A DNA stretch of 64,000 bases from Flavobacteriales bacterium (lineage in GTDB: Bacteria; Bacteroidota; Bacteroidia; Flavobacteriales_E; Vicingaceae), in assembly GCA_029262875.1 (NCBI GenBank), contig JAJCYO010000167.1, positions 1 through 64,000 of the forward strand. Reading direction: 5' to 3'. The notes below the pieces were generated by a model that had not been told where the DNA came from, did not search any database, and was given only the letters and a program-made list of their open reading frames with translations. Positions within the stretch are counted from its first letter, which is position 1; each line of letters starts with the position of its first letter. A program made the translations under genes and the position numbers. Positions 1 through 64,000 of the stretch are shown in pieces.

Positions 1-19
1 GTGCTGTGACCCACTATAA

Positions 20-604
20 TTATTTATTCATATTCTGTGCTCTGTTAAAACAGTTTCTACAAAGAGGCTCATATTCATCTACTTCTCCTAATAAAACAAG
101 TTCTTCTTTGTCAATAATCCGGTGCGAATGGTTTGCCAACTCTCCACATTTCATACATATGGCATGGACCTTAGTAACATATTCAGCACAAGCAATGATG
201 CCAGGCATTGGGCCAAAAGGAACACCTTTAAAATCCATGTCTAATCCAGCAACAATAACCCTTACACCGCTATTTGCTAATTGGTTACAAATTGCAACTA
301 AGCCATCATCAAAAAATTGAGCTTCATCAATTCCAACGACATCAACATTATTTGCCAAAATAGGAATATTGGATGATGATGGAACAGGTGTAGAATGTAT
401 TTCGTTAGCATCGTGAGAGACCACCATTTCTTCATCGTATCTGGTATCAACACCAGGTTTAAAAATCTCTACATTTTGTTTGGCAAACTTTGCTCTCTTT
501 AGCCTTCTTATTAATTCTTCGGTTTTTCCAGAAAACATAGAGCCACAAATGACTTCAATCCAGCCTTTATTCTTGTTTGGGTTTATGGTGTTTTCAAGAA
601 ACAT
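20..604 (-). CDS. tdk: Thymidine kinase (type II)
   Basis: This cytosolic enzyme phosphorylates thymidine with ATP in the pyrimidine salvage pathway. The 194-residue length is normal for the bacterial type II family. The P-loop GSMFSGKT lies at residues 21-28 and the Walker B-like DEAQF at 93-97. Two cysteine pairs, CMKC (150-153) and CRNC (182-185), form the expected zinc site that closes the C-terminal lasso domain. The ATG at 602-604 is the only sensible start because it leaves a short N-terminus before the P-loop. The gene is divergent from the conserved hypothetical gene that begins at 681. No TAnnTTTG element was seen in the 76-base gap. The family assignment is close to certain. Confidence 0.97.
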
Positions 605-680
605 AGTTTATTTTTAATAACTGTAAAAAAGCTACTTATTTTTTCTTAGTTTTATGTGAAAGATTACAGGTTTCGAAGTT

Positions 681-1238
681 ATGGAAATTGAAGATATACG
701 CAAAGACTTAAACGATTTATTAGACAATGTAGTTGAACACTCTACTAAATTTTCTGATGAAAGACCAATTCCTTCATTGGAAATCAGTTTTGTGCTTGCA
801 AAGATTAATAAAATGCAAGAAACGTTATCGGTGCTAAGGTATTTATTGGAAGAACAAGAAACAATATCGAAGCAAAGACCAAAAACAAAAACGGAAATAC
901 CAGTAACTCAAGAAGTTCAGGAAGAAATTGAGGAACAACCTGTAATTGTGGAAACAATAATTGAAAGTAGTCAAAAAGTAGACGAAACATTAGCAGAGAA
1001 TCATGAGCAATCTCCTATTCCAAAACTAATTGATGCATTAACGTTAAATGATAGATATTTATATGCAAATGAACTTTTTAATAAAGACATGAACTCGTTT
1101 AATGAGTTGGTGAAATCCATTGATAATAGCTCTTCATTAAACGAAGCAAAAGAAACCCTCTCAGCATTAGATTGGGATGATGAAAATGAACATGTTATTT
1201 CTTTTTACAATTTGGTTGAGCGGAGGTTTATATCGTGA
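681..1238 (+). CDS. Conserved Bacteroidota hypothetical protein
   Basis: This is a 185-residue soluble protein with no signal peptide or membrane segment. Its N-terminal third (about residues 1-65) is predicted helical. An acidic, proline- and glutamate-rich linker follows at about 66-110. The compact C-terminal region, about 113-183, contains the stretches 'LNDRYLYANELFN' and 'VISFYNLVERRF'. I recognise this C-terminal signature from many Bacteroidota proteins of unknown function, but no biochemical role is known to me. Its TGA stop overlaps the ATG of the downstream M28 peptidase (TGATG), so the two are probably translationally coupled. The divergent neighbour is tdk. Confidence 0.8.
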   Translation: MEIEDIRKDLNDLLDNVVEHSTKFSDERPIPSLEISFVLAKINKMQETLSVLRYLLEEQETISKQRPKTKTEIPVTQEVQEEIEEQPVIVETIIESSQKVDETLAENHEQSPIPKLIDALTLNDRYLYANELFNKDMNSFNELVKSIDNSSSLNEAKETLSALDWDDENEHVISFYNLVERRFIS

Positions 1239-2500
1239 TGAGTAGAATTTTAATACTCTTTTTTTCTCCATTTATTTCTTTATTTCTTTTTTCTCAAAAT
1301 ATAGGTTATACCAAAAAAGTACTTGACACATTAACATCAACATATTTTAGTGGAAGAGGAGCGGTTAATGAAGGTGAAAAAAAGGCAGCTGATTACATTG
1401 CGAACGAATTTAATAAACACGGGTTAAAAAATGTCAATAACACTTTTTTCCAAGAATTCAACTATCCAATAAATACGTTTGATGGAAAAGTAGAAGTAAG
1501 TTTTGATAAGAATCAGTTAATCGCTGGTGAAGATTATTTAGTGGATGCTTCATCAGGTAAAATAAGCGGAACATTCAAATTGGTTTGGTATAATAAGGAT
1601 AATGCCCCATCAAAAAAACAGTTAAAAAAGCTATCCGGAAGAAATTTTTTCTCTAATAAATTTATTGTAATAGATGATGAAGCTGTTGAAAAAGAAAATG
1701 AATTATTTCAATTGTTAAAATTAAATGTTTTTGGCGCTGCGGGAATCATTTTAATTGAAAATGAAAAATTAACTCAACACTTATCGTCTACATTTAATGA
1801 TTTTGGAATTCTAACCGTAAAAAGGGAAAAAATAAATAGGGATTATAAATCCATTACCCTGAGTATTGACCAAAAATTTATTCGCGATTACAAATCGCAA
1901 AATGTGATTGGATACATTGAAGGAACGGAATACCCTGATTCTTTTATTGTACTCTCTGCTCATTACGATCATTTAGGAAAGATGGGAGAGGACATTTATT
2001 TTCCGGGAGCAAATGACAATGCAAGTGGAGTGGCGATGCTTTTGAATTTAGCATATCACTATGCACATAAAGAACCACCAACCAAAAGTATTCTATTTAT
2101 TGCTTTTGGGGCAGAAGAATCGGGGCTTATAGGATCAAAGTATTTTGTTAATCATCCAACAATACCGCTCAATAAAATAAACTTTGTTTTTAACATGGAT
2201 TTAATGGGAACAGGGAGTGAAGGAGCAATGATCGTAAATGGATCAATATATGAAAAGCATTACAATAAATTAACAGCTATTAATAAGCGAAACGATTATT
2301 TAGTCACCATTAATAAACGAGGAACAGCAGCAAATAGTGATCATTATTGGTTTTCAGAAAAAGGTATCCCAGCCTTTTTTATGTACTTAATGGGAGGAAT
2401 AAAAGCATACCATGATGTTTATGATGTTTCTAAAACGTTACCATTGACCAAATTTGAGGATAGTTTTCGGTTGATACGTGATTTTATAGACGAATTGTAG
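1238..2500 (+). CDS. M28-family metallopeptidase, exported
   Basis: This is a secreted or periplasmic zinc aminopeptidase-like enzyme of family M28. A hydrophobic N-terminal signal segment ending near 'LFSQ' precedes the mature protein. The two-zinc site is visible in order: SAHYDH near residue 241, NDNASG near 259, GAEESG near 291, NMDLMG near 320 and a terminal His in 'AYHDVYD'. The region between the signal and the catalytic core (about 60-200) resembles the PA-type insert seen in many M28 proteins. A GTG at 1235 lies in frame just upstream, but the ATG at 1238 is preferred. It overlaps the stop of the upstream hypothetical gene by one base. Substrate is unknown. Confidence 0.9.
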   Translation: MSRILILFFSPFISLFLFSQNIGYTKKVLDTLTSTYFSGRGAVNEGEKKAADYIANEFNKHGLKNVNNTFFQEFNYPINTFDGKVEVSFDKNQLIAGEDYLVDASSGKISGTFKLVWYNKDNAPSKKQLKKLSGRNFFSNKFIVIDDEAVEKENELFQLLKLNVFGAAGIILIENEKLTQHLSSTFNDFGILTVKREKINRDYKSITLSIDQKFIRDYKSQNVIGYIEGTEYPDSFIVLSAHYDHLGKMGEDIYFPGANDNASGVAMLLNLAYHYAHKEPPTKSILFIAFGAEESGLIGSKYFVNHPTIPLNKINFVFNMDLMGTGSEGAMIVNGSIYEKHYNKLTAINKRNDYLVTINKRGTAANSDHYWFSEKGIPAFFMYLMGGIKAYHDVYDVSKTLPLTKFEDSFRLIRDFIDEL

Positions 2501-2513
2501 CTACTTTTACCGG

Positions 2514-3023
2514 ATGAAAACTAAAACAGCAGCATCTACAAAAGCAATAATGACAGAAATTGTTTTACCTAATGACACCAATACATTAGGTAATTTAATG
2601 GGGGGAAGACTACTTCATTTAATGGACATTTGTTCTGCGATATCATCACATCGATGTTCAAATAGAATCGTTGTTACGGCTTCTGTAAATAATGTTTCTT
2701 TTGCGCACCCTATTAAGCTGGGAGATATTGTTACCTTAGAATCAAAAGTTACTCGAACATTTAATTCTTCTATGGAAGTTTTTATACAGGTTTTTGTTGA
2801 AAATCACCGAACAGGGGAAAAGACCTTAAGCAACAATGCCTATTATACGTTTGTGGCAGTAGATCAAATAGGGACACCTATTGAAGTACCAGATGTAATT
2901 CCTGAAACAGAAGAGGAAAAAAAGCAACATGAAGGAGCTTTGAGAAGAAGGCAATTGAGCCTAATTTTAGCTGGAAAAATGAATCCTAATGAGGCTACTG
3001 AACTCAAAAAAATATTTGGTTAA
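2514..3023 (+). CDS. Acyl-CoA thioesterase (hotdog fold)
   Basis: This hotdog-fold enzyme hydrolyses acyl-CoA to free acid and CoA in the cytosol. The 169-residue length fits the YciA/BACH-like group. The characteristic helix with 'GNLMGGRLLHLMD' lies at about residues 26-38, followed by the strand region 'VTASVNNVSFAHPIKLGD'. The acidic/basic C-terminal tail ends in EATELKKIFG. The gene follows the M28 peptidase by 13 bases. Its last 33 bases recur at 4533-4565 beyond the FG-GAP gene, with only third-position differences. This suggests that the present 3' end arrived with inserted DNA. Chain-length specificity cannot be read from the sequence. Confidence 0.92.
   Translation: MKTKTAASTKAIMTEIVLPNDTNTLGNLMGGRLLHLMDICSAISSHRCSNRIVVTASVNNVSFAHPIKLGDIVTLESKVTRTFNSSMEVFIQVFVENHRTGEKTLSNNAYYTFVAVDQIGTPIEVPDVIPETEEEKKQHEGALRRRQLSLILAGKMNPNEATELKKIFG
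2991..3023 (+). repeat. Thioesterase 3'-end direct repeat, functional copy
   Basis: These are the last eleven codons of the thioesterase gene, encoding EATELKKIFG and the stop. The stretch matches 4533-4565 at 30 of 33 positions. The three differences (GAG/GAA, ACT/ACA, GGT/GGG) are all synonymous third-position changes. The pair brackets the FG-GAP gene. Confidence 0.85.
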
Positions 3024-3054
3024 ATATCCGAATAGGATATAAAAATAACCGTTT

Positions 3055-3073
3055 ATAAAAGGGATTCCTTTTT
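3055..3073 (+). terminator. Weak terminator-like hairpin after thioesterase
   Basis: An AAAAGG stem (3057-3062), a GATT loop and CCTTTTT (3067-3073) form a short, weak hairpin running into a T-rich stretch. A second perfect 6-bp inverted repeat, ATATCC-GAATA-GGATAT, lies at 3024-3040 just after the stop codon but lacks a T-tract. Both sit in the 90-base gap before the FG-GAP gene. Either could end thioesterase transcription; the call is tentative. Confidence 0.35.
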
Positions 3074-3113
3074 ATTTCTTAAATCCACACCTTTTTAATA
3101 AATTTATAATCCT

Positions 3114-4526
3114 ATGAGGGTATTATTGTTCATATCTCAATTATTTTTAAGTTCGATAGTTATTGCTCAATATAGCCCTCAGCAAATTATTTCGACCAGT
3201 ATAAATGCTCCACTTTCGGTCTATCCAGTTGATATAGATGGTGATGGAGATGAAGATATTCTTTCAGGGTCCGCGGGTAAAATCTCATGGTTTGATAATT
3301 TGGGTAATGGAACTTTTTTACCACACCAAGTTATTGATTCTAATAACTTCAATGTAGTTTCTGTATATGCTCAAGACATTGATGGAGATGGTGATATGGA
3401 CGTATTCTCTGCTTCTGATGCTAACTCTTCCTCTAATGATCCAATAGCATGGTATGAAAATTTAGGAGGTGGAGTTTTTGGCCCTCAACAAATCATTGAC
3501 CCAAATATGAATGTTGCTTTTTTTGTATATGTAGAAGACATTGATGGAGATGGTGATTTTGATGTGATTTCGGCTTCTTCTGATGGACCTATTAGATGGT
3601 ATGAAAACATGGGGAGTAATACATTCAGCCCACCACAAGATATTTATAGTTGGACTGGTTTATGGCGTTTAGGAATTTATTTAAGGGATATTGACAATGA
3701 TGGCGATTTGGATATATTAAGTGAAACTTCTGCACTTACTTCTGATGTGAATTGGTTTGAAAACCTTGGAAATGGAGTTTTTGGAATCGAACAAACCATT
3801 ATCACAGGGAGTATGTCTAACAATCTTGGTATATACCCTATTGATATGGATGGGGATGGCGATATTGATTTAATAGAAAGTACACAAGGTTCTCAAATTG
3901 GTTGGCGAGAAAACTTAGGGAATATGAATTTTGGCAATTGGCAATCAATTGCGATAAATGGGACTGTTGGACACAGTGTTTTTGCGGATGATGTAGATGG
4001 TGATGGTGATGTAGATGTGTTTTCTGCTTATATTAATAGTCCTGCTGTTGGTCTAATTTCATGGTATAGAAACCTTGGCAACAATGTTTTTTCACCTACT
4101 CAAATAATTACTACAGATATTAACTTTTATAAAATGATGCACACATCAGATTTGGATTTAGATGGAGACCAAGATTTAATTTCAGTATCTGCCGGAGATG
4201 ATAAAGTCGCTTGGTATGAATATGATTCTTCCTTTACTGATTCTGTTTTTTTGGAAATAAGTAGTTTTAACAGAACACTTACTGCAAGAGTTACTCCTAA
4301 CCCTTTTAGTGATTATACAGAAATTATACTTGATAACCCATTAAATACGGACTATGGTTTGTCAATATATAATATTTTGGGAGAAGAAGTAAAACGAGTG
4401 AATAAGATAGCAGGAAATAAGATAAGAATTAATAAGACAGATATTGGAAGAGGGTTATTTTTGGCTTATTTGACCAATCTTAATACCGGGGGAAGAATAT
4501 TTATTGAAAAATTAGTAACACATTAA
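3114..4526 (+). CDS. FG-GAP/VCBS repeat secreted protein with T9SS type A tail
   Basis: This is a predicted secreted protein exported by Sec and then the type IX secretion system. A signal peptide occupies about residues 1-19, ending 'SSIVIAQ'. At least seven calcium-loop repeats of the D-x-D-G-D type follow (for example DIDGDGDEDI, DIDNDGDLDI, DVDGDGDVDV), each with a 'WFENLGNG'-like strand. This is typical of an FG-GAP beta-propeller. The last 75 residues form a T9SS type A sorting domain, with 'VTPNPFSDYTEI' and a terminal 'FIEKLVTH'. The binding partner is unknown. The gene is bracketed by two copies of the thioesterase 3' end, which suggests insertion between the thioesterase and the next locus. 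Confidence 0.88.
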   Translation: MRVLLFISQLFLSSIVIAQYSPQQIISTSINAPLSVYPVDIDGDGDEDILSGSAGKISWFDNLGNGTFLPHQVIDSNNFNVVSVYAQDIDGDGDMDVFSASDANSSSNDPIAWYENLGGGVFGPQQIIDPNMNVAFFVYVEDIDGDGDFDVISASSDGPIRWYENMGSNTFSPPQDIYSWTGLWRLGIYLRDIDNDGDLDILSETSALTSDVNWFENLGNGVFGIEQTIITGSMSNNLGIYPIDMDGDGDIDLIESTQGSQIGWRENLGNMNFGNWQSIAINGTVGHSVFADDVDGDGDVDVFSAYINSPAVGLISWYRNLGNNVFSPTQIITTDINFYKMMHTSDLDLDGDQDLISVSAGDDKVAWYEYDSSFTDSVFLEISSFNRTLTARVTPNPFSDYTEIILDNPLNTDYGLSIYNILGEEVKRVNKIAGNKIRINKTDIGRGLFLAYLTNLNTGGRIFIEKLVTH

Positions 4527-4532
4527 GTCAAA

Positions 4533-4565
4533 GAAGCTACAGAACTCAAAAAAATATTTGGGTAA
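4533..4565 (+). pseudogene. Displaced C-terminal remnant of a thioesterase gene
   Basis: These 33 bases encode EATELKKIFG plus a TAA stop, identical in peptide sequence to the end of the thioesterase at 2991-3023. All three base differences are synonymous. It has no start and no upstream reading frame beyond the FG-GAP stop at 4524-4526, so it cannot be translated alone. The simplest reading is that it is the original 3' end of the thioesterase gene, cut off when a segment carrying a replacement 3' end and the FG-GAP gene was inserted. Confidence 0.75.
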
Positions 4566-4571
4566 GGGATA

Positions 4572-4853
4572 TTACAATTTCGGGAAAATTACCGTTAAGA
4601 AAAAAGCAAGAAAAACTACTGAAGTACATGACGTAATGATTGGTATCATTTGTACAGGAGATTTTTGTTCAACCATTTTTTTATAAGATAACCACCCGCT
4701 TCCTCCATACGTAATCATGAAAACCCAATAATAGGACCATGAAACCAAGTTGTTTTGACTCATGTCAAATAAATTGAATAGAGGGCCAATATGAATTGCC
4801 AATAAAATACTGACACCTAACCAAAACGTAAGTTTAAAAAGTTTCAATTCCAT
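4572..4853 (-). CDS. Small membrane protein, three predicted helices
   Basis: This 93-residue hydrophobic protein of unknown function has three likely membrane helices, at about residues 7-27, 36-56 and 68-90. No catalytic motif is visible. The ATG at 4851-4853 follows a short charged stretch (MELKLFK). It lies downstream of the cysQ and DUF2061 genes on the minus strand, 28 bases after the cysQ start-distal end, and may be independently transcribed or read through from upstream minus-strand genes. The sequence is similar in style to small inner-membrane proteins common in Bacteroidota, but I do not recognise a named family. Confidence 0.6.
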   Translation of the reverse strand: MELKLFKLTFWLGVSILLAIHIGPLFNLFDMSQNNLVSWSYYWVFMITYGGSGWLSYKKMVEQKSPVQMIPIITSCTSVVFLAFFLTVIFPKL

Positions 4854-4881
4854 GAAGGGGCCTTTTTAATAATAGGTCCTT

Positions 4882-5676
4882 TTAATCTCTACTAACTAAA
4901 AACCAAGAGTTTAGTAAATTTTCTTTGTTGTATTCCATTAATTCTTTGGTGTCCCAATTAATTACTTTTGCCCCAGAAGCATTTGCAATGGCTTGACCAG
5001 CAGCGGTATCCCATTCCATTGTTGGAGCAAATCGAGGGTAAGCATCTGCTTTTCCTTCGGCTACCATACACAGTTTTAATGAACTTCCTTTGGAAAGAAT
5101 GTCTACTTCAGAATGGGTACTTTTTTGCTCGTTGATAAAAGCTTCTGTTTCTTCACTCATGTGAGAACGACTCCCTACAACAACATAATTACTTCTTGTT
5201 TGAGCAATCGGCAATTGATCAGCTCTTCCCAATAAATTATTGATAGAGACAGTGGGGTCACTAAACCCTTCAATTTTATAGGCTAATTTGTCAGCAAAAT
5301 ACAGATCTTTGGAAACAGGAACATAAATAACTCCCATTGTGGCTTTTCCATCTTCAATTAAGGCAATGTTAACAGTAAACTCACCATTTCTTTTAACAAA
5401 TTCTTTGGTGCCATCTAAGGGGTCTACCATCCAAAATTGCTTCCAATCTTTTCGTTCGGAGTAGTCCATTTTTTTGCCTTCTTCACTCAATACTGGTAGT
5501 TTTGTTGCTTTTAAAGCATTCATTATAGCAATATGAGCTCTTTTATCTGCTTCAGTTAAAGGTGATTTATCATCTTTCGTTTCTACAACAAAATCCGAAT
5601 TATAAACTTCTAATATTTCTTCGCCACCCTTTAAAGCAGCATTAATGATTTGAATTAACCAATTTTCTCTATTCAT
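4882..5676 (-). CDS. cysQ: 3'(2'),5'-bisphosphate nucleotidase
   Basis: This enzyme hydrolyses 3'-phosphoadenosine 5'-phosphate (PAP) to AMP, clearing the by-product of PAPS-dependent sulfotransfer. It belongs to the lithium-sensitive, magnesium-dependent inositol monophosphatase superfamily. The metal-binding motif DPLDGTKEF is near residues 85-93, an upstream Glu lies in 'LSEEGK', and the second motif 'MEWDTAAG' is near 221-228. The 264-residue length is normal for CysQ. Its start overlaps the end of the upstream DUF2061 gene by 8 bases, indicating one transcript. cysC, which makes PAPS, lies nearby at 9341 but is separated by the deoC operon. Confidence 0.93.
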   Translation of the reverse strand: MNRENWLIQIINAALKGGEEILEVYNSDFVVETKDDKSPLTEADKRAHIAIMNALKATKLPVLSEEGKKMDYSERKDWKQFWMVDPLDGTKEFVKRNGEFTVNIALIEDGKATMGVIYVPVSKDLYFADKLAYKIEGFSDPTVSINNLLGRADQLPIAQTRSNYVVVGSRSHMSEETEAFINEQKSTHSEVDILSKGSSLKLCMVAEGKADAYPRFAPTMEWDTAAGQAIANASGAKVINWDTKELMEYNKENLLNSWFLVSRD

Positions 5677-5911
5677 TGTTTTTTCTTTTGTGTTCTACAC
5701 CAAAATTATATTTATACCAAGCTCTTTCATGGAAATAATAGAATACCATTTTTATAATTGTTTCAGCAATAGCAATACCAGTAGCTTTTTCAGCAGCATG
5801 GGGGTCATCTTTGAAAAATAGCCATGCTAATATGAATGTCGTTGTAGAGGCTATTATTCGCCAGGTTATGGTTTTGGCAATGTGACGTTTTCTTGAAATC
5901 TTTGGACTCAT
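5669..5911 (-). CDS. DUF2061 membrane protein
   Basis: This 80-residue protein has the DUF2061 pattern. An N-terminal basic stretch 'SRKRHIAKTITWRIIAS' is followed by a membrane helix (about residues 16-35), a second helix around 45-63, and the ending 'FHERAWYKYNFG'. In Bacteroidota this small membrane protein is usually found next to sulfate-activation genes. Here it overlaps cysQ by 8 bases and is the first gene of the pair. The molecular function is unknown. It could be a fusion partner in sulfate assimilation or simply travel with it. Confidence 0.88.
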   Translation of the reverse strand: MSPKISRKRHIAKTITWRIIASTTTFILAWLFFKDDPHAAEKATGIAIAETIIKMVFYYFHERAWYKYNFGVEHKRKNNE

Positions 5912-5988
5912 AATAATTGTAATTGAAGTGCAATCTTAATGAATACGTTTCATTAAAGTAAAAGGATTAAAGATTTTCTTTTTAGCGT

Positions 5989-6870
5989 CTAATACCCACT
6001 TCCAGCTGCACCAATCTTTTCAATTGGATGCCAAGTAGTTTTCATTTCTAAAAAGTCCTCTATATAGTATGGCGTTTCATGGTCCAATGAGTATACATTT
6101 GAAAAATCTTTTAGACGAACTCGTTTTAGATTTTCTACTGCTAATTCCTGGATAGATAACATCTCTTTTTTGTCGTTTCCAGTATATAAAAATGCATTAA
6201 CATCCATATGAGATGCCATGTGTTCTAATAACTCACTTCTCTTACCTGTGAGGATATTAATTACCCCTCCAGGAACATCTGAAGCGTTAATTACTTCGGC
6301 AAAAGTAATGGCACATAGCGGTAATTTTTCTGAAGCCAAAACAACACAAGTATTACCTGATGCAATCACAGGTGCAATGGTAGAAACCAAGCCAATTAAA
6401 CTATTCTCTTCAGGAGCAAAAACAGAAACAACTCCTGTAGGTTCGGGAGCAGTAAAGTTAAAATGAGAAGTGGCGACAGGATTTACAGCACTAAATAATT
6501 GAGTGTATTTATCGCACCAACCAGCATAGTAAATTATTCTATCTATTGATGTTTCAACCTCTTTATTTGCTTGCGATTTGGATGAACCTTGTTGAGTTAA
6601 TTCTTCTACAAATTGCGCTTTTCTTCCTTCAAGTATTTCAGCAATTCGATAGAGAACTTGACTTCTATTATAGGCCGTTGCACTGGACCATTTGCTAAAT
6701 GCACTTCGGGCTGCAACAACTGCATTTTTGAAATCTTTCCTTGAAGAAAGACAAATATTTCCTAAGGATTTTCCTCCGACTTTAGGGGTGTAAAATCTTC
6801 CAGATTCTGTTCTGGGGAATTTACCACCGATATATATTTTATACGTTTTCAATACTTCTAATCTTGACAT
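5989..6870 (-). CDS. Half-length aldehyde dehydrogenase-like protein lacking the catalytic half
   Basis: This 293-residue protein matches the coenzyme-binding part of the ALDH fold. It has the N-terminal 'YIGGKF', an 'AFSKWS' helix near residue 55, and 'PTGVVSVFAPEENSLIGLVSTIAP' where active enzymes have the PWNFP region. It stops without the catalytic-cysteine domain and shows no active-site Cys or general-base Glu motif. Its end, 'MKTTWHPIEKIGAAGSGY', is a compact tail. It lies 4 bases after the full ALDH gene in a different frame, so it is not a simple in-frame break. The pair together (488 + 293 residues) matches the size and order of ALDH16, in which an active domain is joined to a catalytically dead second ALDH-like domain. 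A subunit or scaffold role is inferred. Confidence 0.8.
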   Translation of the reverse strand: MSRLEVLKTYKIYIGGKFPRTESGRFYTPKVGGKSLGNICLSSRKDFKNAVVAARSAFSKWSSATAYNRSQVLYRIAEILEGRKAQFVEELTQQGSSKSQANKEVETSIDRIIYYAGWCDKYTQLFSAVNPVATSHFNFTAPEPTGVVSVFAPEENSLIGLVSTIAPVIASGNTCVVLASEKLPLCAITFAEVINASDVPGGVINILTGKRSELLEHMASHMDVNAFLYTGNDKKEMLSIQELAVENLKRVRLKDFSNVYSLDHETPYYIEDFLEMKTTWHPIEKIGAAGSGY

Positions 6871-6874
6871 AAAT

Positions 6875-8341
6875 TTAAAATTTTAAGTAAGGCTTTAAAC
6901 CATGTAGCCCACCTTCTCTTCCAAAACCACTTTCTTTGTATCCTCCAAAAGGAGAAGTTGGATCAAACTTGTTAAATGTGTTTCCCCAAATAATACCAGC
7001 ATTTAATTGTGAAGTCATGTTAAATAACTTAGAACCCTTGTCTGTCCATACACCAGCAGATAATCCAAATGGGGTATTGTTGGCTTTTTCTATCACTTCA
7101 GCAACAGTTCTAAATGTTTGAATGGCCAATACAGGACCAAAAATTTCTTCCTGAACAATTCTGTTTGATTGAGAAACGTTGGTAAACAATGTTGGTTTAC
7201 ACCAATATCCTTTTTTAGGAATAGAACAATTTGATTGATACATTTCTGCACCCTCTTTTTCTCCAATTTTTAGGTATTTATTAATTACTTGAAGCTGTTC
7301 TTTTGAATTAATTGCTCCAATATCAGTGTTTTTATCTAAAGGATTTCCGACAATTAATGACTCCATCCTATCTTTTAACTTTCTTAATACAATATTGTAA
7401 ACAGATTCTTGAACAAATAATCGAGAACCAGCACAACAAACATGCCCTTGATTAAAATAGATTCCATTAATTATTCCTTCTACAGCTTGATCTAAAGCGG
7501 CATCTTCAAAAATGATGTTTGCAGCTTTACCACCCAGTTCTAAGGTTGCTTTTTTATGGGTTCCGGCAATGGCATTTTGAATAATTTTACCAACCCCAGT
7601 TGAGCCTGTAAACGCGATCTTATCTACATCATTGTGGTTGACTATTGCGGCACCAGTTTCGCCTGCACCAGTTATAATGTTTACTACACCATCTGGCAAA
7701 CCTGCTTCTTGGATTGCCTCTGCCAACTTAAGGGCTGTTAAAGGAGTTGTTTCTGCAGGTTTTAAAACAATAGTATTCCCTGTTGCCAATGCAGGAGCAA
7801 TTTTCCAAGCAGCCATTAACAATGGAAAATTCCAAGGGGTAATTTGACCTGCTACACCTAAAGGTTGTGGTTTCCTGTTCGGAAAAGCATACTCTAATTT
7901 ATCTGCCCAACCAGCATAGTAAAAGAAATGAGCTGCGGCTAATGGAATATCTACATCTCTTGATTCTCTAATGGGTTTGCCTCCATCTAATGATTCAATA
8001 ACTGCAAACTCTCTTGCTTTTTCTTGAATTAGTCGGGCTATTCGATAAATGTATTTTCCTCTTTCTTTAGCAGACATCTTACTCCAAACAGTATCATAAG
8101 CTTTTCTGGCCGCTTTAACCGCTTTGTCAACATCTTTGTTGTTTGCTTCCGCAACCATTGCTAATGTTGTTTCATCAGCAGGGTTTGTTGTTGCAAAATA
8201 GTTGCCAGAGGATGGCTTTACCCATTTCCCTCCAATGAATAAGTTGTATTGTTCATTCAATTGAATGTGCCCAGTACTTTCTGGAGCTGGAGCTAAATCC
8301 CACCCAGTATCAAAATTTATTTTTATCGTTTTTTTAGCCAT
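6875..8341 (-). CDS. Aldehyde dehydrogenase, catalytically complete
   Basis: This NAD(P)-dependent enzyme oxidises an aldehyde to an acid. At 488 residues it is a full ALDH. Visible motifs are 'ITPWNFP' near residue 166, 'KPAETTPLTALKLAE' near 198, 'AFTGSTGVGK' near 243, the general-base region 'LELGGKAANIIF' near 267, the catalytic cysteine in 'QGHVCCAGSR' near 300, and 'EEIFGPVLA' near 393. It sits 3 bases after deoC and 4 bases before the half-ALDH gene in one transcript. Because deoxyribose-phosphate aldolase releases acetaldehyde, acetaldehyde is a plausible substrate, but this is inferred from context. It looks like the active first domain of an ALDH16-type enzyme. Confidence 0.93.
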   Translation of the reverse strand: MAKKTIKINFDTGWDLAPAPESTGHIQLNEQYNLFIGGKWVKPSSGNYFATTNPADETTLAMVAEANNKDVDKAVKAARKAYDTVWSKMSAKERGKYIYRIARLIQEKAREFAVIESLDGGKPIRESRDVDIPLAAAHFFYYAGWADKLEYAFPNRKPQPLGVAGQITPWNFPLLMAAWKIAPALATGNTIVLKPAETTPLTALKLAEAIQEAGLPDGVVNIITGAGETGAAIVNHNDVDKIAFTGSTGVGKIIQNAIAGTHKKATLELGGKAANIIFEDAALDQAVEGIINGIYFNQGHVCCAGSRLFVQESVYNIVLRKLKDRMESLIVGNPLDKNTDIGAINSKEQLQVINKYLKIGEKEGAEMYQSNCSIPKKGYWCKPTLFTNVSQSNRIVQEEIFGPVLAIQTFRTVAEVIEKANNTPFGLSAGVWTDKGSKLFNMTSQLNAGIIWGNTFNKFDPTSPFGGYKESGFGREGGLHGLKPYLKF

Positions 8342-8344
8342 CTT

Positions 8345-9256
8345 TTAATCTTTAGAAAAATAATCTTTCGATTGGTAAATTCCAGTGTCTTGTTTTACAA
8401 TTTGCATGAGTAAATCATTTGCCAAACTACTAGCTCCAAATCGGAACCATTTATTGGTTAACCAATCTTTACCTAATGTTTCTTTAACCAATAATAAATA
8501 CTGCAGTGCCAATTTCGAATTTGAAATTCCTCCTGCAGGCTTCATCCCCACTTGAATTCCAGTTTTATAATAGTAATCTTTTATTGCTTCTAACATGACT
8601 AAAGTAACCGGTAACGTTGCAGCAGGGCTAATTTTTCCAGTTGAGGTTTTTATAAAGTCAGCTCCAGCCGCAATAGCAATGTCACTTGCTTTTCTCACTT
8701 TGTCAAAAGTTCCTAATTCGCCAGTTTCTAATATTACTTTTAACCTTGAGTTGCCGCATGCTTCTTTAATTGCTGCAATTTCGTCATAAACAAAGTTATA
8801 ATCTCCTTCATGAAATTTTCCTCTACTGATGACCATATCAACCTCTTCGGCTCCAGCGTCCACAGCAATTTTCGTATCTAATAATTTGATTTTAAGGCTT
8901 GATTGCCCACTTGGGAATGCGGTTGCAACAGAAGCAACATTTATCCCTGAACCCTGTAAATTTGTTTTAGCAGTTTTCACAAAATTAGGATATACGCAAA
9001 CCGCAGCTACTGTAGGTAAGTCAGGATAAGTGTCATGTAAATGCTGTGCCTTATTACAGAGTTGGATTACTTTTTTATCAGTATCGGCTCCTTCTAAAGT
9101 AGTTAAATCAACCATATTAAGAGCCATTTTTAAGCCTTGAACCTTAGTTTCTTTTTTAATACTCCGTTTGGTTATTCTTTCGATTCGATCTCCAATACCT
9201 ACCTGGTCAACTGTAGGAAAAGAACTAAGGTCAATCTTTTGCTTTGTTTTGCTCAT
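8345..9256 (-). CDS. deoC: Deoxyribose-phosphate aldolase
   Basis: This class I aldolase splits 2-deoxyribose 5-phosphate into glyceraldehyde 3-phosphate and acetaldehyde during deoxynucleoside catabolism. The Schiff-base lysine lies in 'DFIKTSTGK', with 'KVILETGEL' upstream and 'GMKPAGGIS' downstream, all in the order expected for the longer DeoC subgroup. Several in-frame starts exist. The ATG at 9254-9256 (MSKTKQ) is preferred, because a -7 element at 9275-9282 would place the transcript start near 9268, inside the longer versions starting at 9298 or 9274. It is the first gene of a three-gene operon with the two ALDH-type genes. Confidence 0.94.
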   Translation of the reverse strand: MSKTKQKIDLSSFPTVDQVGIGDRIERITKRSIKKETKVQGLKMALNMVDLTTLEGADTDKKVIQLCNKAQHLHDTYPDLPTVAAVCVYPNFVKTAKTNLQGSGINVASVATAFPSGQSSLKIKLLDTKIAVDAGAEEVDMVISRGKFHEGDYNFVYDEIAAIKEACGNSRLKVILETGELGTFDKVRKASDIAIAAGADFIKTSTGKISPAATLPVTLVMLEAIKDYYYKTGIQVGMKPAGGISNSKLALQYLLLVKETLGKDWLTNKWFRFGASSLANDLLMQIVKQDTGIYQSKDYFSKD

Positions 9257-9274
9257 AAAATTTTTAATGGACAT

Positions 9275-9282
9275 CAAATATA
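9275..9282 (-). promoter_or_regulatory. Bacteroidota -7 element for the deoC operon
   Basis: On the minus strand this reads TATATTTG, an exact match to TAnnTTTG. It predicts a transcript start near 9268, 12 bases before the preferred deoC ATG. No clear TTG -33 box was seen at the usual distance, so this is a partial promoter match. Confidence 0.45.
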
Positions 9283-9303
9283 AGTAAAAAGGACGCACAG
9301 GTT

Positions 9304-9332
9304 TTGTTCTAATTTTTAAAAAAGTATTTTTG
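9304..9332 (+). promoter_or_regulatory. Bacteroidota promoter for cysC (TTG-N18-TATTTTTG)
   Basis: A TTG at 9304-9306 and TATTTTTG at 9325-9332, spaced by 18 bases, match the Bacteroidota housekeeping consensus TTG-N(17-23)-TAnnTTTG. The predicted transcript start is about 9339, two bases before the ATG at 9341. The cysC mRNA would therefore be essentially leaderless. Confidence 0.6.
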
Positions 9333-9340
9333 TCAAAGTG

Positions 9341-9955
9341 ATGAATGAAAAGTCAGATCATATCCACCCAGTTTTTGATTCTATTTTAGGAAGAAATGAC
9401 AAGGAAGAGCTCTTGAACCAGAATTCAAAAGTCATATGGATGACTGGTCTTTCGGGTTCAGGAAAAACTACAATAGCAATTGCCTTAGAGCAAAAATTAC
9501 GAGAAAAAGGGTTTTTAACTCAGGTATTAGACGGGGATAACGTAAGAACAGGAATCAATAACAATTTAGGGTTTAGCGAAGAAGATAGAACAGAAAACAT
9601 TAGACGAATAGCAGAAGTGTCCAAATTGTTTTTGAACTGTGGAATAATTACCATTAATTGTTTTGTTAGTCCAACAATTGCCATTAGAACAAGCGCTAAA
9701 CATATAATAGGCGAGGATAATTTTATAGAAGTTTTTGTAAATACACCTATTGAAATATGTGAAAAACGAGATGTTAAGGGCTTGTATAAAAAGGCAAGAG
9801 CTGGTGAAATAAAAGATTTTACGGGAATTGACGCTCCTTTTGAAGCACCTACAAACCCAGCGATAGTTGTTAAAACGGATGAAATGGCTATTGAAGAATC
9901 CGCTAATCAAATTTTAGAATACATATTACCTTTAATAACAGCTGCTAAAAAATGA
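9341..9955 (+). CDS. cysC: Adenylylsulfate kinase
   Basis: This enzyme phosphorylates adenosine 5'-phosphosulfate to PAPS, the sulfate donor for assimilation or sulfotransferases. The P-loop GLSGSGKTT is near residue 36, 'LDGDNVRTGINNNLGFS' near 65, and the substrate-binding region 'ENIRRIAEVSKL' near 87. The 'CEKRDVKGLYKKAR' lid region is also present. The length of about 204 residues is typical. A GTG at 9338 is also in frame, but the ATG at 9341 fits the promoter at 9304-9332 better. The TM2 gene downstream overlaps it by 4 bases. No cysD or cysN is in the window. Confidence 0.95.
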   Translation: MNEKSDHIHPVFDSILGRNDKEELLNQNSKVIWMTGLSGSGKTTIAIALEQKLREKGFLTQVLDGDNVRTGINNNLGFSEEDRTENIRRIAEVSKLFLNCGIITINCFVSPTIAIRTSAKHIIGEDNFIEVFVNTPIEICEKRDVKGLYKKARAGEIKDFTGIDAPFEAPTNPAIVVKTDEMAIEESANQILEYILPLITAAKK

Positions 9956-10332
9956 GGTTTCGGTTTTTTTTATTTATCTCTTTTATTTTTTTCACAATTA
10001 ATAGTAGCGCAAATGATATTGTTGAGCTGACTCCTGAAGAGATACAAGTTATTGTTGAATTTCAAGACCAGTTTAATGACATAGTAAATGATACAACAGC
10101 AACAAGAATTGTTAAGTTTAAAAGAGGCAAAGCAATTGTTTTCACTCTTTTAACAGGATTATTTGGGGGTCATCGAATTTATTTTGGAACACATCACAGA
10201 ACACCAATTCTTTACTCTATTACTTTTGGTGGGTTAGGAATACTTCCATTAATAGATTTAGTTCATATTATTTTTACCAAGGATTTATCAAGGTATGAGC
10301 ATAAATCTCAAGTAATTATGTGGGGGAAATAG
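9952..10332 (+). CDS. TM2-domain membrane protein
   Basis: This 126-residue protein has an N-terminal signal-like segment (about residues 1-20, ending 'INSSA') and a short acidic region. A TM2-type domain follows, with two membrane helices flanking 'GLFGGHRIYFG' (about residues 66-76) and 'GGLGILPLIDLVHIIF' (about 93-108). TM2 domains occur in many bacterial inner-membrane proteins, but their role is not established. It overlaps cysC by 4 bases (ATGA) and is probably co-transcribed with it. It converges on glmS with only 2 bases between stop codons. Confidence 0.82.
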   Translation: MRFRFFLFISFIFFTINSSANDIVELTPEEIQVIVEFQDQFNDIVNDTTATRIVKFKRGKAIVFTLLTGLFGGHRIYFGTHHRTPILYSITFGGLGILPLIDLVHIIFTKDLSRYEHKSQVIMWGK

Positions 10333-10334
10333 AA

Positions 10335-12179
10335 TTACTCTACTGTTACAGATTTTGCTAAATTCCTCGGTTGATCAACATTACAACCTCTCATTACGGC
10401 AATATGATAAGAAAGTAATTGTAAAGGAATTGAGGTTAGCAATGGACTTAAAGAGTCTTCTGTTGCAGGAATCTCTAAAACATGATCAGCAATAGCTTTA
10501 ACTTCTGTGTCACCTTCAGTAACAATGGCAATAATTTTACCACTTCGAGCCTTAACTTCTTCTATATTACTTACAACTTTTTCGTAATTACCATGTTTGG
10601 TGGCAATAACCACAATTGGCATTTCTTCATCAATTAATGCAATTGGGCCATGTTTCATTTCTGCTGCAGGATAGCCTTCTGCATGTATGTATGAAATTTC
10701 TTTTAGCTTTAATGCTCCTTCCAATGCAACAGGGAAATTGTATCCTCTTCCCAAATATAAAAAGTTAGTCGCATCCTTAAATAATTCAGAGATATAGGTT
10801 ACTTGTTCGTCAGACTCTAACATACGCTTAACCTTACTTGGAATAGCATCTAACTCAGCTAACAATAACCTGAATTTAGAATCTGAAATAGAACCTTTTT
10901 TATGGGCGATTGATAATGCCATTAGCGAAAGAACTGTTACTTGAGCTGTAAATGCTTTTGTTGAAGCAACACCGATTTCAGGTCCCGCGTGTGTATATGA
11001 ACCACAATGTGTTTCTCTAGAAATAGTCGATCCAACAACATTACAGATTCCAATAATGGTTGCACCCTTATCTTTTGCTAATTTAATTGCAGCTAAAGTG
11101 TCAGCAGTTTCTCCAGATTGAGAAATTGCAATAACGACATCATTTTCATTTATAATAGGGTTTCTATATCTAAACTCAGACGCGTACTCAACTTCGACAG
11201 GAATTCTTGTTAAATCTTCAAATAAATATTCTCCCACTAATCCAGCATGCCATGAGGTACCGCAAGCAACAATAATAATTCTTTCTGCGTTTATTATTTT
11301 TTGCTCATAATCTCTAATTCCACCTAAAGAAACAATGCCTTTATCAACATTTATTCTTCCCCTCATACTGTTTTTAATAGAAATGGGCTGTTCATATATT
11401 TCTTTAAGCATAAAGTGTTCATACCCACCTTTTTCAATGGCTTCTAAATGCACTTCTAATTCTTGGATGTACGGGGTGATTTCTTGATTTTTAATATCAA
11501 TTAACCTTAATTTTTCTCCTTTTTGAATAACACCAATTTGTTCATCGTCCAAATACACTACATTTTTAGTGTATTCTACAATTGGAGTAGCATCTGATGC
11601 TACAAAGTATTCTCCATCGGTCCCAATACCGATTACCAACGGACTACTTTTTTTAGCAGCAATCATTACATCAGGTTGTTCGCTTGATATAATTACAATC
11701 GCATAAGCTCCGATCACTTCATTTAGAGCTATACGAACTGCTTCAACCAAATCAACCTTAGCATTGTATTGAATGTCCTCAATTAGATGAATTAATACTT
11801 CAGTATCTGTGTCACTTGAAAATTCGTGTCCTCTTTGTATTAATTCTTTTTTTAAACTGGCATAATTCTCAATTATACCATTATGAATTATAGCTAAATT
11901 TTTGGATTTTGAATAGTGAGGGTGAGCATTTTCATCATTTGGAGCACCATGTGTAGCCCACCTCGTATGCCCAATGCCAATATTACTTATGATGTTTTTT
12001 CCTTCAGTAAAACTTTCTAATTCAGCAACCTTACCTTGTTTTTTATATAAGTTAATAGCTCCATCATTAATAAGTGCAACACCAGAGCTATCATAACCTC
12101 TATATTCTAATCGTTTTAATCCTTTTATTAAAATAGGATAGGCTTCCTTATCCCCAACATAAGCTACAATTCCACACAT
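10335..12179 (-). CDS. glmS: Glutamine-fructose-6-phosphate aminotransferase
   Basis: This enzyme makes glucosamine 6-phosphate from fructose 6-phosphate and glutamine, the first step towards UDP-GlcNAc for peptidoglycan and LPS. The N-terminal class II glutaminase begins with the catalytic Cys (MCGIVAYVG), with 'HTRWATHG' near residue 72. Two SIS domains follow, marked by 'ACGTSWHAG' near 305 and 'GRGYNFPVALEGALKLKE' near 478. The C-terminus 'PRNLAKSVTVE' is the conserved family ending. The 614-residue length is standard. It lies 3 bases after the DUF4270 lipoprotein gene, so the two may be co-transcribed. Confidence 0.98.
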   Translation of the reverse strand: MCGIVAYVGDKEAYPILIKGLKRLEYRGYDSSGVALINDGAINLYKKQGKVAELESFTEGKNIISNIGIGHTRWATHGAPNDENAHPHYSKSKNLAIIHNGIIENYASLKKELIQRGHEFSSDTDTEVLIHLIEDIQYNAKVDLVEAVRIALNEVIGAYAIVIISSEQPDVMIAAKKSSPLVIGIGTDGEYFVASDATPIVEYTKNVVYLDDEQIGVIQKGEKLRLIDIKNQEITPYIQELEVHLEAIEKGGYEHFMLKEIYEQPISIKNSMRGRINVDKGIVSLGGIRDYEQKIINAERIIIVACGTSWHAGLVGEYLFEDLTRIPVEVEYASEFRYRNPIINENDVVIAISQSGETADTLAAIKLAKDKGATIIGICNVVGSTISRETHCGSYTHAGPEIGVASTKAFTAQVTVLSLMALSIAHKKGSISDSKFRLLLAELDAIPSKVKRMLESDEQVTYISELFKDATNFLYLGRGYNFPVALEGALKLKEISYIHAEGYPAAEMKHGPIALIDEEMPIVVIATKHGNYEKVVSNIEEVKARSGKIIAIVTEGDTEVKAIADHVLEIPATEDSLSPLLTSIPLQLLSYHIAVMRGCNVDQPRNLAKSVTVE

Positions 12180-12182
12180 AAG

Positions 12183-13475
12183 TTAAAGTTTAGAATAGGT
12201 GATTTCAAGTTTGATTTTAAATGTGGGGCTATTTTCAGAGCCAAGTACAGACCTGTTTGCTATAGTTGTGGACCCATTTGCAATTAAATACATGCCATAA
12301 TCGGTTGTTGTGTTATAAACCAACTGATGGATATGTCTGGAGATATTAAAAGTGTAGGTTTTAAAAGACCCTTCATCAACCAAAACACCCCCATAATGCT
12401 CTTCCCCTTCGAAAAAATCTGGCAAAAACACTGCACTTCCTGTAGCATCTATACCAACCAGAGATAATGTTGATAACGCATCACCCAAATTAACTTCAGT
12501 ACCATTTTCCAGTGTAAAAATTAATTCAGCTTTATTAATACTCACCGTACCATCATTTACTAAATCTTTGATGTTAGGAATTTCTATTTTGGTTTTAACA
12601 CCAGACATGGTGGAAACATAAGTAACAGTAGTATCTTTTGTTGGGAGTGCATTTATATGAGCCTCTATATCTGTTCCAGTATAATTGTGCTCAAAATGGG
12701 AAAATTTAACTCCTTCCGAGTTTATAGAAAAGTCATACTTCGATGAATTTTTTGGTAAAACATTATAATGGTAAAACAAGGAGACAGTTGAATTAGCAGA
12801 GTTTAAATCAAAATAAGCTATTGAACCTCTTTTCTTTCCTATTATTGCTCCAGTTACAGAATCTTTAACAGTAATGTACAGCCCTTTAAAAACTGACTCT
12901 AATGCAGTATTATCAGCATAAGGGGCATTATTTAGTATAGCATTTCCTAAAGCAGTGTCCAACGTTATACTCAGGTCGCTCCCAAGGTTAGGAGTGAAAG
13001 TGGTAGACGCTAAAGGGATTGATTCTCTTGCAACAGAAGAGTTAGAGTAGTAATCTGTATTAGGGTCTAAAGAATCTGTTAGTTTATAGACCTCTACCGT
13101 CATCGGGAATCCGTCTCCATAAAAACCTAAATAGTCAAGGGATAAAACAATTGAATCTAATACTGGTGCAACACCAAAATCTACACTAACACCAGTTAAA
13201 AGCACTTGTGTATAAATTGATGAAGAAGCAGGACCAAAGATAGGATCGTTATAAAGCCCTAATAAATTAGTATTGGATAAATCTGTTCTTAAAGAGTCTT
13301 CTTGAACAACCATTGTGTTAACAGAAAAAGTATCAGTAAAATTTATTGATAAATTACTGTTTTCAAAATCTGGAGTAAGTTTTCCGTCTTTTTTACAAGA
13401 AAACACAAAGGTTAAAAAAAAGATTGCGGAAAGAAATAAGGCTTTCCGCAGTATAAAATTAGATGTTATATTCAT
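12183..13475 (-). CDS. DUF4270 lipoprotein
   Basis: This is a predicted outer-membrane or periplasmic lipoprotein of 430 residues. A signal peptide with lipobox-like 'FVFSCKKDG' places the lipidated Cys near residue 27. The body is beta-rich with 'LGLYNDPIFGPASSSIYTQ' near 71 and a C-terminal 'LEITYSKL', both hallmarks of the Bacteroidota-specific DUF4270 family. The gene is commonly found between a glycogen-synthase-like gene and glmS in flavobacteria, exactly as here. Function is unknown. Coupling to cell-envelope synthesis is an inference from context. Confidence 0.88.
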   Translation of the reverse strand: MNITSNFILRKALFLSAIFFLTFVFSCKKDGKLTPDFENSNLSINFTDTFSVNTMVVQEDSLRTDLSNTNLLGLYNDPIFGPASSSIYTQVLLTGVSVDFGVAPVLDSIVLSLDYLGFYGDGFPMTVEVYKLTDSLDPNTDYYSNSSVARESIPLASTTFTPNLGSDLSITLDTALGNAILNNAPYADNTALESVFKGLYITVKDSVTGAIIGKKRGSIAYFDLNSANSTVSLFYHYNVLPKNSSKYDFSINSEGVKFSHFEHNYTGTDIEAHINALPTKDTTVTYVSTMSGVKTKIEIPNIKDLVNDGTVSINKAELIFTLENGTEVNLGDALSTLSLVGIDATGSAVFLPDFFEGEEHYGGVLVDEGSFKTYTFNISRHIHQLVYNTTTDYGMYLIANGSTTIANRSVLGSENSPTFKIKLEITYSKL

Positions 13476-13512
13476 CTGCTCAATAATTATTTTCAGGCAT
13501 TGCCTGTTATTT

Positions 13513-14343
13513 TTAGTCTTGTAATACTTCAGAAGACTCTAAAATCTCATCGTAAAAATTAGAGTAAGCTTCAATATAATCTTCTGGTGATTGATGTCCT
13601 AATTTTGGTTTATCAATACCATTGAAATAATCTTCTAACTCAGGATTAATAGTCTCACTTGCCTTAATAACAGCATCAGAAGCATTCATGGCAGCCTTGT
13701 TTAATCCAACAAATGAAGTGTCTGCATAATCTGCTATAGCTTCTTCAGAAATATCATCCATCATTGCCTTTTTAGCAAAGTTCTTGTTTAACGCTGGTTT
13801 AAAATCATTATTGTATAATGAGAAAATCACTTTCGAATTTTCAAAAATTGGCTCTTTTTTGTAAGAATTTTTAATGTATAAAGGAACTAAACTAGTCATC
13901 CATCCATGACAGTGAATAATGTCTGGAACCCAGCCTAATTTCTTCACAGTTTCTAATACCCCTCTTGTGAAAAAGATAGCTCTTTCATCATTATCCTTAA
14001 AGAACTTACCATTGTCTTTATCGTGAAAGACAGCTTTTCTTTGAAAGAAATCTTCACTATCAATAAAATAAACTTGCATTCTTGCTGCTTGAATTGAACC
14101 AACTTTGATGATTAACGGATGATCATTCTCATTAATGATTAAGTTCATGCCAGACAATCTAATTACTTCATGCAATTGATTTCTTCGTTCGTTAATGCAT
14201 CCAAATTTTGGCATAAAAGTTCTAATCTCTTTTCCACTTTCTTGGATGCCTTGTGGTAAGTACCTTCCGAAATGACCTAATTCATTTTCTTCTAAGTACG
14301 GAGTAATTTCTTGGGAAATAAATAATATCTTCTTCTTTTTCAT
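13513..14343 (-). CDS. Glycogen/starch synthase N-terminal-domain protein
   Basis: This 276-residue protein matches only the N-terminal Rossmann half of GT5 glycogen synthases. It has 'KILFISQEITPYLEENELG' at the start (in true GlgA the equivalent is K-x-G-G-L binding ADP-glucose), 'PDIIHCHGWMTSLVPLY' near residue 140 and a C-terminal region unlike GT5. The C-terminal nucleotide-sugar-binding domain is absent, so full glycosyltransferase activity is unlikely. This short form is widespread next to panC in Bacteroidota, which argues for a conserved function and against recent decay. A clear promoter lies at 14367-14397. It is divergent from panC. Confidence 0.85.
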   Translation of the reverse strand: MKKKKILFISQEITPYLEENELGHFGRYLPQGIQESGKEIRTFMPKFGCINERRNQLHEVIRLSGMNLIINENDHPLIIKVGSIQAARMQVYFIDSEDFFQRKAVFHDKDNGKFFKDNDERAIFFTRGVLETVKKLGWVPDIIHCHGWMTSLVPLYIKNSYKKEPIFENSKVIFSLYNNDFKPALNKNFAKKAMMDDISEEAIADYADTSFVGLNKAAMNASDAVIKASETINPELEDYFNGIDKPKLGHQSPEDYIEAYSNFYDEILESSEVLQD

Positions 14344-14366
14344 AATCCTGCCTGTAAATTTTGTTG

Positions 14367-14397
14367 CAAAGATACTCTATTTTTAGGTGTTTGTCAA
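14367..14397 (-). promoter_or_regulatory. Bacteroidota promoter for the GT5-like gene (TTG-N20-TATCTTTG)
   Basis: On the minus strand a TTG (14397-14395) is followed after 20 bases by TATCTTTG (14374-14367). This is a full match to the TTG-N(17-23)-TAnnTTTG consensus. The predicted transcript start is near 14360, giving a leader of about 16 bases before the ATG at 14343. Confidence 0.65.
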
Positions 14398-14484
14398 GTT
14401 TATCGGCACGATTCACACTATTAAGTAGAGTTTATCTGCAAATAAATTATTTATTTTGCGAAAATTTGAATTTCAATTTACAGG

Positions 14485-15324
14485 ATGCAAATATTCAACA
14501 AAGTAAGTGAAGTACAAGATTATTTAACAAAGTTTAACACTAAAAGTGTTGGTTTTGTTGCAACAATGGGGGCTTTACATCAGGCACATATTTCTTTGAT
14601 TGAAAAATCAAAGGCTGAAAACGACCTTACGGTTTGCAGTATTTTTGTAAACCCTGAACAGTTTAATAAAGCGGAAGATTTAGCTAAATATCCCAGAAAC
14701 ACAGAAAAAGACACTGAAAAGCTACGAGAAGCTAATTGTGATGTTGTTTTTATTCCCAGTGTTGAGGAAATGTATCCAGAAAAAGTTGAGAAAGAGTTTA
14801 ATTTTGGAGTGTTATCAGAGGTAATGGAAGCCAAACACCGTCCTGGGCATTTTAATGGGGTAGCTATCGTTATAGAACGATTTTTTGAAATTTTGAATCC
14901 AACGCGAGCTTATTTTGGTGAAAAGGATTACCAGCAACTGGCAGTAATTAAAGCTTTAGCAAAAGAGATAAACTCATCAGTTAAAATTGTAGGGTGTTCT
15001 ATTTATAGGGAAAAGAATGGGTTGGCAATGAGTTCAAGAAATGAACGATTATCTGAAAAAGAAAAAGAAGCGGCAGGTGAAATAAATAAAACATTAACGT
15101 TTATCAGTCAGCACAAACGGACACACTCAGTTTCAGAGCTAAAACAGCACTTTTTAACTGAGATGTCTAAAAACAGATTGTTTGAACCGGAGTATTTTGA
15201 AATCGCGGACGAGTCTACGCTTAAACCTATAACAAATTGGGGTGATGCAATAACCTATATTGCATTTGCCGCAGTTAATATAAGTGGAGTTAGGCTCATA
15301 GATAATATGACAATTATTAACTAA
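14485..15324 (+). CDS. panC: Pantothenate synthetase
   Basis: This enzyme joins pantoate and beta-alanine with ATP to make pantothenate, a step of coenzyme A synthesis. The nucleotide-binding 'MGALHQAH' (HIGH-like) is near residues 28-35, 'FVNPEQFN' near 53, 'AYFGEKDYQQL' near 141 and the KMSKS-like 'MSSRNERL' near 176. Length (279) is normal. The start ATG lies 10 bases after an A/T-rich promoter region that has TATTTTG, one base short of the consensus. panD, which usually follows panC in flavobacteria and supplies beta-alanine, is absent; a 16-bp palindrome directly follows the stop. Confidence 0.96.
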   Translation: MQIFNKVSEVQDYLTKFNTKSVGFVATMGALHQAHISLIEKSKAENDLTVCSIFVNPEQFNKAEDLAKYPRNTEKDTEKLREANCDVVFIPSVEEMYPEKVEKEFNFGVLSEVMEAKHRPGHFNGVAIVIERFFEILNPTRAYFGEKDYQQLAVIKALAKEINSSVKIVGCSIYREKNGLAMSSRNERLSEKEKEAAGEINKTLTFISQHKRTHSVSELKQHFLTEMSKNRLFEPEYFEIADESTLKPITNWGDAITYIAFAAVNISGVRLIDNMTIIN

Positions 15325-15340
15325 TTTAGTCGCGACTAAA
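15325..15340. repeat. Perfect 16-bp palindrome between panC and the flippase-like gene
   Basis: TTTAGTCGCGACTAAA is fully self-complementary and begins at the base after the panC stop codon. It lies 8 bases before the TTG start of the next gene. There is no following T-tract, so it does not look like an intrinsic terminator. It could be an operator, an RNA hairpin or a dispersed palindrome. Its CpG-rich core (TCGCGA) stands out in this low-GC background. Confidence 0.6.
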
Positions 15341-15348
15341 CAATCGAT

Positions 15349-16332
15349 TTGAAAAAACCCTTAATAGCAGCCCTAAAAATTATTATCCCTTTAGGAATAG
15401 GCTTATACCTTACATGGTTTTTCATTTCCAGATTAGAAGATTCTGAGCTACAAAATTTAAAAACGGCATTTGTTCAGGCAGATTACACTTTTATTTTCTA
15501 CGCGATAATTATTATGCTATTGAGCCATATGAGCAGGGCATATAGGTGGAAATACATGTTGGAACCATTAGGTCATAAGCCTAAGTTTTGGAAAATGTAT
15601 CACAGCGTAATGATTGGTTACTTAATTAATTTGACCATTCCTCGATCTGGAGAAGTCGCGCGTGCTGGGTATTATGCTAAATTTCAGCAAGGAGCAGCTT
15701 TTGAAAAAGTTTTTGGGACCATTATTGTTGAACGTATTATCGATATGCTTATGCTGGGAATAGTTTTAGCAGCTACAGTTTATTTACAGTCAGATTTAGA
15801 AGCATTTAATCAAATAAAAGATACTGGAAAGTCAGATACTAACTTTCCAACCTGGATTTATTTTGCTGCTGGAGGTGGACTGTTGTTAATTGGTGTAGTG
15901 ATTCTTAAAATACCTGTACTAAAAGAAAGAGTAATTAATTTAATCAAAGGAATACTGGAGGGGGTGAAAACAATCTTCAAATTAAAACAAAGAGGAGCAT
16001 ACATTGCACATACCCTATTCATATGGCTTTGTTATGTGAGTATGATTTGGGTTTGTTCATTTACCTTACCAGAAACTGCAAACCTGAGCATTAATGCTGT
16101 ATTTGCGGCTTTTGTTGTAGGGGCAATTGCTATTTCTGCAACACCTGGTGGAATTGGATTATACCCACTAATGGTTTCAGCAGTATTAACCAATTTATAT
16201 GCAATAGAAAATGCTGGGTCATTTAGTATGTTGGCATGGACTGCATTAACAATATTTACTGTTCTTGCGGGACTAATATCACTTTTCATTTTACCATTTA
16301 TAAGCAATAAATCATCTCAAGATAATGGATAA
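15349..16332 (+). CDS. YbhN/UPF0104-type integral membrane protein
   Basis: This 327-residue inner-membrane protein with about eight predicted helices belongs to the lysylphosphatidylglycerol synthase transmembrane/flippase-like family (UPF0104). Supporting features are the N-terminal helix 'IIIPLGIGLYLTWFFI', the conserved region 'AYRWKYMLEPLGHKP', 'LNLTIPRSGEVARAGYY' near residue 93 and 'ATPGGIGLYPL' near 263. Members are thought to move lipids or lipid-linked intermediates; the substrate here is unknown. The start codon is TTG (15349), with no better alternative nearby. It overlaps the following nucleotidyltransferase gene by 8 bases. Confidence 0.87.
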   Translation: MKKPLIAALKIIIPLGIGLYLTWFFISRLEDSELQNLKTAFVQADYTFIFYAIIIMLLSHMSRAYRWKYMLEPLGHKPKFWKMYHSVMIGYLINLTIPRSGEVARAGYYAKFQQGAAFEKVFGTIIVERIIDMLMLGIVLAATVYLQSDLEAFNQIKDTGKSDTNFPTWIYFAAGGGLLLIGVVILKIPVLKERVINLIKGILEGVKTIFKLKQRGAYIAHTLFIWLCYVSMIWVCSFTLPETANLSINAVFAAFVVGAIAISATPGGIGLYPLMVSAVLTNLYAIENAGSFSMLAWTALTIFTVLAGLISLFILPFISNKSSQDNG

Positions 16333-16843
16333 TTTGGAAACAATAACGGATAAAGTCGTTGTTAAAAAACAGCTTTTAGAAAAAATAGATAACTGGAAAT
16401 CTCAAGACCAAAAAATAGTTTTCACTAATGGTGTTTTTGACCTTTTGCACCGTGGACATATAGAGTACTTGGCGCAAGCAGCAGATTTTGGTGATAGATT
16501 TATTGTTGCAGTCAATGCTGATGCTTCAGTTAGAACGTTGAATAAAGGAGATAGTAGACCTTTACAGGATGAAAATTCAAGAGCATTAATTATTGCAGCT
16601 TTAGCTTTTGTTGATGCGGTTGTTATTTTTGATGACGGTACACCTAAAAGCCTTATTTCTGAAATTATTCCCGATGTATTAATTAAAGGAGGGGACTATG
16701 ATGCTTCTGCCATGGATAGCTCAGATAAACAATACATTGTAGGGTCTGATACAGTTAAAAGTAATGGAGGAAAAGTTGAGGTGATACAATTTGTTGAAGG
16801 ATATTCTACCTCAAAAATTGAGGAGAAAATCAGAAGAAGTTAG
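16325..16843 (+). CDS. rfaE2: D-glycero-beta-D-manno-heptose 1-phosphate adenylyltransferase-type enzyme
   Basis: This is a cytidylyltransferase-like fold protein that transfers a nucleotide to a sugar phosphate. The signature 'TNGVFDLLHRGHIEYL' near residues 34-49 contains the HxGH motif, and the ending 'VEGYSTSKIEEKIRRS' has the ISTS-like motif of RfaE domain II. Length (172) matches the single-domain RfaE2 form of the heptose pathway. No partner kinase (RfaE1) or gmhA/gmhB is in the window. The gene overlaps the flippase-like gene upstream, hinting at a shared envelope role. It converges on the carbonic-anhydrase-like gene with a 4-base stop overlap. Confidence 0.9.
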   Translation: MDNLETITDKVVVKKQLLEKIDNWKSQDQKIVFTNGVFDLLHRGHIEYLAQAADFGDRFIVAVNADASVRTLNKGDSRPLQDENSRALIIAALAFVDAVVIFDDGTPKSLISEIIPDVLIKGGDYDASAMDSSDKQYIVGSDTVKSNGGKVEVIQFVEGYSTSKIEEKIRRS

Positions 16844-17355
16844 TTTTTGTACCAACCTGAATACATAAGGTAGCTTTCAGCAATTCGGTTTATTTCTCCT
16901 TCCAATAAATTAGTGTCAACTTCCTTAATTTTTTTGGCAGGAGTACCGGCATATACACAGCCGCTTTCTACATGAGTTCCTTTTGTTACAATTGCACCAG
17001 CGGCAATAATAGAATTACTTTCAATAACAACATCATCCATTACAATTGCACCCATGCCGATTAAAACATTGTCCTTAACTGTACAACCATGCACCATAGC
17101 ATTATGTCCGATAGAAACATTATTGCCAATATTGGTTGGAGATTTTTTATAGGTAGCATGAATAATTGCACCATCTTGAACATTTACTTTGTTACCAATT
17201 TTAATGTAATGGACATCACCTCTAATTACAGCATTAAACCAAACACTACAATCATTTCCCATTATAACGTCACCAACTACGGTAGCATTTTCAGTTAAAA
17301 AACAGTTCTTGCCAAGTTTTGGTGTTTTTCCTAAAAGTGTTTTTATAAGTGCCAT
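16840..17355 (-). CDS. Gamma-carbonic-anhydrase-family hexapeptide protein
   Basis: This left-handed beta-helix protein is of the gamma-CA/YrdA type. Hexapeptide repeats run from about residue 15 to 135. The metal-ligand histidines can be seen in 'DGAIIHATYKK' and 'SIGHNAMVHGC', matching the three-His zinc site of the family. The ATG at 17353-17355 (MALIKTLLG) is chosen over the longer in-frame start at 17388, because family members begin close to this point. Carbonic anhydrase activity is not proven for most YrdA-like members. It faces rfaE2 convergently and is divergent from a T9SS gene. Confidence 0.88.
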   Translation of the reverse strand: MALIKTLLGKTPKLGKNCFLTENATVVGDVIMGNDCSVWFNAVIRGDVHYIKIGNKVNVQDGAIIHATYKKSPTNIGNNVSIGHNAMVHGCTVKDNVLIGMGAIVMDDVVIESNSIIAAGAIVTKGTHVESGCVYAGTPAKKIKEVDTNLLEGEINRIAESYLMYSGWYKN

Positions 17356-17486
17356 ATGATTAAAATCGATAGACGTAAAAGTAACCATTCATTAGAAATA
17401 ACGTACCGCTAATAAAACGGAAAGGACTTTGAGTTGTATATCAATCTGAAATGTCCTAAATTGTAGACTTAAATCAACTGAAACTT

Positions 17487-19589
17487 ATGAATAGAACAAT
17501 AAAACTGATGGTGTTGTTTTCACTTCTATTGTTTGTCGAGAAAAATGTAAAAGCTTGTGGGCCAACTCCGGTACCAGCTTCTTGTACGCCAAATACACTA
17601 ACATACTGTTGTGGTTTTGGTATAACCAATGTTACGTTTAATACCATTAATAACAGCACAAATGATGGCATTGATGGGTACACTGACTCTACCTGTGTAC
17701 AAACAACAGTTCTTGAGGGGCAAACCTATTTATTGTCAATTCAAACTACAGCTTCATCTACACAAAATTATGCAGCTTGGATAGACTTTAACAATGATGG
17801 AATCTTAAATGATGTTACCGAAAGGGTTTTTACAGCTTCTTCACAAATGAATACCTCGGGAAATGTGACTATTCCTGCTGGTGCAACATTAAACACACCA
17901 TTGAGGTTAAGAGTTTCGAGTGATTTCGATTTTAGTGCGGCACCTACCCCTTGTACTGATTTAGATTTTGGTCAGGCTGAAGACTATTCGATAATCATTA
18001 ATTCGAATCCCAATCCTCCAACACCAGTTTTTATTGCATCTCCAACGACTACCTGTGATGGAAATGTTTGTTTTACAGATCAGTCGTTGAATGTTCCTAC
18101 AGGGTGGTTGTGGAATTTTGGAGATGGAAATACTTCATTCCAACAAAACCCTTGTCACACTTATGCCGCTGATGGAGTTTACACAGTTACATTAACAGTA
18201 ACAAATGCGAACGGAGGAAATATTGATTCGATTGTAAACTATATTACGGTTAACACTGTTGGCCAAGTTATCCCCGCAACTTGTTCTCCTATTACTTCTG
18301 CATATTGTTGTGGATATGGAATTTATCAAGTGGATTTTAACACGATAAGTAATTTAACCATAGATGGGGTTGAAGGGTATCAAGATTTTTCTTGTGCCAA
18401 TTCAACAACAATAACGGAAGGAAACAATTATACACTTACCATTACAACTGGAATTAGTAATCCACAGGATACAAGGGTATGGATTGATTTTAATAATGAT
18501 GGCGCTTTTAATAATACAAATGAACTGATAATGGATGTACAAAGTGCATTTAACCCAACACTAAACGTTATAATTCCAGGGGGAGCGGTTTTAAATACAC
18601 CTTTAAGAATGAGGGTTTCTTCTGATGTTGTTGGTGTAGCGCAATCAGCTTGTGATGCCAATGATTTTGGGCAAACGGAAGATTATGGGGTGATTATACA
18701 ACCTAATACTTCCCCTCCCGTGAGTAACTTTATCGCATCTACAACAACAACTTGTTCGGATTCAATTTGCTTTACCGACCTTTCAAATGGGACGCCTTCA
18801 AGTTGGTTATGGTATTTTGGTGATGGGACTACAAGTAATTTACAAAACCCTTGTCATTTTTATTCGAATACAGGGTTCCACACCGTTAGTTTGGTGACGA
18901 CAAATGCCTTCGGACAAGACTCAGTAGCGTTTTTAAATTACATAGACATCAATTGCTCGAATATTAATATGCCTGCTAATGGAGTGGATACTTATACGGC
19001 TTGTGTGGGAACTTTACGAGACAATGGTGGAAACGCGAATTATGCTAATAATACAGACGGAGTTGTGGTTATCCAGCCAATAGGAGCGACACAGATTAAT
19101 TTAAGCTTTCTATTTTTCGATTTTGTTGCGAGTAATCCAGGAGATACCTTATTCATATATGACGGACCTTCCATATTGAGCCCTTTGATTGTTTTTTATG
19201 TTGGCAACGCATTTCCAACTTCGGTTAATTCTACAGGAGGAAGTATAACAATTAGACAAAAAACAGATAATTTTGCTACTGATCCTGGCTTTGAGTTGGT
19301 TTGGTCATGTACAGTTGGAATTAATGAAAATGAGAATTATTCTGACAATTTTATTGTTTACCCTAACCCAGCTAATGAGACCCTAAAAATTAAGTCTAAA
19401 ACCACTGCGGAATTGGATATTGAAGAAATCAAACTATATAATGCTTTTGGGCAAATCGTTTTCCAAGACATTATTAGGAATAATAATGCAATAGTTGAGA
19501 TTAATGTTTCTTCCTTCCCAAAAGGACTATACTTTTTGAATCTAATAAATGATGAAGGGGTAATAACTAAAAAAATAAACATTCAATAA
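17487..19589 (+). CDS. Secreted GEVED/PKD-repeat protein with T9SS type A sorting tail
   Basis: This 700-residue secreted protein starts with a signal peptide of about 23 residues ('MVLFSLLLFVEKNVKA'). Two copies of a GEVED domain follow, each with 'YCCG-G', 'VWIDFNNDG' and 'FGQAEDYS/FGQTEDYG' motifs. These alternate with PKD domains ('WLWNFGDGNTS', 'WLWYFGDGTTS'). A CUB-like segment is near residues 490-600. The C-terminal 'NFIVYPNPANETLKI' begins a T9SS type A sorting domain. Such proteins are typically adhesins or enzyme-associated surface proteins; no catalytic domain is seen. The following surface-protein gene starts 2 bases later, so the two are likely co-transcribed. Confidence 0.9.
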   Translation: MNRTIKLMVLFSLLLFVEKNVKACGPTPVPASCTPNTLTYCCGFGITNVTFNTINNSTNDGIDGYTDSTCVQTTVLEGQTYLLSIQTTASSTQNYAAWIDFNNDGILNDVTERVFTASSQMNTSGNVTIPAGATLNTPLRLRVSSDFDFSAAPTPCTDLDFGQAEDYSIIINSNPNPPTPVFIASPTTTCDGNVCFTDQSLNVPTGWLWNFGDGNTSFQQNPCHTYAADGVYTVTLTVTNANGGNIDSIVNYITVNTVGQVIPATCSPITSAYCCGYGIYQVDFNTISNLTIDGVEGYQDFSCANSTTITEGNNYTLTITTGISNPQDTRVWIDFNNDGAFNNTNELIMDVQSAFNPTLNVIIPGGAVLNTPLRMRVSSDVVGVAQSACDANDFGQTEDYGVIIQPNTSPPVSNFIASTTTTCSDSICFTDLSNGTPSSWLWYFGDGTTSNLQNPCHFYSNTGFHTVSLVTTNAFGQDSVAFLNYIDINCSNINMPANGVDTYTACVGTLRDNGGNANYANNTDGVVVIQPIGATQINLSFLFFDFVASNPGDTLFIYDGPSILSPLIVFYVGNAFPTSVNSTGGSITIRQKTDNFATDPGFELVWSCTVGINENENYSDNFIVYPNPANETLKIKSKTTAELDIEEIKLYNAFGQIVFQDIIRNNNAIVEINVSSFPKGLYFLNLINDEGVITKKINIQ

Positions 19590-19591
19590 AA

Positions 19592-22500
19592 ATGCTAAAA
19601 CGAATAGTATATCTATTTATATTTTTCATCATGGGAAGCAATTTATTCGCTACCCATTTGGTTGGAGGAAATTTGGCTTATACATATTTAGGTGATACAG
19701 ATGGAGATGGAAATTTTAATTACTTGATCACATTTCAAACATTTTTAGATTGTAATTCACCGTTTTGGTTAAATGGGTTTCCTGAGCCTACATTGGATGT
19801 TGGAATTTATGAAGGAACTGCTATTCCCGCTGGAAATTTACCCTTGACAATGGTTGCCACATTACCTCTAATCGATAGTAGCTCAATTGTTCCCGTTCCA
19901 ACGAATGGCTGTTTAATTGGCCAGGCTGTTTGTTTGTATCAGGCAACATATGAAATAGAAGTAGATTTACCAATGTCATTTCAAGGATACCATTTATTTT
20001 ATGATCGTTGCTGTAGAACAGGGTCTGTTATTAATTTAAACAACCCAGGAAATCAGGGGTTAGCATTCCATGCTTATATTGCTCCAACTTTAGTAAACAA
20101 TAGTTCCCCTGTTTTTTCAGATGTCCCAGTTCCTTTTTTGTGTGTGAACGATACCGCTTCAATTTTAAACACAGCTACAGACCCTGATGGAGACTTATTA
20201 TTGTTTTCTTTTGCGGACCCTTATCGTGGGTTTGGCAATTCAGGAAACCCTGCTCCACCTCTCCCAAACCCATCATTGCCTTGGCCAATCCCAACAGTAA
20301 ATTGGTTAAACGTTACCTACGATCAAAACAATCCATTCGGGCCAAGTGGTTATGCATTTATAAATGGTACAACTGGACTGACACAATATATGGCACCTCT
20401 GGTTGGTGATTATGTTGTGGCAGTAGAAATAAGAGAATTTAGGAATGGGAATTTAATAGGAATTACAAGAAGAGACATTCAAATAGTAGTAATAACTTGC
20501 CCTCCAAACCCTCCTCCAAACTTATCTCCAACTGGAGGAAGCGGAATAACACAATATACTCTAGAAGAATGTGATACATTATCATTCCCAATAATTTTTG
20601 AAGATCCAAATGGAGACAGTCTAACCTTAACAACATCAGGCCAAGTTTTCGATACCTCTTTTGTTAATCCAGCAGCAACGATAGATTCACTTGTTGTGGG
20701 AGATTCAACGGTTACAGCAAATTTCAATTGGCAAACATCATGTGGAACAGCACAAGCTTTACCATATTTATTTACAGTATCAACTATTGACAATGGGTGC
20801 CCCCCTAAAACTACCAATATTGTATATGAAGTTACCGTGAACCCTCCAGACCCTCCAGACTCGATAACAGGACCACCTTTGGTTTGCCAAAACACCAATG
20901 GAATTTATTCTGTTGATACGGTTTCAGGCTATACCTACACTTGGACAGTTACCAATGGATCATTGGTGTCAGGACAAGGGTCTGGATCTATAAATGTAAA
21001 CTGGCCAACTGTTGGTGCAGGAACGGTCTCTGTAATTGGAATAAGTGCCTGCGGATGTCCTTCGGCATCAATTGATACTGCCATAACAATATTAGCTGCC
21101 CCTGTTGCTGATGCAGGAATTGACACTAATATATGCTTGGGTGATACGGTCTTTGTAGGAGGAAGTCCAACAGGGCCACTTGGAACAACTTTTTTATGGA
21201 GCCCAGGAATAAACATAAACAACAACGCAATAGCTAATCCATTTGTTTGGCCAAGCTCAACTACAAATTACATTGTTGCTGTCGATAATGGAACGTGCAT
21301 TACAAATGATACTGTAACCGTTTCTGTTGGATCTGCAGCTATTAATGCAGGCCCAGATACAGCTATTTGTTTAGGAGATACAACCCAACTAAACGCCTCA
21401 GGAGGAATTACTTATTTATGGAGCCCTTCTACTGGATTATCTGATACAACAGTAGCAAACCCAATAGCGAATCCAATAATAACGACAACCTATGTTGCAA
21501 CGATAACAGATGCTTTGGGTTGTACAGGATTAGATTCAATAATTGTAACTGTTGATACGTTACCAATAATTGTAGTAAGTGGGGATACAGCTATTTGCTC
21601 AGGCACGTGCGTACAAATTTCAGCTTCAGGAGGGGTCTCTTATTTATGGTCATCTGGAGGAACATTATCAGATTCTACTGTTGCAAATCCAGTAGCTTGC
21701 CCAACAACTACAACAACTTATTATGTTAATGTAAATAATTCCCCAGCTTGTTTGAGCCAAGATAGTTTGACTGTTACTATAAACCCAATACCAGTAATTA
21801 CGACAAATAATGATACAGCTGTTTGTGATGGTGTTTGTGTGCAGCTGAACACTACGGGAGGGACAAATTATTTATGGACACCAAACACAGGGCTTTCAAA
21901 CGATACCATAGCGAACCCAATAGCATGCCCATTAACAACAACAACATATATTGTTACAGGGATAGATGCCAATGGATGTAGTAGCAGTGATACAGTTACA
22001 ATTTCGATTAACCCTTTACCGGTTGTTGATGCGGGAACTGACCAAGGAATTTGTGTCGTTGGCTCTGTTGTTATTGGAGGCACACCGACAGGCCCAACTG
22101 GAGCAACTTATGCATGGACCCCAGCAGGCACATTAAATAATCCAGCTTTGGCCAACCCTACAGCTTCGCCATTGGTGACAACAACCTATACGGTAACCGT
22201 TACTGACACCAATGGATGTACGGATTTTGATGTAACAACAGTTACAATTAACCCTTTACCAACTGTTGATGCAGGAAATGACACTTCAATATGCATAGGA
22301 GAAACATTAACCATTGGGGGTAATCCAACAGGTCCACTCAGTGCAACTTATGCATGGACGCCAGCAGGAACATTAAATAATAATACGCTACCCAACCCTA
22401 CTGCTACACCAGTTATTACTACAGAATACATTGTAGCAGTAACTGATTCGAACGGATGTGTTAATTTAGATAGTGTTTTAGTTACGGTAAATACTTTACC

Positions 22501-24394
22501 AACAATTACAACAAGTAATGATACATCGATTTGCATAGGAGATTGTGCCCAATTAAATGCTACCGGGGGAACAGGATATTCATGGACGCCAGTAGGGACA
22601 CTTTCTAACGCAACAATATTTAACCCAGTAGCTTGTCCAAGTACTAATACAACTTATTTAGTCACAGTAATTGATGGAAATAATTGTGTTGATACAGCAA
22701 GTGTTAATGTAACAATTAACCCATTACCAGTAATTAATGCAGGACCAGACTTATGGTTGTGTACAGGCGATAGCATTCAATTAAATGCTGCTGGCGGAAC
22801 AAGTTATTTATGGACACCATCTATAGGGTTAAATGATACAACAATTGCTAACCCGATGGCAGGCCCATTAACGCCAACGAACTATATTGTTACTGGTTTT
22901 GATGCGAATGGGTGTTCAAGTAACGATAGTATTTTAGTTACAGTTAATGATGATGTACCTATAGACCCAGGGACAGATACCACAATTTGTTCAGGAGACT
23001 CAACATTATTAGGTGGGAGCCCTACTTCACCAAATGGAACTACTTATTCATGGTTTCCAGTAGCAACTCTAAATAATCCAACCCTATCAAATCCAATAGC
23101 ATTTCCAACAGTAACAACAACCTATTTTGTTGTTGCGACTAACGACACTTGTACGGCAATTGATTCAATAACCATTACGGTAAATCCTCCTCCGGCAATA
23201 AATGCTGGGTTAGACATAGATATTTGTATAGGGGATTCGGTTCAATTGAATGCCATAGGGGGGATAAGCTATATATGGGAGCCTGGGGGACTGTTAAATG
23301 ACTCTACTATTTCAAATCCTATTGGATTCCCGAATGATACAACACAATTTATTGTATCCGGAATAGACATCAATGGATGTTCAGCATTTGATTCAGTTAT
23401 GGTAAATGTAAATGCATTGCCAATTATTTCAGCAGGAGCAGCAACCAGTATATGCTTTGGGGACTCCGTTCAATTGACTGCTACGGGAGCTATTTCTTAC
23501 GCATGGACGCCAGGAATAAGCCTTTCGGATTCCACAATATTTAACCCTTTAGCATTTCCAAATGGAACAACTACTTACATTGTAACGGGGATAGATGCTA
23601 TGGGATGTTCAAATGTGGATAGTATAACTGTTACTGTTAATCAATTGAATGTGACTGATTTAACAGACACTATTATTTGTATTGGAGAAGCTTTACAACT
23701 TTCTGTTAACGCTCCTTCAGGGTCAACATACTTATGGTCACCTCCAACAGACTTGTCTAATACAGCGATTTTTAACCCTATTACAACGACACAAGTTACA
23801 ATCACATATTTTGTAACCATTACAGATACTAATGGGTGTATTGATACAACCTCTATATTAGTCACGGCAGAGCCTAAACCAACAGCAAATTTTACATTGG
23901 AGACAACTCCTTCTTGTGAAGGTATTTCTGCAGATTTTACAAACTTGAGTATAGGAGCTTCATCCTATCTATGGAACTTTGGAGATGGGGATCAATCAAC
24001 GGAAATTCATCCAACTCATATTTTTGCTTATGGCTCTTCTGCAACGATTATTTTAACGGCATATAGTTTAGGGTTGTGCACTGACACAAGCAACTATTTG
24101 ATAAGTACAGATAATTTTGAAGATTATTTTAATTTAACGCCTCCTACAGTTTTAACTCCAAATAGAGATGGACTAAATGATTTGTTCAAAATAGACCTTC
24201 CAGATGGCGTGGGGAACTGTACAGATATAAAAGTGTTTAGTCGCTGGGGAATAAAGGTTTATGATTCTTATGGACAAAATAGTGGTTGGGATGGAAGAAC
24301 AACGGCAGGAACAAGGGTGCCAGAAGGGACCTATTTTTATATCATTGAGATTAATGGAATCGTCAAGAAAGGATCACTCACGTTAATCGATTAA
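19592..24394 (+). CDS. Giant surface adhesin with gliding-motility-associated C-terminal domain (T9SS type B)
   Basis: This is a 1600-residue secreted protein. Its signal peptide ends near 'GSNLFA', followed by the 'THLVGGNLAYTYLGDTDGDG' start common in flavobacterial surface proteins. From about residue 500 to 1430 it carries more than ten copies of an Ig-like unit of about 80-90 residues. The unit has the pattern D-x-S/A-I-C-x-G-D, Q-L-x-A-x-G-G, Y-x-W-x-P, NP-x-A-x-P, TTTY-x-V, NGC. A PKD unit ('YLWNFGDGDQS') follows near 1470. The end holds 'LTPPTVLTPNRDGLNDLF' and 'FSRWGIKVYDS', the type B gliding-motility C-terminal domain. Repeat cysteines may form one disulfide per unit. A role in surface adhesion or gliding is inferred. 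Confidence 0.93.
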   Translation: MLKRIVYLFIFFIMGSNLFATHLVGGNLAYTYLGDTDGDGNFNYLITFQTFLDCNSPFWLNGFPEPTLDVGIYEGTAIPAGNLPLTMVATLPLIDSSSIVPVPTNGCLIGQAVCLYQATYEIEVDLPMSFQGYHLFYDRCCRTGSVINLNNPGNQGLAFHAYIAPTLVNNSSPVFSDVPVPFLCVNDTASILNTATDPDGDLLLFSFADPYRGFGNSGNPAPPLPNPSLPWPIPTVNWLNVTYDQNNPFGPSGYAFINGTTGLTQYMAPLVGDYVVAVEIREFRNGNLIGITRRDIQIVVITCPPNPPPNLSPTGGSGITQYTLEECDTLSFPIIFEDPNGDSLTLTTSGQVFDTSFVNPAATIDSLVVGDSTVTANFNWQTSCGTAQALPYLFTVSTIDNGCPPKTTNIVYEVTVNPPDPPDSITGPPLVCQNTNGIYSVDTVSGYTYTWTVTNGSLVSGQGSGSINVNWPTVGAGTVSVIGISACGCPSASIDTAITILAAPVADAGIDTNICLGDTVFVGGSPTGPLGTTFLWSPGININNNAIANPFVWPSSTTNYIVAVDNGTCITNDTVTVSVGSAAINAGPDTAICLGDTTQLNASGGITYLWSPSTGLSDTTVANPIANPIITTTYVATITDALGCTGLDSIIVTVDTLPIIVVSGDTAICSGTCVQISASGGVSYLWSSGGTLSDSTVANPVACPTTTTTYYVNVNNSPACLSQDSLTVTINPIPVITTNNDTAVCDGVCVQLNTTGGTNYLWTPNTGLSNDTIANPIACPLTTTTYIVTGIDANGCSSSDTVTISINPLPVVDAGTDQGICVVGSVVIGGTPTGPTGATYAWTPAGTLNNPALANPTASPLVTTTYTVTVTDTNGCTDFDVTTVTINPLPTVDAGNDTSICIGETLTIGGNPTGPLSATYAWTPAGTLNNNTLPNPTATPVITTEYIVAVTDSNGCVNLDSVLVTVNTLPTITTSNDTSICIGDCAQLNATGGTGYSWTPVGTLSNATIFNPVACPSTNTTYLVTVIDGNNCVDTASVNVTINPLPVINAGPDLWLCTGDSIQLNAAGGTSYLWTPSIGLNDTTIANPMAGPLTPTNYIVTGFDANGCSSNDSILVTVNDDVPIDPGTDTTICSGDSTLLGGSPTSPNGTTYSWFPVATLNNPTLSNPIAFPTVTTTYFVVATNDTCTAIDSITITVNPPPAINAGLDIDICIGDSVQLNAIGGISYIWEPGGLLNDSTISNPIGFPNDTTQFIVSGIDINGCSAFDSVMVNVNALPIISAGAATSICFGDSVQLTATGAISYAWTPGISLSDSTIFNPLAFPNGTTTYIVTGIDAMGCSNVDSITVTVNQLNVTDLTDTIICIGEALQLSVNAPSGSTYLWSPPTDLSNTAIFNPITTTQVTITYFVTITDTNGCIDTTSILVTAEPKPTANFTLETTPSCEGISADFTNLSIGASSYLWNFGDGDQSTEIHPTHIFAYGSSATIILTAYSLGLCTDTSNYLISTDNFEDYFNLTPPTVLTPNRDGLNDLFKIDLPDGVGNCTDIKVFSRWGIKVYDSYGQNSGWDGRTTAGTRVPEGTYFYIIEINGIVKKGSLTLID

Positions 24395-24502
24395 TCAGTA
24401 GATTTATACCAGATTATTGCTCAATTTACCTTTTATGTAAGGAATAAGACATTCTTCTTTATATTAGAGCCGTATTATTGTTTTTTAAACGAAAAGAGCA
24501 GG

Positions 24503-25474
24503 ATGAAAGGGTATTTAGAAACAACCAAAAATGTTTACAAAGAAGCAGCTGAGAAACCTGATGTAGGACTTTGTTGTACAACCACTCCAGTATGGCAATT
24601 ACCGGAATTAGAGATTCCAAAAATCATGTTGGAGATGAATTATGGTTGTGGGAGTACTGTAAACCCAAGAGATTTAATTAATAACCCAAAAATACTATAC
24701 GTTGGAGTTGGTGGTGGAATGGAGTTGTTACAGTTTGCTTATTTCAGTAGGCAGAAAGATGGTGTAATTGGGATTGATGTCGTTGATGAAATGCTAACCG
24801 CATCACGCAAAAATTTTGTAGAAGCAGAAAATCTAAATCCATGGTTTGAATCAGATTTTGTTAAGTTAAAAAAAGGAGATGCATTAAACTTGCCAGTAGA
24901 AGATCAGAGCATTGATGTTGCCGCGCAAAATTGTTTATTTAATATTTTCACAAAAGATGATTTGAAGCTTGCTTTAGATGAAATGTATAGAGTTTTAAAA
25001 CCGAATGGGAGGTTAGTGCTGTCTGATCCTGTTTGTGAAAATAAAATGCCGGAAGCATTATTGAATGATGATAAACTTCGGGCGTTATGTTTAAGTGGAG
25101 CACTACCTTTAAATGAATACATAAAAATGATAACAGATGCTGGTTTCGGAACGGTTGAAATAAGGGCCAAAAGACCTTATCGAATTTTATCACCAAACCA
25201 CTACGATACAGGAGAGACAATTATCATTGAGAGCGTAGAAGTTTGTGCGATTAAAGATCCGATGCCAGAAGACGGGCCATGTATATTTACTGGAAAGACG
25301 GCCATTTACATAGGAAATGAAATGTTTTTTGATGATAAAAAAGGCCATACATTATTACAAAATATGCCATTGGCAGTTTGTGATAAGACGGCACTGGCAT
25401 TACAAAACTTAACTACGAACGACATCTATATATCAGAGTCTACCTATTTCTATGATGGAGGAGGGTGTTGCTAA
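24503..25474 (+). CDS. arsM: Arsenite S-adenosylmethionine methyltransferase of the arsenosugar-pathway type
   Basis: This 323-residue class I methyltransferase methylates trivalent arsenic using SAM. The SAM site 'ILYVGVGGGMELLQFA' is near residues 70-85, with 'GIDVVDEML' near 95 and 'VLKPNGRLVLSDPVC' near 165. Cysteines at 24-25 (GLCCTTTP), about 49 (NYGCGST), about 179 (DPVC) and the terminal GGGCC can bind arsenic. The N-terminal pattern 'LETTKNVYKEAA...GLCC' is, as I recall it, typical of the ArsM partnered with the radical-SAM protein ArsS in arsenosugar synthesis. ArsS itself is not in the window. The peroxidase-like gene follows after 27 bases. Confidence 0.88.
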   Translation: MKGYLETTKNVYKEAAEKPDVGLCCTTTPVWQLPELEIPKIMLEMNYGCGSTVNPRDLINNPKILYVGVGGGMELLQFAYFSRQKDGVIGIDVVDEMLTASRKNFVEAENLNPWFESDFVKLKKGDALNLPVEDQSIDVAAQNCLFNIFTKDDLKLALDEMYRVLKPNGRLVLSDPVCENKMPEALLNDDKLRALCLSGALPLNEYIKMITDAGFGTVEIRAKRPYRILSPNHYDTGETIIIESVEVCAIKDPMPEDGPCIFTGKTAIYIGNEMFFDDKKGHTLLQNMPLAVCDKTALALQNLTTNDIYISESTYFYDGGGCC

Positions 25475-25501
25475 TCGATTGAACAGAAAACAAGAAAATA
25501 A

Positions 25502-26059
25502 ATGGCATATATAGAAGTAATACAAGAAGAAAGAGCAGAGGGAAGGCTCAAAGAAATTTATGATGAGCTTATCTCAAAAAGAGGGAAGATAGCAGAGGTT
25601 CATAAAATCCAGAGCTTAAATCCAGAGACGATTGTAAATCATATGGATTTATACATGACCATAATGTTTGGACAATCACCATTAAAAAGAGTTCAGAGAG
25701 AAATGATTGCTGTAATTGTTTCGAAAGCGAATAGTTGTGAGTACTGTCAGGTGCATCACGCAGAAGCAGTTAATCATTACTGGAAAGATGATGAAAAAAT
25801 AAAACAATTAAGAACCGATTATACGAGTTTAGATTTGGCTTCTATCGATAAGCTACTTTGTGATTATGCATGGGAATTAACTAAAAACCCAGGAAATGAA
25901 ACAGAATTATCCTATATCAAACCGTTAAAAGAAGAAGGGCTAACTGATAGGGCGATACTGGATGCAACCTTAGTAATTGCTTATTTCAATTTTGTAAATA
26001 GAATTGTATTAAGCTTGGGTGTTCGTCTTGAAGAAAATGTTGGAGGCTATAATTATTAA
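25502..26059 (+). CDS. Carboxymuconolactone-decarboxylase/AhpD-like protein linked to arsenosugar genes
   Basis: This 185-residue all-helical AhpD-like protein has the redox motif 'NSCEYCQVHH' (C-x2-C then His) at about residues 78-87. This matches alkylhydroperoxidase-type enzymes. The N-terminal 'VIQEERAEGRLKEIYDEL' is the usual lead helix. In many bacteria a protein of this kind sits beside ArsM in the arsenosugar locus, as here. Its substrate is unproven; thiol-dependent peroxide or organoarsenic chemistry are possibilities. It converges on dtd with 2 bases between stops. Confidence 0.85.
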   Translation: MAYIEVIQEERAEGRLKEIYDELISKRGKIAEVHKIQSLNPETIVNHMDLYMTIMFGQSPLKRVQREMIAVIVSKANSCEYCQVHHAEAVNHYWKDDEKIKQLRTDYTSLDLASIDKLLCDYAWELTKNPGNETELSYIKPLKEEGLTDRAILDATLVIAYFNFVNRIVLSLGVRLEENVGGYNY

Positions 26060-26061
26060 GG

Positions 26062-26514
26062 TTATTCTCTGTTTTTCGAATCAATGATTATAGTCACTGG
26101 CCCATCATTTGTAAGGCTGATTTGCATCATTGCCCCAAATTCTCCGGTTTGTATTTTTTTACCTAAATCTTTTTGGAGTTGAATTATAAATTGCTCATAT
26201 AAAGGAATAGCAATTTCAGGTTTTGCTGCATTAATAAATGAAGGTCTGTTTCCTTTTTTGGTATTAGCGTGTAAAGTAAATTGGCTGACTACAATTATTT
26301 CACCATCTATATTTTTTACAGAAAGGTTCATTGCTCCATTCTCATCACCAAAAATGCGTAAACGAGCAATTTTTCCAGAAAGCCATTCAATATCTTCTTT
26401 GGAATCTTCTTCCTCAATGCCTAATAAAATTAGTAAGCCCTTGTCAATTTTACTTTTAATTTGATTATTAATAGTAACAGAAGCTTCGCTTACCCTTTGT
26501 ATAACAACTCTCAT
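26062..26514 (-). CDS. dtd: D-aminoacyl-tRNA deacylase
   Basis: This enzyme hydrolyses D-aminoacyl-tRNA (and glycyl-tRNA(Ala)), preventing D-residue incorporation. The active-site motif 'VVSQFTLHANTKKGNRPSF' is near residues 76-94, and the cross-subunit 'TNDGPVTIII' Gly-Pro motif is near 134-143. Length (150) is standard. It lies 2 bases downstream of rsgA on the same strand, and both probably share one transcript. Both are translation-quality or ribosome-assembly genes. Confidence 0.96.
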   Translation of the reverse strand: MRVVIQRVSEASVTINNQIKSKIDKGLLILLGIEEEDSKEDIEWLSGKIARLRIFGDENGAMNLSVKNIDGEIIVVSQFTLHANTKKGNRPSFINAAKPEIAIPLYEQFIIQLQKDLGKKIQTGEFGAMMQISLTNDGPVTIIIDSKNRE

Positions 26515-26516
26515 AA

Positions 26517-27452
26517 TTAATAGCCTAACCCCCTGTAATTTTCATCTTCGTCATCGTTATACATTCCTAAGTAGTTGAGGTATCTAAACTCAGTTATCTT
26601 ACCCTCAGCAACAGCATCTTTAATCGCACATTTAGGCTCATTAATATGAAGGCAGTTATTAAAGTGGCAGTTTTTGAGGCGTTGTCTCATTTCTAAAAAG
26701 TAATGAGAAAGCTCTTCTTTTTTAAATTCGATTAATCCAAATGCTTTTATCCCAGGAGTATCTATGATATACCCACCAAAAGAAAGTTCAAACATTTCAG
26801 CAAAAGTGGTGGTATGTTTTCCAGCTTTGTGCATTTCCGAAATTTCACTTGTTTTTAAATTAAGGGTTGGCTCTATCATATTTAATAGCGTAGTTTTTCC
26901 AACTCCCGAATGACCAGAAATCATGGAAACTTTATTTTCCATAACACCAATTACATCATTTAAATTAGTTTTTTCAGTTGCAGAAACCTCTAAACATTTG
27001 TACCCAATCTTTTCATAACTGGTTTTTAAAAAGGAGAGTTCTTCTTTTTCCTCCTTAGTATAGATATCTATTTTATTGAAAACAATAATTGTGGGGATAT
27101 GGTAAGCTTCGGCCGTAACCAAAAACCGATCAATAAAGGCAGTATAGGTTTTGGGTTGTGAAATAGTAACGATCAATATGGCTTGATCAATGTTTGCAGC
27201 AAGAATATGAGATTTTTTAGATAGGTTAATGGATTTGCGAATAATGTAATTTTTGCGTTTTTCAATCTCATTAATGACAGCGGTTCCATCTTCTTCTTCA
27301 GAAAGTTTAACATTATCTCCAACGGCAATTGGGTTGGTGGTTCGTATTCCTTTTAATCGAAATTTCCCTTTAATACGCGCTTCTATTTGCTCACCATTAT
27401 CTAAACGAACAGAGTACCAACTACCAGTAGATTTTATAACAATACCTTTCAT
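26517..27452 (-). CDS. rsgA: Ribosome small-subunit-dependent GTPase A
   Basis: This circularly permuted GTPase matures the 30S subunit. An N-terminal OB fold (about residues 1-70) precedes the G domain in permuted order: 'FNKID' (G4) near 122, 'SGHSGVGKTTLLN' (G1) near 181 and 'DTPGIKAFG' (G3) near 232. The zinc-binding tail contains 'CHFNNCLH' and 'PKCAIKDA'. The length of 311 residues fits. A CAAAAATA on the plus strand (27463-27470) reads TATTTTTG on the coding strand and could be the -7 box, placing the transcript start within a few bases of the ATG. Confidence 0.97.
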   Translation of the reverse strand: MKGIVIKSTGSWYSVRLDNGEQIEARIKGKFRLKGIRTTNPIAVGDNVKLSEEEDGTAVINEIEKRKNYIIRKSINLSKKSHILAANIDQAILIVTISQPKTYTAFIDRFLVTAEAYHIPTIIVFNKIDIYTKEEKEELSFLKTSYEKIGYKCLEVSATEKTNLNDVIGVMENKVSMISGHSGVGKTTLLNMIEPTLNLKTSEISEMHKAGKHTTTFAEMFELSFGGYIIDTPGIKAFGLIEFKKEELSHYFLEMRQRLKNCHFNNCLHINEPKCAIKDAVAEGKITEFRYLNYLGMYNDDEDENYRGLGY

Positions 27453-27516
27453 ATAATTAAATCAAAAATAAAATTATTATTTGAGTATCTTCGTCAATTC
27501 AATAGTTTTAAAAAAT

Positions 27517-28419
27517 ATGTCGATAGAAGTAAAAAACGTTACGAAGATTTATGGAACACAGAAAGCATTGGATGATGTTTCGTTTTCAATTGAGCCAGGT
27601 CATATCGTAGGATTTTTAGGGCCAAATGGTGCTGGAAAATCAACTATGATGAAAATTATCACATGCTTTATCCCTCAAACCTCAGGAAGTGTTAGTGTGT
27701 GTGGTTATGATGTAATTGAGAGCCCTATTGATGTTAAAAAACAAGTAGGCTATTTACCAGAGCATAACCCATTATATTTAGACATGTACGTGAAAGAATA
27801 TTTAGATTTTGTTGGAGGGGTATATAAAATTGACAATCGAAAAGAGAGGGTGAAAGAAATGATTGATATTGTTGGATTGGGGATAGAACAAAATAAAAAA
27901 ATAGGGGCATTGTCTAAAGGATATCGGCAAAGAGTAGGCTTAGCTCAGGCAATGATTCATGACCCTAAAGTGCTCATTTTGGATGAACCAACAACAGGAT
28001 TAGATCCTAACCAATTAGAAGAAATCAGAGGATTAATTAAAAATATTGGAAAAGAAAAAACCATCATGCTTTCTACTCATATTATGCAAGAGGTAGAAGC
28101 AATATGCGACAAGACGATTATAGTTAATCAAGGTAAAATTGTGGCCAATGATAAAACCCAAGAGCTACAAAAGCAACAAAAAAATCAAATTGTTTTAACA
28201 GTTGAATTCGATAAGAAAGTAGAACTTAAACAGCTGCAAAAAATTGAAGGGGTTAATCAAGTGAAAAACTCAACTGACAATGTCTGGCTGTTTGAAATAA
28301 GTGAAGATACCGTTAGAAACAACATTTTTCAATTTGCGATGCAGCAAGAGATTGTAATATTGACAATGCAGAAAGAAACGCAAAGTTTAGAAATGGTATT
28401 TAAAAAACTAACTACTTAA
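27517..28419 (+). CDS. gldA: Gliding-motility-associated ABC transporter ATPase
   Basis: This ATPase subunit closely fits GldA, which works with GldF/GldG in flavobacterial gliding. Walker A 'GPNGAGKSTMMK' is near residue 38, signature 'LSKGYRQRVGLAQA' near 137 and Walker B 'VLILDEPTTGLDP' near 157. The His switch 'STHIMQE' follows. The family-typical C-terminal extension follows from about 210 to 300. The ATG at 27517 (MSIEVKN) is chosen over an upstream in-frame TTG at 27481, since the family begins MSIEV-. A TATCTTCG (27486-27493), one mismatch from TAnnTTTG, is a candidate -7 box. gldF and gldG are not adjacent. The stop overlaps the next convergent gene by 8 bases. Confidence 0.9.
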   Translation: MSIEVKNVTKIYGTQKALDDVSFSIEPGHIVGFLGPNGAGKSTMMKIITCFIPQTSGSVSVCGYDVIESPIDVKKQVGYLPEHNPLYLDMYVKEYLDFVGGVYKIDNRKERVKEMIDIVGLGIEQNKKIGALSKGYRQRVGLAQAMIHDPKVLILDEPTTGLDPNQLEEIRGLIKNIGKEKTIMLSTHIMQEVEAICDKTIIVNQGKIVANDKTQELQKQQKNQIVLTVEFDKKVELKQLQKIEGVNQVKNSTDNVWLFEISEDTVRNNIFQFAMQQEIVILTMQKETQSLEMVFKKLTT

Positions 28420-28870
28420 CCAAATCACACTTCTCAATTATAGCATCTTCATATAATTCTAAGTCTTCATCATATTCTGCCCCAGAACGAACTACGCCTT
28501 TTACTTTAATAACATCACCTGTCTTTAGGCTGGCAGCATTTTCATGAGATGCTGTAGTAAATGTACAGCTTACCCCTAATTCATCATTATTGCTTTTTAA
28601 TACAGCCACAATTTGATTGTTTTGATCCGTATCAATACTTTTTATTGTGCCATTAATAATGATAACTTTTGATTCACCCTCAGCATCTAAGTACTTTTCA
28701 TTGGCAACATTGTTATCTGCTAAATATTCATCTACTAACTGTGAAGCATCAATTTCTACAAATGCTTCTACGCTTTGAATGTCTCTGTGTGGCATAAAAT
28801 ATTGTGAAGCGGCATACCCTCCACCAAGTACTATAATTATCGCTATTACTATTATGATTTTTTTCTTCAT
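28412..28870 (-). CDS. OB-fold (tRNA_anti-like) membrane-anchored protein
   Basis: This 152-residue protein has one N-terminal membrane anchor or uncleaved signal (about residues 4-26). An extracytoplasmic OB-fold-like domain of the tRNA_anti-like type follows: 'VIINGTIKSIDTDQNNQIVAVLKS', 'GVSCTFTT', 'LKTGDVIKVKGVVRSG' and a terminal 'AIIEKCDLVK'. Two cysteines (in 'VSCTF' and 'EKCDL') could form a disulfide. These proteins are common in Bacteroidota; their ligand is unknown. It converges with gldA, overlapping by 8 bases. Confidence 0.78.
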   Translation of the reverse strand: MKKKIIIVIAIIIVLGGGYAASQYFMPHRDIQSVEAFVEIDASQLVDEYLADNNVANEKYLDAEGESKVIIINGTIKSIDTDQNNQIVAVLKSNNDELGVSCTFTTASHENAASLKTGDVIKVKGVVRSGAEYDEDLELYEDAIIEKCDLVK

Positions 28871-29005
28871 GATTTCTTGTTTTATGGTTAGTGAAATAAA
28901 TGTAGTACAAAGCTCTATATCTTTAATATAGCACAGTGTCTTTTATTTGACATAGCCGGTACAGGAAGTGTCATAGTATAGACAGTTTTGTGAATATTGG
29001 AGCCA

Positions 29006-29013
29006 TATATTTG
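29006..29013 (+). promoter_or_regulatory. Candidate -7 element for the YceI gene
   Basis: TATATTTG matches TAnnTTTG exactly. A TTTG at 28987-28990 could be the -33 box, though the 15-base spacer is short. An inverted repeat TGACA...TGTCA (28948-28952 and 28969-28973) lies just upstream and could bind a regulator. The predicted transcript start is about 29020, 37 bases before the preferred ATG at 29057. Confidence 0.4.
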
Positions 29014-29056
29014 TTGTATAAGTTTAAAACAAGTTAAAAACGAAAAACAAAAGATT

Positions 29057-29620
29057 ATGAAAAAATTAGGATTAATTATTGCATTAGGATTTTTAGTAAC
29101 GATGTCCTCGTTTCGTCCAGACGGATCGAAGGTAATTACTAAAACAGGTCATATTAAAATATTTTCACACACGGTTGCAGAAGATATAAAGGCCAACAAT
29201 TACAAAGTAACAAGTACATTAGATCCTACCTCAGGAGTGATGGTGTTTTCAGTGCCAATGCAGGGCTTTGAGTTTGAAAAAGCATTGATGCAAAAACATT
29301 TTAACAGCCCAAAGTTTTTAGATACGAAACAATTTCCTAAGGCAAAGTTTAAAGGAACCATTACAGATTTAAGCTCAGTTGATTTGAGTAAAGATGGAAG
29401 TTACAGTGTATTGGTAAAAGGAGACTTAAACATGCATGGTGTAACCAAAACGATTGAAGAAAAAGGTACAATTAATGTAAAAGGAGGGGCGATTACTGCT
29501 ACTTCGAAGTTTAACATTGTTTTAGCAGATTATAAAATTGCTTTTGAGAAAGGAAAGCCTTCTAAAAACATTGCGAAAGAGATTGAGTTAAACATTAAGA
29601 TGGATTATAAAGCAAACTAA
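29057..29620 (+). CDS. YceI-family periplasmic protein
   Basis: This secreted lipocalin-like YceI protein of about 187 residues has a signal peptide ending near 'MSSFRPDG'. The body has the family pattern: 'TKTGHIKIFSHT', 'GVMVFSVPMQGFEFE', 'KFLDTKQFPKAKFKGTI', 'GDLNMHGVTKTIEEKG' and 'IELNIKMDYKAN'. YceI proteins bind isoprenoid or other amphiphilic ligands in the periplasm; the ligand here is unknown. The ATG at 29057 is preferred over one 60 bases upstream because it gives a clean signal peptide. A strong terminator follows at 29646-29677. Confidence 0.9.
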   Translation: MKKLGLIIALGFLVTMSSFRPDGSKVITKTGHIKIFSHTVAEDIKANNYKVTSTLDPTSGVMVFSVPMQGFEFEKALMQKHFNSPKFLDTKQFPKAKFKGTITDLSSVDLSKDGSYSVLVKGDLNMHGVTKTIEEKGTINVKGGAITATSKFNIVLADYKIAFEKGKPSKNIAKEIELNIKMDYKAN

Positions 29621-29645
29621 TAATTTGTTTTCTTTTAATAAGTGG

Positions 29646-29677
29646 TCCTCGGTTATTTATAACCGAGGATTTTTTTT
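29646..29677 (+). terminator. Intrinsic terminator after the YceI gene
   Basis: A perfect 10-bp stem, TCCTCGGTTA / TAACCGAGGA, with a TTTA loop is followed by eight T residues (29670-29677). It isolates the YceI gene from the metK leader. Confidence 0.92.
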
Positions 29678-29733
29678 GTGAGTTCTATTGCCTGAACTAA
29701 AAAAAATTACGATTTTTGGCAACCTAAATTAAT

Positions 29734-29807
29734 TGTGGAATGATTTGGCTGCTTGCAACCACACGAAAAAAAGCTAAAATATGTCTTTGACAAAATAGCT
29801 TTCAGCC
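29734..29807 (+). promoter_or_regulatory. Candidate SAM-II riboswitch upstream of metK
   Basis: The leader shows the SAM-II (metA-type) aptamer pattern. Stem P1 TGTGG (29734-29738) pairs with CCACA (29759-29763). The loop contains GATTTGGCTGCTTGCAA (29742-29758), where GATTT and TTGCA are core conserved bases. An A-rich joiner then leads to GCTAAA (29773-29778). The pseudoknot stem would pair GGCTG (29747-29751) with CAGCC (29803-29807), across an unusual 24-base insert. The bases AAGCTA (29771-29776) can instead pair with TAGCTT (29796-29801), forming a hairpin that sequesters GCTAAA; this could be the ligand-free state. A T-run follows at 29814-29822. SAM-feedback control of metK, the SAM synthetase gene, makes biological sense. 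Spotted by eye, not by covariance model. Confidence 0.65.
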
Positions 29808-29837
29808 CACATTCTTTTTTTTAAATAAACTTATAGT

Positions 29838-31091
29838 ATGTCGTATTTATTTACATCCGAATCAGTTTCAGAAGGGCACCCGGATAAAGTTGCCGATCAA
29901 ATTTCTGATGCATTAATTGATAATTTTTTAGCTTTTGACCCAACATCAAAAGTAGCTTGTGAAACATTGGTAACTACTGGTCAAGTTGTGTTGGCTGGAG
30001 AAGTGAAGTCAAAAACGTATTTAGATGTTCAAAAAATAGCACGAGATGTAATCAACAAAATTGGTTATACAGAAAGTGAATATATGTTTGATGGAAACTC
30101 TTGCGGAGTATTTTCTGCAATTCATGAGCAGTCTCCTGATATCAATCAAGGAGTAGAAAGAAAGAAAAAAGAGGATCAAGGGGCAGGAGATCAAGGGATG
30201 ATGTTTGGTTATGCAACTAACGAAACAAATAGCTACATGCCGCTACCTTTAGAAATTTCCCACATATTATTAAAAGAATTAGCTGCTTTAAGACGAGAAA
30301 ACAAGAAAGTAAAATATTTGAGACCAGATTCTAAATCGCAGGTTACCATCGAATATGATGATAATAATAAACCGGTTAGAATTGATGCTATTGTAGTTTC
30401 TACACAACACGATGATTTCGATACAGAAAGCAAAATGTTGAAGAAAATTAAGGAAGATGTAATTAAGATTTTAATTCCAAGAGTTAAAAAACAGCTTCCG
30501 AAAAGTGTTCAAAAACTTTTTAATGATAAAATAAAGTACCATGTTAATCCAACTGGAGTTTTTGTAATAGGTGGACCACATGGAGATACAGGATTGACGG
30601 GAAGAAAAATTATAGTAGATACTTACGGAGGAAAAGGAGCCCATGGTGGTGGAGCATTTTCTGGGAAAGACCCTAGTAAAGTTGATCGATCTGCTGCATA
30701 CGCAACCCGCCATATTGCAAAAAACATTGTTGCTGCTGGCGTTTGTGATGAAGTTTTAGTTCAGGTAGCTTATGCTATCGGTGTAGCAAAACCAATGGGT
30801 ATTTTTATAGATACTTACGGTACCTCTAAAGTGAAATTAACAGATGGGCAAATCGCAAAAAAAATTGAAAAACTTTTTGACATGAGACCTTATGCGATAG
30901 AAACAAGGTTTAAATTAAGAACACCTATTTATTCCGAAACTGCATCTTATGGTCATATGGGAAGAAAAGTAAAAACAGTTACAAAACAATTTACAGATGG
31001 ATCTGGTAAGACTAAAAAGATAAAAGTTAAATTGTTCCCATGGGAGGAATTAGATTATGTGACTAAAGTAAAAAAAGCATTTGGCATTTAA
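29838..31091 (+). CDS. metK: S-adenosylmethionine synthetase
   Basis: This enzyme makes S-adenosylmethionine from methionine and ATP. Motifs are '[18 protein letters not shown]' near residues 9-26, '[16 protein letters not shown]' near 118, '[20 protein letters not shown]' region near 250 and '[19 protein letters not shown]' near 272. The 417-residue length agrees with Bacteroidota members, which carry short lysine-rich insertions such as '[15 protein letters not shown]'. It is monocistronic between the YceI terminator and the ExbB operon. Its leader carries a likely SAM-II aptamer. Confidence 0.98.
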
Positions 31092-31309
31092 CCTTTGCTT
31101 GAAGGATTTTACCGTTAACAGAACCTTTATAAAAAAAAATTAAACTTTGAAATATTTTTTTATAACTTAGCGACCTGTTTACAAGAGTTGTTTACTAAAT
31201 ATTGGGAATTAAATACCGATAAATTTAAATTAAGCACCTCTCCTCAAATAGAAAATTAAAAAAACAATAAGTAAAAATAAAATCAGTTAGATTACAAACT
31301 ATTTAAATT

Positions 31310-32179
31310 ATGAAAAAATTATTTGCATTATTAACGGTTGTTGGATTATTAAGCTTCGGTGCTTTTAATACGGCTTACGCACAAGAAGAGACTGAGTTAA
31401 CTCCAGAAGAGCAAGCAATTGCAGACTCTACTGAGGAGGCGGACGCAGCAGCAGCGGCAGAAGCTGAGAAAAAAGCGGCTGAGGAAAAAGCAGCAGCAGA
31501 AGCACCTGCAGAAGAAGTGGCAGAAGCACCTGCAGAAGAAATGTCATTTACTCAAGTTATTAAACAAAAATTTATTGAAGGTGGTCCTGGATTTATGGGG
31601 ATTGTATTAGTATGTTTAATATTAGGTCTTGCAATTGTTATTGAAAGAATTATTTATCTTAACATGGCAACAACGAATACTGATAAATTGTTAAGCAACA
31701 TAGAGTCTGCTTTAAATAGTGGTGGTGTTGAAGCTGCTAAGGAAGTTTGTAGAGATACAAAAGGACCAGTAGCAAGTATTTTTTACCAAGGTTTAGATAG
31801 AAGTCATGAAGGAGTTGATATGGTTGAAAAATCAGTTGTTTCTTATGGTGGAGTTCAAATGGGGTTATTAGAGAAAGGGATTTCTTGGATTTCATTATTT
31901 ATTGCACTTGCACCAATGCTTGGGTTTATGGGAACTGTAATTGGTATGATTGGTGCCTTTGATGCGATTGCTGAAGCAGGAGATATCTCTCCACAAGTTG
32001 TAGCCGTTGGTATTAAGGTAGCATTATTAACAACAGTATTTGGATTAATCGTAGCAATTATTTTACAGATATTCTATAATTATATTGTTGCAAAAGTAGA
32101 TAGCATCGTTAATGATATGGAGAACGCTTCTATTTCTTTAATTGATATGCTGGTTAAGAACGAATTAACAAATAAATAA
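31310..32179 (+). CDS. exbB: MotA/TolQ/ExbB proton channel protein with Ala/Glu-rich N-terminal extension
   Basis: This inner-membrane ExbB-like subunit energises outer-membrane processes with the proton motive force. Unlike classical ExbB it begins with a cleavable-looking signal (about residues 1-24). A low-complexity stretch rich in Ala, Glu and Lys follows (about 25-78), containing a repeated 'APAEE' unit. Three membrane helices of the MotA/TolQ fold lie near 95-115, 195-215 and 235-255, with 'LGFMGTVIGMIGAFDAIAE' in the second. The length of 289 residues exceeds classical ExbB. It starts an operon with a small membrane protein and two ExbD genes. A weak TAACTTAG (31163-31170) may be the -7 box. 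Confidence 0.92.
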   Translation: MKKLFALLTVVGLLSFGAFNTAYAQEETELTPEEQAIADSTEEADAAAAAEAEKKAAEEKAAAEAPAEEVAEAPAEEMSFTQVIKQKFIEGGPGFMGIVLVCLILGLAIVIERIIYLNMATTNTDKLLSNIESALNSGGVEAAKEVCRDTKGPVASIFYQGLDRSHEGVDMVEKSVVSYGGVQMGLLEKGISWISLFIALAPMLGFMGTVIGMIGAFDAIAEAGDISPQVVAVGIKVALLTTVFGLIVAIILQIFYNYIVAKVDSIVNDMENASISLIDMLVKNELTNK

Positions 32180-32184
32180 GAATT

Positions 32185-32598
32185 ATGGATAATAATAGTA
32201 AATTATTCAGCATCATATTAATGGTTTTATTAGGGCTTTCGGCTCTATTGAGTTTACTGTTTATGTTTGATGTGGTAAGCGAAGGTTTATTAATTATGTG
32301 GTGCTATATTTTGATAGCGATTGCTGGAATTACTGCGATAGTTTTTCCAATAATAGCAATGGCACAAAATCCTAAAGGTGCAAAAAATGCACTAATTGGA
32401 GTAGGTGTCCTTATCCTTATTTGTGCTATTGGTTATTTTATGTCTGGGACAGAAGTTCATACAAATGTAGAAGGAGACGTGTTAGCAGATGCTGCGACCT
32501 CTAAAAAATCGGAAGCTGGCTTAATAGCATTTTACATATTAGGAGCAGTGGCAATAGGATCTATCATTTTCGCTGAAGTAAATAAAATGTTTAAATAA
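32185..32598 (+). CDS. Small membrane protein inside the ExbB/ExbD operon
   Basis: This 137-residue protein has about four predicted membrane helices (residues 8-28, 33-55, 67-87 and 113-133). The loop 'MSGTEVHTNVEGDVLADAATSKKSEAG' lies before the last helix. No known family is recognised by eye. Its fixed place 5 bases after exbB and 9 bases before exbD, which I recall from many Bacteroidota operons, suggests a structural or assembly partner of the proton channel. That role is an inference. Confidence 0.75.
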   Translation: MDNNSKLFSIILMVLLGLSALLSLLFMFDVVSEGLLIMWCYILIAIAGITAIVFPIIAMAQNPKGAKNALIGVGVLILICAIGYFMSGTEVHTNVEGDVLADAATSKKSEAGLIAFYILGAVAIGSIIFAEVNKMFK

Positions 32599-32607
32599 TT
32601 AAGCAGT

Positions 32608-33210
32608 ATGGCTAAAAGAGAAATATCTGAAATAAATGCCGGGTCAATGGCAGATATTGCTTTCTTGCTTCTTATCTTTTTCTTGGTAACAACTACCATG
32701 GATACGGATACTGGGTTAATTAGAAAGTTGCCACCTGTATTGGATGAGTACACACCACCTCCACCAATTAAACAAAGAAATATTTTTGAGATTTTGGTAA
32801 ATGCTAATGATCAATTGTTGGTAGAAGGAGAATACATTCAGGTAACGGAATTGAGAGCAAAAGCTAAGGAGTTTATTAAATCAGACCCTGGAAACCCTAA
32901 TATGCCAGAGTTCAAAGATACAGAGATACCTAGGTTAGGTCTTGTTCCTGTATCGAAACAGATTATTTCATTACAGAATGATAATGGTACTTCTTATGAA
33001 ATGTACATTAAGGTACAAAATGAATTAGTAGCTGCTTACAATGAATTGAGAAATGAATTTGCACAGCAAAAATTCCAAAAATCGTATCAAGAATTGGTAC
33101 AACAATCAAAAGCTTCTGATGCAAACAAGGAAAAGATGAAAGCGGTAAAAAAGTTTTACCCACAAAGAATTTCTGAAGCAGAACCTAAAAAAGTGGGAGG
33201 GAGCGAATAA
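32608..33210 (+). CDS. exbD: ExbD/TolR-family protein
   Basis: This 200-residue ExbD-like protein has a single N-terminal membrane helix (about residues 15-33). The key 'MADIAFLLLIFFLVTT' carries the conserved proton-accessible Asp (D13 region, 'GSMADIAF'). The periplasmic part continues with 'LVEGEYIQVTELRAKAKEFI'. A long charged C-terminal segment (about 130-200, 'ELRNEFAQQKFQKSYQELV') is predicted helical and exceeds classical ExbD. It shares its last base with the start of the second exbD gene. Confidence 0.93.
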   Translation: MAKREISEINAGSMADIAFLLLIFFLVTTTMDTDTGLIRKLPPVLDEYTPPPPIKQRNIFEILVNANDQLLVEGEYIQVTELRAKAKEFIKSDPGNPNMPEFKDTEIPRLGLVPVSKQIISLQNDNGTSYEMYIKVQNELVAAYNELRNEFAQQKFQKSYQELVQQSKASDANKEKMKAVKKFYPQRISEAEPKKVGGSE

Positions 33211-33686
33211 TGTCAAAGTTTAGAAAAAAAGGCAAAAAAGGACAACCTGCAGTTAACACTGCTTCATTGCCAGATATCGTTTTTATGTTGTTGTTTTTCT
33301 TTATGGTAACTACTGTAATGAGAGAAACGTCTTTAAAGGTAGAAAACAAGACTCCTAAGGCAACAGAAGTGTCGAAGTTAGAGCGAAAATCATTGGTTGC
33401 TTACATCTATATTGGTAAGCCAATTAAATCGTTACAAGGTGCTTTTGGTACTGCTCCAAGAATACAATTGAACGATGCTTTTAAAACCTTAGAAGACATT
33501 CCTTTGTTTGTTGATATGGAAATAGAACAAAGAGATCCAGCAGAACAAAATATGATTACCTGGTCATTAAAAGTAGATGAAAAGACAAAAATGGGTATTG
33601 TTACCGAAGTAAAGCAAGAACTTAGAAAGGCGAATGCTTTAAAGCTTAATTACTCTACTAAAAAAACAGATAAGATTACAAATTAG
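33210..33686 (+). CDS. exbD: Second ExbD/TolR-family protein
   Basis: This 158-residue ExbD-like protein has a basic N-terminus 'SKFRKKGKKGQPAVNTASLPDIVFMLLFFFMVTTVM'-type region, read here in two halves. The conserved Asp is in 'ASLPDIVFML' at about residue 23, within a single membrane helix. The periplasmic domain is shorter than in the preceding ExbD and quite different in sequence, so the two likely form distinct subunits of the same complex. It is followed by a strong terminator at 33707-33735, which ends the operon. Confidence 0.93.
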   Translation: MSKFRKKGKKGQPAVNTASLPDIVFMLLFFFMVTTVMRETSLKVENKTPKATEVSKLERKSLVAYIYIGKPIKSLQGAFGTAPRIQLNDAFKTLEDIPLFVDMEIEQRDPAEQNMITWSLKVDEKTKMGIVTEVKQELRKANALKLNYSTKKTDKITN

Positions 33687-33706
33687 AAAATAGTATAACT
33701 GTAAGA

Positions 33707-33735
33707 AAGCCTTCCAATTTTGGAAGGCTTTTTTT
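33707..33735 (+). terminator. Intrinsic terminator of the ExbB/ExbD operon
   Basis: A perfect 10-bp stem, AAGCCTTCCA / TGGAAGGCTT, with an ATTT loop is followed by a T-tract at 33731-33735. It separates the proton-channel operon from DUF4271. Confidence 0.92.
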
Positions 33736-33748
33736 ATGCTTAATAATG

Positions 33749-33756
33749 TATTTTTG
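33749..33756 (+). promoter_or_regulatory. -7 element for the DUF4271-hemD pair
   Basis: TATTTTTG matches TAnnTTTG. It predicts a transcript start near 33763, downstream of the in-frame GTG at 33762 but upstream of the ATG at 33771. This supports the ATG as the start. No TTG was found at the optimal -33 distance. Confidence 0.5.
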
Positions 33757-33770
33757 TACAAGTGTCTTTT

Positions 33771-34700
33771 ATGATTACATATCAAGTAGCAGATTCTTCA
33801 GCATTACAAAATCCTTTTGGAGTAGAAGATCAAGATGATCAAAATGGATTGGAATTAATTGAAGAGGTGGATGAGCCAGTGGTACTTCCAAAACAAAAGA
33901 AGAAGTACTTTTCAAAAGTTAAATTAGATACAACAGAACAGGCTGATACTTTTTATGGGATTAAAAACGAAGGAGAAATCCCTATTCGAGCCACAACGAC
34001 CGCAACAATAGAAGAAAAACCATTAGAAAAATTATTTGACCCAACGTTAAACCCTCCAGGAATTGCCAATTGGCAAATAATCATTTTAGTAGCAACAGTA
34101 CTTTTATTGGGGTTTTCAAAAGCTTTTAGTAGGAGTCGTTTTAAACAATCTTTAAGAGCATTGTTTAATTATGGGGTAGCTCAGGAAATTACAAGAGAAG
34201 AAAAAGTGCTGTTTCATCGCTCCAATATTTTATTTACCATAATACATGTATTCACATCATCATTATTTCTCTATCATATAAAAGAGAGTATTGACACAAC
34301 TAACTTGGAAGAGAATAATATGTTGTTCTTTTTGATGCTAATCGGATTTTTAATATTCATTTATATGGTTAAGTATCTATTTTCTAAAGTATTATTTTTT
34401 GTTTTAGACGATACCAGTATAGCATCCGAGTACATATTTAATGTCTCTCTTTTTAATAATTTATTAGGAGTGATTTTCATTCCAGTGCTTTGTTTAGCTT
34501 ACTTTTCAACACTTCCGTTTTCGTTAATCCTACTCTACATAACCATTCCATTAGTGCTCCTAACCTTTCTTTTAAGGCTGATTAGACTTTATCTTATAGG
34601 AATTTCAAAAGGAGTTTCGTATTTCTATATATTTGTGTACATTTGCACCCTCGAAATTTTACCGTTGGTCGTTTTATATCGGATTTTCATCCTTAAATAA
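33771..34700 (+). CDS. DUF4271 integral membrane protein
   Basis: This is a Bacteroidota-specific membrane protein of about 309 residues. A soluble, acidic N-terminal region (about residues 1-90) is followed by six or seven membrane helices from about 100 to the end, including 'IILVATVLLLGFSKAFS' and the ending 'LEILPLVVLYRIFIL'. This arrangement is typical of DUF4271. The ATG at 33771 is chosen over a GTG at 33762 because of the promoter position. hemD follows 30 bases later, a pairing I have seen repeatedly in flavobacteria. Function is unknown. Confidence 0.85.
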   Translation: MITYQVADSSALQNPFGVEDQDDQNGLELIEEVDEPVVLPKQKKKYFSKVKLDTTEQADTFYGIKNEGEIPIRATTTATIEEKPLEKLFDPTLNPPGIANWQIIILVATVLLLGFSKAFSRSRFKQSLRALFNYGVAQEITREEKVLFHRSNILFTIIHVFTSSLFLYHIKESIDTTNLEENNMLFFLMLIGFLIFIYMVKYLFSKVLFFVLDDTSIASEYIFNVSLFNNLLGVIFIPVLCLAYFSTLPFSLILLYITIPLVLLTFLLRLIRLYLIGISKGVSYFYIFVYICTLEILPLVVLYRIFILK

Positions 34701-34730
34701 AGCGAATTCGACTAAAAAAGTTAAAGGATA

Positions 34731-35495
34731 ATGTTGAAAGTAAAGAGCGTTTTAGTATCACAACCAAAACCAGAGACAGAAAAATCACCTTATTTTGATT
34801 TATCTGCGGACTGGAAAGTAAAAATAGATTTTAGACCATTTATTCATATTGAGGGAGTTCCAAGAAAAGAATTTCGTCAACAGAAAATAAATATATTAGA
34901 TTTTGATGCAGTAATATTTACAAGCAGAAATGCTGTGGATCATTACTTTAGAGCAGCAGAGGAATCACGAGTTAGGGTGCCAGATGATATGAAGTATTTC
35001 TGCATATCTGAATCTACAGCATTCTATTTGCAGAAATACATTGTTTACAGAAAAAGGAAAATTTTTCATGGACAACAACGATTTGCAGATTTAATACCAA
35101 CATTAAAAAAGCACAAGGACAATAAATATTTATTGCCATGTTCCGATATATTAAGATCTAATATTCCAGACTTGCTTACAGAGAATGAGATTGATTTTAA
35201 ATGTGCTACACTTTATAGAACCGTTTGTAGTGATTTGTCAGATTTAAAAGATGTTAATTACGATGTATTGGTATTTTTCAGTCCATCAGGAATCAAATCA
35301 CTGTATCAAAATTTCCCTGGTTTTAAACAAAACGATACAAGAATAGCTGTATTTGGACCAACAACAGCAAAAGCGGCAGAAGAGGCAGGATTAAATATTG
35401 ACATTGCTGCCCCTCAACCAGAATCGCCATCAATGACTAGGGCATTAGAGCTTTACATTAAAAAGGCGAATAAAAACGGCAAAAAGAAAAAATAG
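34731..35495 (+). CDS. hemD: Uroporphyrinogen-III synthase-type protein
   Basis: This enzyme cyclises hydroxymethylbilane to uroporphyrinogen III in haem synthesis. The fold is seen as two similar halves. 'AVIFTSRNAVDHYF' is near residue 63, 'KYLLPCSD' near 135 and 'DVLVFFSPSGIKSLYQNFPGF' near 180. 'IAVFGPTTAKAAEEAGL' near 206 closes the second half. The family is poorly conserved, but these motifs are the most diagnostic. The tail 'KKANKNGKKKK' is highly basic. No other hem gene is in the window. A terminator follows at 35507-35540. Confidence 0.88.
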   Translation: MLKVKSVLVSQPKPETEKSPYFDLSADWKVKIDFRPFIHIEGVPRKEFRQQKINILDFDAVIFTSRNAVDHYFRAAEESRVRVPDDMKYFCISESTAFYLQKYIVYRKRKIFHGQQRFADLIPTLKKHKDNKYLLPCSDILRSNIPDLLTENEIDFKCATLYRTVCSDLSDLKDVNYDVLVFFSPSGIKSLYQNFPGFKQNDTRIAVFGPTTAKAAEEAGLNIDIAAPQPESPSMTRALELYIKKANKNGKKKK

Positions 35496-35506
35496 ATTTT
35501 TCAATG

Positions 35507-35540
35507 AAAAAAGAGGCTAATATTTAGCCTCTTTTTTTTG
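35507..35540 (+). terminator. Intrinsic terminator after hemD
   Basis: AGAGGCTAA (35512-35520) pairs with TTAGCCTCT (35524-35532) around a TAT loop. The stem is extended by flanking A/T pairs, and T residues continue to 35539. The following 170 bases hold two small inverted repeats (35652-35669 and 35672-35692) but no gene. Confidence 0.9.
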
Positions 35541-35708
35541 TCAAAATAAAAACATCACGCCCCTTTCTATATTCTTTCCTCAACTGTGCAGGTCTCCCAA
35601 AAGGTCTGTTTTCGTTGAGTTTTCAAATAAATTTAATTTAAGCGTTCTTTTTCTGACACGGTCAGGAATGCTGTTTTTTGAAATAAAACAGTCAGATTTT
35701 CTTCTTAT

Positions 35709-35984
35709 TTAAAGTGCATTATTAATCATTAACATCAATATAATTGAAATAGGTATTAAAATCAATGATACAAGATATACGTATTTGATTATCTTAAATT
35801 TATTGCTATTTGTTTCATCTGATTTAGAAATTAACTTATTTAAATCAGGCAACATCCAATAATAGTTGTGAGTATTTCTATCATCGAATCCATTATTTGC
35901 TAAGACCATCTTAATTTTCCAAGAATAGATGATATAAATTAAAAAAATAATAATCGGGGGAATGAATAATGGGTTAAAATCCAT
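35709..35984 (-). CDS. Hypothetical membrane protein, two predicted helices
   Basis: This 91-residue protein has one membrane helix near the N-terminus (about residues 7-25) and another at the C-terminus (about 66-87). The charged segment 'LNKLISKSDETNSNKFKI' lies between them. I recognise no family. Its ATG lies 4 bases from the first copy of the accessory-block leader repeat (35988-36039), which it shares with the divergent gene at 36039. This gene begins the block of unrecognised genes. Confidence 0.6.
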   Translation of the reverse strand: MDFNPLFIPPIIIFLIYIIYSWKIKMVLANNGFDDRNTHNYYWMLPDLNKLISKSDETNSNKFKIIKYVYLVSLILIPISIILMLMINNAL

Positions 35985-35987
35985 TCT

Positions 35988-36039
35988 TTAAAAATACTCA
36001 AAATATTAAAAGTTCAGATTATTCGTTACTTTAGAAGAG
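35988..36039 (+). repeat. Leader repeat of the accessory block, copy 1
   Basis: The copy sits between two divergent genes. It matches 39990-40041: the first 34 bases are identical except for two A/G changes, and TTAGAAGAG recurs at the same offset. Its core TTAAAAGTTC and the right end, ATTCGTTACTTTAGAAGA, also occur in inverted orientation at 37863-37895. The sequence TACTTTAG (36027-36034) resembles a -7 element and would place the transcript start at the GTG at 36039. Confidence 0.75.
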
Positions 36040-36677
36040 TGAAGAAGTTAATCATCATATTGGTTGTTTTAGTTGCTATAGGAGCCATATATCATTTATT
36101 GGCAAAAACAATATCTGACCATATTTCAGAATCCTATGGAACAGAATTAAACGAAAAGAGATTAGATATTGGTCTACACCCTATAATAGAAAGTAATTCA
36201 ATTGATAGCATCACTTGCAATGAAGAAGTAGATTCTAATGGCTTAAGTTTATTTCTTGATAATGAAAAATCATTTATCAAAGAATGGTCTTTTAATATTA
36301 GCGACAAAGAATACTACAAAAACAAATTAATAGGATATTCTAAAAGTTATTGGTTTTGGGAAAACAGAATTATATATGAAATAGATACATATGAAAAGCC
36401 AATATCCAAATTAGAGAAGGAGAGGCTTCATGTTATGTATGACTATGAAACGAAAGAGTATTTTGCAGAATTAGATACCACAAAGACCAATTTGGCACAG
36501 AACTTAAAGACTCAACGAATTGATAGTATTTACCAATACGCTGAAGATGAAAATTTAATCCTCTGTGGAACTGCGATGTGGGAAATGGAGATGGGGGATG
36601 ATTTTAAGGAGATAGATACAATAGGAATAACCAGACTTGAAGTTGATTTGATACTAAAAAGATGGAACCTAAAGTGA
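36039..36677 (+). CDS. Hypothetical membrane-anchored or secreted protein
   Basis: This 212-residue protein has an N-terminal hydrophobic helix (about residues 3-22, 'LIIILVVLVAIGAIYHLLA'), followed by a soluble extracytoplasmic part. No family is recognised. Two cysteines (in 'SITCNEE' and 'LILCGTA') may pair. The start is GTG at 36039, directly at the end of leader repeat copy 1, so translation may begin at or near the transcript 5' end. The downstream gene overlaps the stop by four bases if its GTG start is used. Confidence 0.65.
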   Translation: MKKLIIILVVLVAIGAIYHLLAKTISDHISESYGTELNEKRLDIGLHPIIESNSIDSITCNEEVDSNGLSLFLDNEKSFIKEWSFNISDKEYYKNKLIGYSKSYWFWENRIIYEIDTYEKPISKLEKERLHVMYDYETKEYFAELDTTKTNLAQNLKTQRIDSIYQYAEDENLILCGTAMWEMEMGDDFKEIDTIGITRLEVDLILKRWNLK

Positions 36678-37072
36678 AAAGATTCCTTATCATATCATTT
36701 TTGTTGATTGTTGGACTCAATGGGTTTGGTCAAGAAAAACTCGATAAATTAATTATTTCTGGAATAATTAATCAAACATTGGATTATTCATATAAAGTTG
36801 AAATTAAGTTCGTAAAACTAAAAGTAGGAGAAACATCAGGGACAACTTATTATTCGTTAGCTGAATGTATAGGAATTCTTACGTTTCTTTATAAGGTAGA
36901 CAATAGATATTTTTTTAAAGAAACTTTTGACAATGAAGACAAAAAGAAATGTGCTAATAATGGAATGATTGTAATCCAGTTGTTAAAGGGAAACCAATAT
37001 GCGTATAACTGGTATTATCCTAATAAGGAACCAGGTTCAAGTGGAATATTGGTTAAAGGTAGCCTAAAGTAA
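36674..37072 (+). CDS. Hypothetical secreted protein
   Basis: This secreted protein of about 132 residues has a signal peptide 'MKRFLIISFLLIVGLNGFGQ' using the GTG at 36674, which overlaps the previous stop as GTGA. An ATG four codons earlier (36662) is also possible. The mature part is beta-rich ('GTTYYSLAECIGILTFLYKV'), with two cysteines. I recognise no family. It is translationally coupled to the preceding gene, and a bidirectional terminator follows. Confidence 0.62.
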   Translation: MKRFLIISFLLIVGLNGFGQEKLDKLIISGIINQTLDYSYKVEIKFVKLKVGETSGTTYYSLAECIGILTFLYKVDNRYFFKETFDNEDKKKCANNGMIVIQLLKGNQYAYNWYYPNKEPGSSGILVKGSLK

Positions 37073-37100
37073 AACCTCCAGCAGTAATGTTGGAGGTTTT
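37071..37100. terminator. Bidirectional terminator between convergent accessory genes
   Basis: AAAACCTCCA (37071-37080) and TGGAGGTTTT (37091-37100) form a perfect 10-bp stem with a 10-base loop. A/T runs on both flanks let it serve both the plus-strand gene ending at 37072 and the minus-strand gene ending at 37099. Confidence 0.85.
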
Positions 37101-37569
37101 ATTTTTGTCTCTCCCTAAATTCTGTGAACAATTCCCAATTACCTTCAATAGGATTATGATATTGTCGGTTAGTATCACTTATGCAATAAACTAAGTAATA
37201 TGGGTCAGCATGATTAATCACATAATCTTCTTCTATTCCCTCATTCATTTTATTGAGAAAAATAATCAAATCAGCTCTTGACACCTCTTTATACAAAGAT
37301 TCTTCATGAACTCTTCTATTAAAGTAAGGTGGTAATGAACAGTCAACAGTATCTATTATACAGTTGTATTTATATTGGTTTTTATAACGAAATATTTTAT
37401 ATGTTTCGTGATGACCTCCCCACTCGCCACATTCAGTAAAATGAGCCTTTACAACAAGTGTGTCCTTTGATTCCATCTTGGTTAAAATTTCATTTACCAT
37501 CTTTACAGATTCGGACTTACATCCAGCAGCAACAATCAAAATGGTTAGTATGACTAATAGTTTTCTCAT
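37099..37569 (-). CDS. Hypothetical lipoprotein
   Basis: This 156-residue predicted lipoprotein has a signal with lipobox 'IVAAGCKSE', giving a lipidated Cys near residue 17. The mature part contains 'CGEWGGHHETYKIFRY', a Cys-Gly-Glu-Trp-Gly-Gly-His-His stretch that might bind metal, and a Tyr-rich C-terminal half. I recognise no family. It overlaps the preceding gene (37566-37862) by 4 bases, giving a two-gene unit behind leader repeat copy 3. Confidence 0.62.
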   Translation of the reverse strand: MRKLLVILTILIVAAGCKSESVKMVNEILTKMESKDTLVVKAHFTECGEWGGHHETYKIFRYKNQYKYNCIIDTVDCSLPPYFNRRVHEESLYKEVSRADLIIFLNKMNEGIEEDYVINHADPYYLVYCISDTNRQYHNPIEGNWELFTEFRERQK

Positions 37570-37862
37570 TTTGTTAGTTCCATTTCTAACTCTTCCCTGA
37601 TAGAATGTAAACCATTTTTAGAGGTCTTAGAAGTCTTTTTATACAATTTTTCACCCTTCTCTGATAAAGTATACTTTTCATCAACTACATAAATTAAACC
37701 CTCATTTAAAAGCCATCCTATAGATGTATTAAATTCTTCATCTGTTGGAATCCATTTATTTATATAATCGTATGCATCTAAAATTTCTGCTTTATCAGAT
37801 GGTTCGTCTTTTGATGTCAAAGCAATAGACAAAAATATGAGTGATATGTTTACGCTATCCAT
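37566..37862 (-). CDS. Hypothetical winged-helix-like protein
   Basis: This 98-residue cytosolic protein contains 'EEFNTSIGWLLNEGLIYVVDEKYTLSEKGEKLYKK' in two segments. This pattern of helix, helix, beta-wing and 'LSEKGEKL' is reminiscent of a small winged-helix domain. The resemblance is by eye only. A DNA-binding or regulatory role is possible but unproven. Its ATG directly follows the TTAGAAGA end of leader repeat copy 3, implying a near-leaderless message. It is the first gene of a two-gene unit. Confidence 0.55.
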   Translation of the reverse strand: MDSVNISLIFLSIALTSKDEPSDKAEILDAYDYINKWIPTDEEFNTSIGWLLNEGLIYVVDEKYTLSEKGEKLYKKTSKTSKNGLHSIREELEMELTK

Positions 37863-37895
37863 TCTTCTAAAGTAACGAATCTGCAGAACTTTTAA
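37863..37895 (-). repeat. Leader repeat of the accessory block, copy 3 (inverted)
   Basis: Read on the minus strand this is TTAAAAGTTC, a variable part, then ATTCGTTACTTTAGAAGA. It matches copy 1 at 29 of 33 positions without gaps. It directly abuts the ATG of the 37566-37862 gene. Its upstream end overlaps the stop codon of the gene at 37892-38356. Confidence 0.68.
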
Positions 37896-38356
37896 TCATT
37901 TACAATATTTGAGTCTAAGGCTTCGGTTTTCTTTCTGAACTTCATCTTTTTATAGAACAAACCAATTATTAAGCAATAAATGATAAATAGTGCCATTTTA
38001 AAAAGCGTAGAATACATCATTGTTTCAAATGCGGATGGTAGAAAAGTCTCATTCAAAAAATAACGTATAAGAACTAACCCTGTATGGTAAATTAATATTG
38101 AAAATATAGATACTGTTATTCCATTGAATACAAATCGCCAGTAACTAAGATGTTTTCCAAATTTCTTATTTAGGTGAAAGCCTAACAGAATCAATCCAAT
38201 TGAGGGAAATATAATAGTTGAGGCAACTCTGATTAGCGTTAATGTATTAGAACGCGGCATATATGAAGTTGAAGAATAGACAACTTGAATTATGAATAGA
38301 CTTATTATCAGAACTAAAGTGAAGATTATTATGGTTGCTACTATTCCTTTTCTCAT
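37892..38356 (-). CDS. Hypothetical membrane protein, four predicted helices
   Basis: This 154-residue integral membrane protein has helices near residues 6-28, 42-62, 76-98 and 115-138, followed by a charged tail 'KKMKFRKKTEALDSNIVND'. It resembles the general style of DUF4199-type proteins of Bacteroidota but lacks motifs I could use to confirm that. It is the last gene of a four-gene minus-strand unit starting at 39986, following the TonB-C-like gene by 6 bases. Confidence 0.6.
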   Translation of the reverse strand: MRKGIVATIIIFTLVLIISLFIIQVVYSSTSYMPRSNTLTLIRVASTIIFPSIGLILLGFHLNKKFGKHLSYWRFVFNGITVSIFSILIYHTGLVLIRYFLNETFLPSAFETMMYSTLFKMALFIIYCLIIGLFYKKMKFRKKTEALDSNIVND

Positions 38357-38362
38357 TTATTC

Positions 38363-39133
38363 CTATCTCCAATTTTCGTTAATAACAAAAGTAATCTCAG
38401 AAGAAACAGGTTTCCCCCTAAGAGTTGCTGGAGACCAATCAGGCATACCTGCCATTATCTTTAGCACTTTTTTCTCGTACTTATTATCTTTTATAAGCAC
38501 AAATCCATCCCAATATCGCATACTATAGGTAACATTAGAAATTTTTCCACTTTCTGATACCTTAAATACCACCCATCTTAAAAACTCTTTATCTTTGAAC
38601 AGCTTTTTTGCTGATTTCATTTTCTTCTTAAGTTGGTTAGGAATAGAGTCACAAGAATTATTTGGCTGAGCAACTACAAAACCCATTCCTATAGCATCTA
38701 AACTATCGGCTTCTTTTTTCCTGTTTTTGAAAAAGGCAATTCCATATTTATCTTGTGCGTATTTTACAGTATACTCTTCAAAACAGAGAACCTCATCTGG
38801 AACAACATCACCAAAATCTAAAACATCTTTTCCTATAAACCCATATTCTTCTTTTAACAGTTCTTTACATGTGGTTGAATTAATGTCAATAGAAAAGTCT
38901 TTTCCAAACATTCGGTGGTATAATGGTAATATTAGAGAATCGTTATTACACATTCTTGATGCTCTCTTTATTAAACGATTACAAAATGGATAATTAATCT
39001 TACGTGGATTAAGTTCTAAGAATTTTTCATATACTAATTCTCCAAGACTATCTCTTTCATTTGTTTGACTGTAAAGATTGTTACACCCAATAAAGGCGAT
39101 TCCAATTATTAATATGATTAGTCTATTTAGCAT
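38363..39133 (-). CDS. Lipoprotein with TonB-type C-terminal domain
   Basis: This 256-residue protein has a lipoprotein-like signal ('IGIAFIGCNN'). The C-terminal 70 residues match the TonB C-terminal fold as found in Bacteroidota 'energy transducer' proteins: 'LRWVVFKVSESGKISNVTY', 'VLKIMAGMPDWSPATLRGKPV' and 'SEITFVIN'. It has no membrane-spanning TonB anchor or proline-rich linker. It is therefore unlikely to be a classical ExbB-coupled transducer; a lipidated stand-alone TonB-C domain is more likely. The first half, with several cysteines, is unrecognised. It overlaps the upstream gene by 1 base. Confidence 0.72.
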   Translation of the reverse strand: MLNRLIILIIGIAFIGCNNLYSQTNERDSLGELVYEKFLELNPRKINYPFCNRLIKRASRMCNNDSLILPLYHRMFGKDFSIDINSTTCKELLKEEYGFIGKDVLDFGDVVPDEVLCFEEYTVKYAQDKYGIAFFKNRKKEADSLDAIGMGFVVAQPNNSCDSIPNQLKKKMKSAKKLFKDKEFLRWVVFKVSESGKISNVTYSMRYWDGFVLIKDNKYEKKVLKIMAGMPDWSPATLRGKPVSSEITFVINENWR

Positions 39134-39702
39134 TATTTATCTTCCTCTAACGGTATTCTCGTTTTTCCTTTATTAAGGTCATAAATGTAAAGACCATGTC
39201 CGTAACCACCTTCTGCAACCAAAAAGTTATTTAGTATTAAATATTTTGTTAACGATTGACCTTCTATTGATGCTGAATTTATTGTATTTTTTATACTAAT
39301 TGATTTATCAAATTCACGAAAAGAATCTGTTTTTACATACTTTTTTAAAACCTTCTGTAAATCTGCATCTTTAAAATGTTTATTGTAATACTCATTATTT
39401 ATTATAGCATAAGACTTATTCCCAATATCATTGCCCTTAAAAATTTTCTTCCCCATGTAAACATCACGTATTAAATCTTTTATATTTTCTTCATAAACTC
39501 CTTGGTTTTTTAGGTAATAATTCAAATCCTCACCAAGAAGACATAACTCATATTTTTCACCATCAATATAAACAGGAAACAATATATGCATTGAGTTATC
39601 ACGCAAAACAACCTCTATATCAACATTTTTATACAATCCATTCTGAGAGACACACCCTAAAAAAGCAATTCCAATTAGTAGTATGAGGAGTTTAGTTTTC
39701 AT
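39133..39702 (-). CDS. Hypothetical lipoprotein
   Basis: This 189-residue predicted lipoprotein has a signal with lipobox 'IGIAFLGCVSQ' almost identical in style to that of the downstream TonB-C-like gene (which has 'IGIAFIGCNN'), suggesting shared ancestry of the signal regions. The mature part is soluble, with 'KYVKTDSFREFDKSISIK' and a Gly/Tyr-rich 'EGGYGHGLYIYD'. I recognise no family. It overlaps the genes on both sides by a single base (TAATG-type), so tight coupling is expected. Confidence 0.6.
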   Translation of the reverse strand: MKTKLLILLIGIAFLGCVSQNGLYKNVDIEVVLRDNSMHILFPVYIDGEKYELCLLGEDLNYYLKNQGVYEENIKDLIRDVYMGKKIFKGNDIGNKSYAIINNEYYNKHFKDADLQKVLKKYVKTDSFREFDKSISIKNTINSASIEGQSLTKYLILNNFLVAEGGYGHGLYIYDLNKGKTRIPLEEDK

Positions 39703-39986
39703 TAATCCATGGATTTAAGTAAAGTGTCTAATTCAAAAGATATTCCTTCTTTCGTGTCAGAAGAAAGAGTGTTAATAGGGCTATCCCAATCTCTATCTTT
39801 TATCACATAGATTTTGTACCCTCCAACTTTAGAAACTATATCTCCATACCACCCTAAATCAACAATCAATTTTGTAGAAATATGTTCTATTTGCAATATA
39901 TCCTCATTATAATCTGAGTCGGAATTTTCAAATAAAAATTCATTCTTGATAACCTTAAACCCTGATGGTATTGTAATTTTATTCAC
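39702..39986 (-). CDS. Hypothetical small cytosolic protein
   Basis: This 94-residue soluble protein has 'KLIVDLGWYGDIVSKVGGYKIYVIKDRDW' (read as two halves) in the centre. The pattern LDLGWYGD...G-Y-x-I-x-VI looks like a small conserved fold, and I have a vague memory of similar stand-alone proteins, but I cannot name a family. The start is a GTG at 39984-39986, with AAGAG just upstream, 4 bases from leader repeat copy 2. It is the first gene of a four-gene minus-strand unit. Confidence 0.58.
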   Translation of the reverse strand: MNKITIPSGFKVIKNEFLFENSDSDYNEDILQIEHISTKLIVDLGWYGDIVSKVGGYKIYVIKDRDWDSPINTLSSDTKEGISFELDTLLKSMD

Positions 39987-39989
39987 CTC

Positions 39990-40041
39990 TTAAAAGTACT
40001 CAAAATATTAAAAGTTCGGATTACATGTTTTGTTAGAAGAG
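39990..40041 (+). repeat. Leader repeat of the accessory block, copy 2
   Basis: It is offset by exactly 4002 bases from copy 1 (35988-36039), with two A/G differences in the first 34 bases and a divergent 9-base stretch before TTAGAAGAG. As in copy 1, a minus-strand gene starts 4 bases to the left. A plus-strand gene follows on the right, here after a longer spacer. Confidence 0.75.
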
Positions 40042-40120
40042 GAAAAAAATAACCGTTTAGTTTATTGATTTAGAGACTCCTTCACTAAGAGGATTGCGAA
40101 AAATGGTTAAATTAGCCTAT

Positions 40121-41188
40121 ATGAACAGAATAGTTATCATTATCATCTTTTCGTTAGTTTGTTTCGAATGTTCAGGGCAGCTTTATAAATTTTCATCTTG
40201 GGTCAAAGCTGGATCTAAAGCTAATAACTATGAAATGGGGCTTGACAATATTGTCTTCAAAACAGGTAAAAAAAGTGTTTATCTTAAGTCCGTTGTGAAA
40301 AATAGTGATGGATATGGTACAATCTCTCAGTATACTGATGCACAGAATTATATAGGAAAGAAAATCAAGGTAACAGGTTACATAAAGTATGAGAATGTAG
40401 AAGGATGGGCTGGAATGTGGTTAAGGATAGATTCTAAGATTGGTAAAAAACCAATTAGATTTGATAACATGAATAATCGAGCTTTGCAGGGAACTTCAGA
40501 CTGGAAGAAGTGTGAAATTGAGATGGATGTTCCTCTTAGTGCAAGCGTGCTAAACTATGGAGCTTTGTTGAATGGTAATGGAAGTATATGGTTTGATAAT
40601 TTTAACATTGAGATACTTGGCCCAAGTTCTATAGCCAATAATTATGACTCAATTCCAACCGAACCAAGGAATACGGACTTTGAAGAAGACTTAGAATTAA
40701 ACTATAATGCTGAAGAAGTTGATTGGAAATCACTAAAAGTGTTTGTGGCAGACAAAGTAGAATTTAATGGAATGAACGCTAATATGACCATCTCAAAATG
40801 CCAAATTATTGAAATAGAATCGAAATCTGGGGTTTCTGGAATTTATGTGATAGGAGATGGGTTGATTAAACTAAAAAATGAAGAATATTCAAGCGATATT
40901 TCAGGTTGTTTATTACGATTCAATCCTAAAGACATGAAGCAATTAATCAACATCGAAAACAAGCAAGAAATTAAATCTAAAAAATTCCTAAAGAGCTCCA
41001 TGAAAAAACTAAAACCCTCGTTTAGACACTGTTATCACAACAAATATGATGCTTTAATCCCTAAACAAGGAAACTACGCTCTAAATTTCTATACTAAAGG
41101 GGGTGAAATATTGGCTTCTTATCGTCAGGAAAAATTAGTCGTGGTATTTGATTATTCAAAGAATAAAATACTTTACAATAAAAAGTAA
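40121..41188 (+). CDS. Secreted protein with galactose-binding-like domain
   Basis: This secreted protein is about 355 residues long. The signal peptide 'MNRIVIIIIFSLVCFECSGQ' supports the ATG at 40121; ATG 40103 and TTG 40094 are in-frame alternatives. Residues about 20-170 form one recognisable domain, with 'GYGTISQYTDAQNYIGKKIKVTGYIK', 'GWAGMWLRID', 'FDNMNNRALQGTSDWKKCEIEMDVP' and 'GNGSIWFDNFNIE' as segments. This matches the jelly-roll domain found fused to some AraC-type regulators and esterases, here as a stand-alone secreted form. The second half (about 200-355) is unrecognised. It lies downstream of leader repeat copy 2. Confidence 0.68.
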   Translation: MNRIVIIIIFSLVCFECSGQLYKFSSWVKAGSKANNYEMGLDNIVFKTGKKSVYLKSVVKNSDGYGTISQYTDAQNYIGKKIKVTGYIKYENVEGWAGMWLRIDSKIGKKPIRFDNMNNRALQGTSDWKKCEIEMDVPLSASVLNYGALLNGNGSIWFDNFNIEILGPSSIANNYDSIPTEPRNTDFEEDLELNYNAEEVDWKSLKVFVADKVEFNGMNANMTISKCQIIEIESKSGVSGIYVIGDGLIKLKNEEYSSDISGCLLRFNPKDMKQLINIENKQEIKSKKFLKSSMKKLKPSFRHCYHNKYDALIPKQGNYALNFYTKGGEILASYRQEKLVVVFDYSKNKILYNKK

Positions 41189-41289
41189 GGTGAGGTTTTT
41201 CCTATGCAGTTACATTTCTTAGAGGGATAATCGCCCTTTAATATTTTATGTATCTTTATAGTATATAGATATTCATTATTATACTTGTC

Positions 41290-41802
41290 ATGATTAGTAC
41301 TATAAACGATAAATTGAAATATTTCTTGATTATTGTAATTCTCTTCTGTTCAACATCCTACATGTTTGCCCAGAATACTGATAGGGATGTTTACGTCACC
41401 TTGCACCCAGAATACAAAGGAGATAAAACCTTCTTTGCTTATAGAGTTTATGAAGGAAAGGCTGAAAAGCTCTTGAACAGGCTGTTGGAAATTAATAAGA
41501 AACGAAGAGGAAGGGATGGGATGCATAAATTTAGTAAACAAAAGATTGATGGAATAGCAAATCTTGTAGACGTGCTAATTTATGAGGGAGTTGAGAATAG
41601 GAAAGACAACCGTTCAACTGGATTCTATTCGTTTACATCAAAAAAGTATAAAAACTCCAGAATTGCTCGAATGACAAAAGAGGATGTCATTGGCTGTCTT
41701 GTCTACATTAAACTTCCGTCTAAGGTTAAATTTGAGCACGCTATTGATAACAAGGAAGACAGTCAGTATGTTGTGGACTATCTTTTAAAACTGCTTGACT
41801 AA
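41290..41802 (+). CDS. Hypothetical secreted protein
   Basis: This 170-residue protein has an N-terminal signal ('YFLIIVILFCSTSYMFAQ') and a basic, soluble mature part. Segments such as 'RDVYVTLHPEYKGDKTFFAYRVYEG' and 'AKLLNRLLEINKKRRGRDG'-like residues are visible, but no family is recognised. A TATACTTG at 41280-41287 is one mismatch from TAnnTTTG but lies too close to the ATG (41290) to be the -7 box. The gene is the last of the accessory block; the 445-base gap before queA follows. Confidence 0.6.
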   Translation: MISTINDKLKYFLIIVILFCSTSYMFAQNTDRDVYVTLHPEYKGDKTFFAYRVYEGKAEKLLNRLLEINKKRRGRDGMHKFSKQKIDGIANLVDVLIYEGVENRKDNRSTGFYSFTSKKYKNSRIARMTKEDVIGCLVYIKLPSKVKFEHAIDNKEDSQYVVDYLLKLLD

Positions 41803-42009
41803 ACTGTGTACTTAAATTGTTTAGATTGTTGTCGCTGGATATTCCCAAGAAAACTTCCTTACCATAAATAATACAAGTTATGAGACAAAAGTTATCTTTC
41901 CAAACAAGGTTATGGTTCTAATAAATAAGGAACTAAAATATTCTAAAAACGATTTTAATTATCTGCATTTCTTTCGCTGATAAAAATTAAAAAATCACGT
42001 TTTTAAATT

Positions 42010-42092
42010 GGAATGCCTTAATTCTATAAAATTAGGGAGGCATCTGCTATGGTTAAAACCCAGATTCTCGGTGTTTTAGCATTCCTTTTTTT
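42010..42092 (+). ncRNA. Candidate structured RNA or complex terminator
   Basis: GGAATGC (42010-42016) pairs with GCATTCC (42079-42085), and seven T residues follow (42086-42092). Inside, CCTTAATT (42016-42023) pairs with AATTAGGG (42030-42037). ATCTG pairs with CAGAT (42042-42046 and 42060-42065 region), enclosing GGTT/AACC. The closing stem plus T-tract looks like a terminator, but the multi-branch interior is longer than ordinary terminators. It could be the 3' end of a small RNA. No Rfam family was recognised. Confidence 0.4.
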
Positions 42093-42188
42093 CGTTAAAA
42101 ATTATCAATGGGAGATTGAAAATGACTACACATTTTTAAGTTAATTTGCACTAATTATTAGTTGCACAGTTGTGGTCTTTGATAACGC

Positions 42189-42219
42189 TTGATTTTCGTG
42201 TTATATATTGTTACATTTG
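42189..42219 (+). promoter_or_regulatory. Bacteroidota promoter for queA (TTG-N20-TACATTTG)
   Basis: TTG at 42189-42191 and TACATTTG at 42212-42219, spaced by 20 bases, match the consensus well. The predicted transcript start is about 42226, giving a leader of about 22 bases before the ATG at 42248. The promoter's integrity suggests that the interrupted queA gene is still transcribed. Confidence 0.65.
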
Positions 42220-42247
42220 CAGCCAATTTTTCACCTAAAGATTACAT

Positions 42248-43294
42248 ATGAAACTATCTAAATTCAAATTTACATTACCAGAAGAATTACTTGCAGAAAG
42301 ACCAACTCCAGAAAGAGAGGATGCAAGAATGATGGTACTCCACAGAGAAACAGGAGAAATTGAGCATAGAAAATTTAAGGATGTTCTTGAGTATTTTGAT
42401 GATGGAGATTTAATGGTAATGAATGATACTAAAGTTTTCCCAGCTAGAATGTAAGGTAATATTGAAAAGACAGGTGCTCGTATTGAAGTTTTTCTATTAA
42501 GAGAATTAAATAGAGAAAGTTTATTATGGGATGTATTGGTTGATCCAGCAAGAAAAATTAGAATTGGAAATAAACTTTATTTTGGTGATGATGACTTGGT
42601 TGCTGAGGTAATTGACAATACCACATCAAGAGGAAGAACATTGAGGTTTTTATTCGATGGCCCTTATGAAGAGTTTAAGGCTACCATTGAAAAATTAGGA
42701 GAAACACCAATTCCAAAGTACATTAAAAGAGAAGTAGAGCCGGAAGATGCAGAGCGATACCAAACAGTTTATGCAAAAAATGAGGGTGCTGTTGCAGCAC
42801 CAACTGCTGGACTACACTTTAGCAAGCACTTGCTAAAAAGATTTGAAATTAAAGGAATAGATTTTGCCTACCTGACATTACACGTTGGTTTGGGAACTTT
42901 CAGGTCTGTAGAAGTAGAAGATTTAACGAAACACAAAATGGATTCTGAAGAAATTCATATTTCAGAACGTTGTGTTGAACAGGTGAATGCAGCTAAAAAA
43001 GATAAAAGAAAAATTTGCGCTGTAGGAACAACATCAATGAGAGTATTAGAATCATCAGTATCTACTGATGGATACTTAAAGCCTTTTGACGGATGGACAA
43101 ATAGGTTTATTTTTCCTCCTTTCGATTTCAACTTAGCAAACTGCATGATTACAAACTTCCATACGCCAGAGTCAACATTGTTAATGATGACAGCAGCTTT
43201 TGGAGGGTATGATTTAGTAATGAAAGCCTATAAAGAAGCAATTAAAGAGAAGTATCGTTTTTACACTTATGGTGATGCGATGCTGATTATATAA
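42248..43294 (+). pseudogene. queA: S-adenosylmethionine:tRNA ribosyltransferase-isomerase with one in-frame stop codon
   Basis: QueA transfers a ribosyl unit from SAM to preQ1-modified tRNA in queuosine synthesis. The frame is intact for 349 codons except for a TAA at 42452-42454 (codon 69). It splits the conserved '[18 protein letters not shown]' region, where an aromatic residue, probably Tyr (TAT or TAC), is expected. Downstream motifs remain: '[13 protein letters not shown]', 'PPIPKYIKR'-like '[11 protein letters not shown]', '[10 protein letters not shown]', '[10 protein letters not shown]' and '[13 protein letters not shown]'. A single base change explains the break, so it may be recent, a sequencing error, or read through. 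The downstream ATG at 42536 is unlikely to be a real start. Confidence 0.85.
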
Positions 43295-43327
43295 TAAGAA
43301 AAGGGATATTAACATAAAACAATTTAA

Positions 43328-43858
43328 ATGAAACTAGAAGACCTAAAACTTTACCAAGAATGTTTAGATTTTGAACAAGAAATTTGGAACATTGTAAACG
43401 AGTGGGAAGGATTTAATAAAGAGACTGTAGGAAAACCATTTTTGGAATCAGCTGATTCAATTTCAGGAAACATTGCTGCAGGTTATGGAAGGTATAATTT
43501 TAAGGATAAGAAGCATTATTGCTATATTTCAAGAGGATACTTATTAAAAACAAAAGGGTGGCTAATAAAATCTAAAGAAAGAGAATTAGTTGGTGCAGAA
43601 AAGACTGAAGAGTTAATAGAATTTATTGAGAAAATTCATAGAATGCTTAATGCTTACATTAGGTCTATTGGTAGACCAAAGGATGCTAATTACACAAAGC
43701 CATCTTATGAGAATAAAGAAGAATCAACTGAGAATAATAGAGAAGAATCTAATGGTAACGCTGTAGAGAGTAATACTACACAAGCGGAACCAGATGGAAA
43801 TTCTTTTACAGCAAATGCTGATGAATTTTTCAGTTCGGACGAATTGACCAATGCCTAA
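43328..43858 (+). CDS. Four-helix-bundle (S23-like) protein with acidic tail
   Basis: Residues about 1-120 match the four-helix bundle (S23/intervening-sequence protein) family: 'MKLEDLKLYQECLDFEQEIW', 'ADSISGNIAAGYGRYNFKDKKHYCYISRGYLLKTKGWL' (in segments) and 'IEFIEKIHRMLNAYIRSIG'. The family was first noted inside 23S rRNA intervening sequences, but stand-alone copies like this one are common in Bacteroidota. The last 55 residues are a low-complexity Glu/Asn/Ser tail ('SNGNAVESNTTQAEPDGN'), unusual for the family. It lies 33 bases after queA and overlaps ispD by 8 bases. Confidence 0.88.
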   Translation: MKLEDLKLYQECLDFEQEIWNIVNEWEGFNKETVGKPFLESADSISGNIAAGYGRYNFKDKKHYCYISRGYLLKTKGWLIKSKERELVGAEKTEELIEFIEKIHRMLNAYIRSIGRPKDANYTKPSYENKEESTENNREESNGNAVESNTTQAEPDGNSFTANADEFFSSDELTNA

Positions 43859-44522
43859 GTACGTTATAATAGTTGCTGGCGGAAAAGGAGAAAGAATGGG
43901 AGCTTCTACTCCTAAACAATTTCTTGAACTTGCAGGCAAACCTATTTTAATGCATACACTGGAAAAGTTTAAACAAACAATTCCATCAATAGAAATCATT
44001 TTAGCTCTTCCCGAAAATCAAATTGACTTTTGGGAAGAGCTTTGTTATAAATATGATTTTGTCAATACTCCTCACCAAATTGTAAAAGGTGGCGAAACTC
44101 GATTCCATTCAGTACAAAATGCGCTTAAACTTGTAACCAAAAGTAGTATTGTTGCTGTTCATGATGGTGTTCGACCATTGGTCAATTCCGAAACCATCAC
44201 AACGTGTTTTAATGAAGCAGAAAAAACAGGAAATGCCATACCTGTAGTTGATGTGGTTGAATCATTAAGACACGTATCCAAACAAGATAACAGCAACCAT
44301 GCTGTTGCAAGAAGTTGTTATAAGTTGGTACAAACACCACAATGTTTTAGTTCAGAAATTATATTAAAAGCTTATGAACAAGAGTTCGATACAGCTTTTA
44401 CAGATGATGCTTCCGTAGTGGAGATGCTGGGAGAAACCATCAATTTAGTAGAAGGGAATCAAGAAAACATTAAGATTACAACTGCAGACGATTTGCTTGT
44501 TGCAGCCGCTTTTATAAAGTAA
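43851..44522 (+). CDS. ispD: 2-C-methyl-D-erythritol 4-phosphate cytidylyltransferase
   Basis: This enzyme couples MEP with CTP in the non-mevalonate isoprenoid pathway. The nucleotide-binding 'VAGGKGERMGASTPKQFLELAGKPIL' region (shown here in part as 'AGGKGERMGAST') is at about residues 8-30. 'VHDGVRPLV' is near 103, 'TPQCF' near 163 and 'FTDDASVVE' near 182. Length (223) is normal. The start overlaps the four-helix-bundle gene by 8 bases, suggesting co-translation. It abuts the T9SS gene at 44523 convergently with no space between stops. Confidence 0.96.
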   Translation: MPKYVIIVAGGKGERMGASTPKQFLELAGKPILMHTLEKFKQTIPSIEIILALPENQIDFWEELCYKYDFVNTPHQIVKGGETRFHSVQNALKLVTKSSIVAVHDGVRPLVNSETITTCFNEAEKTGNAIPVVDVVESLRHVSKQDNSNHAVARSCYKLVQTPQCFSSEIILKAYEQEFDTAFTDDASVVEMLGETINLVEGNQENIKITTADDLLVAAAFIK

Positions 44523-45395
44523 TTATTCCCTTATTATTTTCTTATTTACTATTTCATTCTTTAAGTGAATTTTCACAATGTAAACACCTTTGGAAAGTGA
44601 AGATAAATCAACGGTGCGTTTTTTTGCAGAAAACAAGAAGCGACCTTGAATATCAAATAGTTGAATTTCTTCAATGATCGAATTAGAGCTAACCTGTATT
44701 TTATCTTTTGTCGGATTTGGAAATATTTTCACAACGTCATTCATTCTTGTTTCTTCAATTCCAACGACCAAATAATTAGTATCACAAACACCTCCGTGTA
44801 TCCCTGTTTTATATTCCCCAATAATGGTGTCATTATAACACCTTAGTGGCCCACCCCACGGATCACAAGTCCCATATAAAGGGTAAAACGAATAGGTGTT
44901 TCCAATACCCTCAATAATGTTTCCAGGAAAAGCCCAGAAGGGGAAATTGATTTGGGTAATGAAAAATTGGTTTAAAATGTTTCCATTGATGTTGATTGGT
45001 TTTATAGAATCAACGACTAAAATAATTGAATCAATGCTCCATGTATCGCAAGGATCAGGGTCAATAACTAAGGTGTCCCCAACACTTGCTCCAAAATCAT
45101 ACAGTAGGTTAAGAGAAGAGTCACATAAGTTGAGCTGGTAGATTTTTTGCCCATTTTGTTTTATAAGCGCATCCCATCCAGTACTACATGAAACAGTTCC
45201 TTCTATGAATGTTAATGTATCATTATTAAATATTGAATCTCCTTTGCATTCCATAAATGTGTAAGTATATTGAAAAGGGAAACTTCCTGGAGGGACATCA
45301 TAGTACCATGTTGCACCTTCTGGAAAGTAATCTTGTGCACTTAAGTTGGCGCCCAGTATTAAAGGGAATAGAAGAAGAATGTAAAGTTTTTTCAT
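44523..45395 (-). CDS. Secreted protein with T9SS type A sorting tail
   Basis: This 290-residue secreted protein has a signal peptide ending near 'LGANLSAQ' and a mature region starting 'DYFPEGATWYYD'. That pattern recurs in many flavobacterial secreted proteins of unknown role. Seven or more cysteines lie in the mature part. The C-terminal 'IFPNPTKDKIQVSSNS' and 'KGVYIVKIHLKNEIVNKKIIRE'-type ending form a T9SS type A domain. No enzymatic domain is visible. Confidence 0.87.
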   Translation of the reverse strand: MKKLYILLLFPLILGANLSAQDYFPEGATWYYDVPPGSFPFQYTYTFMECKGDSIFNNDTLTFIEGTVSCSTGWDALIKQNGQKIYQLNLCDSSLNLLYDFGASVGDTLVIDPDPCDTWSIDSIILVVDSIKPININGNILNQFFITQINFPFWAFPGNIIEGIGNTYSFYPLYGTCDPWGGPLRCYNDTIIGEYKTGIHGGVCDTNYLVVGIEETRMNDVVKIFPNPTKDKIQVSSNSIIEEIQLFDIQGRFLFSAKKRTVDLSSLSKGVYIVKIHLKNEIVNKKIIRE

Positions 45396-45483
45396 AGGCT
45401 TGTCTTCATACTAAAATAGCTAAAAACTATTATATCAGAAAAAAGCGTTTTGAGTAACGGTAATTTTTTCGTTTAAAATTCAG

Positions 45484-46650
45484 TTAGAAAAGGGGAGTAA
45501 CGCTGCTGTTTTCAGTTAAACAGATATTTTCTAAATCAATATTTTCTATTAAGTTTAAACCAGGCACTTTTCCTTTTTCAATCGATCCTAATTCATCAAA
45601 TGCTAAGAATTCTGCACCATTATAGGTTGCCCATTTTATGAGTTTCTGTAAAGGTATTGCTGGATTCTTTTTACTAATTGTTTTGAGTTCATCCAAAATA
45701 GATAAGCTCCAATTTGAAGCTAAACTATCAGTCCCTATGGTACATTTTTCGTCTGAAAACAGACCGTAATCGGGTTGTTTTCCTTCGATGTATTCATTTG
45801 CGTTTGGACAAAAGCACCAGTATATCTGATCGATGTATTGTTTGGCAAAAACAATATCCTCTTTTGAAGTGTAGGTGTTATGCACCAATAATATTTTTTT
45901 ACCATCAGCCAAAGATGGAAGATAAGAAGGTAGTGAATTTTTACCTGTTGCTTCCCAGTCTTTTATGGCATCGCTAAACTTAATTAGCTGTTCGTACATT
46001 TTACCAGATTTGGTTTTAAACAGTTCATTTTCTCCGGCAGTTTCCTGATTATGAATGGTGATAAAAGGATTAGATGCTGCATTAATAAGTTTTAGCAACT
46101 CATTAGACATCGAATAAGGAGCGTGTGGCGTAACACTTATTCTGGTGGAGCGGGGATAGATTGCTTTGAGCGAATCTGCTCTCTCCATGATCATTGGAGC
46201 CTCATTTTCATTCAATCCAAAAACCTCTATAAAAGTATGGTACTTTAAATTTTTCTTTTCCTTTTGATGGAAAGAGGTATTTCCATTAGAAATATCTCCA
46301 ACTGCCTTTATTCCGCCAGCAATCATTTCTTGCTCAGCAAGCTGTATGGCAAACCATTTTTCTTGCTCAGTCACGGAATCTCGGATAGACATTAATTTTT
46401 CAACGAACCCATGTAACTGTGTCTTTTCTTCAATTTTACCTTTTAAATAAGACAACTCTAAATGGCAATGCGTATTCACAAATCCAGGACAAATTATTCC
46501 TTCATGTTTTTCTACCTCATTCCAATTTACAGTATCAATGTCAGGATTTAGAACAGTTTCAATAACCCCATCATTATCCATTACAATAACCCCATTTTTT
46601 ATTGGAGCACTGTTTCCTGGAAAAATAAAATTTGCAGCTATTTTTTTCAT
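45484..46650 (-). CDS. Amidohydrolase, aminodeoxyfutalosine/cytosine-deaminase-like
   Basis: This 388-residue metal-dependent amidohydrolase has the metal-binding 'FVNTHCHLELSYLKG' near residues 57-72, 'SVTPHAPYSM' near 172, 'IHNQETAGENELF' near 200 and 'TIGTDSLASN' near 305. This set resembles aminofutalosine-deaminase-type (MqnX) and chlorohydrolase-like members. Flavobacteria normally make menaquinone through the Men route, so the real substrate is uncertain. A -7 element at 46656-46663 would start transcription at the ATG, suggesting a leaderless mRNA. It is divergent from rlmN. Confidence 0.88.
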   Translation of the reverse strand: MKKIAANFIFPGNSAPIKNGVIVMDNDGVIETVLNPDIDTVNWNEVEKHEGIICPGFVNTHCHLELSYLKGKIEEKTQLHGFVEKLMSIRDSVTEQEKWFAIQLAEQEMIAGGIKAVGDISNGNTSFHQKEKKNLKYHTFIEVFGLNENEAPMIMERADSLKAIYPRSTRISVTPHAPYSMSNELLKLINAASNPFITIHNQETAGENELFKTKSGKMYEQLIKFSDAIKDWEATGKNSLPSYLPSLADGKKILLVHNTYTSKEDIVFAKQYIDQIYWCFCPNANEYIEGKQPDYGLFSDEKCTIGTDSLASNWSLSILDELKTISKKNPAIPLQKLIKWATYNGAEFLAFDELGSIEKGKVPGLNLIENIDLENICLTENSSVTPLF

Positions 46651-46655
46651 TGACT

Positions 46656-46663
46656 CAAATGTA
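46656..46663 (-). promoter_or_regulatory. -7 element for the amidohydrolase gene
   Basis: On the minus strand this reads TACATTTG (TAnnTTTG). The predicted transcript start falls at about 46649-46650, the first base of the ATG. No clear -33 TTG was found, so the promoter is only partly supported. Confidence 0.5.
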
Positions 46664-46680
46664 CGTCATTTTGAGGTTAG

Positions 46681-46716
46681 TTCACACTGAGCGAAGTCGA
46701 AGTGAAGCAATCTCAT
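46681..46716. repeat. Short palindromic element in the amidohydrolase-rlmN gap
   Basis: The stretch TTCACACTGAGCGAAGTCGA continues into AGTGAAGCAATCTCAT. TTCAC and GTGAA are complementary ends, and the middle GAGCGAAGTCGAAG has GC-richer content than the surroundings. It resembles dispersed intergenic repeat sequences often seen in flavobacterial genomes, from my memory; only one copy is in this window. Confidence 0.4.
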
Positions 46717-46732
46717 TATAAAAAACTAATCG

Positions 46733-46740
46733 TAGTTTTG
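46733..46740 (+). promoter_or_regulatory. -7 element for rlmN
   Basis: TAGTTTTG matches TAnnTTTG. The predicted transcript start is about 46747, one base before the ATG at 46748, so the message would be leaderless or nearly so. No TTG is seen at the expected -33 distance. Confidence 0.5.
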
Positions 46741-46747
46741 TGCGATA

Positions 46748-47800
46748 ATGTCAGAAAAACAGAACATAAGAAGTTTAACCAAAGCCGAATTGAAGGATTT
46801 TTTTGTTGCACAAAATGAAAAAGCTTTTCGGGCAAAGCAAGCTTATGAGTGGTTATGGAGCAAGGGAGCTACCTCCTTTGATGAAATGACCAACCTTTCT
46901 TTAAGTGTGCGAGAAATGTTAGCCAACAACTTTGTGTTTAATGCAGTTGAAATTGCGGAAAAACAAATTAGTTCGGATAGGACCATTAAAAATGCGTTTC
47001 GTTTGCACGATGGAAAAATAACAGAAGGAGTTTTAATTCCAGGAAAAAAAAGGATGACAGCATGTATTTCAAGTCAAGTTGGATGTAGCTTGAGTTGTTC
47101 CTTTTGTGCTACGGGGAAATTAGAACGATTAAGAAACATTGATGCAGAAGAAATTTTTGATCAAGTGGTGCTGATTAAAAATCAGGCAGAAGAACATTAT
47201 GAGAAACCATTAAGCAATATTGTTTATATGGGAATGGGAGAACCATTGTTGAATTACAAAAATGTACTTCGTTCAGTGGAAATGATCACTTCAGAAGATG
47301 GTTTAGGAATGTCTCCTAAACGGATTACAATATCTACGGCAGGGATTGCTAAAATGATTATGCAATTAGGAGACGATGAAGTAAAATTCAACTTAGCCCT
47401 ATCATTACACGCTGCAACAGATGCAAAGCGAAGTGAGATTATGCCGATTAATGATACAAATTCTTTAGCTGCGCTTTCTGAGGCACTGGTTTACTTTCAT
47501 GAAAAGACAGGAACTCGAGTAACGTTTGAGTACATTATTTTTAAAGATTTTAATGACAGCTTAGAAGATGCTAAAGATTTAGCAGCTTTTTGTAAAGCAG
47601 TTCCATGTAAGATAAACATCATTGAGTACAATTCGATTGATGATGCTCAATTTCAAAAAGCAGACCCTGAAAAAACGGATAAGTTTGCAGCATTTTTGGA
47701 AAACACATTTAACCTTATTGTTAATGTTCGAAGAAGTAGAGGAAAGGACATTGATGCCGCTTGTGGGCAATTGGCCAACAAAAATAAAGCGGTTCACTAA
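46748..47800 (+). CDS. rlmN: Dual-specificity 23S rRNA/tRNA adenine C2-methyltransferase
   Basis: This radical-SAM enzyme methylates A2503 of 23S rRNA and A37 of some tRNAs. The cluster motif 'CSLSCSFCATGK' (C-x3-C-x2-C) is near residues 112-123, followed by 'NIVYMGMGEPLLNY' near 158. 'LALSLHAATDAKR' lies near 217. The C-terminal Cys of the methyl transfer is in 'DAACGQLA'. Length (350) is standard. A likely promoter lies at 46733-46740. polA begins 72 bases downstream on the same strand. Confidence 0.97.
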   Translation: MSEKQNIRSLTKAELKDFFVAQNEKAFRAKQAYEWLWSKGATSFDEMTNLSLSVREMLANNFVFNAVEIAEKQISSDRTIKNAFRLHDGKITEGVLIPGKKRMTACISSQVGCSLSCSFCATGKLERLRNIDAEEIFDQVVLIKNQAEEHYEKPLSNIVYMGMGEPLLNYKNVLRSVEMITSEDGLGMSPKRITISTAGIAKMIMQLGDDEVKFNLALSLHAATDAKRSEIMPINDTNSLAALSEALVYFHEKTGTRVTFEYIIFKDFNDSLEDAKDLAAFCKAVPCKINIIEYNSIDDAQFQKADPEKTDKFAAFLENTFNLIVNVRRSRGKDIDAACGQLANKNKAVH

Positions 47801-47872
47801 GTTTCAAAACTTCTCAACAACAGTTTATACTTGCTCTTAAAAAACGTATTTTGGATGTTCAAAATTTAGAAC

Positions 47873-50683
47873 ATGTCGGACGATAATAAAAAACTTTTTT
47901 TACTGGATGCATTTGCTTTAATCTATAGAGCCTATTTTGCATTTGGTAAAAACCACAGGTATAATTCCAAAGGATTAAACACTTCAGCAATGCTTGGGTT
48001 TACCAATACGCTTATAGAAGTACTGGAAAAACAAAAGCCCTCACACATTGCCGTTGTTTTTGATGCACCGGGTGGCGCGAGTAATCGAGAAGCAGATTTT
48101 GCCGATTATAAAGCTGGTAGAGAAGCAATGCCGGAGGACATCCGAACAGCAATTCCTTACATCAAGCAGATTATAGATGCATTTAACATCCCGATTTACT
48201 TAAAAGAAGGTTATGAAGCAGATGATATTATCGGAACCATGGCAAAAGAAGCAGAACGACAAGGTTTTACAACCTACATGATGACACCGGATAAGGATTT
48301 TGGGCAATTGGTTTCTGAAAATATTTTTATGTACAAGCCAGCTGCTTATGGAAATCCTGCACAGGTTATGGGAATACCAGAAGTATGTGAAAAATTTGGG
48401 GTTGATGATCCATTAAAAGTGATTGATATTTTAGGGCTTTGGGGAGATGCCGTAGACAATATTCCTGGAATTCCAGGGATAGGAGAAAAAACGTCTAAAA
48501 TCTTGATTGAAAAGTATGGAAGTGTGGAAGGATTGATTGAACATGCTGAAGAATTAAAAGGAAAGCAAAAAGAAAACGTTATCAATTTTGCTGAACAAGG
48601 GTTGTTATCTAAAAAATTGGCGACCATTATTTTAGACGTCCCAGTCGAATATGATTTGGCAGATTTAAAAATGGAAAAACCCGATGAGGCAAAAATTACT
48701 GAGCTTTTTGCGGAGTTAGAATTTAGAAATTTAGCAAAGAAAGTACTTGGTAAAGAAATTCAAATAAAAGCTGCACCAGTTCAGGTTGGTGGGCAAATGG
48801 ATTTGTTTGGGAATGTACAGGAAGATAAAGCAGTGGTAAAAGCTGCAGTCGAGGAAGAAGAATTTATTGAATTAAAAAACATTTCCAACACCAAACACCA
48901 TTACCGTTTTATAGATACTGAAGCAAAAAGAAGTTATTTAATTGAACAATTGAATGAAGTAAACTCTTTTTGTTTTGATACAGAAACTACTGGTTTGAAC
49001 CCTTTAGAAGCGGAAATTGTAGGACTTTCTATTTCGTTTAAAGAACATGAAGCATTTTATGTCCCCCTTTCTGAAAATAAAAAAGAAGCAACAGCAGTTT
49101 TGGGCGAATTTAAAGCACTTTTTGAAAATGAGAACATTGAAAAAGTAGGGCAGAACATTAAGTACGATTTAAATGTATTGAGTAGTTATGATATCCAATT
49201 GAAGGGGAAACTATTTGATACCATGATAGCCCATTATTTGATTCAGCCCGACATGAAACACAATATGGATTTATTGTCTGAAGCCTATTTGAGCTACAAA
49301 CCAGTTTCTATAGAAACATTAATTGGCAAAAAAGGAAAAAAACAATTGAGTATGCGAGATATTCCTCAAGAGAATATTTCTAATTATGCTTGTGAAGATG
49401 CTGACATTACACTTCAATTGAAAAACCAATTTGAACCAAAAATGAATGTTACATTGAAAAAATTAATGGATGAAATTGAAACACCATTGATTCCTGTATT
49501 GGCAAAAATGGAGCAAGAAGGCATTAAATTGGATGTTCCGGCCTTGGTTAAATTCTCTCAAGAACTGGAAGTTTTGATTGCCGATTTAACCAAAAAAATA
49601 TTAGAGCTGTCAGGAGAAGAGTTCAACATCGACTCTCCAAAACAATTGGGAGAGGTCCTTTTTGAAAAAATGCAAATAGTAGAAAAAGCCAAGAAAACAA
49701 AAACAGGGCAGTATTCTACCAGTGAAGATGTGTTGTCTAAATTGGCAAATAAGCATGAAATAGTTCCCTTTATTTTAGAATACCGGTCACTGAAAAAACT
49801 AAAATCTACCTATGTAGATGCGTTACCCGAGTTGGTGAATGCGGAAGATGGAAAAATTCATACCAGCTATATGCAAACAGTTGCTGCAACAGGACGCTTA
49901 AGCTCTAACAATCCTAATTTGCAAAACATTCCTATTCGAACGGAGAAAGGAAGAGAGATCAGGAAAGCTTTTATTCCTCGTGATAATGAACATACATTAT
50001 TAGCCGCAGATTATTCTCAAATAGAATTGAGAATCATTGCGGCATTAAGCGAGGATGAAAACATGAAAGAAGCATTTATCAAAGGAGAAGACATTCATAC
50101 AGCAACTGCTGCGAAAGTTTTTGGGGTATCAAAAGAGGAAGTTGATCGGGAGATGAGAGGCAAAGCAAAAGCCGTGAATTTTGGAATTATTTACGGTGTT
50201 TCCGCGTTCGGATTATCTCAGAACTTAAACATACCAAGAAAAGAAGCCAAGGAAATAATTGACACTTATTTTGAACAATATCCAAAACTAAAAGAATACA
50301 TGGATAGCAATGTGGTGTTTGCAAAAGAACACGGTTATGTAGAAACCATTATGAACCGTAGAAGGAACTTAAGAGACATCAACTCTAATAATGCTATTGT
50401 TCGTGGACATGCTGAAAGAAATGCGGTAAACGCTCCAATACAAGGTTCTGCTGCTGATATTATTAAAATTGCGATGATTAACATCGCGGAAGAATTTGAA
50501 AAGCAACAATTCAAATCTAAAATGTTATTGCAGGTGCATGATGAATTGGTGTTTGATGTGTATAAGCCGGAACTCGAAAAAGTTAAACCCATCATTAAAG
50601 ACAAAATGGAAAATGCGGTAAAATTGGCTGTTCCATTAGATGTGGAAATGAATAATGCGGAAAATTGGCTACTGGCGCACTAA
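47873..50683 (+). CDS. polA: DNA polymerase I
   Basis: This 936-residue replication and repair polymerase has three domains. Residues about 1-290 are the 5'-3' exonuclease ('LLDAFALIYRAYFAF', 'GYEADDIIGTM', 'NIPGIPGIGEKTS'). Residues about 330-530 are a 3'-5' proofreading domain that keeps its catalytic residues ('FCFDTETTGLNPL', 'NIKYDLNVL'). Residues about 540-936 are the polymerase ('AADYSQIELRIIAAL', 'RGKAKAVNFGIIYGVS', 'LLQVHDELVFDVY'). The sensor-kinase gene begins 4-8 bases after the stop. The two functions are unrelated, so any co-transcription is probably incidental. Confidence 0.98.
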   Translation: MSDDNKKLFLLDAFALIYRAYFAFGKNHRYNSKGLNTSAMLGFTNTLIEVLEKQKPSHIAVVFDAPGGASNREADFADYKAGREAMPEDIRTAIPYIKQIIDAFNIPIYLKEGYEADDIIGTMAKEAERQGFTTYMMTPDKDFGQLVSENIFMYKPAAYGNPAQVMGIPEVCEKFGVDDPLKVIDILGLWGDAVDNIPGIPGIGEKTSKILIEKYGSVEGLIEHAEELKGKQKENVINFAEQGLLSKKLATIILDVPVEYDLADLKMEKPDEAKITELFAELEFRNLAKKVLGKEIQIKAAPVQVGGQMDLFGNVQEDKAVVKAAVEEEEFIELKNISNTKHHYRFIDTEAKRSYLIEQLNEVNSFCFDTETTGLNPLEAEIVGLSISFKEHEAFYVPLSENKKEATAVLGEFKALFENENIEKVGQNIKYDLNVLSSYDIQLKGKLFDTMIAHYLIQPDMKHNMDLLSEAYLSYKPVSIETLIGKKGKKQLSMRDIPQENISNYACEDADITLQLKNQFEPKMNVTLKKLMDEIETPLIPVLAKMEQEGIKLDVPALVKFSQELEVLIADLTKKILELSGEEFNIDSPKQLGEVLFEKMQIVEKAKKTKTGQYSTSEDVLSKLANKHEIVPFILEYRSLKKLKSTYVDALPELVNAEDGKIHTSYMQTVAATGRLSSNNPNLQNIPIRTEKGREIRKAFIPRDNEHTLLAADYSQIELRIIAALSEDENMKEAFIKGEDIHTATAAKVFGVSKEEVDREMRGKAKAVNFGIIYGVSAFGLSQNLNIPRKEAKEIIDTYFEQYPKLKEYMDSNVVFAKEHGYVETIMNRRRNLRDINSNNAIVRGHAERNAVNAPIQGSAADIIKIAMINIAEEFEKQQFKSKMLLQVHDELVFDVYKPELEKVKPIIKDKMENAVKLAVPLDVEMNNAENWLLAH

Positions 50684-50690
50684 ATTAATG

Positions 50691-53615
50691 ATGCAGTTTT
50701 TCTTAAAAATAGCACTCATAATAACAGCAACTTGTTATTGTGTGCTTGGCTATTCTCAATCTTATGTGTATAAGCATTATGGGGTAGAAGATGGTTTACC
50801 CAGTTCTGAAGTTTATTCTGCCTTTCAAGATTCTAAAGGATACATGTGGTTTGCTACCGATGCTGGAGTGAGTCGATTCAATGGCTATGAATTTGAAAAC
50901 TTTAATGCCAGTGATGGTCTAACCGATAATACGGTATTCTTAATTACGGAGGATTCGAAGGGCCGGATATGGTTTGGAACATTCAATTTGAAACTGTCTT
51001 ATTTTGAAAACGATAGTATTTATCCTTACCAATACAACAACAAAATAGCTGCTATTATTAAAGAAAAAAAAGCAATGAATAGTTTTAGGGTAGATTCACT
51101 TGGTGGGGTTTGGATTGGGATTAACGGAACAGGGATATTTAAAATTGATGAAAAAGGAAATACAGCATATGTACATCAAAAAACGGTTAATGTTGATGTT
51201 GCAATAACGCCTGAAAACCTAATTTATGGGACTACAGGAAAAGAGTTAATAGATAATAACGTATTACTCAAAATTCACCATAATGACTCATCCTTTTCGG
51301 TTCGTTTAGAACAAATCCGAACAGCAAAAAAAGACAATTTGGTGGTTCAAAAATTAAACGATGCTGTTTTTTATTTCCTGTCACCAGAAAATGCTTTTTC
51401 AATCGATATAACCCCTCCGGGTAAAGCAAAAAAACTACATGGACTTTCTTTTATTAAAAACCGGATGGCTTCTTCAATTTTCGAAGACAACCACATCTGG
51501 TTGTCAGTATTGAATCAGGGGGTTTATGAATGTAAAATTGTGAATGACAGTGTTCAAATAGTAAACCATTATTTACCCGACAAGCAAGTTTCTAGAGTTT
51601 TTATAGACAATGAAGGAGGAATTTGGTTTCAAACATTAACAGAGGGAATTTATTATTTAGCTTCCAACAACCTTAAAGTTTATGCTTTTGAAGGAAGAAA
51701 TATTAGCGCCATAGAAATAGATACAGTTAACAACCGGTTGTTCACTTTATTAAGAAATGGTGCTGTTTACAAATCAAATGAGGGACTATTCAAAAAAATA
51801 CACCAATCAATGGAAGGAAATTACCCCTTAAAATATGACTATTTTAATGAGCGGTTGATATTAGGAGACCCCTATCAAAAAGATTTAATTTATTATCAAA
51901 AAGGGAAGATAATGAGAAGGTCATTATCTGTCTATGATTATGGCGCCAAGTCATTTTTGATTGATAATGACACGATGTATAAAGCAAATAATTATGGACT
52001 CTCTATACAGGTTGAAGGCGTAGAAACATATTTTTCATATACTTATGGAGAGAAAAAAATGTGGTGTACCAGTTTAATGAAACACAATCAAAAAATATGG
52101 ATAGGAACAAATCATGGAATCGAAATTTACTACAACAAAAAGATAGACACTCCTTTTTCCAATAACAAGTATTTATCATCTGCCATAACAGCTATGGAGC
52201 GGGTAAACGAGCATATTTTTTTAGTTGGAACAAAGAGTTATGGAATAGTAGTAATGCAAGGAGATAGCATTGTTGAGATCATTAATGAAGAAAGTGGATT
52301 GGCGGGAGACTTGGTTAAAAAAATCCATATGGATCAGCAAAACACCATCTGGGTTGGTACAAATAAAGGCATTAGTAGAATTAATTATAATGGATATAAT
52401 AATTATGAAGTGTACAACATATCGGGGAAACAAGGATTAGTTACGAGTGAGATCAATGATATCTGTTCTTATCAAAATAAGATATACGTTGCAACGTCAA
52501 AAGGATTAATGGAGTTCGATCAATCTAAGTTGTCCATTAATAAAAGTCATGCTCCTGTTTACATAACAACATTTGGTGTTAATGAACAAGAAAGAGAAGT
52601 CTTGCAAAATTACCAGTTAAGCTATAAAGAAAATAACATTAGCATCTCCTTTGAAGCATTAAATTACCGTAGCGTTGGTGAAATAGAATACCGTTATAGG
52701 GTGCTGGGGATTGAGACCAATTGGATCTCCACTACAAGCAGAACCATAAGGTTTTCGAGTTTACCAAAAGGAGATTATACCTTTGAAGTAAAAGCTAAAA
52801 ATGAAGATGGTTATTGGAGTAATGCTGAAACCATCACCTTCACCATCTCTCCACCAATATGGTTAACCTGGTGGTTTATAGCATTAATGGTGTTGTTAGG
52901 GGTAATCCTTATTTACCTTATTTTGACTTATCGGATAAAGCAACTTAACCAAAAAAATACATTAGAAAAGAGAATGGTGGAGTTGGAGTTGGTTGCGCTA
53001 CGCGCTCAAATGAACCCTCATTTTATATTTAATACCCTAAACACGATACAAAATGCAATTTATACCTTGGACAAAGAAGTAGCGGCCAATTATATTGCTC
53101 ATTTCGGAAGATTGATTCGAATTGTACTTGAAACATCCAAAAAACCTAAAATACTGTTGCATACTGAAATTGAAATGCTGTCACTTTATATAGAGTTGGA
53201 AGCAGAACGTTTTTCAAACAAGTTTTCATTTGAGATTACCAAAGATCCAGTTTTTAGTGATGATACGTACCATCTTCCATCTATGGTGATACAACCATTT
53301 GTAGAAAATGCTATTTTGCATGGCTTGGTTCCTAAAAAAAGTGATGACTTGCTGTTAAGCCTTGACTTTAAATTAAAGGATAGCAACACCATGCTTTGCA
53401 CTATTAGCGATAATGGGATAGGAAGAGCTGCTTCCAACGAATTGAATAAATCAAAAAACTTGAATAAATCATCCATGGGGATGCACATTACCAAAGAACG
53501 CTTAGATTTGTATCAGCAAGAAAAAGGAAAACAGTTTTCGGTTAAAATAATTGACTTAAAAGGGAAAGAAGGCGAAGCCATGGGAACGAAAGTTGAAATA
53601 ACATTTACCATATGA
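50691..53615 (+). CDS. LytS-type sensor histidine kinase with beta-propeller sensor
   Basis: This is a large membrane sensor of about 974 residues. A signal peptide ends near 'LGYSQ'. Two-component-regulator propeller repeats fill about residues 25-640 ('GLPSSEVYSAFQDSKGYMWFATDAG', shown in part as 'SKGYMWFATDAGVSRF'; 'DSKGRIWFGTF'; 'IWVGTNKGISRI'). A Y_Y_Y Ig-like domain and one membrane helix ('WWFIALMVLLGVILIYLIL') follow near 660-760. The cytosolic LytS-type kinase carries 'RAQMNPHFIFNTLNTIQNAI' with the phospho-acceptor His, and an ATPase domain 'FVENAILHGL' and 'DNGIGR'. The LytTR regulator overlaps by 4 bases. ATG 50688 is an equal start choice. Confidence 0.93.
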   Translation: MQFFLKIALIITATCYCVLGYSQSYVYKHYGVEDGLPSSEVYSAFQDSKGYMWFATDAGVSRFNGYEFENFNASDGLTDNTVFLITEDSKGRIWFGTFNLKLSYFENDSIYPYQYNNKIAAIIKEKKAMNSFRVDSLGGVWIGINGTGIFKIDEKGNTAYVHQKTVNVDVAITPENLIYGTTGKELIDNNVLLKIHHNDSSFSVRLEQIRTAKKDNLVVQKLNDAVFYFLSPENAFSIDITPPGKAKKLHGLSFIKNRMASSIFEDNHIWLSVLNQGVYECKIVNDSVQIVNHYLPDKQVSRVFIDNEGGIWFQTLTEGIYYLASNNLKVYAFEGRNISAIEIDTVNNRLFTLLRNGAVYKSNEGLFKKIHQSMEGNYPLKYDYFNERLILGDPYQKDLIYYQKGKIMRRSLSVYDYGAKSFLIDNDTMYKANNYGLSIQVEGVETYFSYTYGEKKMWCTSLMKHNQKIWIGTNHGIEIYYNKKIDTPFSNNKYLSSAITAMERVNEHIFLVGTKSYGIVVMQGDSIVEIINEESGLAGDLVKKIHMDQQNTIWVGTNKGISRINYNGYNNYEVYNISGKQGLVTSEINDICSYQNKIYVATSKGLMEFDQSKLSINKSHAPVYITTFGVNEQEREVLQNYQLSYKENNISISFEALNYRSVGEIEYRYRVLGIETNWISTTSRTIRFSSLPKGDYTFEVKAKNEDGYWSNAETITFTISPPIWLTWWFIALMVLLGVILIYLILTYRIKQLNQKNTLEKRMVELELVALRAQMNPHFIFNTLNTIQNAIYTLDKEVAANYIAHFGRLIRIVLETSKKPKILLHTEIEMLSLYIELEAERFSNKFSFEITKDPVFSDDTYHLPSMVIQPFVENAILHGLVPKKSDDLLLSLDFKLKDSNTMLCTISDNGIGRAASNELNKSKNLNKSSMGMHITKERLDLYQQEKGKQFSVKIIDLKGKEGEAMGTKVEITFTI

Positions 53616-54367
53616 TTAAAACGGTTATCATAGATGATGAGGCACCAGCTCGTAATATTTTAAAACAAATTATTGCCGATAAATTTAGGGATGTTGAACT
53701 AATAGGAGAGGCAGATTCTGTTGCAACTGGGGTGGCTTTAATTGAATCTACTAAGCCTGAGTTAGTATTATTGGACATTAATTTATCTGATGGTTTAGGC
53801 TTTAATATATTAGAACAAATAGAAGAAATTAACTTTCAGGTCATTTTTGTTACGGCTTATGATACCTATGCGATTAAAGCATTTCAATTCAATGCCCTTG
53901 ATTACATCTTAAAACCAATAAAAATAGACCAGTTGCTTACGGCCTTAACCAAAGCAAAAAAAATTGTGGGAGATACTTTCATCACCAAAGCAGAGCTCAA
54001 GGTATTTATCGACAATTATACCAAAGGCGAGGAAGATAGAAAAATAGCCATTCGCGAAGCAAGCAAAATATCCTACATCATAATAAAAGACATTGTAAGA
54101 CTAAAAGGAGAAGGAAGTTACACGACCTTCCATTTAAAAGACCAAACAAAAATTGTTAGTTCTAAAACATTAAAGGTGTACGAGGAATTGCTTCCGGAAA
54201 GTTTGTTTTACCGTGTACACCAGTCTGATATGGTGAACATGGACTATGTTAAAGCATACAACAAAGAAGAAGGTGGCTATGCCATATTAACCGATGACAC
54301 TCGAATTGACGTTGCCCGCAGAAGAAAAGAGGCCTTTTTAGAGGCTTTAAACCAAAGAAACACCTAA
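53612..54367 (+). CDS. LytTR-family response regulator
   Basis: This 251-residue cytosolic regulator partners the upstream sensor kinase. The receiver domain (about residues 1-120) has 'VIIDDEAPARNIL', the phospho-acceptor Asp in 'PELVLLDINLSDG' near residue 54 and 'FVTAYDTYAIKAF' with the conserved Thr/Lys region. A LytTR DNA-binding domain follows (about 145-245): 'IVRLKGEGSYTTFHLKDQ', 'SKTLKVYEELLPESLFYRVHQSDMVN'-like segments and 'GGYAILTDDTRIDVARRRKE'. The ATGA overlap with the kinase indicates coupling. Target genes are unknown; the secreted-protein cluster downstream is a possible but unproven target. Confidence 0.95.
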   Translation: MIKTVIIDDEAPARNILKQIIADKFRDVELIGEADSVATGVALIESTKPELVLLDINLSDGLGFNILEQIEEINFQVIFVTAYDTYAIKAFQFNALDYILKPIKIDQLLTALTKAKKIVGDTFITKAELKVFIDNYTKGEEDRKIAIREASKISYIIIKDIVRLKGEGSYTTFHLKDQTKIVSSKTLKVYEELLPESLFYRVHQSDMVNMDYVKAYNKEEGGYAILTDDTRIDVARRRKEAFLEALNQRNT

Positions 54368-54396
54368 GCAATTTACCGAATTTTTATGCTTACCCA

Positions 54397-54432
54397 CCAA
54401 TTGTGAATTGGCGACTGCCAATTGTGAATTGG
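54397..54432. repeat. Twin hairpin: CCAATTGTGAATTGG in two tandem copies
   Basis: Two identical 15-base palindromes (54397-54411 and 54418-54432) with a GTG loop are separated by CGACTG. Each folds into a 6-bp hairpin, and the outer flanks ACC/GGT extend the symmetry. They lie between the LytTR gene and the next secreted protein. No T-tract follows, so a terminator role is not obvious. Confidence 0.65.
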
Positions 54433-54499
54433 TGTCATTTTTAAAAAAGAAGCTATTTATTTTTACTCAGAAATAAACAGTTTAATTTATAAAAATCTT

Positions 54500-56308
54500 A
54501 TGGTACAATTCATTAATACGTTAAAAACAAAATCGAATTTAAGGTTACTAATCTTACTCATTTTTAGTGGGGTAGTCTCAACAAATGTTGTTGCACAAAA
54601 CGGAAACCCGACTGGCAACGGTGGTAATCCAACAGGAAATGGCGGAAATCCTAATATTTTAGGAGATGTAAACAATCCTTATTTAGAATTGTATGTAAAT
54701 GATTTTATAAAAATTGGTCAAAATTCTTTATGGCTAAGTTCTGGATTAACTGGAAATAATGATATGTACACGACTAATGGGCCATTAGTAATAAACCCAA
54801 TCGGAGTATCTGTTGGTGGTGGGCCATCATCCACTGGAGAAAACACACTTATAAATCCAGATGGAGGAAAAGTGGGTATAGGAACAAGAACACCTGATCA
54901 TGCTTTAAATGTTATAGGAACCACACATTATCAGCCTCAACCGAATAAAAATTTAAACATTGGTGGTTTTGAGGTGGCAGGACCTGGAAGTATGTCTTTG
55001 TTTACCTATAATGATGGTAACACAGCGTTAATCCCATTAGGGTTTCAGGCAAGTAAATTTGTTTTTGGAGTTGGTAATATAGGGGTCGGTACAACTACCC
55101 CTACAGCTAAATTAGATGTAAATGGAGCTATTGCTTGGGGCCAAAGTGGAGCTTCCTTATCTACTGATCAAGGAGCAGCGATGGAACTGAGAGGAACGGG
55201 GTCTCCATATCTTGATTTTACCAATGACGCATCTACTGATTATGACATGAGGATGCAATTAACTGGTGACAATACGATGGGTGTTTTAGGTGGAGATGTT
55301 GGAATAGGAACGACAACACCTTCAGCAAAATTAGATGTTAATGGTGATGTTGCATGGGGAAGTAGCGGAGCCTCATTATCTACAGATGAAGGAGCAGCAG
55401 TAGAACTTAGAGGAACAGGTACTCCATATTTCGATTTTTCTAATGATGCATCAATTGATTATGATATGAGAATACAATTACTCGGAGATGATGCAATTGG
55501 TATTTTGGGTGGCAATGTTGGAATAGGAACAACAACACCAACAAACAAATTAGACATTAACGGAAATGTGGGCATTACATCAAATGACAATATTTATTTA
55601 AGAGACGCAAATCACGGCTTGGGCTATTATGGCGCTTCAAAACTATTTGCAGGAAATAATCCTGATGGACCAGTATTGTTTGGCTATAGTGGAGGAGTAT
55701 TGGGAGTTAAACAAGGAGCTACGGAAATTAACGCTTTAAACTGGAAATCCAATGGAGATATAGGAATAGGAACTTCTACTCCCTCATCCAAATTACATGT
55801 TAGTGGCGGGTACATTACTATTGAGGGAGGTAATCCGCCCCAAACTCAATTCAGTGGGTGGAATGTTCGTTTAGCAACTCCATTAGAATCTGCATGGGTT
55901 ACCACTAATACAGCTTCCACTGGACATTATTTAAGCTATGGAATGGGTGCAGGTGGATGGTATTGGGGAGGTAGTTTACAGCCTATAGGGTCTGGAGTTC
56001 AAAATGACATGACTTATGCTATGCATTTAGGGCTTGATGGTATTTTAAAAACTCGAGGGATATTTGTAACACAAACCAATTGGCCGGATTATGTTTTTGA
56101 AGAAGATTACAATTTAACACCACTAACAGAATTGGAAGATTTTATTACCATAAATAAACATTTACCAGGGGTGCCTTCTGAGCAAGAAGTGTTGGAAGAA
56201 GGTGTGAATTTAGGCAATATGGATGCTATATTATTACAAAAAATAGAGGAGTTAACACTTCATATTATTGAACAAGATAAACGGATTAAGGAACTTGAAA
56301 ATAAATAA
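54500..56308 (+). CDS. Secreted protein with tail-fibre-like repeats and coiled-coil end
   Basis: This 602-residue secreted protein has a signal peptide ending near 'STNVVAQ', then short Gly/Asn repeats (NPTGNGG twice). Several 'GIGTTTPTAKLDVNG'-type units follow, the pattern seen in phage-tail-fibre-like and Bacteroidota surface proteins. Two 73-residue units are tandem duplicates (55082-55519). The C-terminus, 'HLPGVPSEQEVLEEGVNLG' then 'ILLQKIEELTLHIIEQDKRI', is a conserved anchor plus coiled coil found in many flavobacterial proteins of this type. It starts a run of secreted-protein genes spaced 2-12 bases apart. It is likely a fibrous adhesin; no phage genes are nearby. Confidence 0.85.
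   Translation: MVQFINTLKTKSNLRLLILLIFSGVVSTNVVAQNGNPTGNGGNPTGNGGNPNILGDVNNPYLELYVNDFIKIGQNSLWLSSGLTGNNDMYTTNGPLVINPIGVSVGGGPSSTGENTLINPDGGKVGIGTRTPDHALNVIGTTHYQPQPNKNLNIGGFEVAGPGSMSLFTYNDGNTALIPLGFQASKFVFGVGNIGVGTTTPTAKLDVNGAIAWGQSGASLSTDQGAAMELRGTGSPYLDFTNDASTDYDMRMQLTGDNTMGVLGGDVGIGTTTPSAKLDVNGDVAWGSSGASLSTDEGAAVELRGTGTPYFDFSNDASIDYDMRIQLLGDDAIGILGGNVGIGTTTPTNKLDINGNVGITSNDNIYLRDANHGLGYYGASKLFAGNNPDGPVLFGYSGGVLGVKQGATEINALNWKSNGDIGIGTSTPSSKLHVSGGYITIEGGNPPQTQFSGWNVRLATPLESAWVTTNTASTGHYLSYGMGAGGWYWGGSLQPIGSGVQNDMTYAMHLGLDGILKTRGIFVTQTNWPDYVFEEDYNLTPLTELEDFITINKHLPGVPSEQEVLEEGVNLGNMDAILLQKIEELTLHIIEQDKRIKELENK
55082..55519 (+). repeat. Tandem duplication of a 219-bp coding unit
   Basis: Two adjacent 219-bp units (55082-55300 and 55301-55519) encode 73-residue blocks that differ at relatively few residues. 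Each runs from the GVGTTTP/GIGTTTP motif through 'GASLSTD' and 'DYDMR' to 'LGG'. A third, more diverged GIGTTTP start begins at 55520. The duplication looks fairly recent and is in frame. Confidence 0.85.
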
Positions 56309-56310
56309 CC

Positions 56311-57966
56311 ATGAAAAACCTAATTATTATAATAGTTTTATTTTTACCATTCGTTGTTAATGGGCAGAATTTAGTGCCTAATAGTTCTTTTGAAATGGGA
56401 TTCCCAGGTTATCCTAATAATATCAGTCAACTACCTTTGGCCATCCCTTGGAAAAATTTTGGATCATCTGATTGGTACTCTAATGCAGGTTCACTTTTCT
56501 TAGGTTATTATGATATAACGGGGGCAACATCTGGTGCTTACGATACAAACCCTTTAGCACCACCACCTCTACCTATACAAACACCACACACAGGGAATAA
56601 ATTTATTGGTTTTGGGCCTTGCGAAGGAGCTCAAGTCAAATTAACGAGTAAAATTGAGAAAGATGAGTACGTAACAGTTTCTTTTTGGTGGAGCCCTAGA
56701 ACTAAAAATGATACGGAAATTAATATTTATCTATTAGAAGATGCTGCTCCTATTAATGCCCTGTCCAATTGTTATAGCCCAAATATAAGTTATGAATTTA
56801 CATCTAAAGTTGTGGTTAACTCATCTGGATCAGATGCAGTTCACATACCAGGCGAATGGTATTTTTATACTTCAGAAACGTTTTTATTAAAAAAGGATAT
56901 AGAATACGAATGGATCGCCATAAAAGGGAGTAATGTGCCTGGAAGCTGGCCGGACCCTCAATATATTTACGTGGATGATATTACCGTAACATCTACTCCA
57001 GAGTGTAGTCATATCTGCTCAAATAAATTGGGGCCAGTAGGGTTTCAACAGATTATGAACCAACCCAACGTTTTAGCTAATGCGATGATAGGTAATTCTG
57101 GACAAAATTGGTTTATGCTCGTAGAAAATGCAACAAAAATTGATTTTGAAGTTTTCAGTAATGCTAGCGGAAAATTTTTTGAATACCATGCTTATGACCC
57201 TAATGGCTTAAAAGATCCTGGTTTTCCTGATTATGCCTTTGAATGGAATGGAGAGAATGATAATGGAAATGCTGTTCCTCAAGGAATCTATAGTTTCAAT
57301 ATAAACATTGAAAATTGTACCTCTCAGATACAGCATATTGCCCAACCGTTATTCATTATTCCTGCAAATAACGGCAATCCAATTCCTAACCCTCCAACTC
57401 AAAACAATATAATTGAGAATTGCTGTAAACCATTTGCGATTTTCAATAATATTGTGTCCCCTCCGATTTTTAGGGAAGATGTTGATGATTTTATAATTGT
57501 TGGAGCTGGAGCCCCAACAATTATTCCCCCAACAGCGAGTGTAAAATTGTATGCTGGTAATTCAATAAAATTTGGAGTTGGGTTTTTGGCTCTTGGTAAT
57601 CTTGAGGCAAAAATAGTTCCGTGTGGAACATTTGGATACAAAAGCTCATTAAGAGATAGGGAGTTAATCTCGCAATCACAGATGGACAGTTTGTTTAAGG
57701 AAGAGTTAACCCAGGTGAAAAATAATAACGGGGGGCTGGTTTTTTTATACCCTAACCCCAACAACGGTCAATTCAATGTAGAGCTTGAAAACAATGATGG
57801 AGATGCACTAATCGAAGTGTATGATCTAATGGGTAAAAAAGTATTTTCAGAACACAACACGACTGGACAACTTGTGGTGAACATAGAAGACCAACCCAAA
57901 GGCATTTACTTGGTTAAAATAACGATTGACGATGAAGTGTTTAATGAGAAGATTGTTTATCAATAA
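56311..57966 (+). CDS. Secreted protein with T9SS type A sorting tail
   Basis: This 551-residue secreted protein begins with the signal 'IIIIVLFLPFVVNGQ'. The mature N-terminus 'NLVPNSSFEMG' is a common flavobacterial opening for a carbohydrate-binding-like or OmpA-associated secreted protein. Residues about 240-340 show a gliding-protein-like 'YAFEWNGENDNGNAVPQGIYSF' segment, resembling FlgD/CHU_C-like Ig domains. The C-terminal 80 residues, 'YPNPNNGQFNVELENNDGDAL' onward in part, are a T9SS type A domain almost duplicated in the next gene. It lies 2 bases after the fibre-like gene. Confidence 0.85.
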   Translation: MKNLIIIIVLFLPFVVNGQNLVPNSSFEMGFPGYPNNISQLPLAIPWKNFGSSDWYSNAGSLFLGYYDITGATSGAYDTNPLAPPPLPIQTPHTGNKFIGFGPCEGAQVKLTSKIEKDEYVTVSFWWSPRTKNDTEINIYLLEDAAPINALSNCYSPNISYEFTSKVVVNSSGSDAVHIPGEWYFYTSETFLLKKDIEYEWIAIKGSNVPGSWPDPQYIYVDDITVTSTPECSHICSNKLGPVGFQQIMNQPNVLANAMIGNSGQNWFMLVENATKIDFEVFSNASGKFFEYHAYDPNGLKDPGFPDYAFEWNGENDNGNAVPQGIYSFNINIENCTSQIQHIAQPLFIIPANNGNPIPNPPTQNNIIENCCKPFAIFNNIVSPPIFREDVDDFIIVGAGAPTIIPPTASVKLYAGNSIKFGVGFLALGNLEAKIVPCGTFGYKSSLRDRELISQSQMDSLFKEELTQVKNNNGGLVFLYPNPNNGQFNVELENNDGDALIEVYDLMGKKVFSEHNTTGQLVVNIEDQPKGIYLVKITIDDEVFNEKIVYQ

Positions 57967-57978
57967 AACTATAAAGCC

Positions 57979-58992
57979 ATGAAAAAACAGCTATTAATTT
58001 TATTAAGTGTATTGTTCGCGAGCTTTACCTTACAAGCGCAATGTGATTTTTATGATGATTATTCCTCCCAATCAGGATGGACGCAAATTGGAACGGATGT
58101 TCAAGTAAGCAACGGTAAAGTAGAATTTCTAAATGGAGCAAAAGGTGGCGAAGGATCTTTAGGGGAAGGACAAAAAAGAGTTTACAAGAACACGGGATTA
58201 ACGTTTAATTCGAATGACAGTTGGGTGGCTCAATTTGAATTTACGCCAACATCTGTGGGAACAACTATGGGGCAACCATGGACGGGACATACCTTATTTG
58301 CTTTAACTGCAGGAACACAAGAACCGTTTAATAATTGTACTAATTTAGCCTGTTCAGGGTTTCCAAATGGAAATCAAGATGGAGTTATTGTGATGTATGG
58401 AGCAGATAACCCACCAACTGGTAATATTTGGTTTAAAATTAAGGCAAGAGATAATTCCTTGGAATATACTTCATCAGCGATAAATGCAAACACTATGGGG
58501 GTAACTTATTATCCTTCGTTGGAGCGATTATCTGGAACCAATGTTCAGTTAAGTGTCTTTTCCGATGCGGCAAGAACGGTTCATATAGCAGGCTCTCCAG
58601 TTAGTTTAACTATACCTATTACTCTTACGGGATTAACTACGGTGCAACATGGGAATGTTGTAAGAGGAAATTATCAGCGAGAGTTAAATGGAACGATCGA
58701 TAGTTTGTGCATTAACCTTAATCCATCCATCGGGATTTTTAGCTTAGAATCAATCAAAAACCCTATCAATTTATATCCCAATCCAAACAATGGTCAATTT
58801 AGCATGGCGTTAGAAAACAGTGATGGAGATGCGCTAATCGAGGTGTATGATCTGATGGGTAAAAAAGTGTTTACAGAACGCAACACAACTGGGCAACTTG
58901 TGGTGAATATTGAAGACCAACCCAAAGGCATTTATTTTGTAAAAGTTACCATTGGTAATGAGGTTTTCAGTGAAAAGGTTGTTTATCAATAA
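57979..58992 (+). CDS. Secreted protein with T9SS type A sorting tail, paralogous C-terminus
   Basis: This 337-residue protein has a signal peptide ending 'FTLQAQ'. Its N-terminal domain of about 240 residues starts 'CDFYDDYSSQSGWTQIG' and resembles concanavalin/LamG-like lectin folds in pattern, not confirmed. The T9SS tail (about 262-337) contains 'YPNPNNGQFSMALENSDGD', 'EVYDLMGKKVFTERNTTGQL' and 'IEDQPKGIYFVKV', almost the same as in the gene before. A terminator follows at 59018-59052, ending the secreted-protein run that begins at 54500. Confidence 0.85.
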   Translation: MKKQLLILLSVLFASFTLQAQCDFYDDYSSQSGWTQIGTDVQVSNGKVEFLNGAKGGEGSLGEGQKRVYKNTGLTFNSNDSWVAQFEFTPTSVGTTMGQPWTGHTLFALTAGTQEPFNNCTNLACSGFPNGNQDGVIVMYGADNPPTGNIWFKIKARDNSLEYTSSAINANTMGVTYYPSLERLSGTNVQLSVFSDAARTVHIAGSPVSLTIPITLTGLTTVQHGNVVRGNYQRELNGTIDSLCINLNPSIGIFSLESIKNPINLYPNPNNGQFSMALENSDGDALIEVYDLMGKKVFTERNTTGQLVVNIEDQPKGIYFVKVTIGNEVFSEKVVYQ

Positions 58993-59017
58993 AAGTTAAA
59001 ACATTTTTAGTTCAATT

Positions 59018-59052
59018 AAAAAGCACCTTACAATTTGTGAGGTGCTTTTTTG
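59018..59052 (+). terminator. Intrinsic terminator after the secreted-protein run
   Basis: AAAAAGCACCTTACA and the complementary TGTGAGGTGCTTTTTT form a long stem with one G-T wobble and a small AT-rich loop. The stem runs into a T-tract. It separates the T9SS genes from the lipoprotein gene. Confidence 0.88.
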
Positions 59053-59082
59053 CTTTAGAACACGTATTAATATTAAAATTTA

Positions 59083-59090
59083 TATATTTG
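59083..59090 (+). promoter_or_regulatory. -7 element for the lipoprotein gene at 59114
   Basis: TATATTTG matches TAnnTTTG and predicts a transcript start near 59097. This gives a 17-base leader before the ATG at 59114 and argues against the longer in-frame start at 59042, which lies inside the preceding terminator. Confidence 0.5.
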
Positions 59091-59113
59091 AGCAAAGCGT
59101 AAATAAATTTTAT

Positions 59114-59989
59114 ATGAAAAAGTACTTTTTTATTTTAATGGCATCAAGTTTACTCATAGCATGTGGAGGAGATGATGCTGTAGAAGAGAATGTGGTGGAC
59201 GAGACAATTGATGAAACAGTAACTCCAGAAAGAGCTGAAAAAGCACAAATGGTGTTTCAAACCGTTCCATCACCGCTAGAAACAGCTTCTATTTTTCAAG
59301 AAGCAGGAGCAACTTATGATCTCGGCATTACCAATCCAGTAGAAAATGTAAACAAGTATTCTACCAATGTTCAAAAGGCACTAAACCTTGGGGTGTATGG
59401 TGCAGATTTAAGTTATGCAAATATTTTTGATCAATCACAAGAGTCTATGTTTTACATGAATTGCTCTAAAAAAATGTCAGATGGATTAGGTATCACCTCG
59501 GCATTTGATGCAGCAACAATGGAACGCATTGAAGAAAATATTAATAATAGAGATTCTTTAATGATCATTATTAATGATGCTTTTTGGATTGCTGATGCGC
59601 ATTTGAAAGAAAATGGACAAGACCATTTGTCTGCATTAATCATTACCGGAGGTTGGGTTGAAGGGTTGTATTTGGGAACAAAAGCATTAAATAAAGATGC
59701 TCCCGATGAAAATCTGATGCAACGAATTGCAGATCAAAAATATTCTTTAGACAATTTGATAGAATTGTTGGGAACCTATGATAAGCCTGAAATTGCTGCG
59801 ATGGAAGAAAACATGAGAGAGTTACAAGCAGCTTACAGCAAAATTAAAGAAGAAGAAGCGGAAGCAACGGTATCTGATGATGGAGGAGTAGCAACTATTG
59901 GAGGAGGGAGCACGTTAACTTATGAAACGGGCACAATTCTTGAAATAACAGCTGTAATCGAAAAAATAAGAAATGACATTATTCAATAA
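59114..59989 (+). CDS. Hypothetical lipoprotein
   Basis: This predicted lipoprotein of about 291 residues has the lipobox 'SSLLIACGGDD', with the lipidated Cys near residue 17 followed by an acidic linker. The mature part is helical, with 'YSTNVQKALNLGVYGADLSYANIF' and 'ALIITGGWVEGLYLGTKAL'. This combination is seen in conserved Bacteroidota proteins of unknown function. The ATG at 59114 is chosen because it gives a clean signal and fits the promoter. It overlaps the next gene by 17 bases. Confidence 0.75.
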   Translation: MKKYFFILMASSLLIACGGDDAVEENVVDETIDETVTPERAEKAQMVFQTVPSPLETASIFQEAGATYDLGITNPVENVNKYSTNVQKALNLGVYGADLSYANIFDQSQESMFYMNCSKKMSDGLGITSAFDAATMERIEENINNRDSLMIIINDAFWIADAHLKENGQDHLSALIITGGWVEGLYLGTKALNKDAPDENLMQRIADQKYSLDNLIELLGTYDKPEIAAMEENMRELQAAYSKIKEEEAEATVSDDGGVATIGGGSTLTYETGTILEITAVIEKIRNDIIQ

Positions 59990-60428
59990 AATAGCAGTTA
60001 CTACAGTCCTTATCCTGGCTTCAGTTGTGTTAACAGTTGATGCCAATGCACAGTGTAAACGATATACAAAAAAATACTGTTTACCTTCTTTGAGCCCATA
60101 CATGCACAATGGCCAATTAACCAGTGCTGTGTTGAATCCTGGTGATTCTGCAGACATTGCCATGACATTTAATGCTGGTAAAGAGTACCGCGTTTTGATT
60201 TGCAATCAAGAACAAATTGGAAATGTACAATTTAAGGTGTTGGACAAATCCCGTAAAGTGCTTTACAAAAGTGATCCAGAACAACACAATCCTTCATGGG
60301 ATTTTAAAGTAGAGAATACACAACAATTTATCATTCAACTGACGGTTCCTAAAATGGAAAAAAGTAATCAGAAAACCAACCTGGTTCCCAATGGATGTGT
60401 TGCACTGTTGGTTGGGTTTAAAGAGTGA
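59973..60428 (+). CDS. Hypothetical secreted protein
   Basis: This 151-residue secreted protein has a signal peptide ending near 'VDANAQ' and then 'CKRYTKKYCLPSLSPYMHNGQL'. The mature part looks like a small beta-sandwich ('YRVLICNQEQIGNVQFKVLDKSRKVLY'), and four or five cysteines may form disulfides. Similar proteins follow the preceding type of lipoprotein in flavobacteria, in my recollection, so the two may work together. Its stop overlaps ansA convergently by 11 bases. Confidence 0.72.
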   Translation: MTLFNKIAVTTVLILASVVLTVDANAQCKRYTKKYCLPSLSPYMHNGQLTSAVLNPGDSADIAMTFNAGKEYRVLICNQEQIGNVQFKVLDKSRKVLYKSDPEQHNPSWDFKVENTQQFIIQLTVPKMEKSNQKTNLVPNGCVALLVGFKE

Positions 60429-61437
60429 TTTCTCCTCTTAACGATCTCTGTAACCAATCTTTAATTTCCTGAGTAGGCAATTCTGTTCCCAGTAAGTACA
60501 TGAGTTTAGTAACCGCGGCCTCATAGGTCATATCTTTTCCGCTAACAACACCTATTTTGGTAAAAGCAGAACTGGTTTCATATTTTCCTTGTTCAACTCC
60601 ACCACCAAGACATTGGCTAATGTTCAAAATAATAATGCCTTTATTAATGGCTTCAATTAACAGGTTGATAAACCACAATTGAGTGGAAGCATTTCCAGCG
60701 CCAAAGGTTTCCATTACAACTGCTCTTAGCCCTGGAATATTTATGACGGAAAAAACTTGTTCTTCAGTAATTCCAGGATACAATTTAAGCGTGGCAATGT
60801 GGTTGTTTAAATGCTTATTTAAAATTAGTTTTTCGCCTGTTGATTTGTGTATGTTGGCTTTTTTAAACTTTAAGTTAACACCAGCTTCTGCCAACATTGG
60901 ATAATTAGGTGATTTAAAAGCTTCAAATTCTTCAGCACTTACCTTTGTTGAACGATTACCTCGGTATAAATTGTACTCAAAATAAATGGCCACCTCAGGA
61001 ATAATTGGGTTGCCACTTTCTTTTAAACAAGCAATTTCAATGGCAGAAAGTAAGTTCTCTTTAGCATCCGTTCTAATTACGCCAATAGGCAATTGAGAGC
61101 CTGTAAGAATAACAGGTTTGCTCAAGTTTTCTAACATAAAACTTAATGCTGAAGCAGTATAAGCCATCGTATCAGAACCATGTAATACTACAAACCCATC
61201 ATGTTTGTCGTAATTGTCAAAAATAATTTGAGCAATTTCCATCCAGTTTTCTGGCTGCATGTTAGATGAATCTATCGGTTCATCAAAAGAGGTAGCTTCA
61301 ATGTTTGTTTTAAACTTTTTGATTTCTGGAATTTCATTCATTAGGGAATCAAAGTCGAAAGACTTCAAAGATCCTGTCTCTTCGTCTCGAACCATTCCGA
61401 TGGTTCCTCCCGTGTATATGATTAAAATAGAATTCAT
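60418..61437 (-). CDS. ansA: Type I L-asparaginase
   Basis: This enzyme hydrolyses asparagine to aspartate and ammonia. The first catalytic Thr is in 'IYTGGTIGMV' near residues 7-16. The second Thr-Asp-Lys-type site appears as 'VLHGSDTMAYTASAL' near 84-98. 'VLTGSQLPIG' is near 111, and the C-terminal domain has 'TFGAGNAS'. Length (339) fits the cytosolic type I group. The gene starts directly after tatD (stop and start adjacent), so tatD-ansA is one transcript. Confidence 0.95.
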   Translation of the reverse strand: MNSILIIYTGGTIGMVRDEETGSLKSFDFDSLMNEIPEIKKFKTNIEATSFDEPIDSSNMQPENWMEIAQIIFDNYDKHDGFVVLHGSDTMAYTASALSFMLENLSKPVILTGSQLPIGVIRTDAKENLLSAIEIACLKESGNPIIPEVAIYFEYNLYRGNRSTKVSAEEFEAFKSPNYPMLAEAGVNLKFKKANIHKSTGEKLILNKHLNNHIATLKLYPGITEEQVFSVINIPGLRAVVMETFGAGNASTQLWFINLLIEAINKGIIILNISQCLGGGVEQGKYETSSAFTKIGVVSGKDMTYEAAVTKLMYLLGTELPTQEIKDWLQRSLRGEITL

Positions 61438-62208
61438 TTAAAACCCAAAAACTGCTTTAGAATTTTCTGTGGTTATTTTAGCCACATCCTCAATTTGCAA
61501 GCCGTAAATATCAGCAACTTTTTCAGCAATATTATACAAATAAGTGCTTTCATTTCGTTTTCCACGGTAAGGAGTTGGCGCTAAATAAGGAGCATCGGTT
61601 TCTAACACTAAATGAGAGATATCAATTTGGGCTACCGTTTTGTCCAAGCCAGAATTCTTAAACGTAACCACTCCACCAATGCCTATTTTAAAATCTCCGT
61701 AATTAATGATGTGGTTGGCTTGCTCTATGTTTCCCGTAAAACAATGGAAAATTCCTCTCATTTTAGCATCATTGAGTTCATCCAAAATTTCAAAAATTTC
61801 ATCAAAAGAATCCCTACAATGAATTACAAAAGGAAGGTTGTGTTTTTTTGCCAATTCAATTTGATGACGAAAAGCATCTTGTTGTTCTTTTAGTAAGGTC
61901 TTGTCCCAATACAAATCAATCCCTATCTCTCCGATAGCACAAAATTGTCGTTTCGACAACCACGCTTCAACCAAAGCCAATTCCTCTTTGTAGTTTGCTT
62001 TAACAGAAGTAGGGTGTAATCCCATCATCGGGAAACAATTGTCAGGATATTTTTCACCCAAACCCATCATTCCATCAATAGAGCTGGAATCGATATTAGG
62101 CAAGAACAGGCGCTCTATTCCTTTATCGATGCAATTTGCAATAACAGTATCAATGTCTTCATCAAATTGCTCAGCATACAAGTGGGTATGGGTATCTGTT
62201 AAAATCAT
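61438..62208 (-). CDS. tatD: TatD-family metal-dependent deoxyribonuclease
   Basis: TatD-family hydrolases are metal-dependent 3'-5' exonucleases linked to DNA repair or degradation. The N-terminal metal site 'DTHTHLYAEQFD' is near residues 4-15, 'GLHPTSVK' near 66, 'GEIGIDLYWDK' near 97, 'PFVIHCRD' near 131 and 'LVLETDAPYLAP' near 209. The ATG at 62208 (MILTDTHTH) is chosen over a longer start at 62253, because the family begins with this motif. A -7 element at 62214-62221 would place the transcript start at this ATG. Confidence 0.95.
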   Translation of the reverse strand: MILTDTHTHLYAEQFDEDIDTVIANCIDKGIERLFLPNIDSSSIDGMMGLGEKYPDNCFPMMGLHPTSVKANYKEELALVEAWLSKRQFCAIGEIGIDLYWDKTLLKEQQDAFRHQIELAKKHNLPFVIHCRDSFDEIFEILDELNDAKMRGIFHCFTGNIEQANHIINYGDFKIGIGGVVTFKNSGLDKTVAQIDISHLVLETDAPYLAPTPYRGKRNESTYLYNIAEKVADIYGLQIEDVAKITTENSKAVFGF

Positions 62209-62213
62209 AACAA

Positions 62214-62221
62214 CAAAAATA
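62214..62221 (-). promoter_or_regulatory. -7 element for tatD-ansA
   Basis: On the minus strand this reads TATTTTTG. The predicted transcript start, about 62207, falls on the ATG at 62208, implying a leaderless message. No -33 TTG was found at the expected distance. Confidence 0.5.
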
Positions 62222-62269
62222 GTTTTTATCTCATTTAAATTGTGCGAATGCACTAAAACAAATCTTTAT

Positions 62270-62277
62270 TATCTTTG
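62270..62277 (+). promoter_or_regulatory. -7 element for lysS
   Basis: TATCTTTG matches TAnnTTTG and predicts a transcript start near 62284, 17 bases before the ATG at 62301. The nearest TTG (62240-62242) is 27 bases upstream, longer than the usual spacing. Confidence 0.5.
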
Positions 62278-62300
62278 ACCTCTTTAAAATTAGATTAAAA

Positions 62301-64000
62301 ATGAGTCAGCAATTGTCAGAACAAGAATTGGTTAGAAGAGAATCTTTAACCAAATTAAGAGCGTTAGGAATTAACCCTTACCCTCAGGCCTTATATCCTG
62401 TAACTATTTTATCCAAGGAGATAAAAGAAAACTATGAAGAAGGGAAGAAGGTGGTCATTGCTGGACGATTAATGTCAAGAAGAATTCAAGGAAATGCTTC
62501 ATTTGCTGAGTTACAAGATAGCGAAGGGAGAATACAGGTTTACTTTAAAAGAGATGAAATTTGTGAAGGTGAAGATAAAACCATGTACAATGAAGTGTAT
62601 AAAAAACTCTTAGACATTGGTGATTTTATCGGAATAGAAGGAGAATTGTTTAAAACACAAGTAGGAGAAATTAGTGTACGTGTTAAAGTATTTTCTTTGT
62701 TGAGTAAATCATTAAAACCACTACCATTACCAAAAACAGACAGTGAAGGAAACGTACACGATGCATTTACGGATCCAGAAATGAGGTACAGGCAGCGTTA
62801 TGCTGATTTAGTGGTCAATCCACATGTTAAGGAAGTGTTTATTAAACGCGCAAAGTTATTTACTGCAATGCGTTCTTTCTTTGGAGAAAGAGGCTATTAT
62901 GAGGTAGAGACGCCAATATTACAACCAATTCCTGGAGGTGCTGCTGCCCGTCCATTTATCACGCATCATAACGCGATGGATGTTCCACAGTATTTAAGAA
63001 TAGCTTGCGAGTTGTACTTAAAGAAAACATTGATTGGTGGTTTTGAAGGAGTGTATGAGTTTGCAAAAACCTTTAGAAATGAAGGAATGGATAGAACCCA
63101 TAACCCTGAGTTTACCATGATGGAAATCTATGTAGCTTACAAAGATTATCATTGGATGATGGAGTTTACAGAACAGTTATTGGAACACTGTGCGATTGCT
63201 GTAAATGGAACAACAGAAGCAGAATTTGGAGAAAACACGATTGACTTTAAAGCTCCTTATAAAAGGGTAACCATGCGTCAATCCATTATTGATTTTACCG
63301 AGTTTGACATTAAAGATAAATCTGAAGAAGAGCTAACTGCTTGGTGTAAAGCAAATGGGATTGAAGTAGATGATACCATGGGTAAAGGAAAGTTAATCGA
63401 TGAGATTTTTGGAGAAAAATGTGAAGGGAATTATGTACAACCAACATTTATCATTGACTATCCAAAGGAGATGTCACCACTTTGTAAAGAACATAGAGAC
63501 GATCCAAGTTTAACCGAACGTTTTGAGTTAATGATTTGTGGTAAAGAATTGGCGAATGCCTATACTGAGTTGAATGACCCGATTGATCAGAAAGGACGAT
63601 TTGAAGACCAATTGAAATTGGCTGCAAAAGGTGATGATGAAGCAACCGAATTCATTGATTATGATTTTTTAAGGTCGTTAGAATATGGTATGCCGCCTAC
63701 TTCGGGCTTAGGAATTGGAATAGATCGATTAATCATGTTTTTAACAAACAATGAATCCATTCAGGAAGTATTGTTGTTTCCTCAAATGAAACCTGAGAAA
63801 AAAGAATTGCCATTGAGTGATGCTGAAAAAACCATTTTAAACCTGATGAAGTCAAACAACAGTATGGAGTTAGGTGCTTTAAAAACGGAAGCAGGACTAA
63901 GTGGAAAACAATGGGATAAAGGAATGAAAGGGCTCTCTAAACAAGGCTTAATTAAAGTTGAGGTAGATGGAGAAGCTAAGGTTTGTATTTTGCAGTCTTA
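62301..64000 (+). CDS. lysS: Lysine-tRNA ligase, truncated by the window edge
   Basis: This class II synthetase charges tRNA(Lys). The window holds 566 complete codons from the ATG at 62301, and the last two bases are TA, so the stop codon may be only one base away. The N-terminal OB anticodon domain covers about residues 50-145 ('VVIAGRLMSRRIQGNASFAEL' in part). Class II motif 1 is near 'RYRQRYADL', motif 2 'KTFRNEGMDRTHNPEFTMMEIY' (in segments) near 260, and motif 3 'GLGIGIDRLIM' near 470. The last 60 residues are a winged-helix-like extension ('ALKTEAGLSGKQWDKGMKGL') seen in Bacteroidota LysRS. It is divergent from tatD. Confidence 0.97.
   Translation, partial: MSQQLSEQELVRRESLTKLRALGINPYPQALYPVTILSKEIKENYEEGKKVVIAGRLMSRRIQGNASFAELQDSEGRIQVYFKRDEICEGEDKTMYNEVYKKLLDIGDFIGIEGELFKTQVGEISVRVKVFSLLSKSLKPLPLPKTDSEGNVHDAFTDPEMRYRQRYADLVVNPHVKEVFIKRAKLFTAMRSFFGERGYYEVETPILQPIPGGAAARPFITHHNAMDVPQYLRIACELYLKKTLIGGFEGVYEFAKTFRNEGMDRTHNPEFTMMEIYVAYKDYHWMMEFTEQLLEHCAIAVNGTTEAEFGENTIDFKAPYKRVTMRQSIIDFTEFDIKDKSEEELTAWCKANGIEVDDTMGKGKLIDEIFGEKCEGNYVQPTFIIDYPKEMSPLCKEHRDDPSLTERFELMICGKELANAYTELNDPIDQKGRFEDQLKLAAKGDDEATEFIDYDFLRSLEYGMPPTSGLGIGIDRLIMFLTNNESIQEVLLFPQMKPEKKELPLSDAEKTILNLMKSNNSMELGALKTEAGLSGKQWDKGMKGLSKQGLIKVEVDGEAKVCILQS

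Follow-up and report, generated by a model that had tools for sequence, protein, structure and literature searches.

The locus lies in a Flavobacteriales bacterium (GenBank assembly GCA_029262875.1) on the contig JAJCYO010000167.1, of which positions 1 to 64,000 were analysed; this whole stretch of 64,000 nucleotides is called the window, and all positions refer to it. A thioesterase gene is followed there by a gene for an FG-GAP repeat protein, and just beyond this second gene the end of the thioesterase gene appears once more. The features are as follows.

2514-3023, plus strand: acyl-CoA thioesterase gene (4HBT hotdog, YciA-like), 169 aa, intact (Pfam 4HBT, 3.1e-15)
2988-3023, plus strand: copy 1, the functional 3' end of the thioesterase gene (sequence comparison, genome pattern search)
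3024-3075, plus strand: two RNA hairpins predicted beyond the end of the thioesterase gene, ATATCC/GGATAT and then an AAAAGG-type stem with T-rich DNA behind it (fold z -2.24)
3042-3060, plus strand: post-stop block, proposed continuation of the repeat, matching 4585-4603 (block match statistics)
3114-4526, plus strand: FG-GAP cargo gene, 470 aa, with a signal-like N-terminus and a T9SS type A sorting domain (Pfam, TIGR04183)
4530-4565, plus strand: copy 2, apparently a displaced thioesterase 3' end with no gene attached (sequence comparison, genome pattern search)
4572-4853, minus strand: 93-aa hydrophobic ORF, a second cargo piece or an ORFan (no relative in 395 class genomes)
4585-4603, plus strand: post-stop block matching 3042-3060, inside the last codons of the 93-aa ORF (block match statistics)
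4882-5676, minus strand: cysQ, 3'(2'),5'-bisphosphate nucleotidase, bounding the variable spot on the right (TIGR01331, 8e-80, above the cut-off)

The thioesterase matched the YciA model at 9e-19, which is under the cut-off of that model, and is 93% identical in the closest member of the genus. The FG-GAP protein contains FG-GAP_3 in seven stretches (6.5e-46, Pfam). At its C-terminus, Por_Secre_tail scored 27.7 bits against a cut-off of 27 and TIGR04183 22.9 bits against a cut-off of 23. With both Pfam models over their cut-offs, the repeats and the C-terminal sorting domain point to a T9SS-secreted protein, as the sequence-only reading of this DNA had predicted. The protein has paralogues in its own genome, the best being 39-52% identical; long ones were seen on the contigs C142, C23 and C154, with open frames of 1445, 1251, 1196 and 424 aa. 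When the cargo was used to search for a donor, the FG-GAP protein found distant paralogues only and the 93-aa ORF gave 0 matches in the 395 class genomes. These two are the only ORFs of at least 60 aa between the thioesterase gene and cysQ.

On the left side, the gene order is thymidine kinase (tk), a 185-aa protein, M28-type peptidase and thioesterase, where we take the first and the third to be what their names say from reading the sequence. On the right side, cysQ is accompanied by a gene for a DUF2061 protein (Pfam) and then by two genes that, again by reading, presumably encode aldehyde dehydrogenase-like (ALDH) proteins. The DUF2061 gene is single in the source genome and present as two tandem diverged copies beside cysQ in the relatives G003, G005 and G007 (loci L037, L040 and L041). 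The hairpins predicted at 3024-3075 are a possible terminator; a terminator pattern scan made no call there.

The 33 nt that close the thioesterase gene (2991-3023, GAGGCTACTGAACTCAAAAAAATATTTGGTTAA) recur about 1.5 kb downstream, just beyond the FG-GAP gene, at 4533-4565 (GAAGCTACAGAACTCAAAAAAATATTTGGGTAA), with 30/33 positions matching. The three differences, GAG/GAA, ACT/ACA and GGT/GGG, are all silent third-position changes, and each copy encodes EATELKKIFG and a stop codon. Copy 1 has the form GAGGCTACT...GGTTAA and copy 2 the form GAAGCTACAGAACTC...GGGTAA; the longest run identical in both is the 20-nt sequence GAACTCAAAAAAATATTTGG. The match extends 3 nt upstream (AAT/AAA), giving 32/36 over 2988-3023 and 4530-4565. 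The recurrence and the silent differences had been reported from the letters alone, and both are borne out: the duplicated thioesterase end is a real observation. On the left, copy 2 breaks off sharply at 4530, and over the 110 nt that precede each copy the alignment is no better than for shuffled sequences. A longer thioesterase pseudogene remnant 5' of copy 2 was ruled out, since no upstream similarity is present, and folding gave no support (z 0.45) for an RNA hairpin or terminator formed by copy 2. Copy 2 shares its reading frame with the stop codon of the FG-GAP gene (4524-4526), for which the chance is one in three.

The rarity of the repeat was analysed with a degenerate pattern that covers every synonymous form of the peptide EATELKKIFG plus stop, and with the reversed sequence as a control. 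In the 3.94-Mb genome the pattern occurred at two sites only, copy 1 and copy 2, and the control at none. This rules out a widespread 33-nt motif, which the sequence-only reading had named as an objection to its own proposal, and, as to the search that it had suggested for the same bases beside other single-gene insertions, the genome has no further site. For each further locus tested, its own thioesterase tail was matched at 17-23/33 at best in the gap or downstream region. We also scanned 276 ORF tails in 343 kb of the source genome, and 543 kb of relatives. In the 343 kb, copy 1 and copy 2 had the top score and were the sole isolated pair. The other matches of at least 26 were paralogous domain ends, where the upstream 100 nt are 66-84% alike, whereas upstream of copies 1 and 2 they are only 25% alike. 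In the relatives, the few matches of at least 26 lay inside the end of the ORF itself or immediately next to it. No further isolated gene-end copy around inserted genes was found in the 0.34 Mb of the source genome and the 0.54 Mb of relatives. Low complexity was ruled out by the pattern search, the background matches and the tail scan. A tail pair at 57934 and 58960 (27/33) was rejected as a T9SS sorting domain common to two neighbouring genes. These secreted-protein genes at 56311-58992 share a C-terminal sorting domain that is almost a duplicate (84/100 nt in front of the 27/33 tail), which suggests domain copying or conversion between neighbours.

The similarity probably runs past the stop codon. 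The blocks 3042-3060 and 4585-4603 match at 16/19 positions, at offsets of +18 and +19, i.e. with a 1-nt shift. A score at this level was reached on those diagonals by 0.02% of random window pairs and by 1 of 1596 pairs of post-stop stretches, figures that are indicative because the test was picked after the similarity had already been seen. The stretch 3042-3060 was also checked as a decayed end of the 93-aa ORF, and the frame there has a stop. Since the blocks match, the homologous unit is probably about 73 nt long (2988-3060 and 4530-4603) and not 33, and since the similarity probably continues beyond the stop codon, the repeat would be a gene end with its flank rather than a coding coincidence.

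In the relatives, the thioesterase mostly ends with DATELKKLF or DATELKALF and then a single residue that varies. E, CTC, ATA (Ile) and GGx (Gly) occur together in both copies, a combination that is absent in all relatives examined. Because they match each other at 30/33 and any relative at 27/33 at most, both tails come from this species or a sister, and any donor would be a conspecific or sister strain and not a distant genus. Of the possible substitutions in the tail, 21/99 are silent. Three silent changes out of three have a probability of about 0.01-0.014 if both copies drifted and of about 0.04-0.06 if copy 2 alone did. The earlier claim that copy 2 evolved as coding sequence while diverging is thus moderately supported, being favoured and not proven. 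Comparison with outgroups suggests that copy 2 is where at least one of the changes, GGT to GGG, took place. The set of silent variants in copy 2, which had been expected in relatives, was carried by none of them.

The closest records of the genus are Flavobacteriales metagenome-assembled genomes, one of them named Vicingus serpentipes. In two relatives, G003 and G005, the thioesterase gene and cysQ are convergent direct neighbours, with 0-15 nt from the thioesterase stop to the matched end of cysQ, in agreement with the earlier view of the FG-GAP gene as an insertion. In others the gap is filled by other genes and measures 5.9 kb in G001, 5.5 kb in G002, 3.35 kb in G007, 10.2 kb in G011 and 1.94 kb in the record L081, compared with 1.86 kb in the source genome (3024-4881). 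The same two core genes therefore enclose a variable gene-insertion spot in this genus, and the FG-GAP gene, together with the 93-aa ORFan, is its cargo. The filled loci are L033, L036, L041, L046 and L081. G001 and G002 share a big insert with a helix-turn-helix-like regulator and a very large secreted-looking protein, and by eye their large cargo proteins have similar-looking tails. Both cargo proteins of L081 have T9SS sorting domains. This contig (JAESUN010000292.1) is labelled Opitutaceae bacterium and is probably mis-binned, because it carries the M28-thioesterase-cysQ-ALDH locus of the genus. In G011, two versions of the tk-M28-thioesterase locus on separate contigs (L046 and L047) suggest mixed strains in the bin or a duplication. 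Neither a second thioesterase tail nor an exact empty site was found in any relative examined. The arrangement that had been anticipated, a thioesterase gene followed directly by the sequence from 4566 onward, did not turn up in relatives, because the next ORF (4572-4853) is unique to the source genome.

Copy 2 behaves as the displaced thioesterase end that it had been taken for, and for its origin we lean, by a modest degree, towards an allele exchange between close strains with a homologous joint on one side and an illegitimate joint, or a passage through a circle, on the other. Two close strains would have held different cargo at this spot: parent A the thioesterase with tail 1 and then the FG-GAP gene, and parent B the thioesterase with tail 2 and then the 93-aa ORF and cysQ. 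A strand of one would have entered the other, for instance by natural transformation, and recombined homologously in the shared flank. Its other end, the end of the FG-GAP gene, would have been joined illegitimately to the recipient thioesterase about 12 codons before the end of that gene, at a joint that we place at 4527-4533. The route would be homology-facilitated illegitimate recombination (HFIR), or an equivalent single crossover with a circle. The product would have the thioesterase with a new 3' end, the FG-GAP gene, the old 3' end as a scar, the 93-aa ORF and cysQ. Under this proposal the thioesterase is intact because a complete end arrived with the incoming DNA, and the differences are silent because both tails were functional gene ends until they met.

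The exchange is supported by the adjacency of the two neighbours in G003 and G005, the variable cargo elsewhere, the states shared by the two tails, the silent changes, the similarity after the stop and the lack of an integrase on the contig. Models of this type have been put forward for displaced rhs tips (PMC2935791) and orphan T6SS immunity genes (PMC5361080). The sharp left boundary of copy 2 is in keeping with an illegitimate joint. DprA and a ComEC-type protein are encoded in the genome; both are widespread, and they are compatible with DNA uptake and do not show it. Against the exchange, neither parent arrangement was found among the 13 other genomes of the genus and the wider sampling: no genome has the FG-GAP gene beside the thioesterase without copy 2, and none has the thioesterase followed by the 93-aa ORF. 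These missing parents say little, because the sampling is one genome per species. Against it also stand the small number of substitutions, which is only three, with the silent pattern alone rejecting in-situ drift at about the 5% level, and the flanking genes. On both sides the nearest relatives of these genes vary little and show no clear change, at one genome sampled per species, although none would be expected if the donor was conspecific. In experiments, HFIR is also rare (discussed in PMC5361080).

The strongest competitor, which we regard as unlikely and still worth serious attention, needs one genome only. Here the FG-GAP gene would have been inserted at the junction of the thioesterase and the 93-aa ORF by repair or template switching, with a duplication of a target of about 73 nt, and the copies would then have drifted, the silence being luck. 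The repeat does span the stop codon, its divergence is similar in the coding block (3/33) and the downstream block (3/19), and, as the outgroups suggest, at least GGT to GGG belongs to copy 2. However, with one constrained copy the three silent changes keep their low probability of about 0.04-0.06, and the 18 nt between the blocks are barely alignable, for which separate lineages are a better fit than recent drift.

Improbable in our judgement is a site-specific integration in which the 20-nt identical core served as the att site of a tyrosine recombinase that acted in trans or has since been lost, the element carrying a substitute thioesterase end. Such an event would give the layout of e14 in icd, with a duplicated 3' end and a restored frame (PMC6379469), and 12 integrase-domain matches exist elsewhere in the source genome. 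Yet the integrase domain PF00589 had no match on the contig, no relative has a second tail at the spot, no comparable case appeared in the approximately 0.9 Mb scanned, and the similarity continues beyond the putative core in both directions. An assembly artefact, with reads of two co-occurring strains merged into a chimeric contig, is very unlikely because the longest identical run of 20 nt is below usual assembly overlaps; moreover, the joint between the FG-GAP gene and copy 2 at 4527-4533 is not in a repeat, so that reads should have spanned it. The assembly does consist of 173 contigs, and the genus is known mostly from metagenome bins. The mini-cassette of the sequence-only reading is not supported in its site-specific form, since the contig has no recombinase, the scans revealed no second case and the relatives hold unrelated cargo without a tail duplication; a small integrase-less cassette that delivers single genes for T9SS-secreted proteins to convergent core gene ends, with a synonymous substitute for the host 3' end, seems very unlikely. 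Chance similarity or an unrelated short motif is practically negligible, with 30/33 against a background of 17-23/33, two sites in 3.94 Mb and the result of the tail scan.

Taken together, the locus looks like a scar left where a variable spot acquired a gene. The event is of a known, ordinary kind, though unusual in its clarity and small size, and it needs no new mechanism. The scar can still be read: two gene ends that differ only synonymously stand on either side of a single cargo gene, the spot has no mobile elements, and the lineage abounds in type IX-secreted proteins. Synonymous tail pairs around cargo can be searched for systematically, which would give the rate at which accessory genes enter by allele exchange as compared with integrases.

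Of the known systems, prophage e14 in the icd gene of E. coli is a site-specific integration with a displaced end of 163 bp (PMC6379469). In both cases a metabolic gene regains its 3' end from the insert, beyond which the displaced end is found; in contrast, the insert here is 1.5 kb long with one gene, the end measures 33-73 nt, no recombinase is encoded on the contig, and neither the att site nor the element recurs in the DNA scanned, with two sites in the own genome and no second tail in relatives. In the rhs tips, C-terminal displacement leaves the old tip dissociated, and circular intermediates have been proposed (PMC2935791). There, too, an end gained laterally takes the place of the resident one, whose tip persists as a fragment, but rhs tips are variable C-termini, whereas here the same peptide stands at both ends and the cargo is a separate gene. 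HFIR has been reported for conjugation in E. coli (PMC3240628) and inferred for the T6SS effector-immunity arrays of Vibrio cholerae with their displaced orphan immunity genes (PMC5361080). The likeness is in the new gene beside a conserved anchor and in the old 3' part of the recipient, which is kept and shifted downstream; the displaced piece here, however, is 11 codons of a housekeeping gene with no evident function. Finally, hotspots of gene turnover without mobile elements arise by recombination at flanking core genes (PMC5635113). They resemble this spot in having variable cargo between two conserved core genes and no integrase, but double homologous recombination would leave no duplicated end, whereas this locus has kept the scar of its junction.
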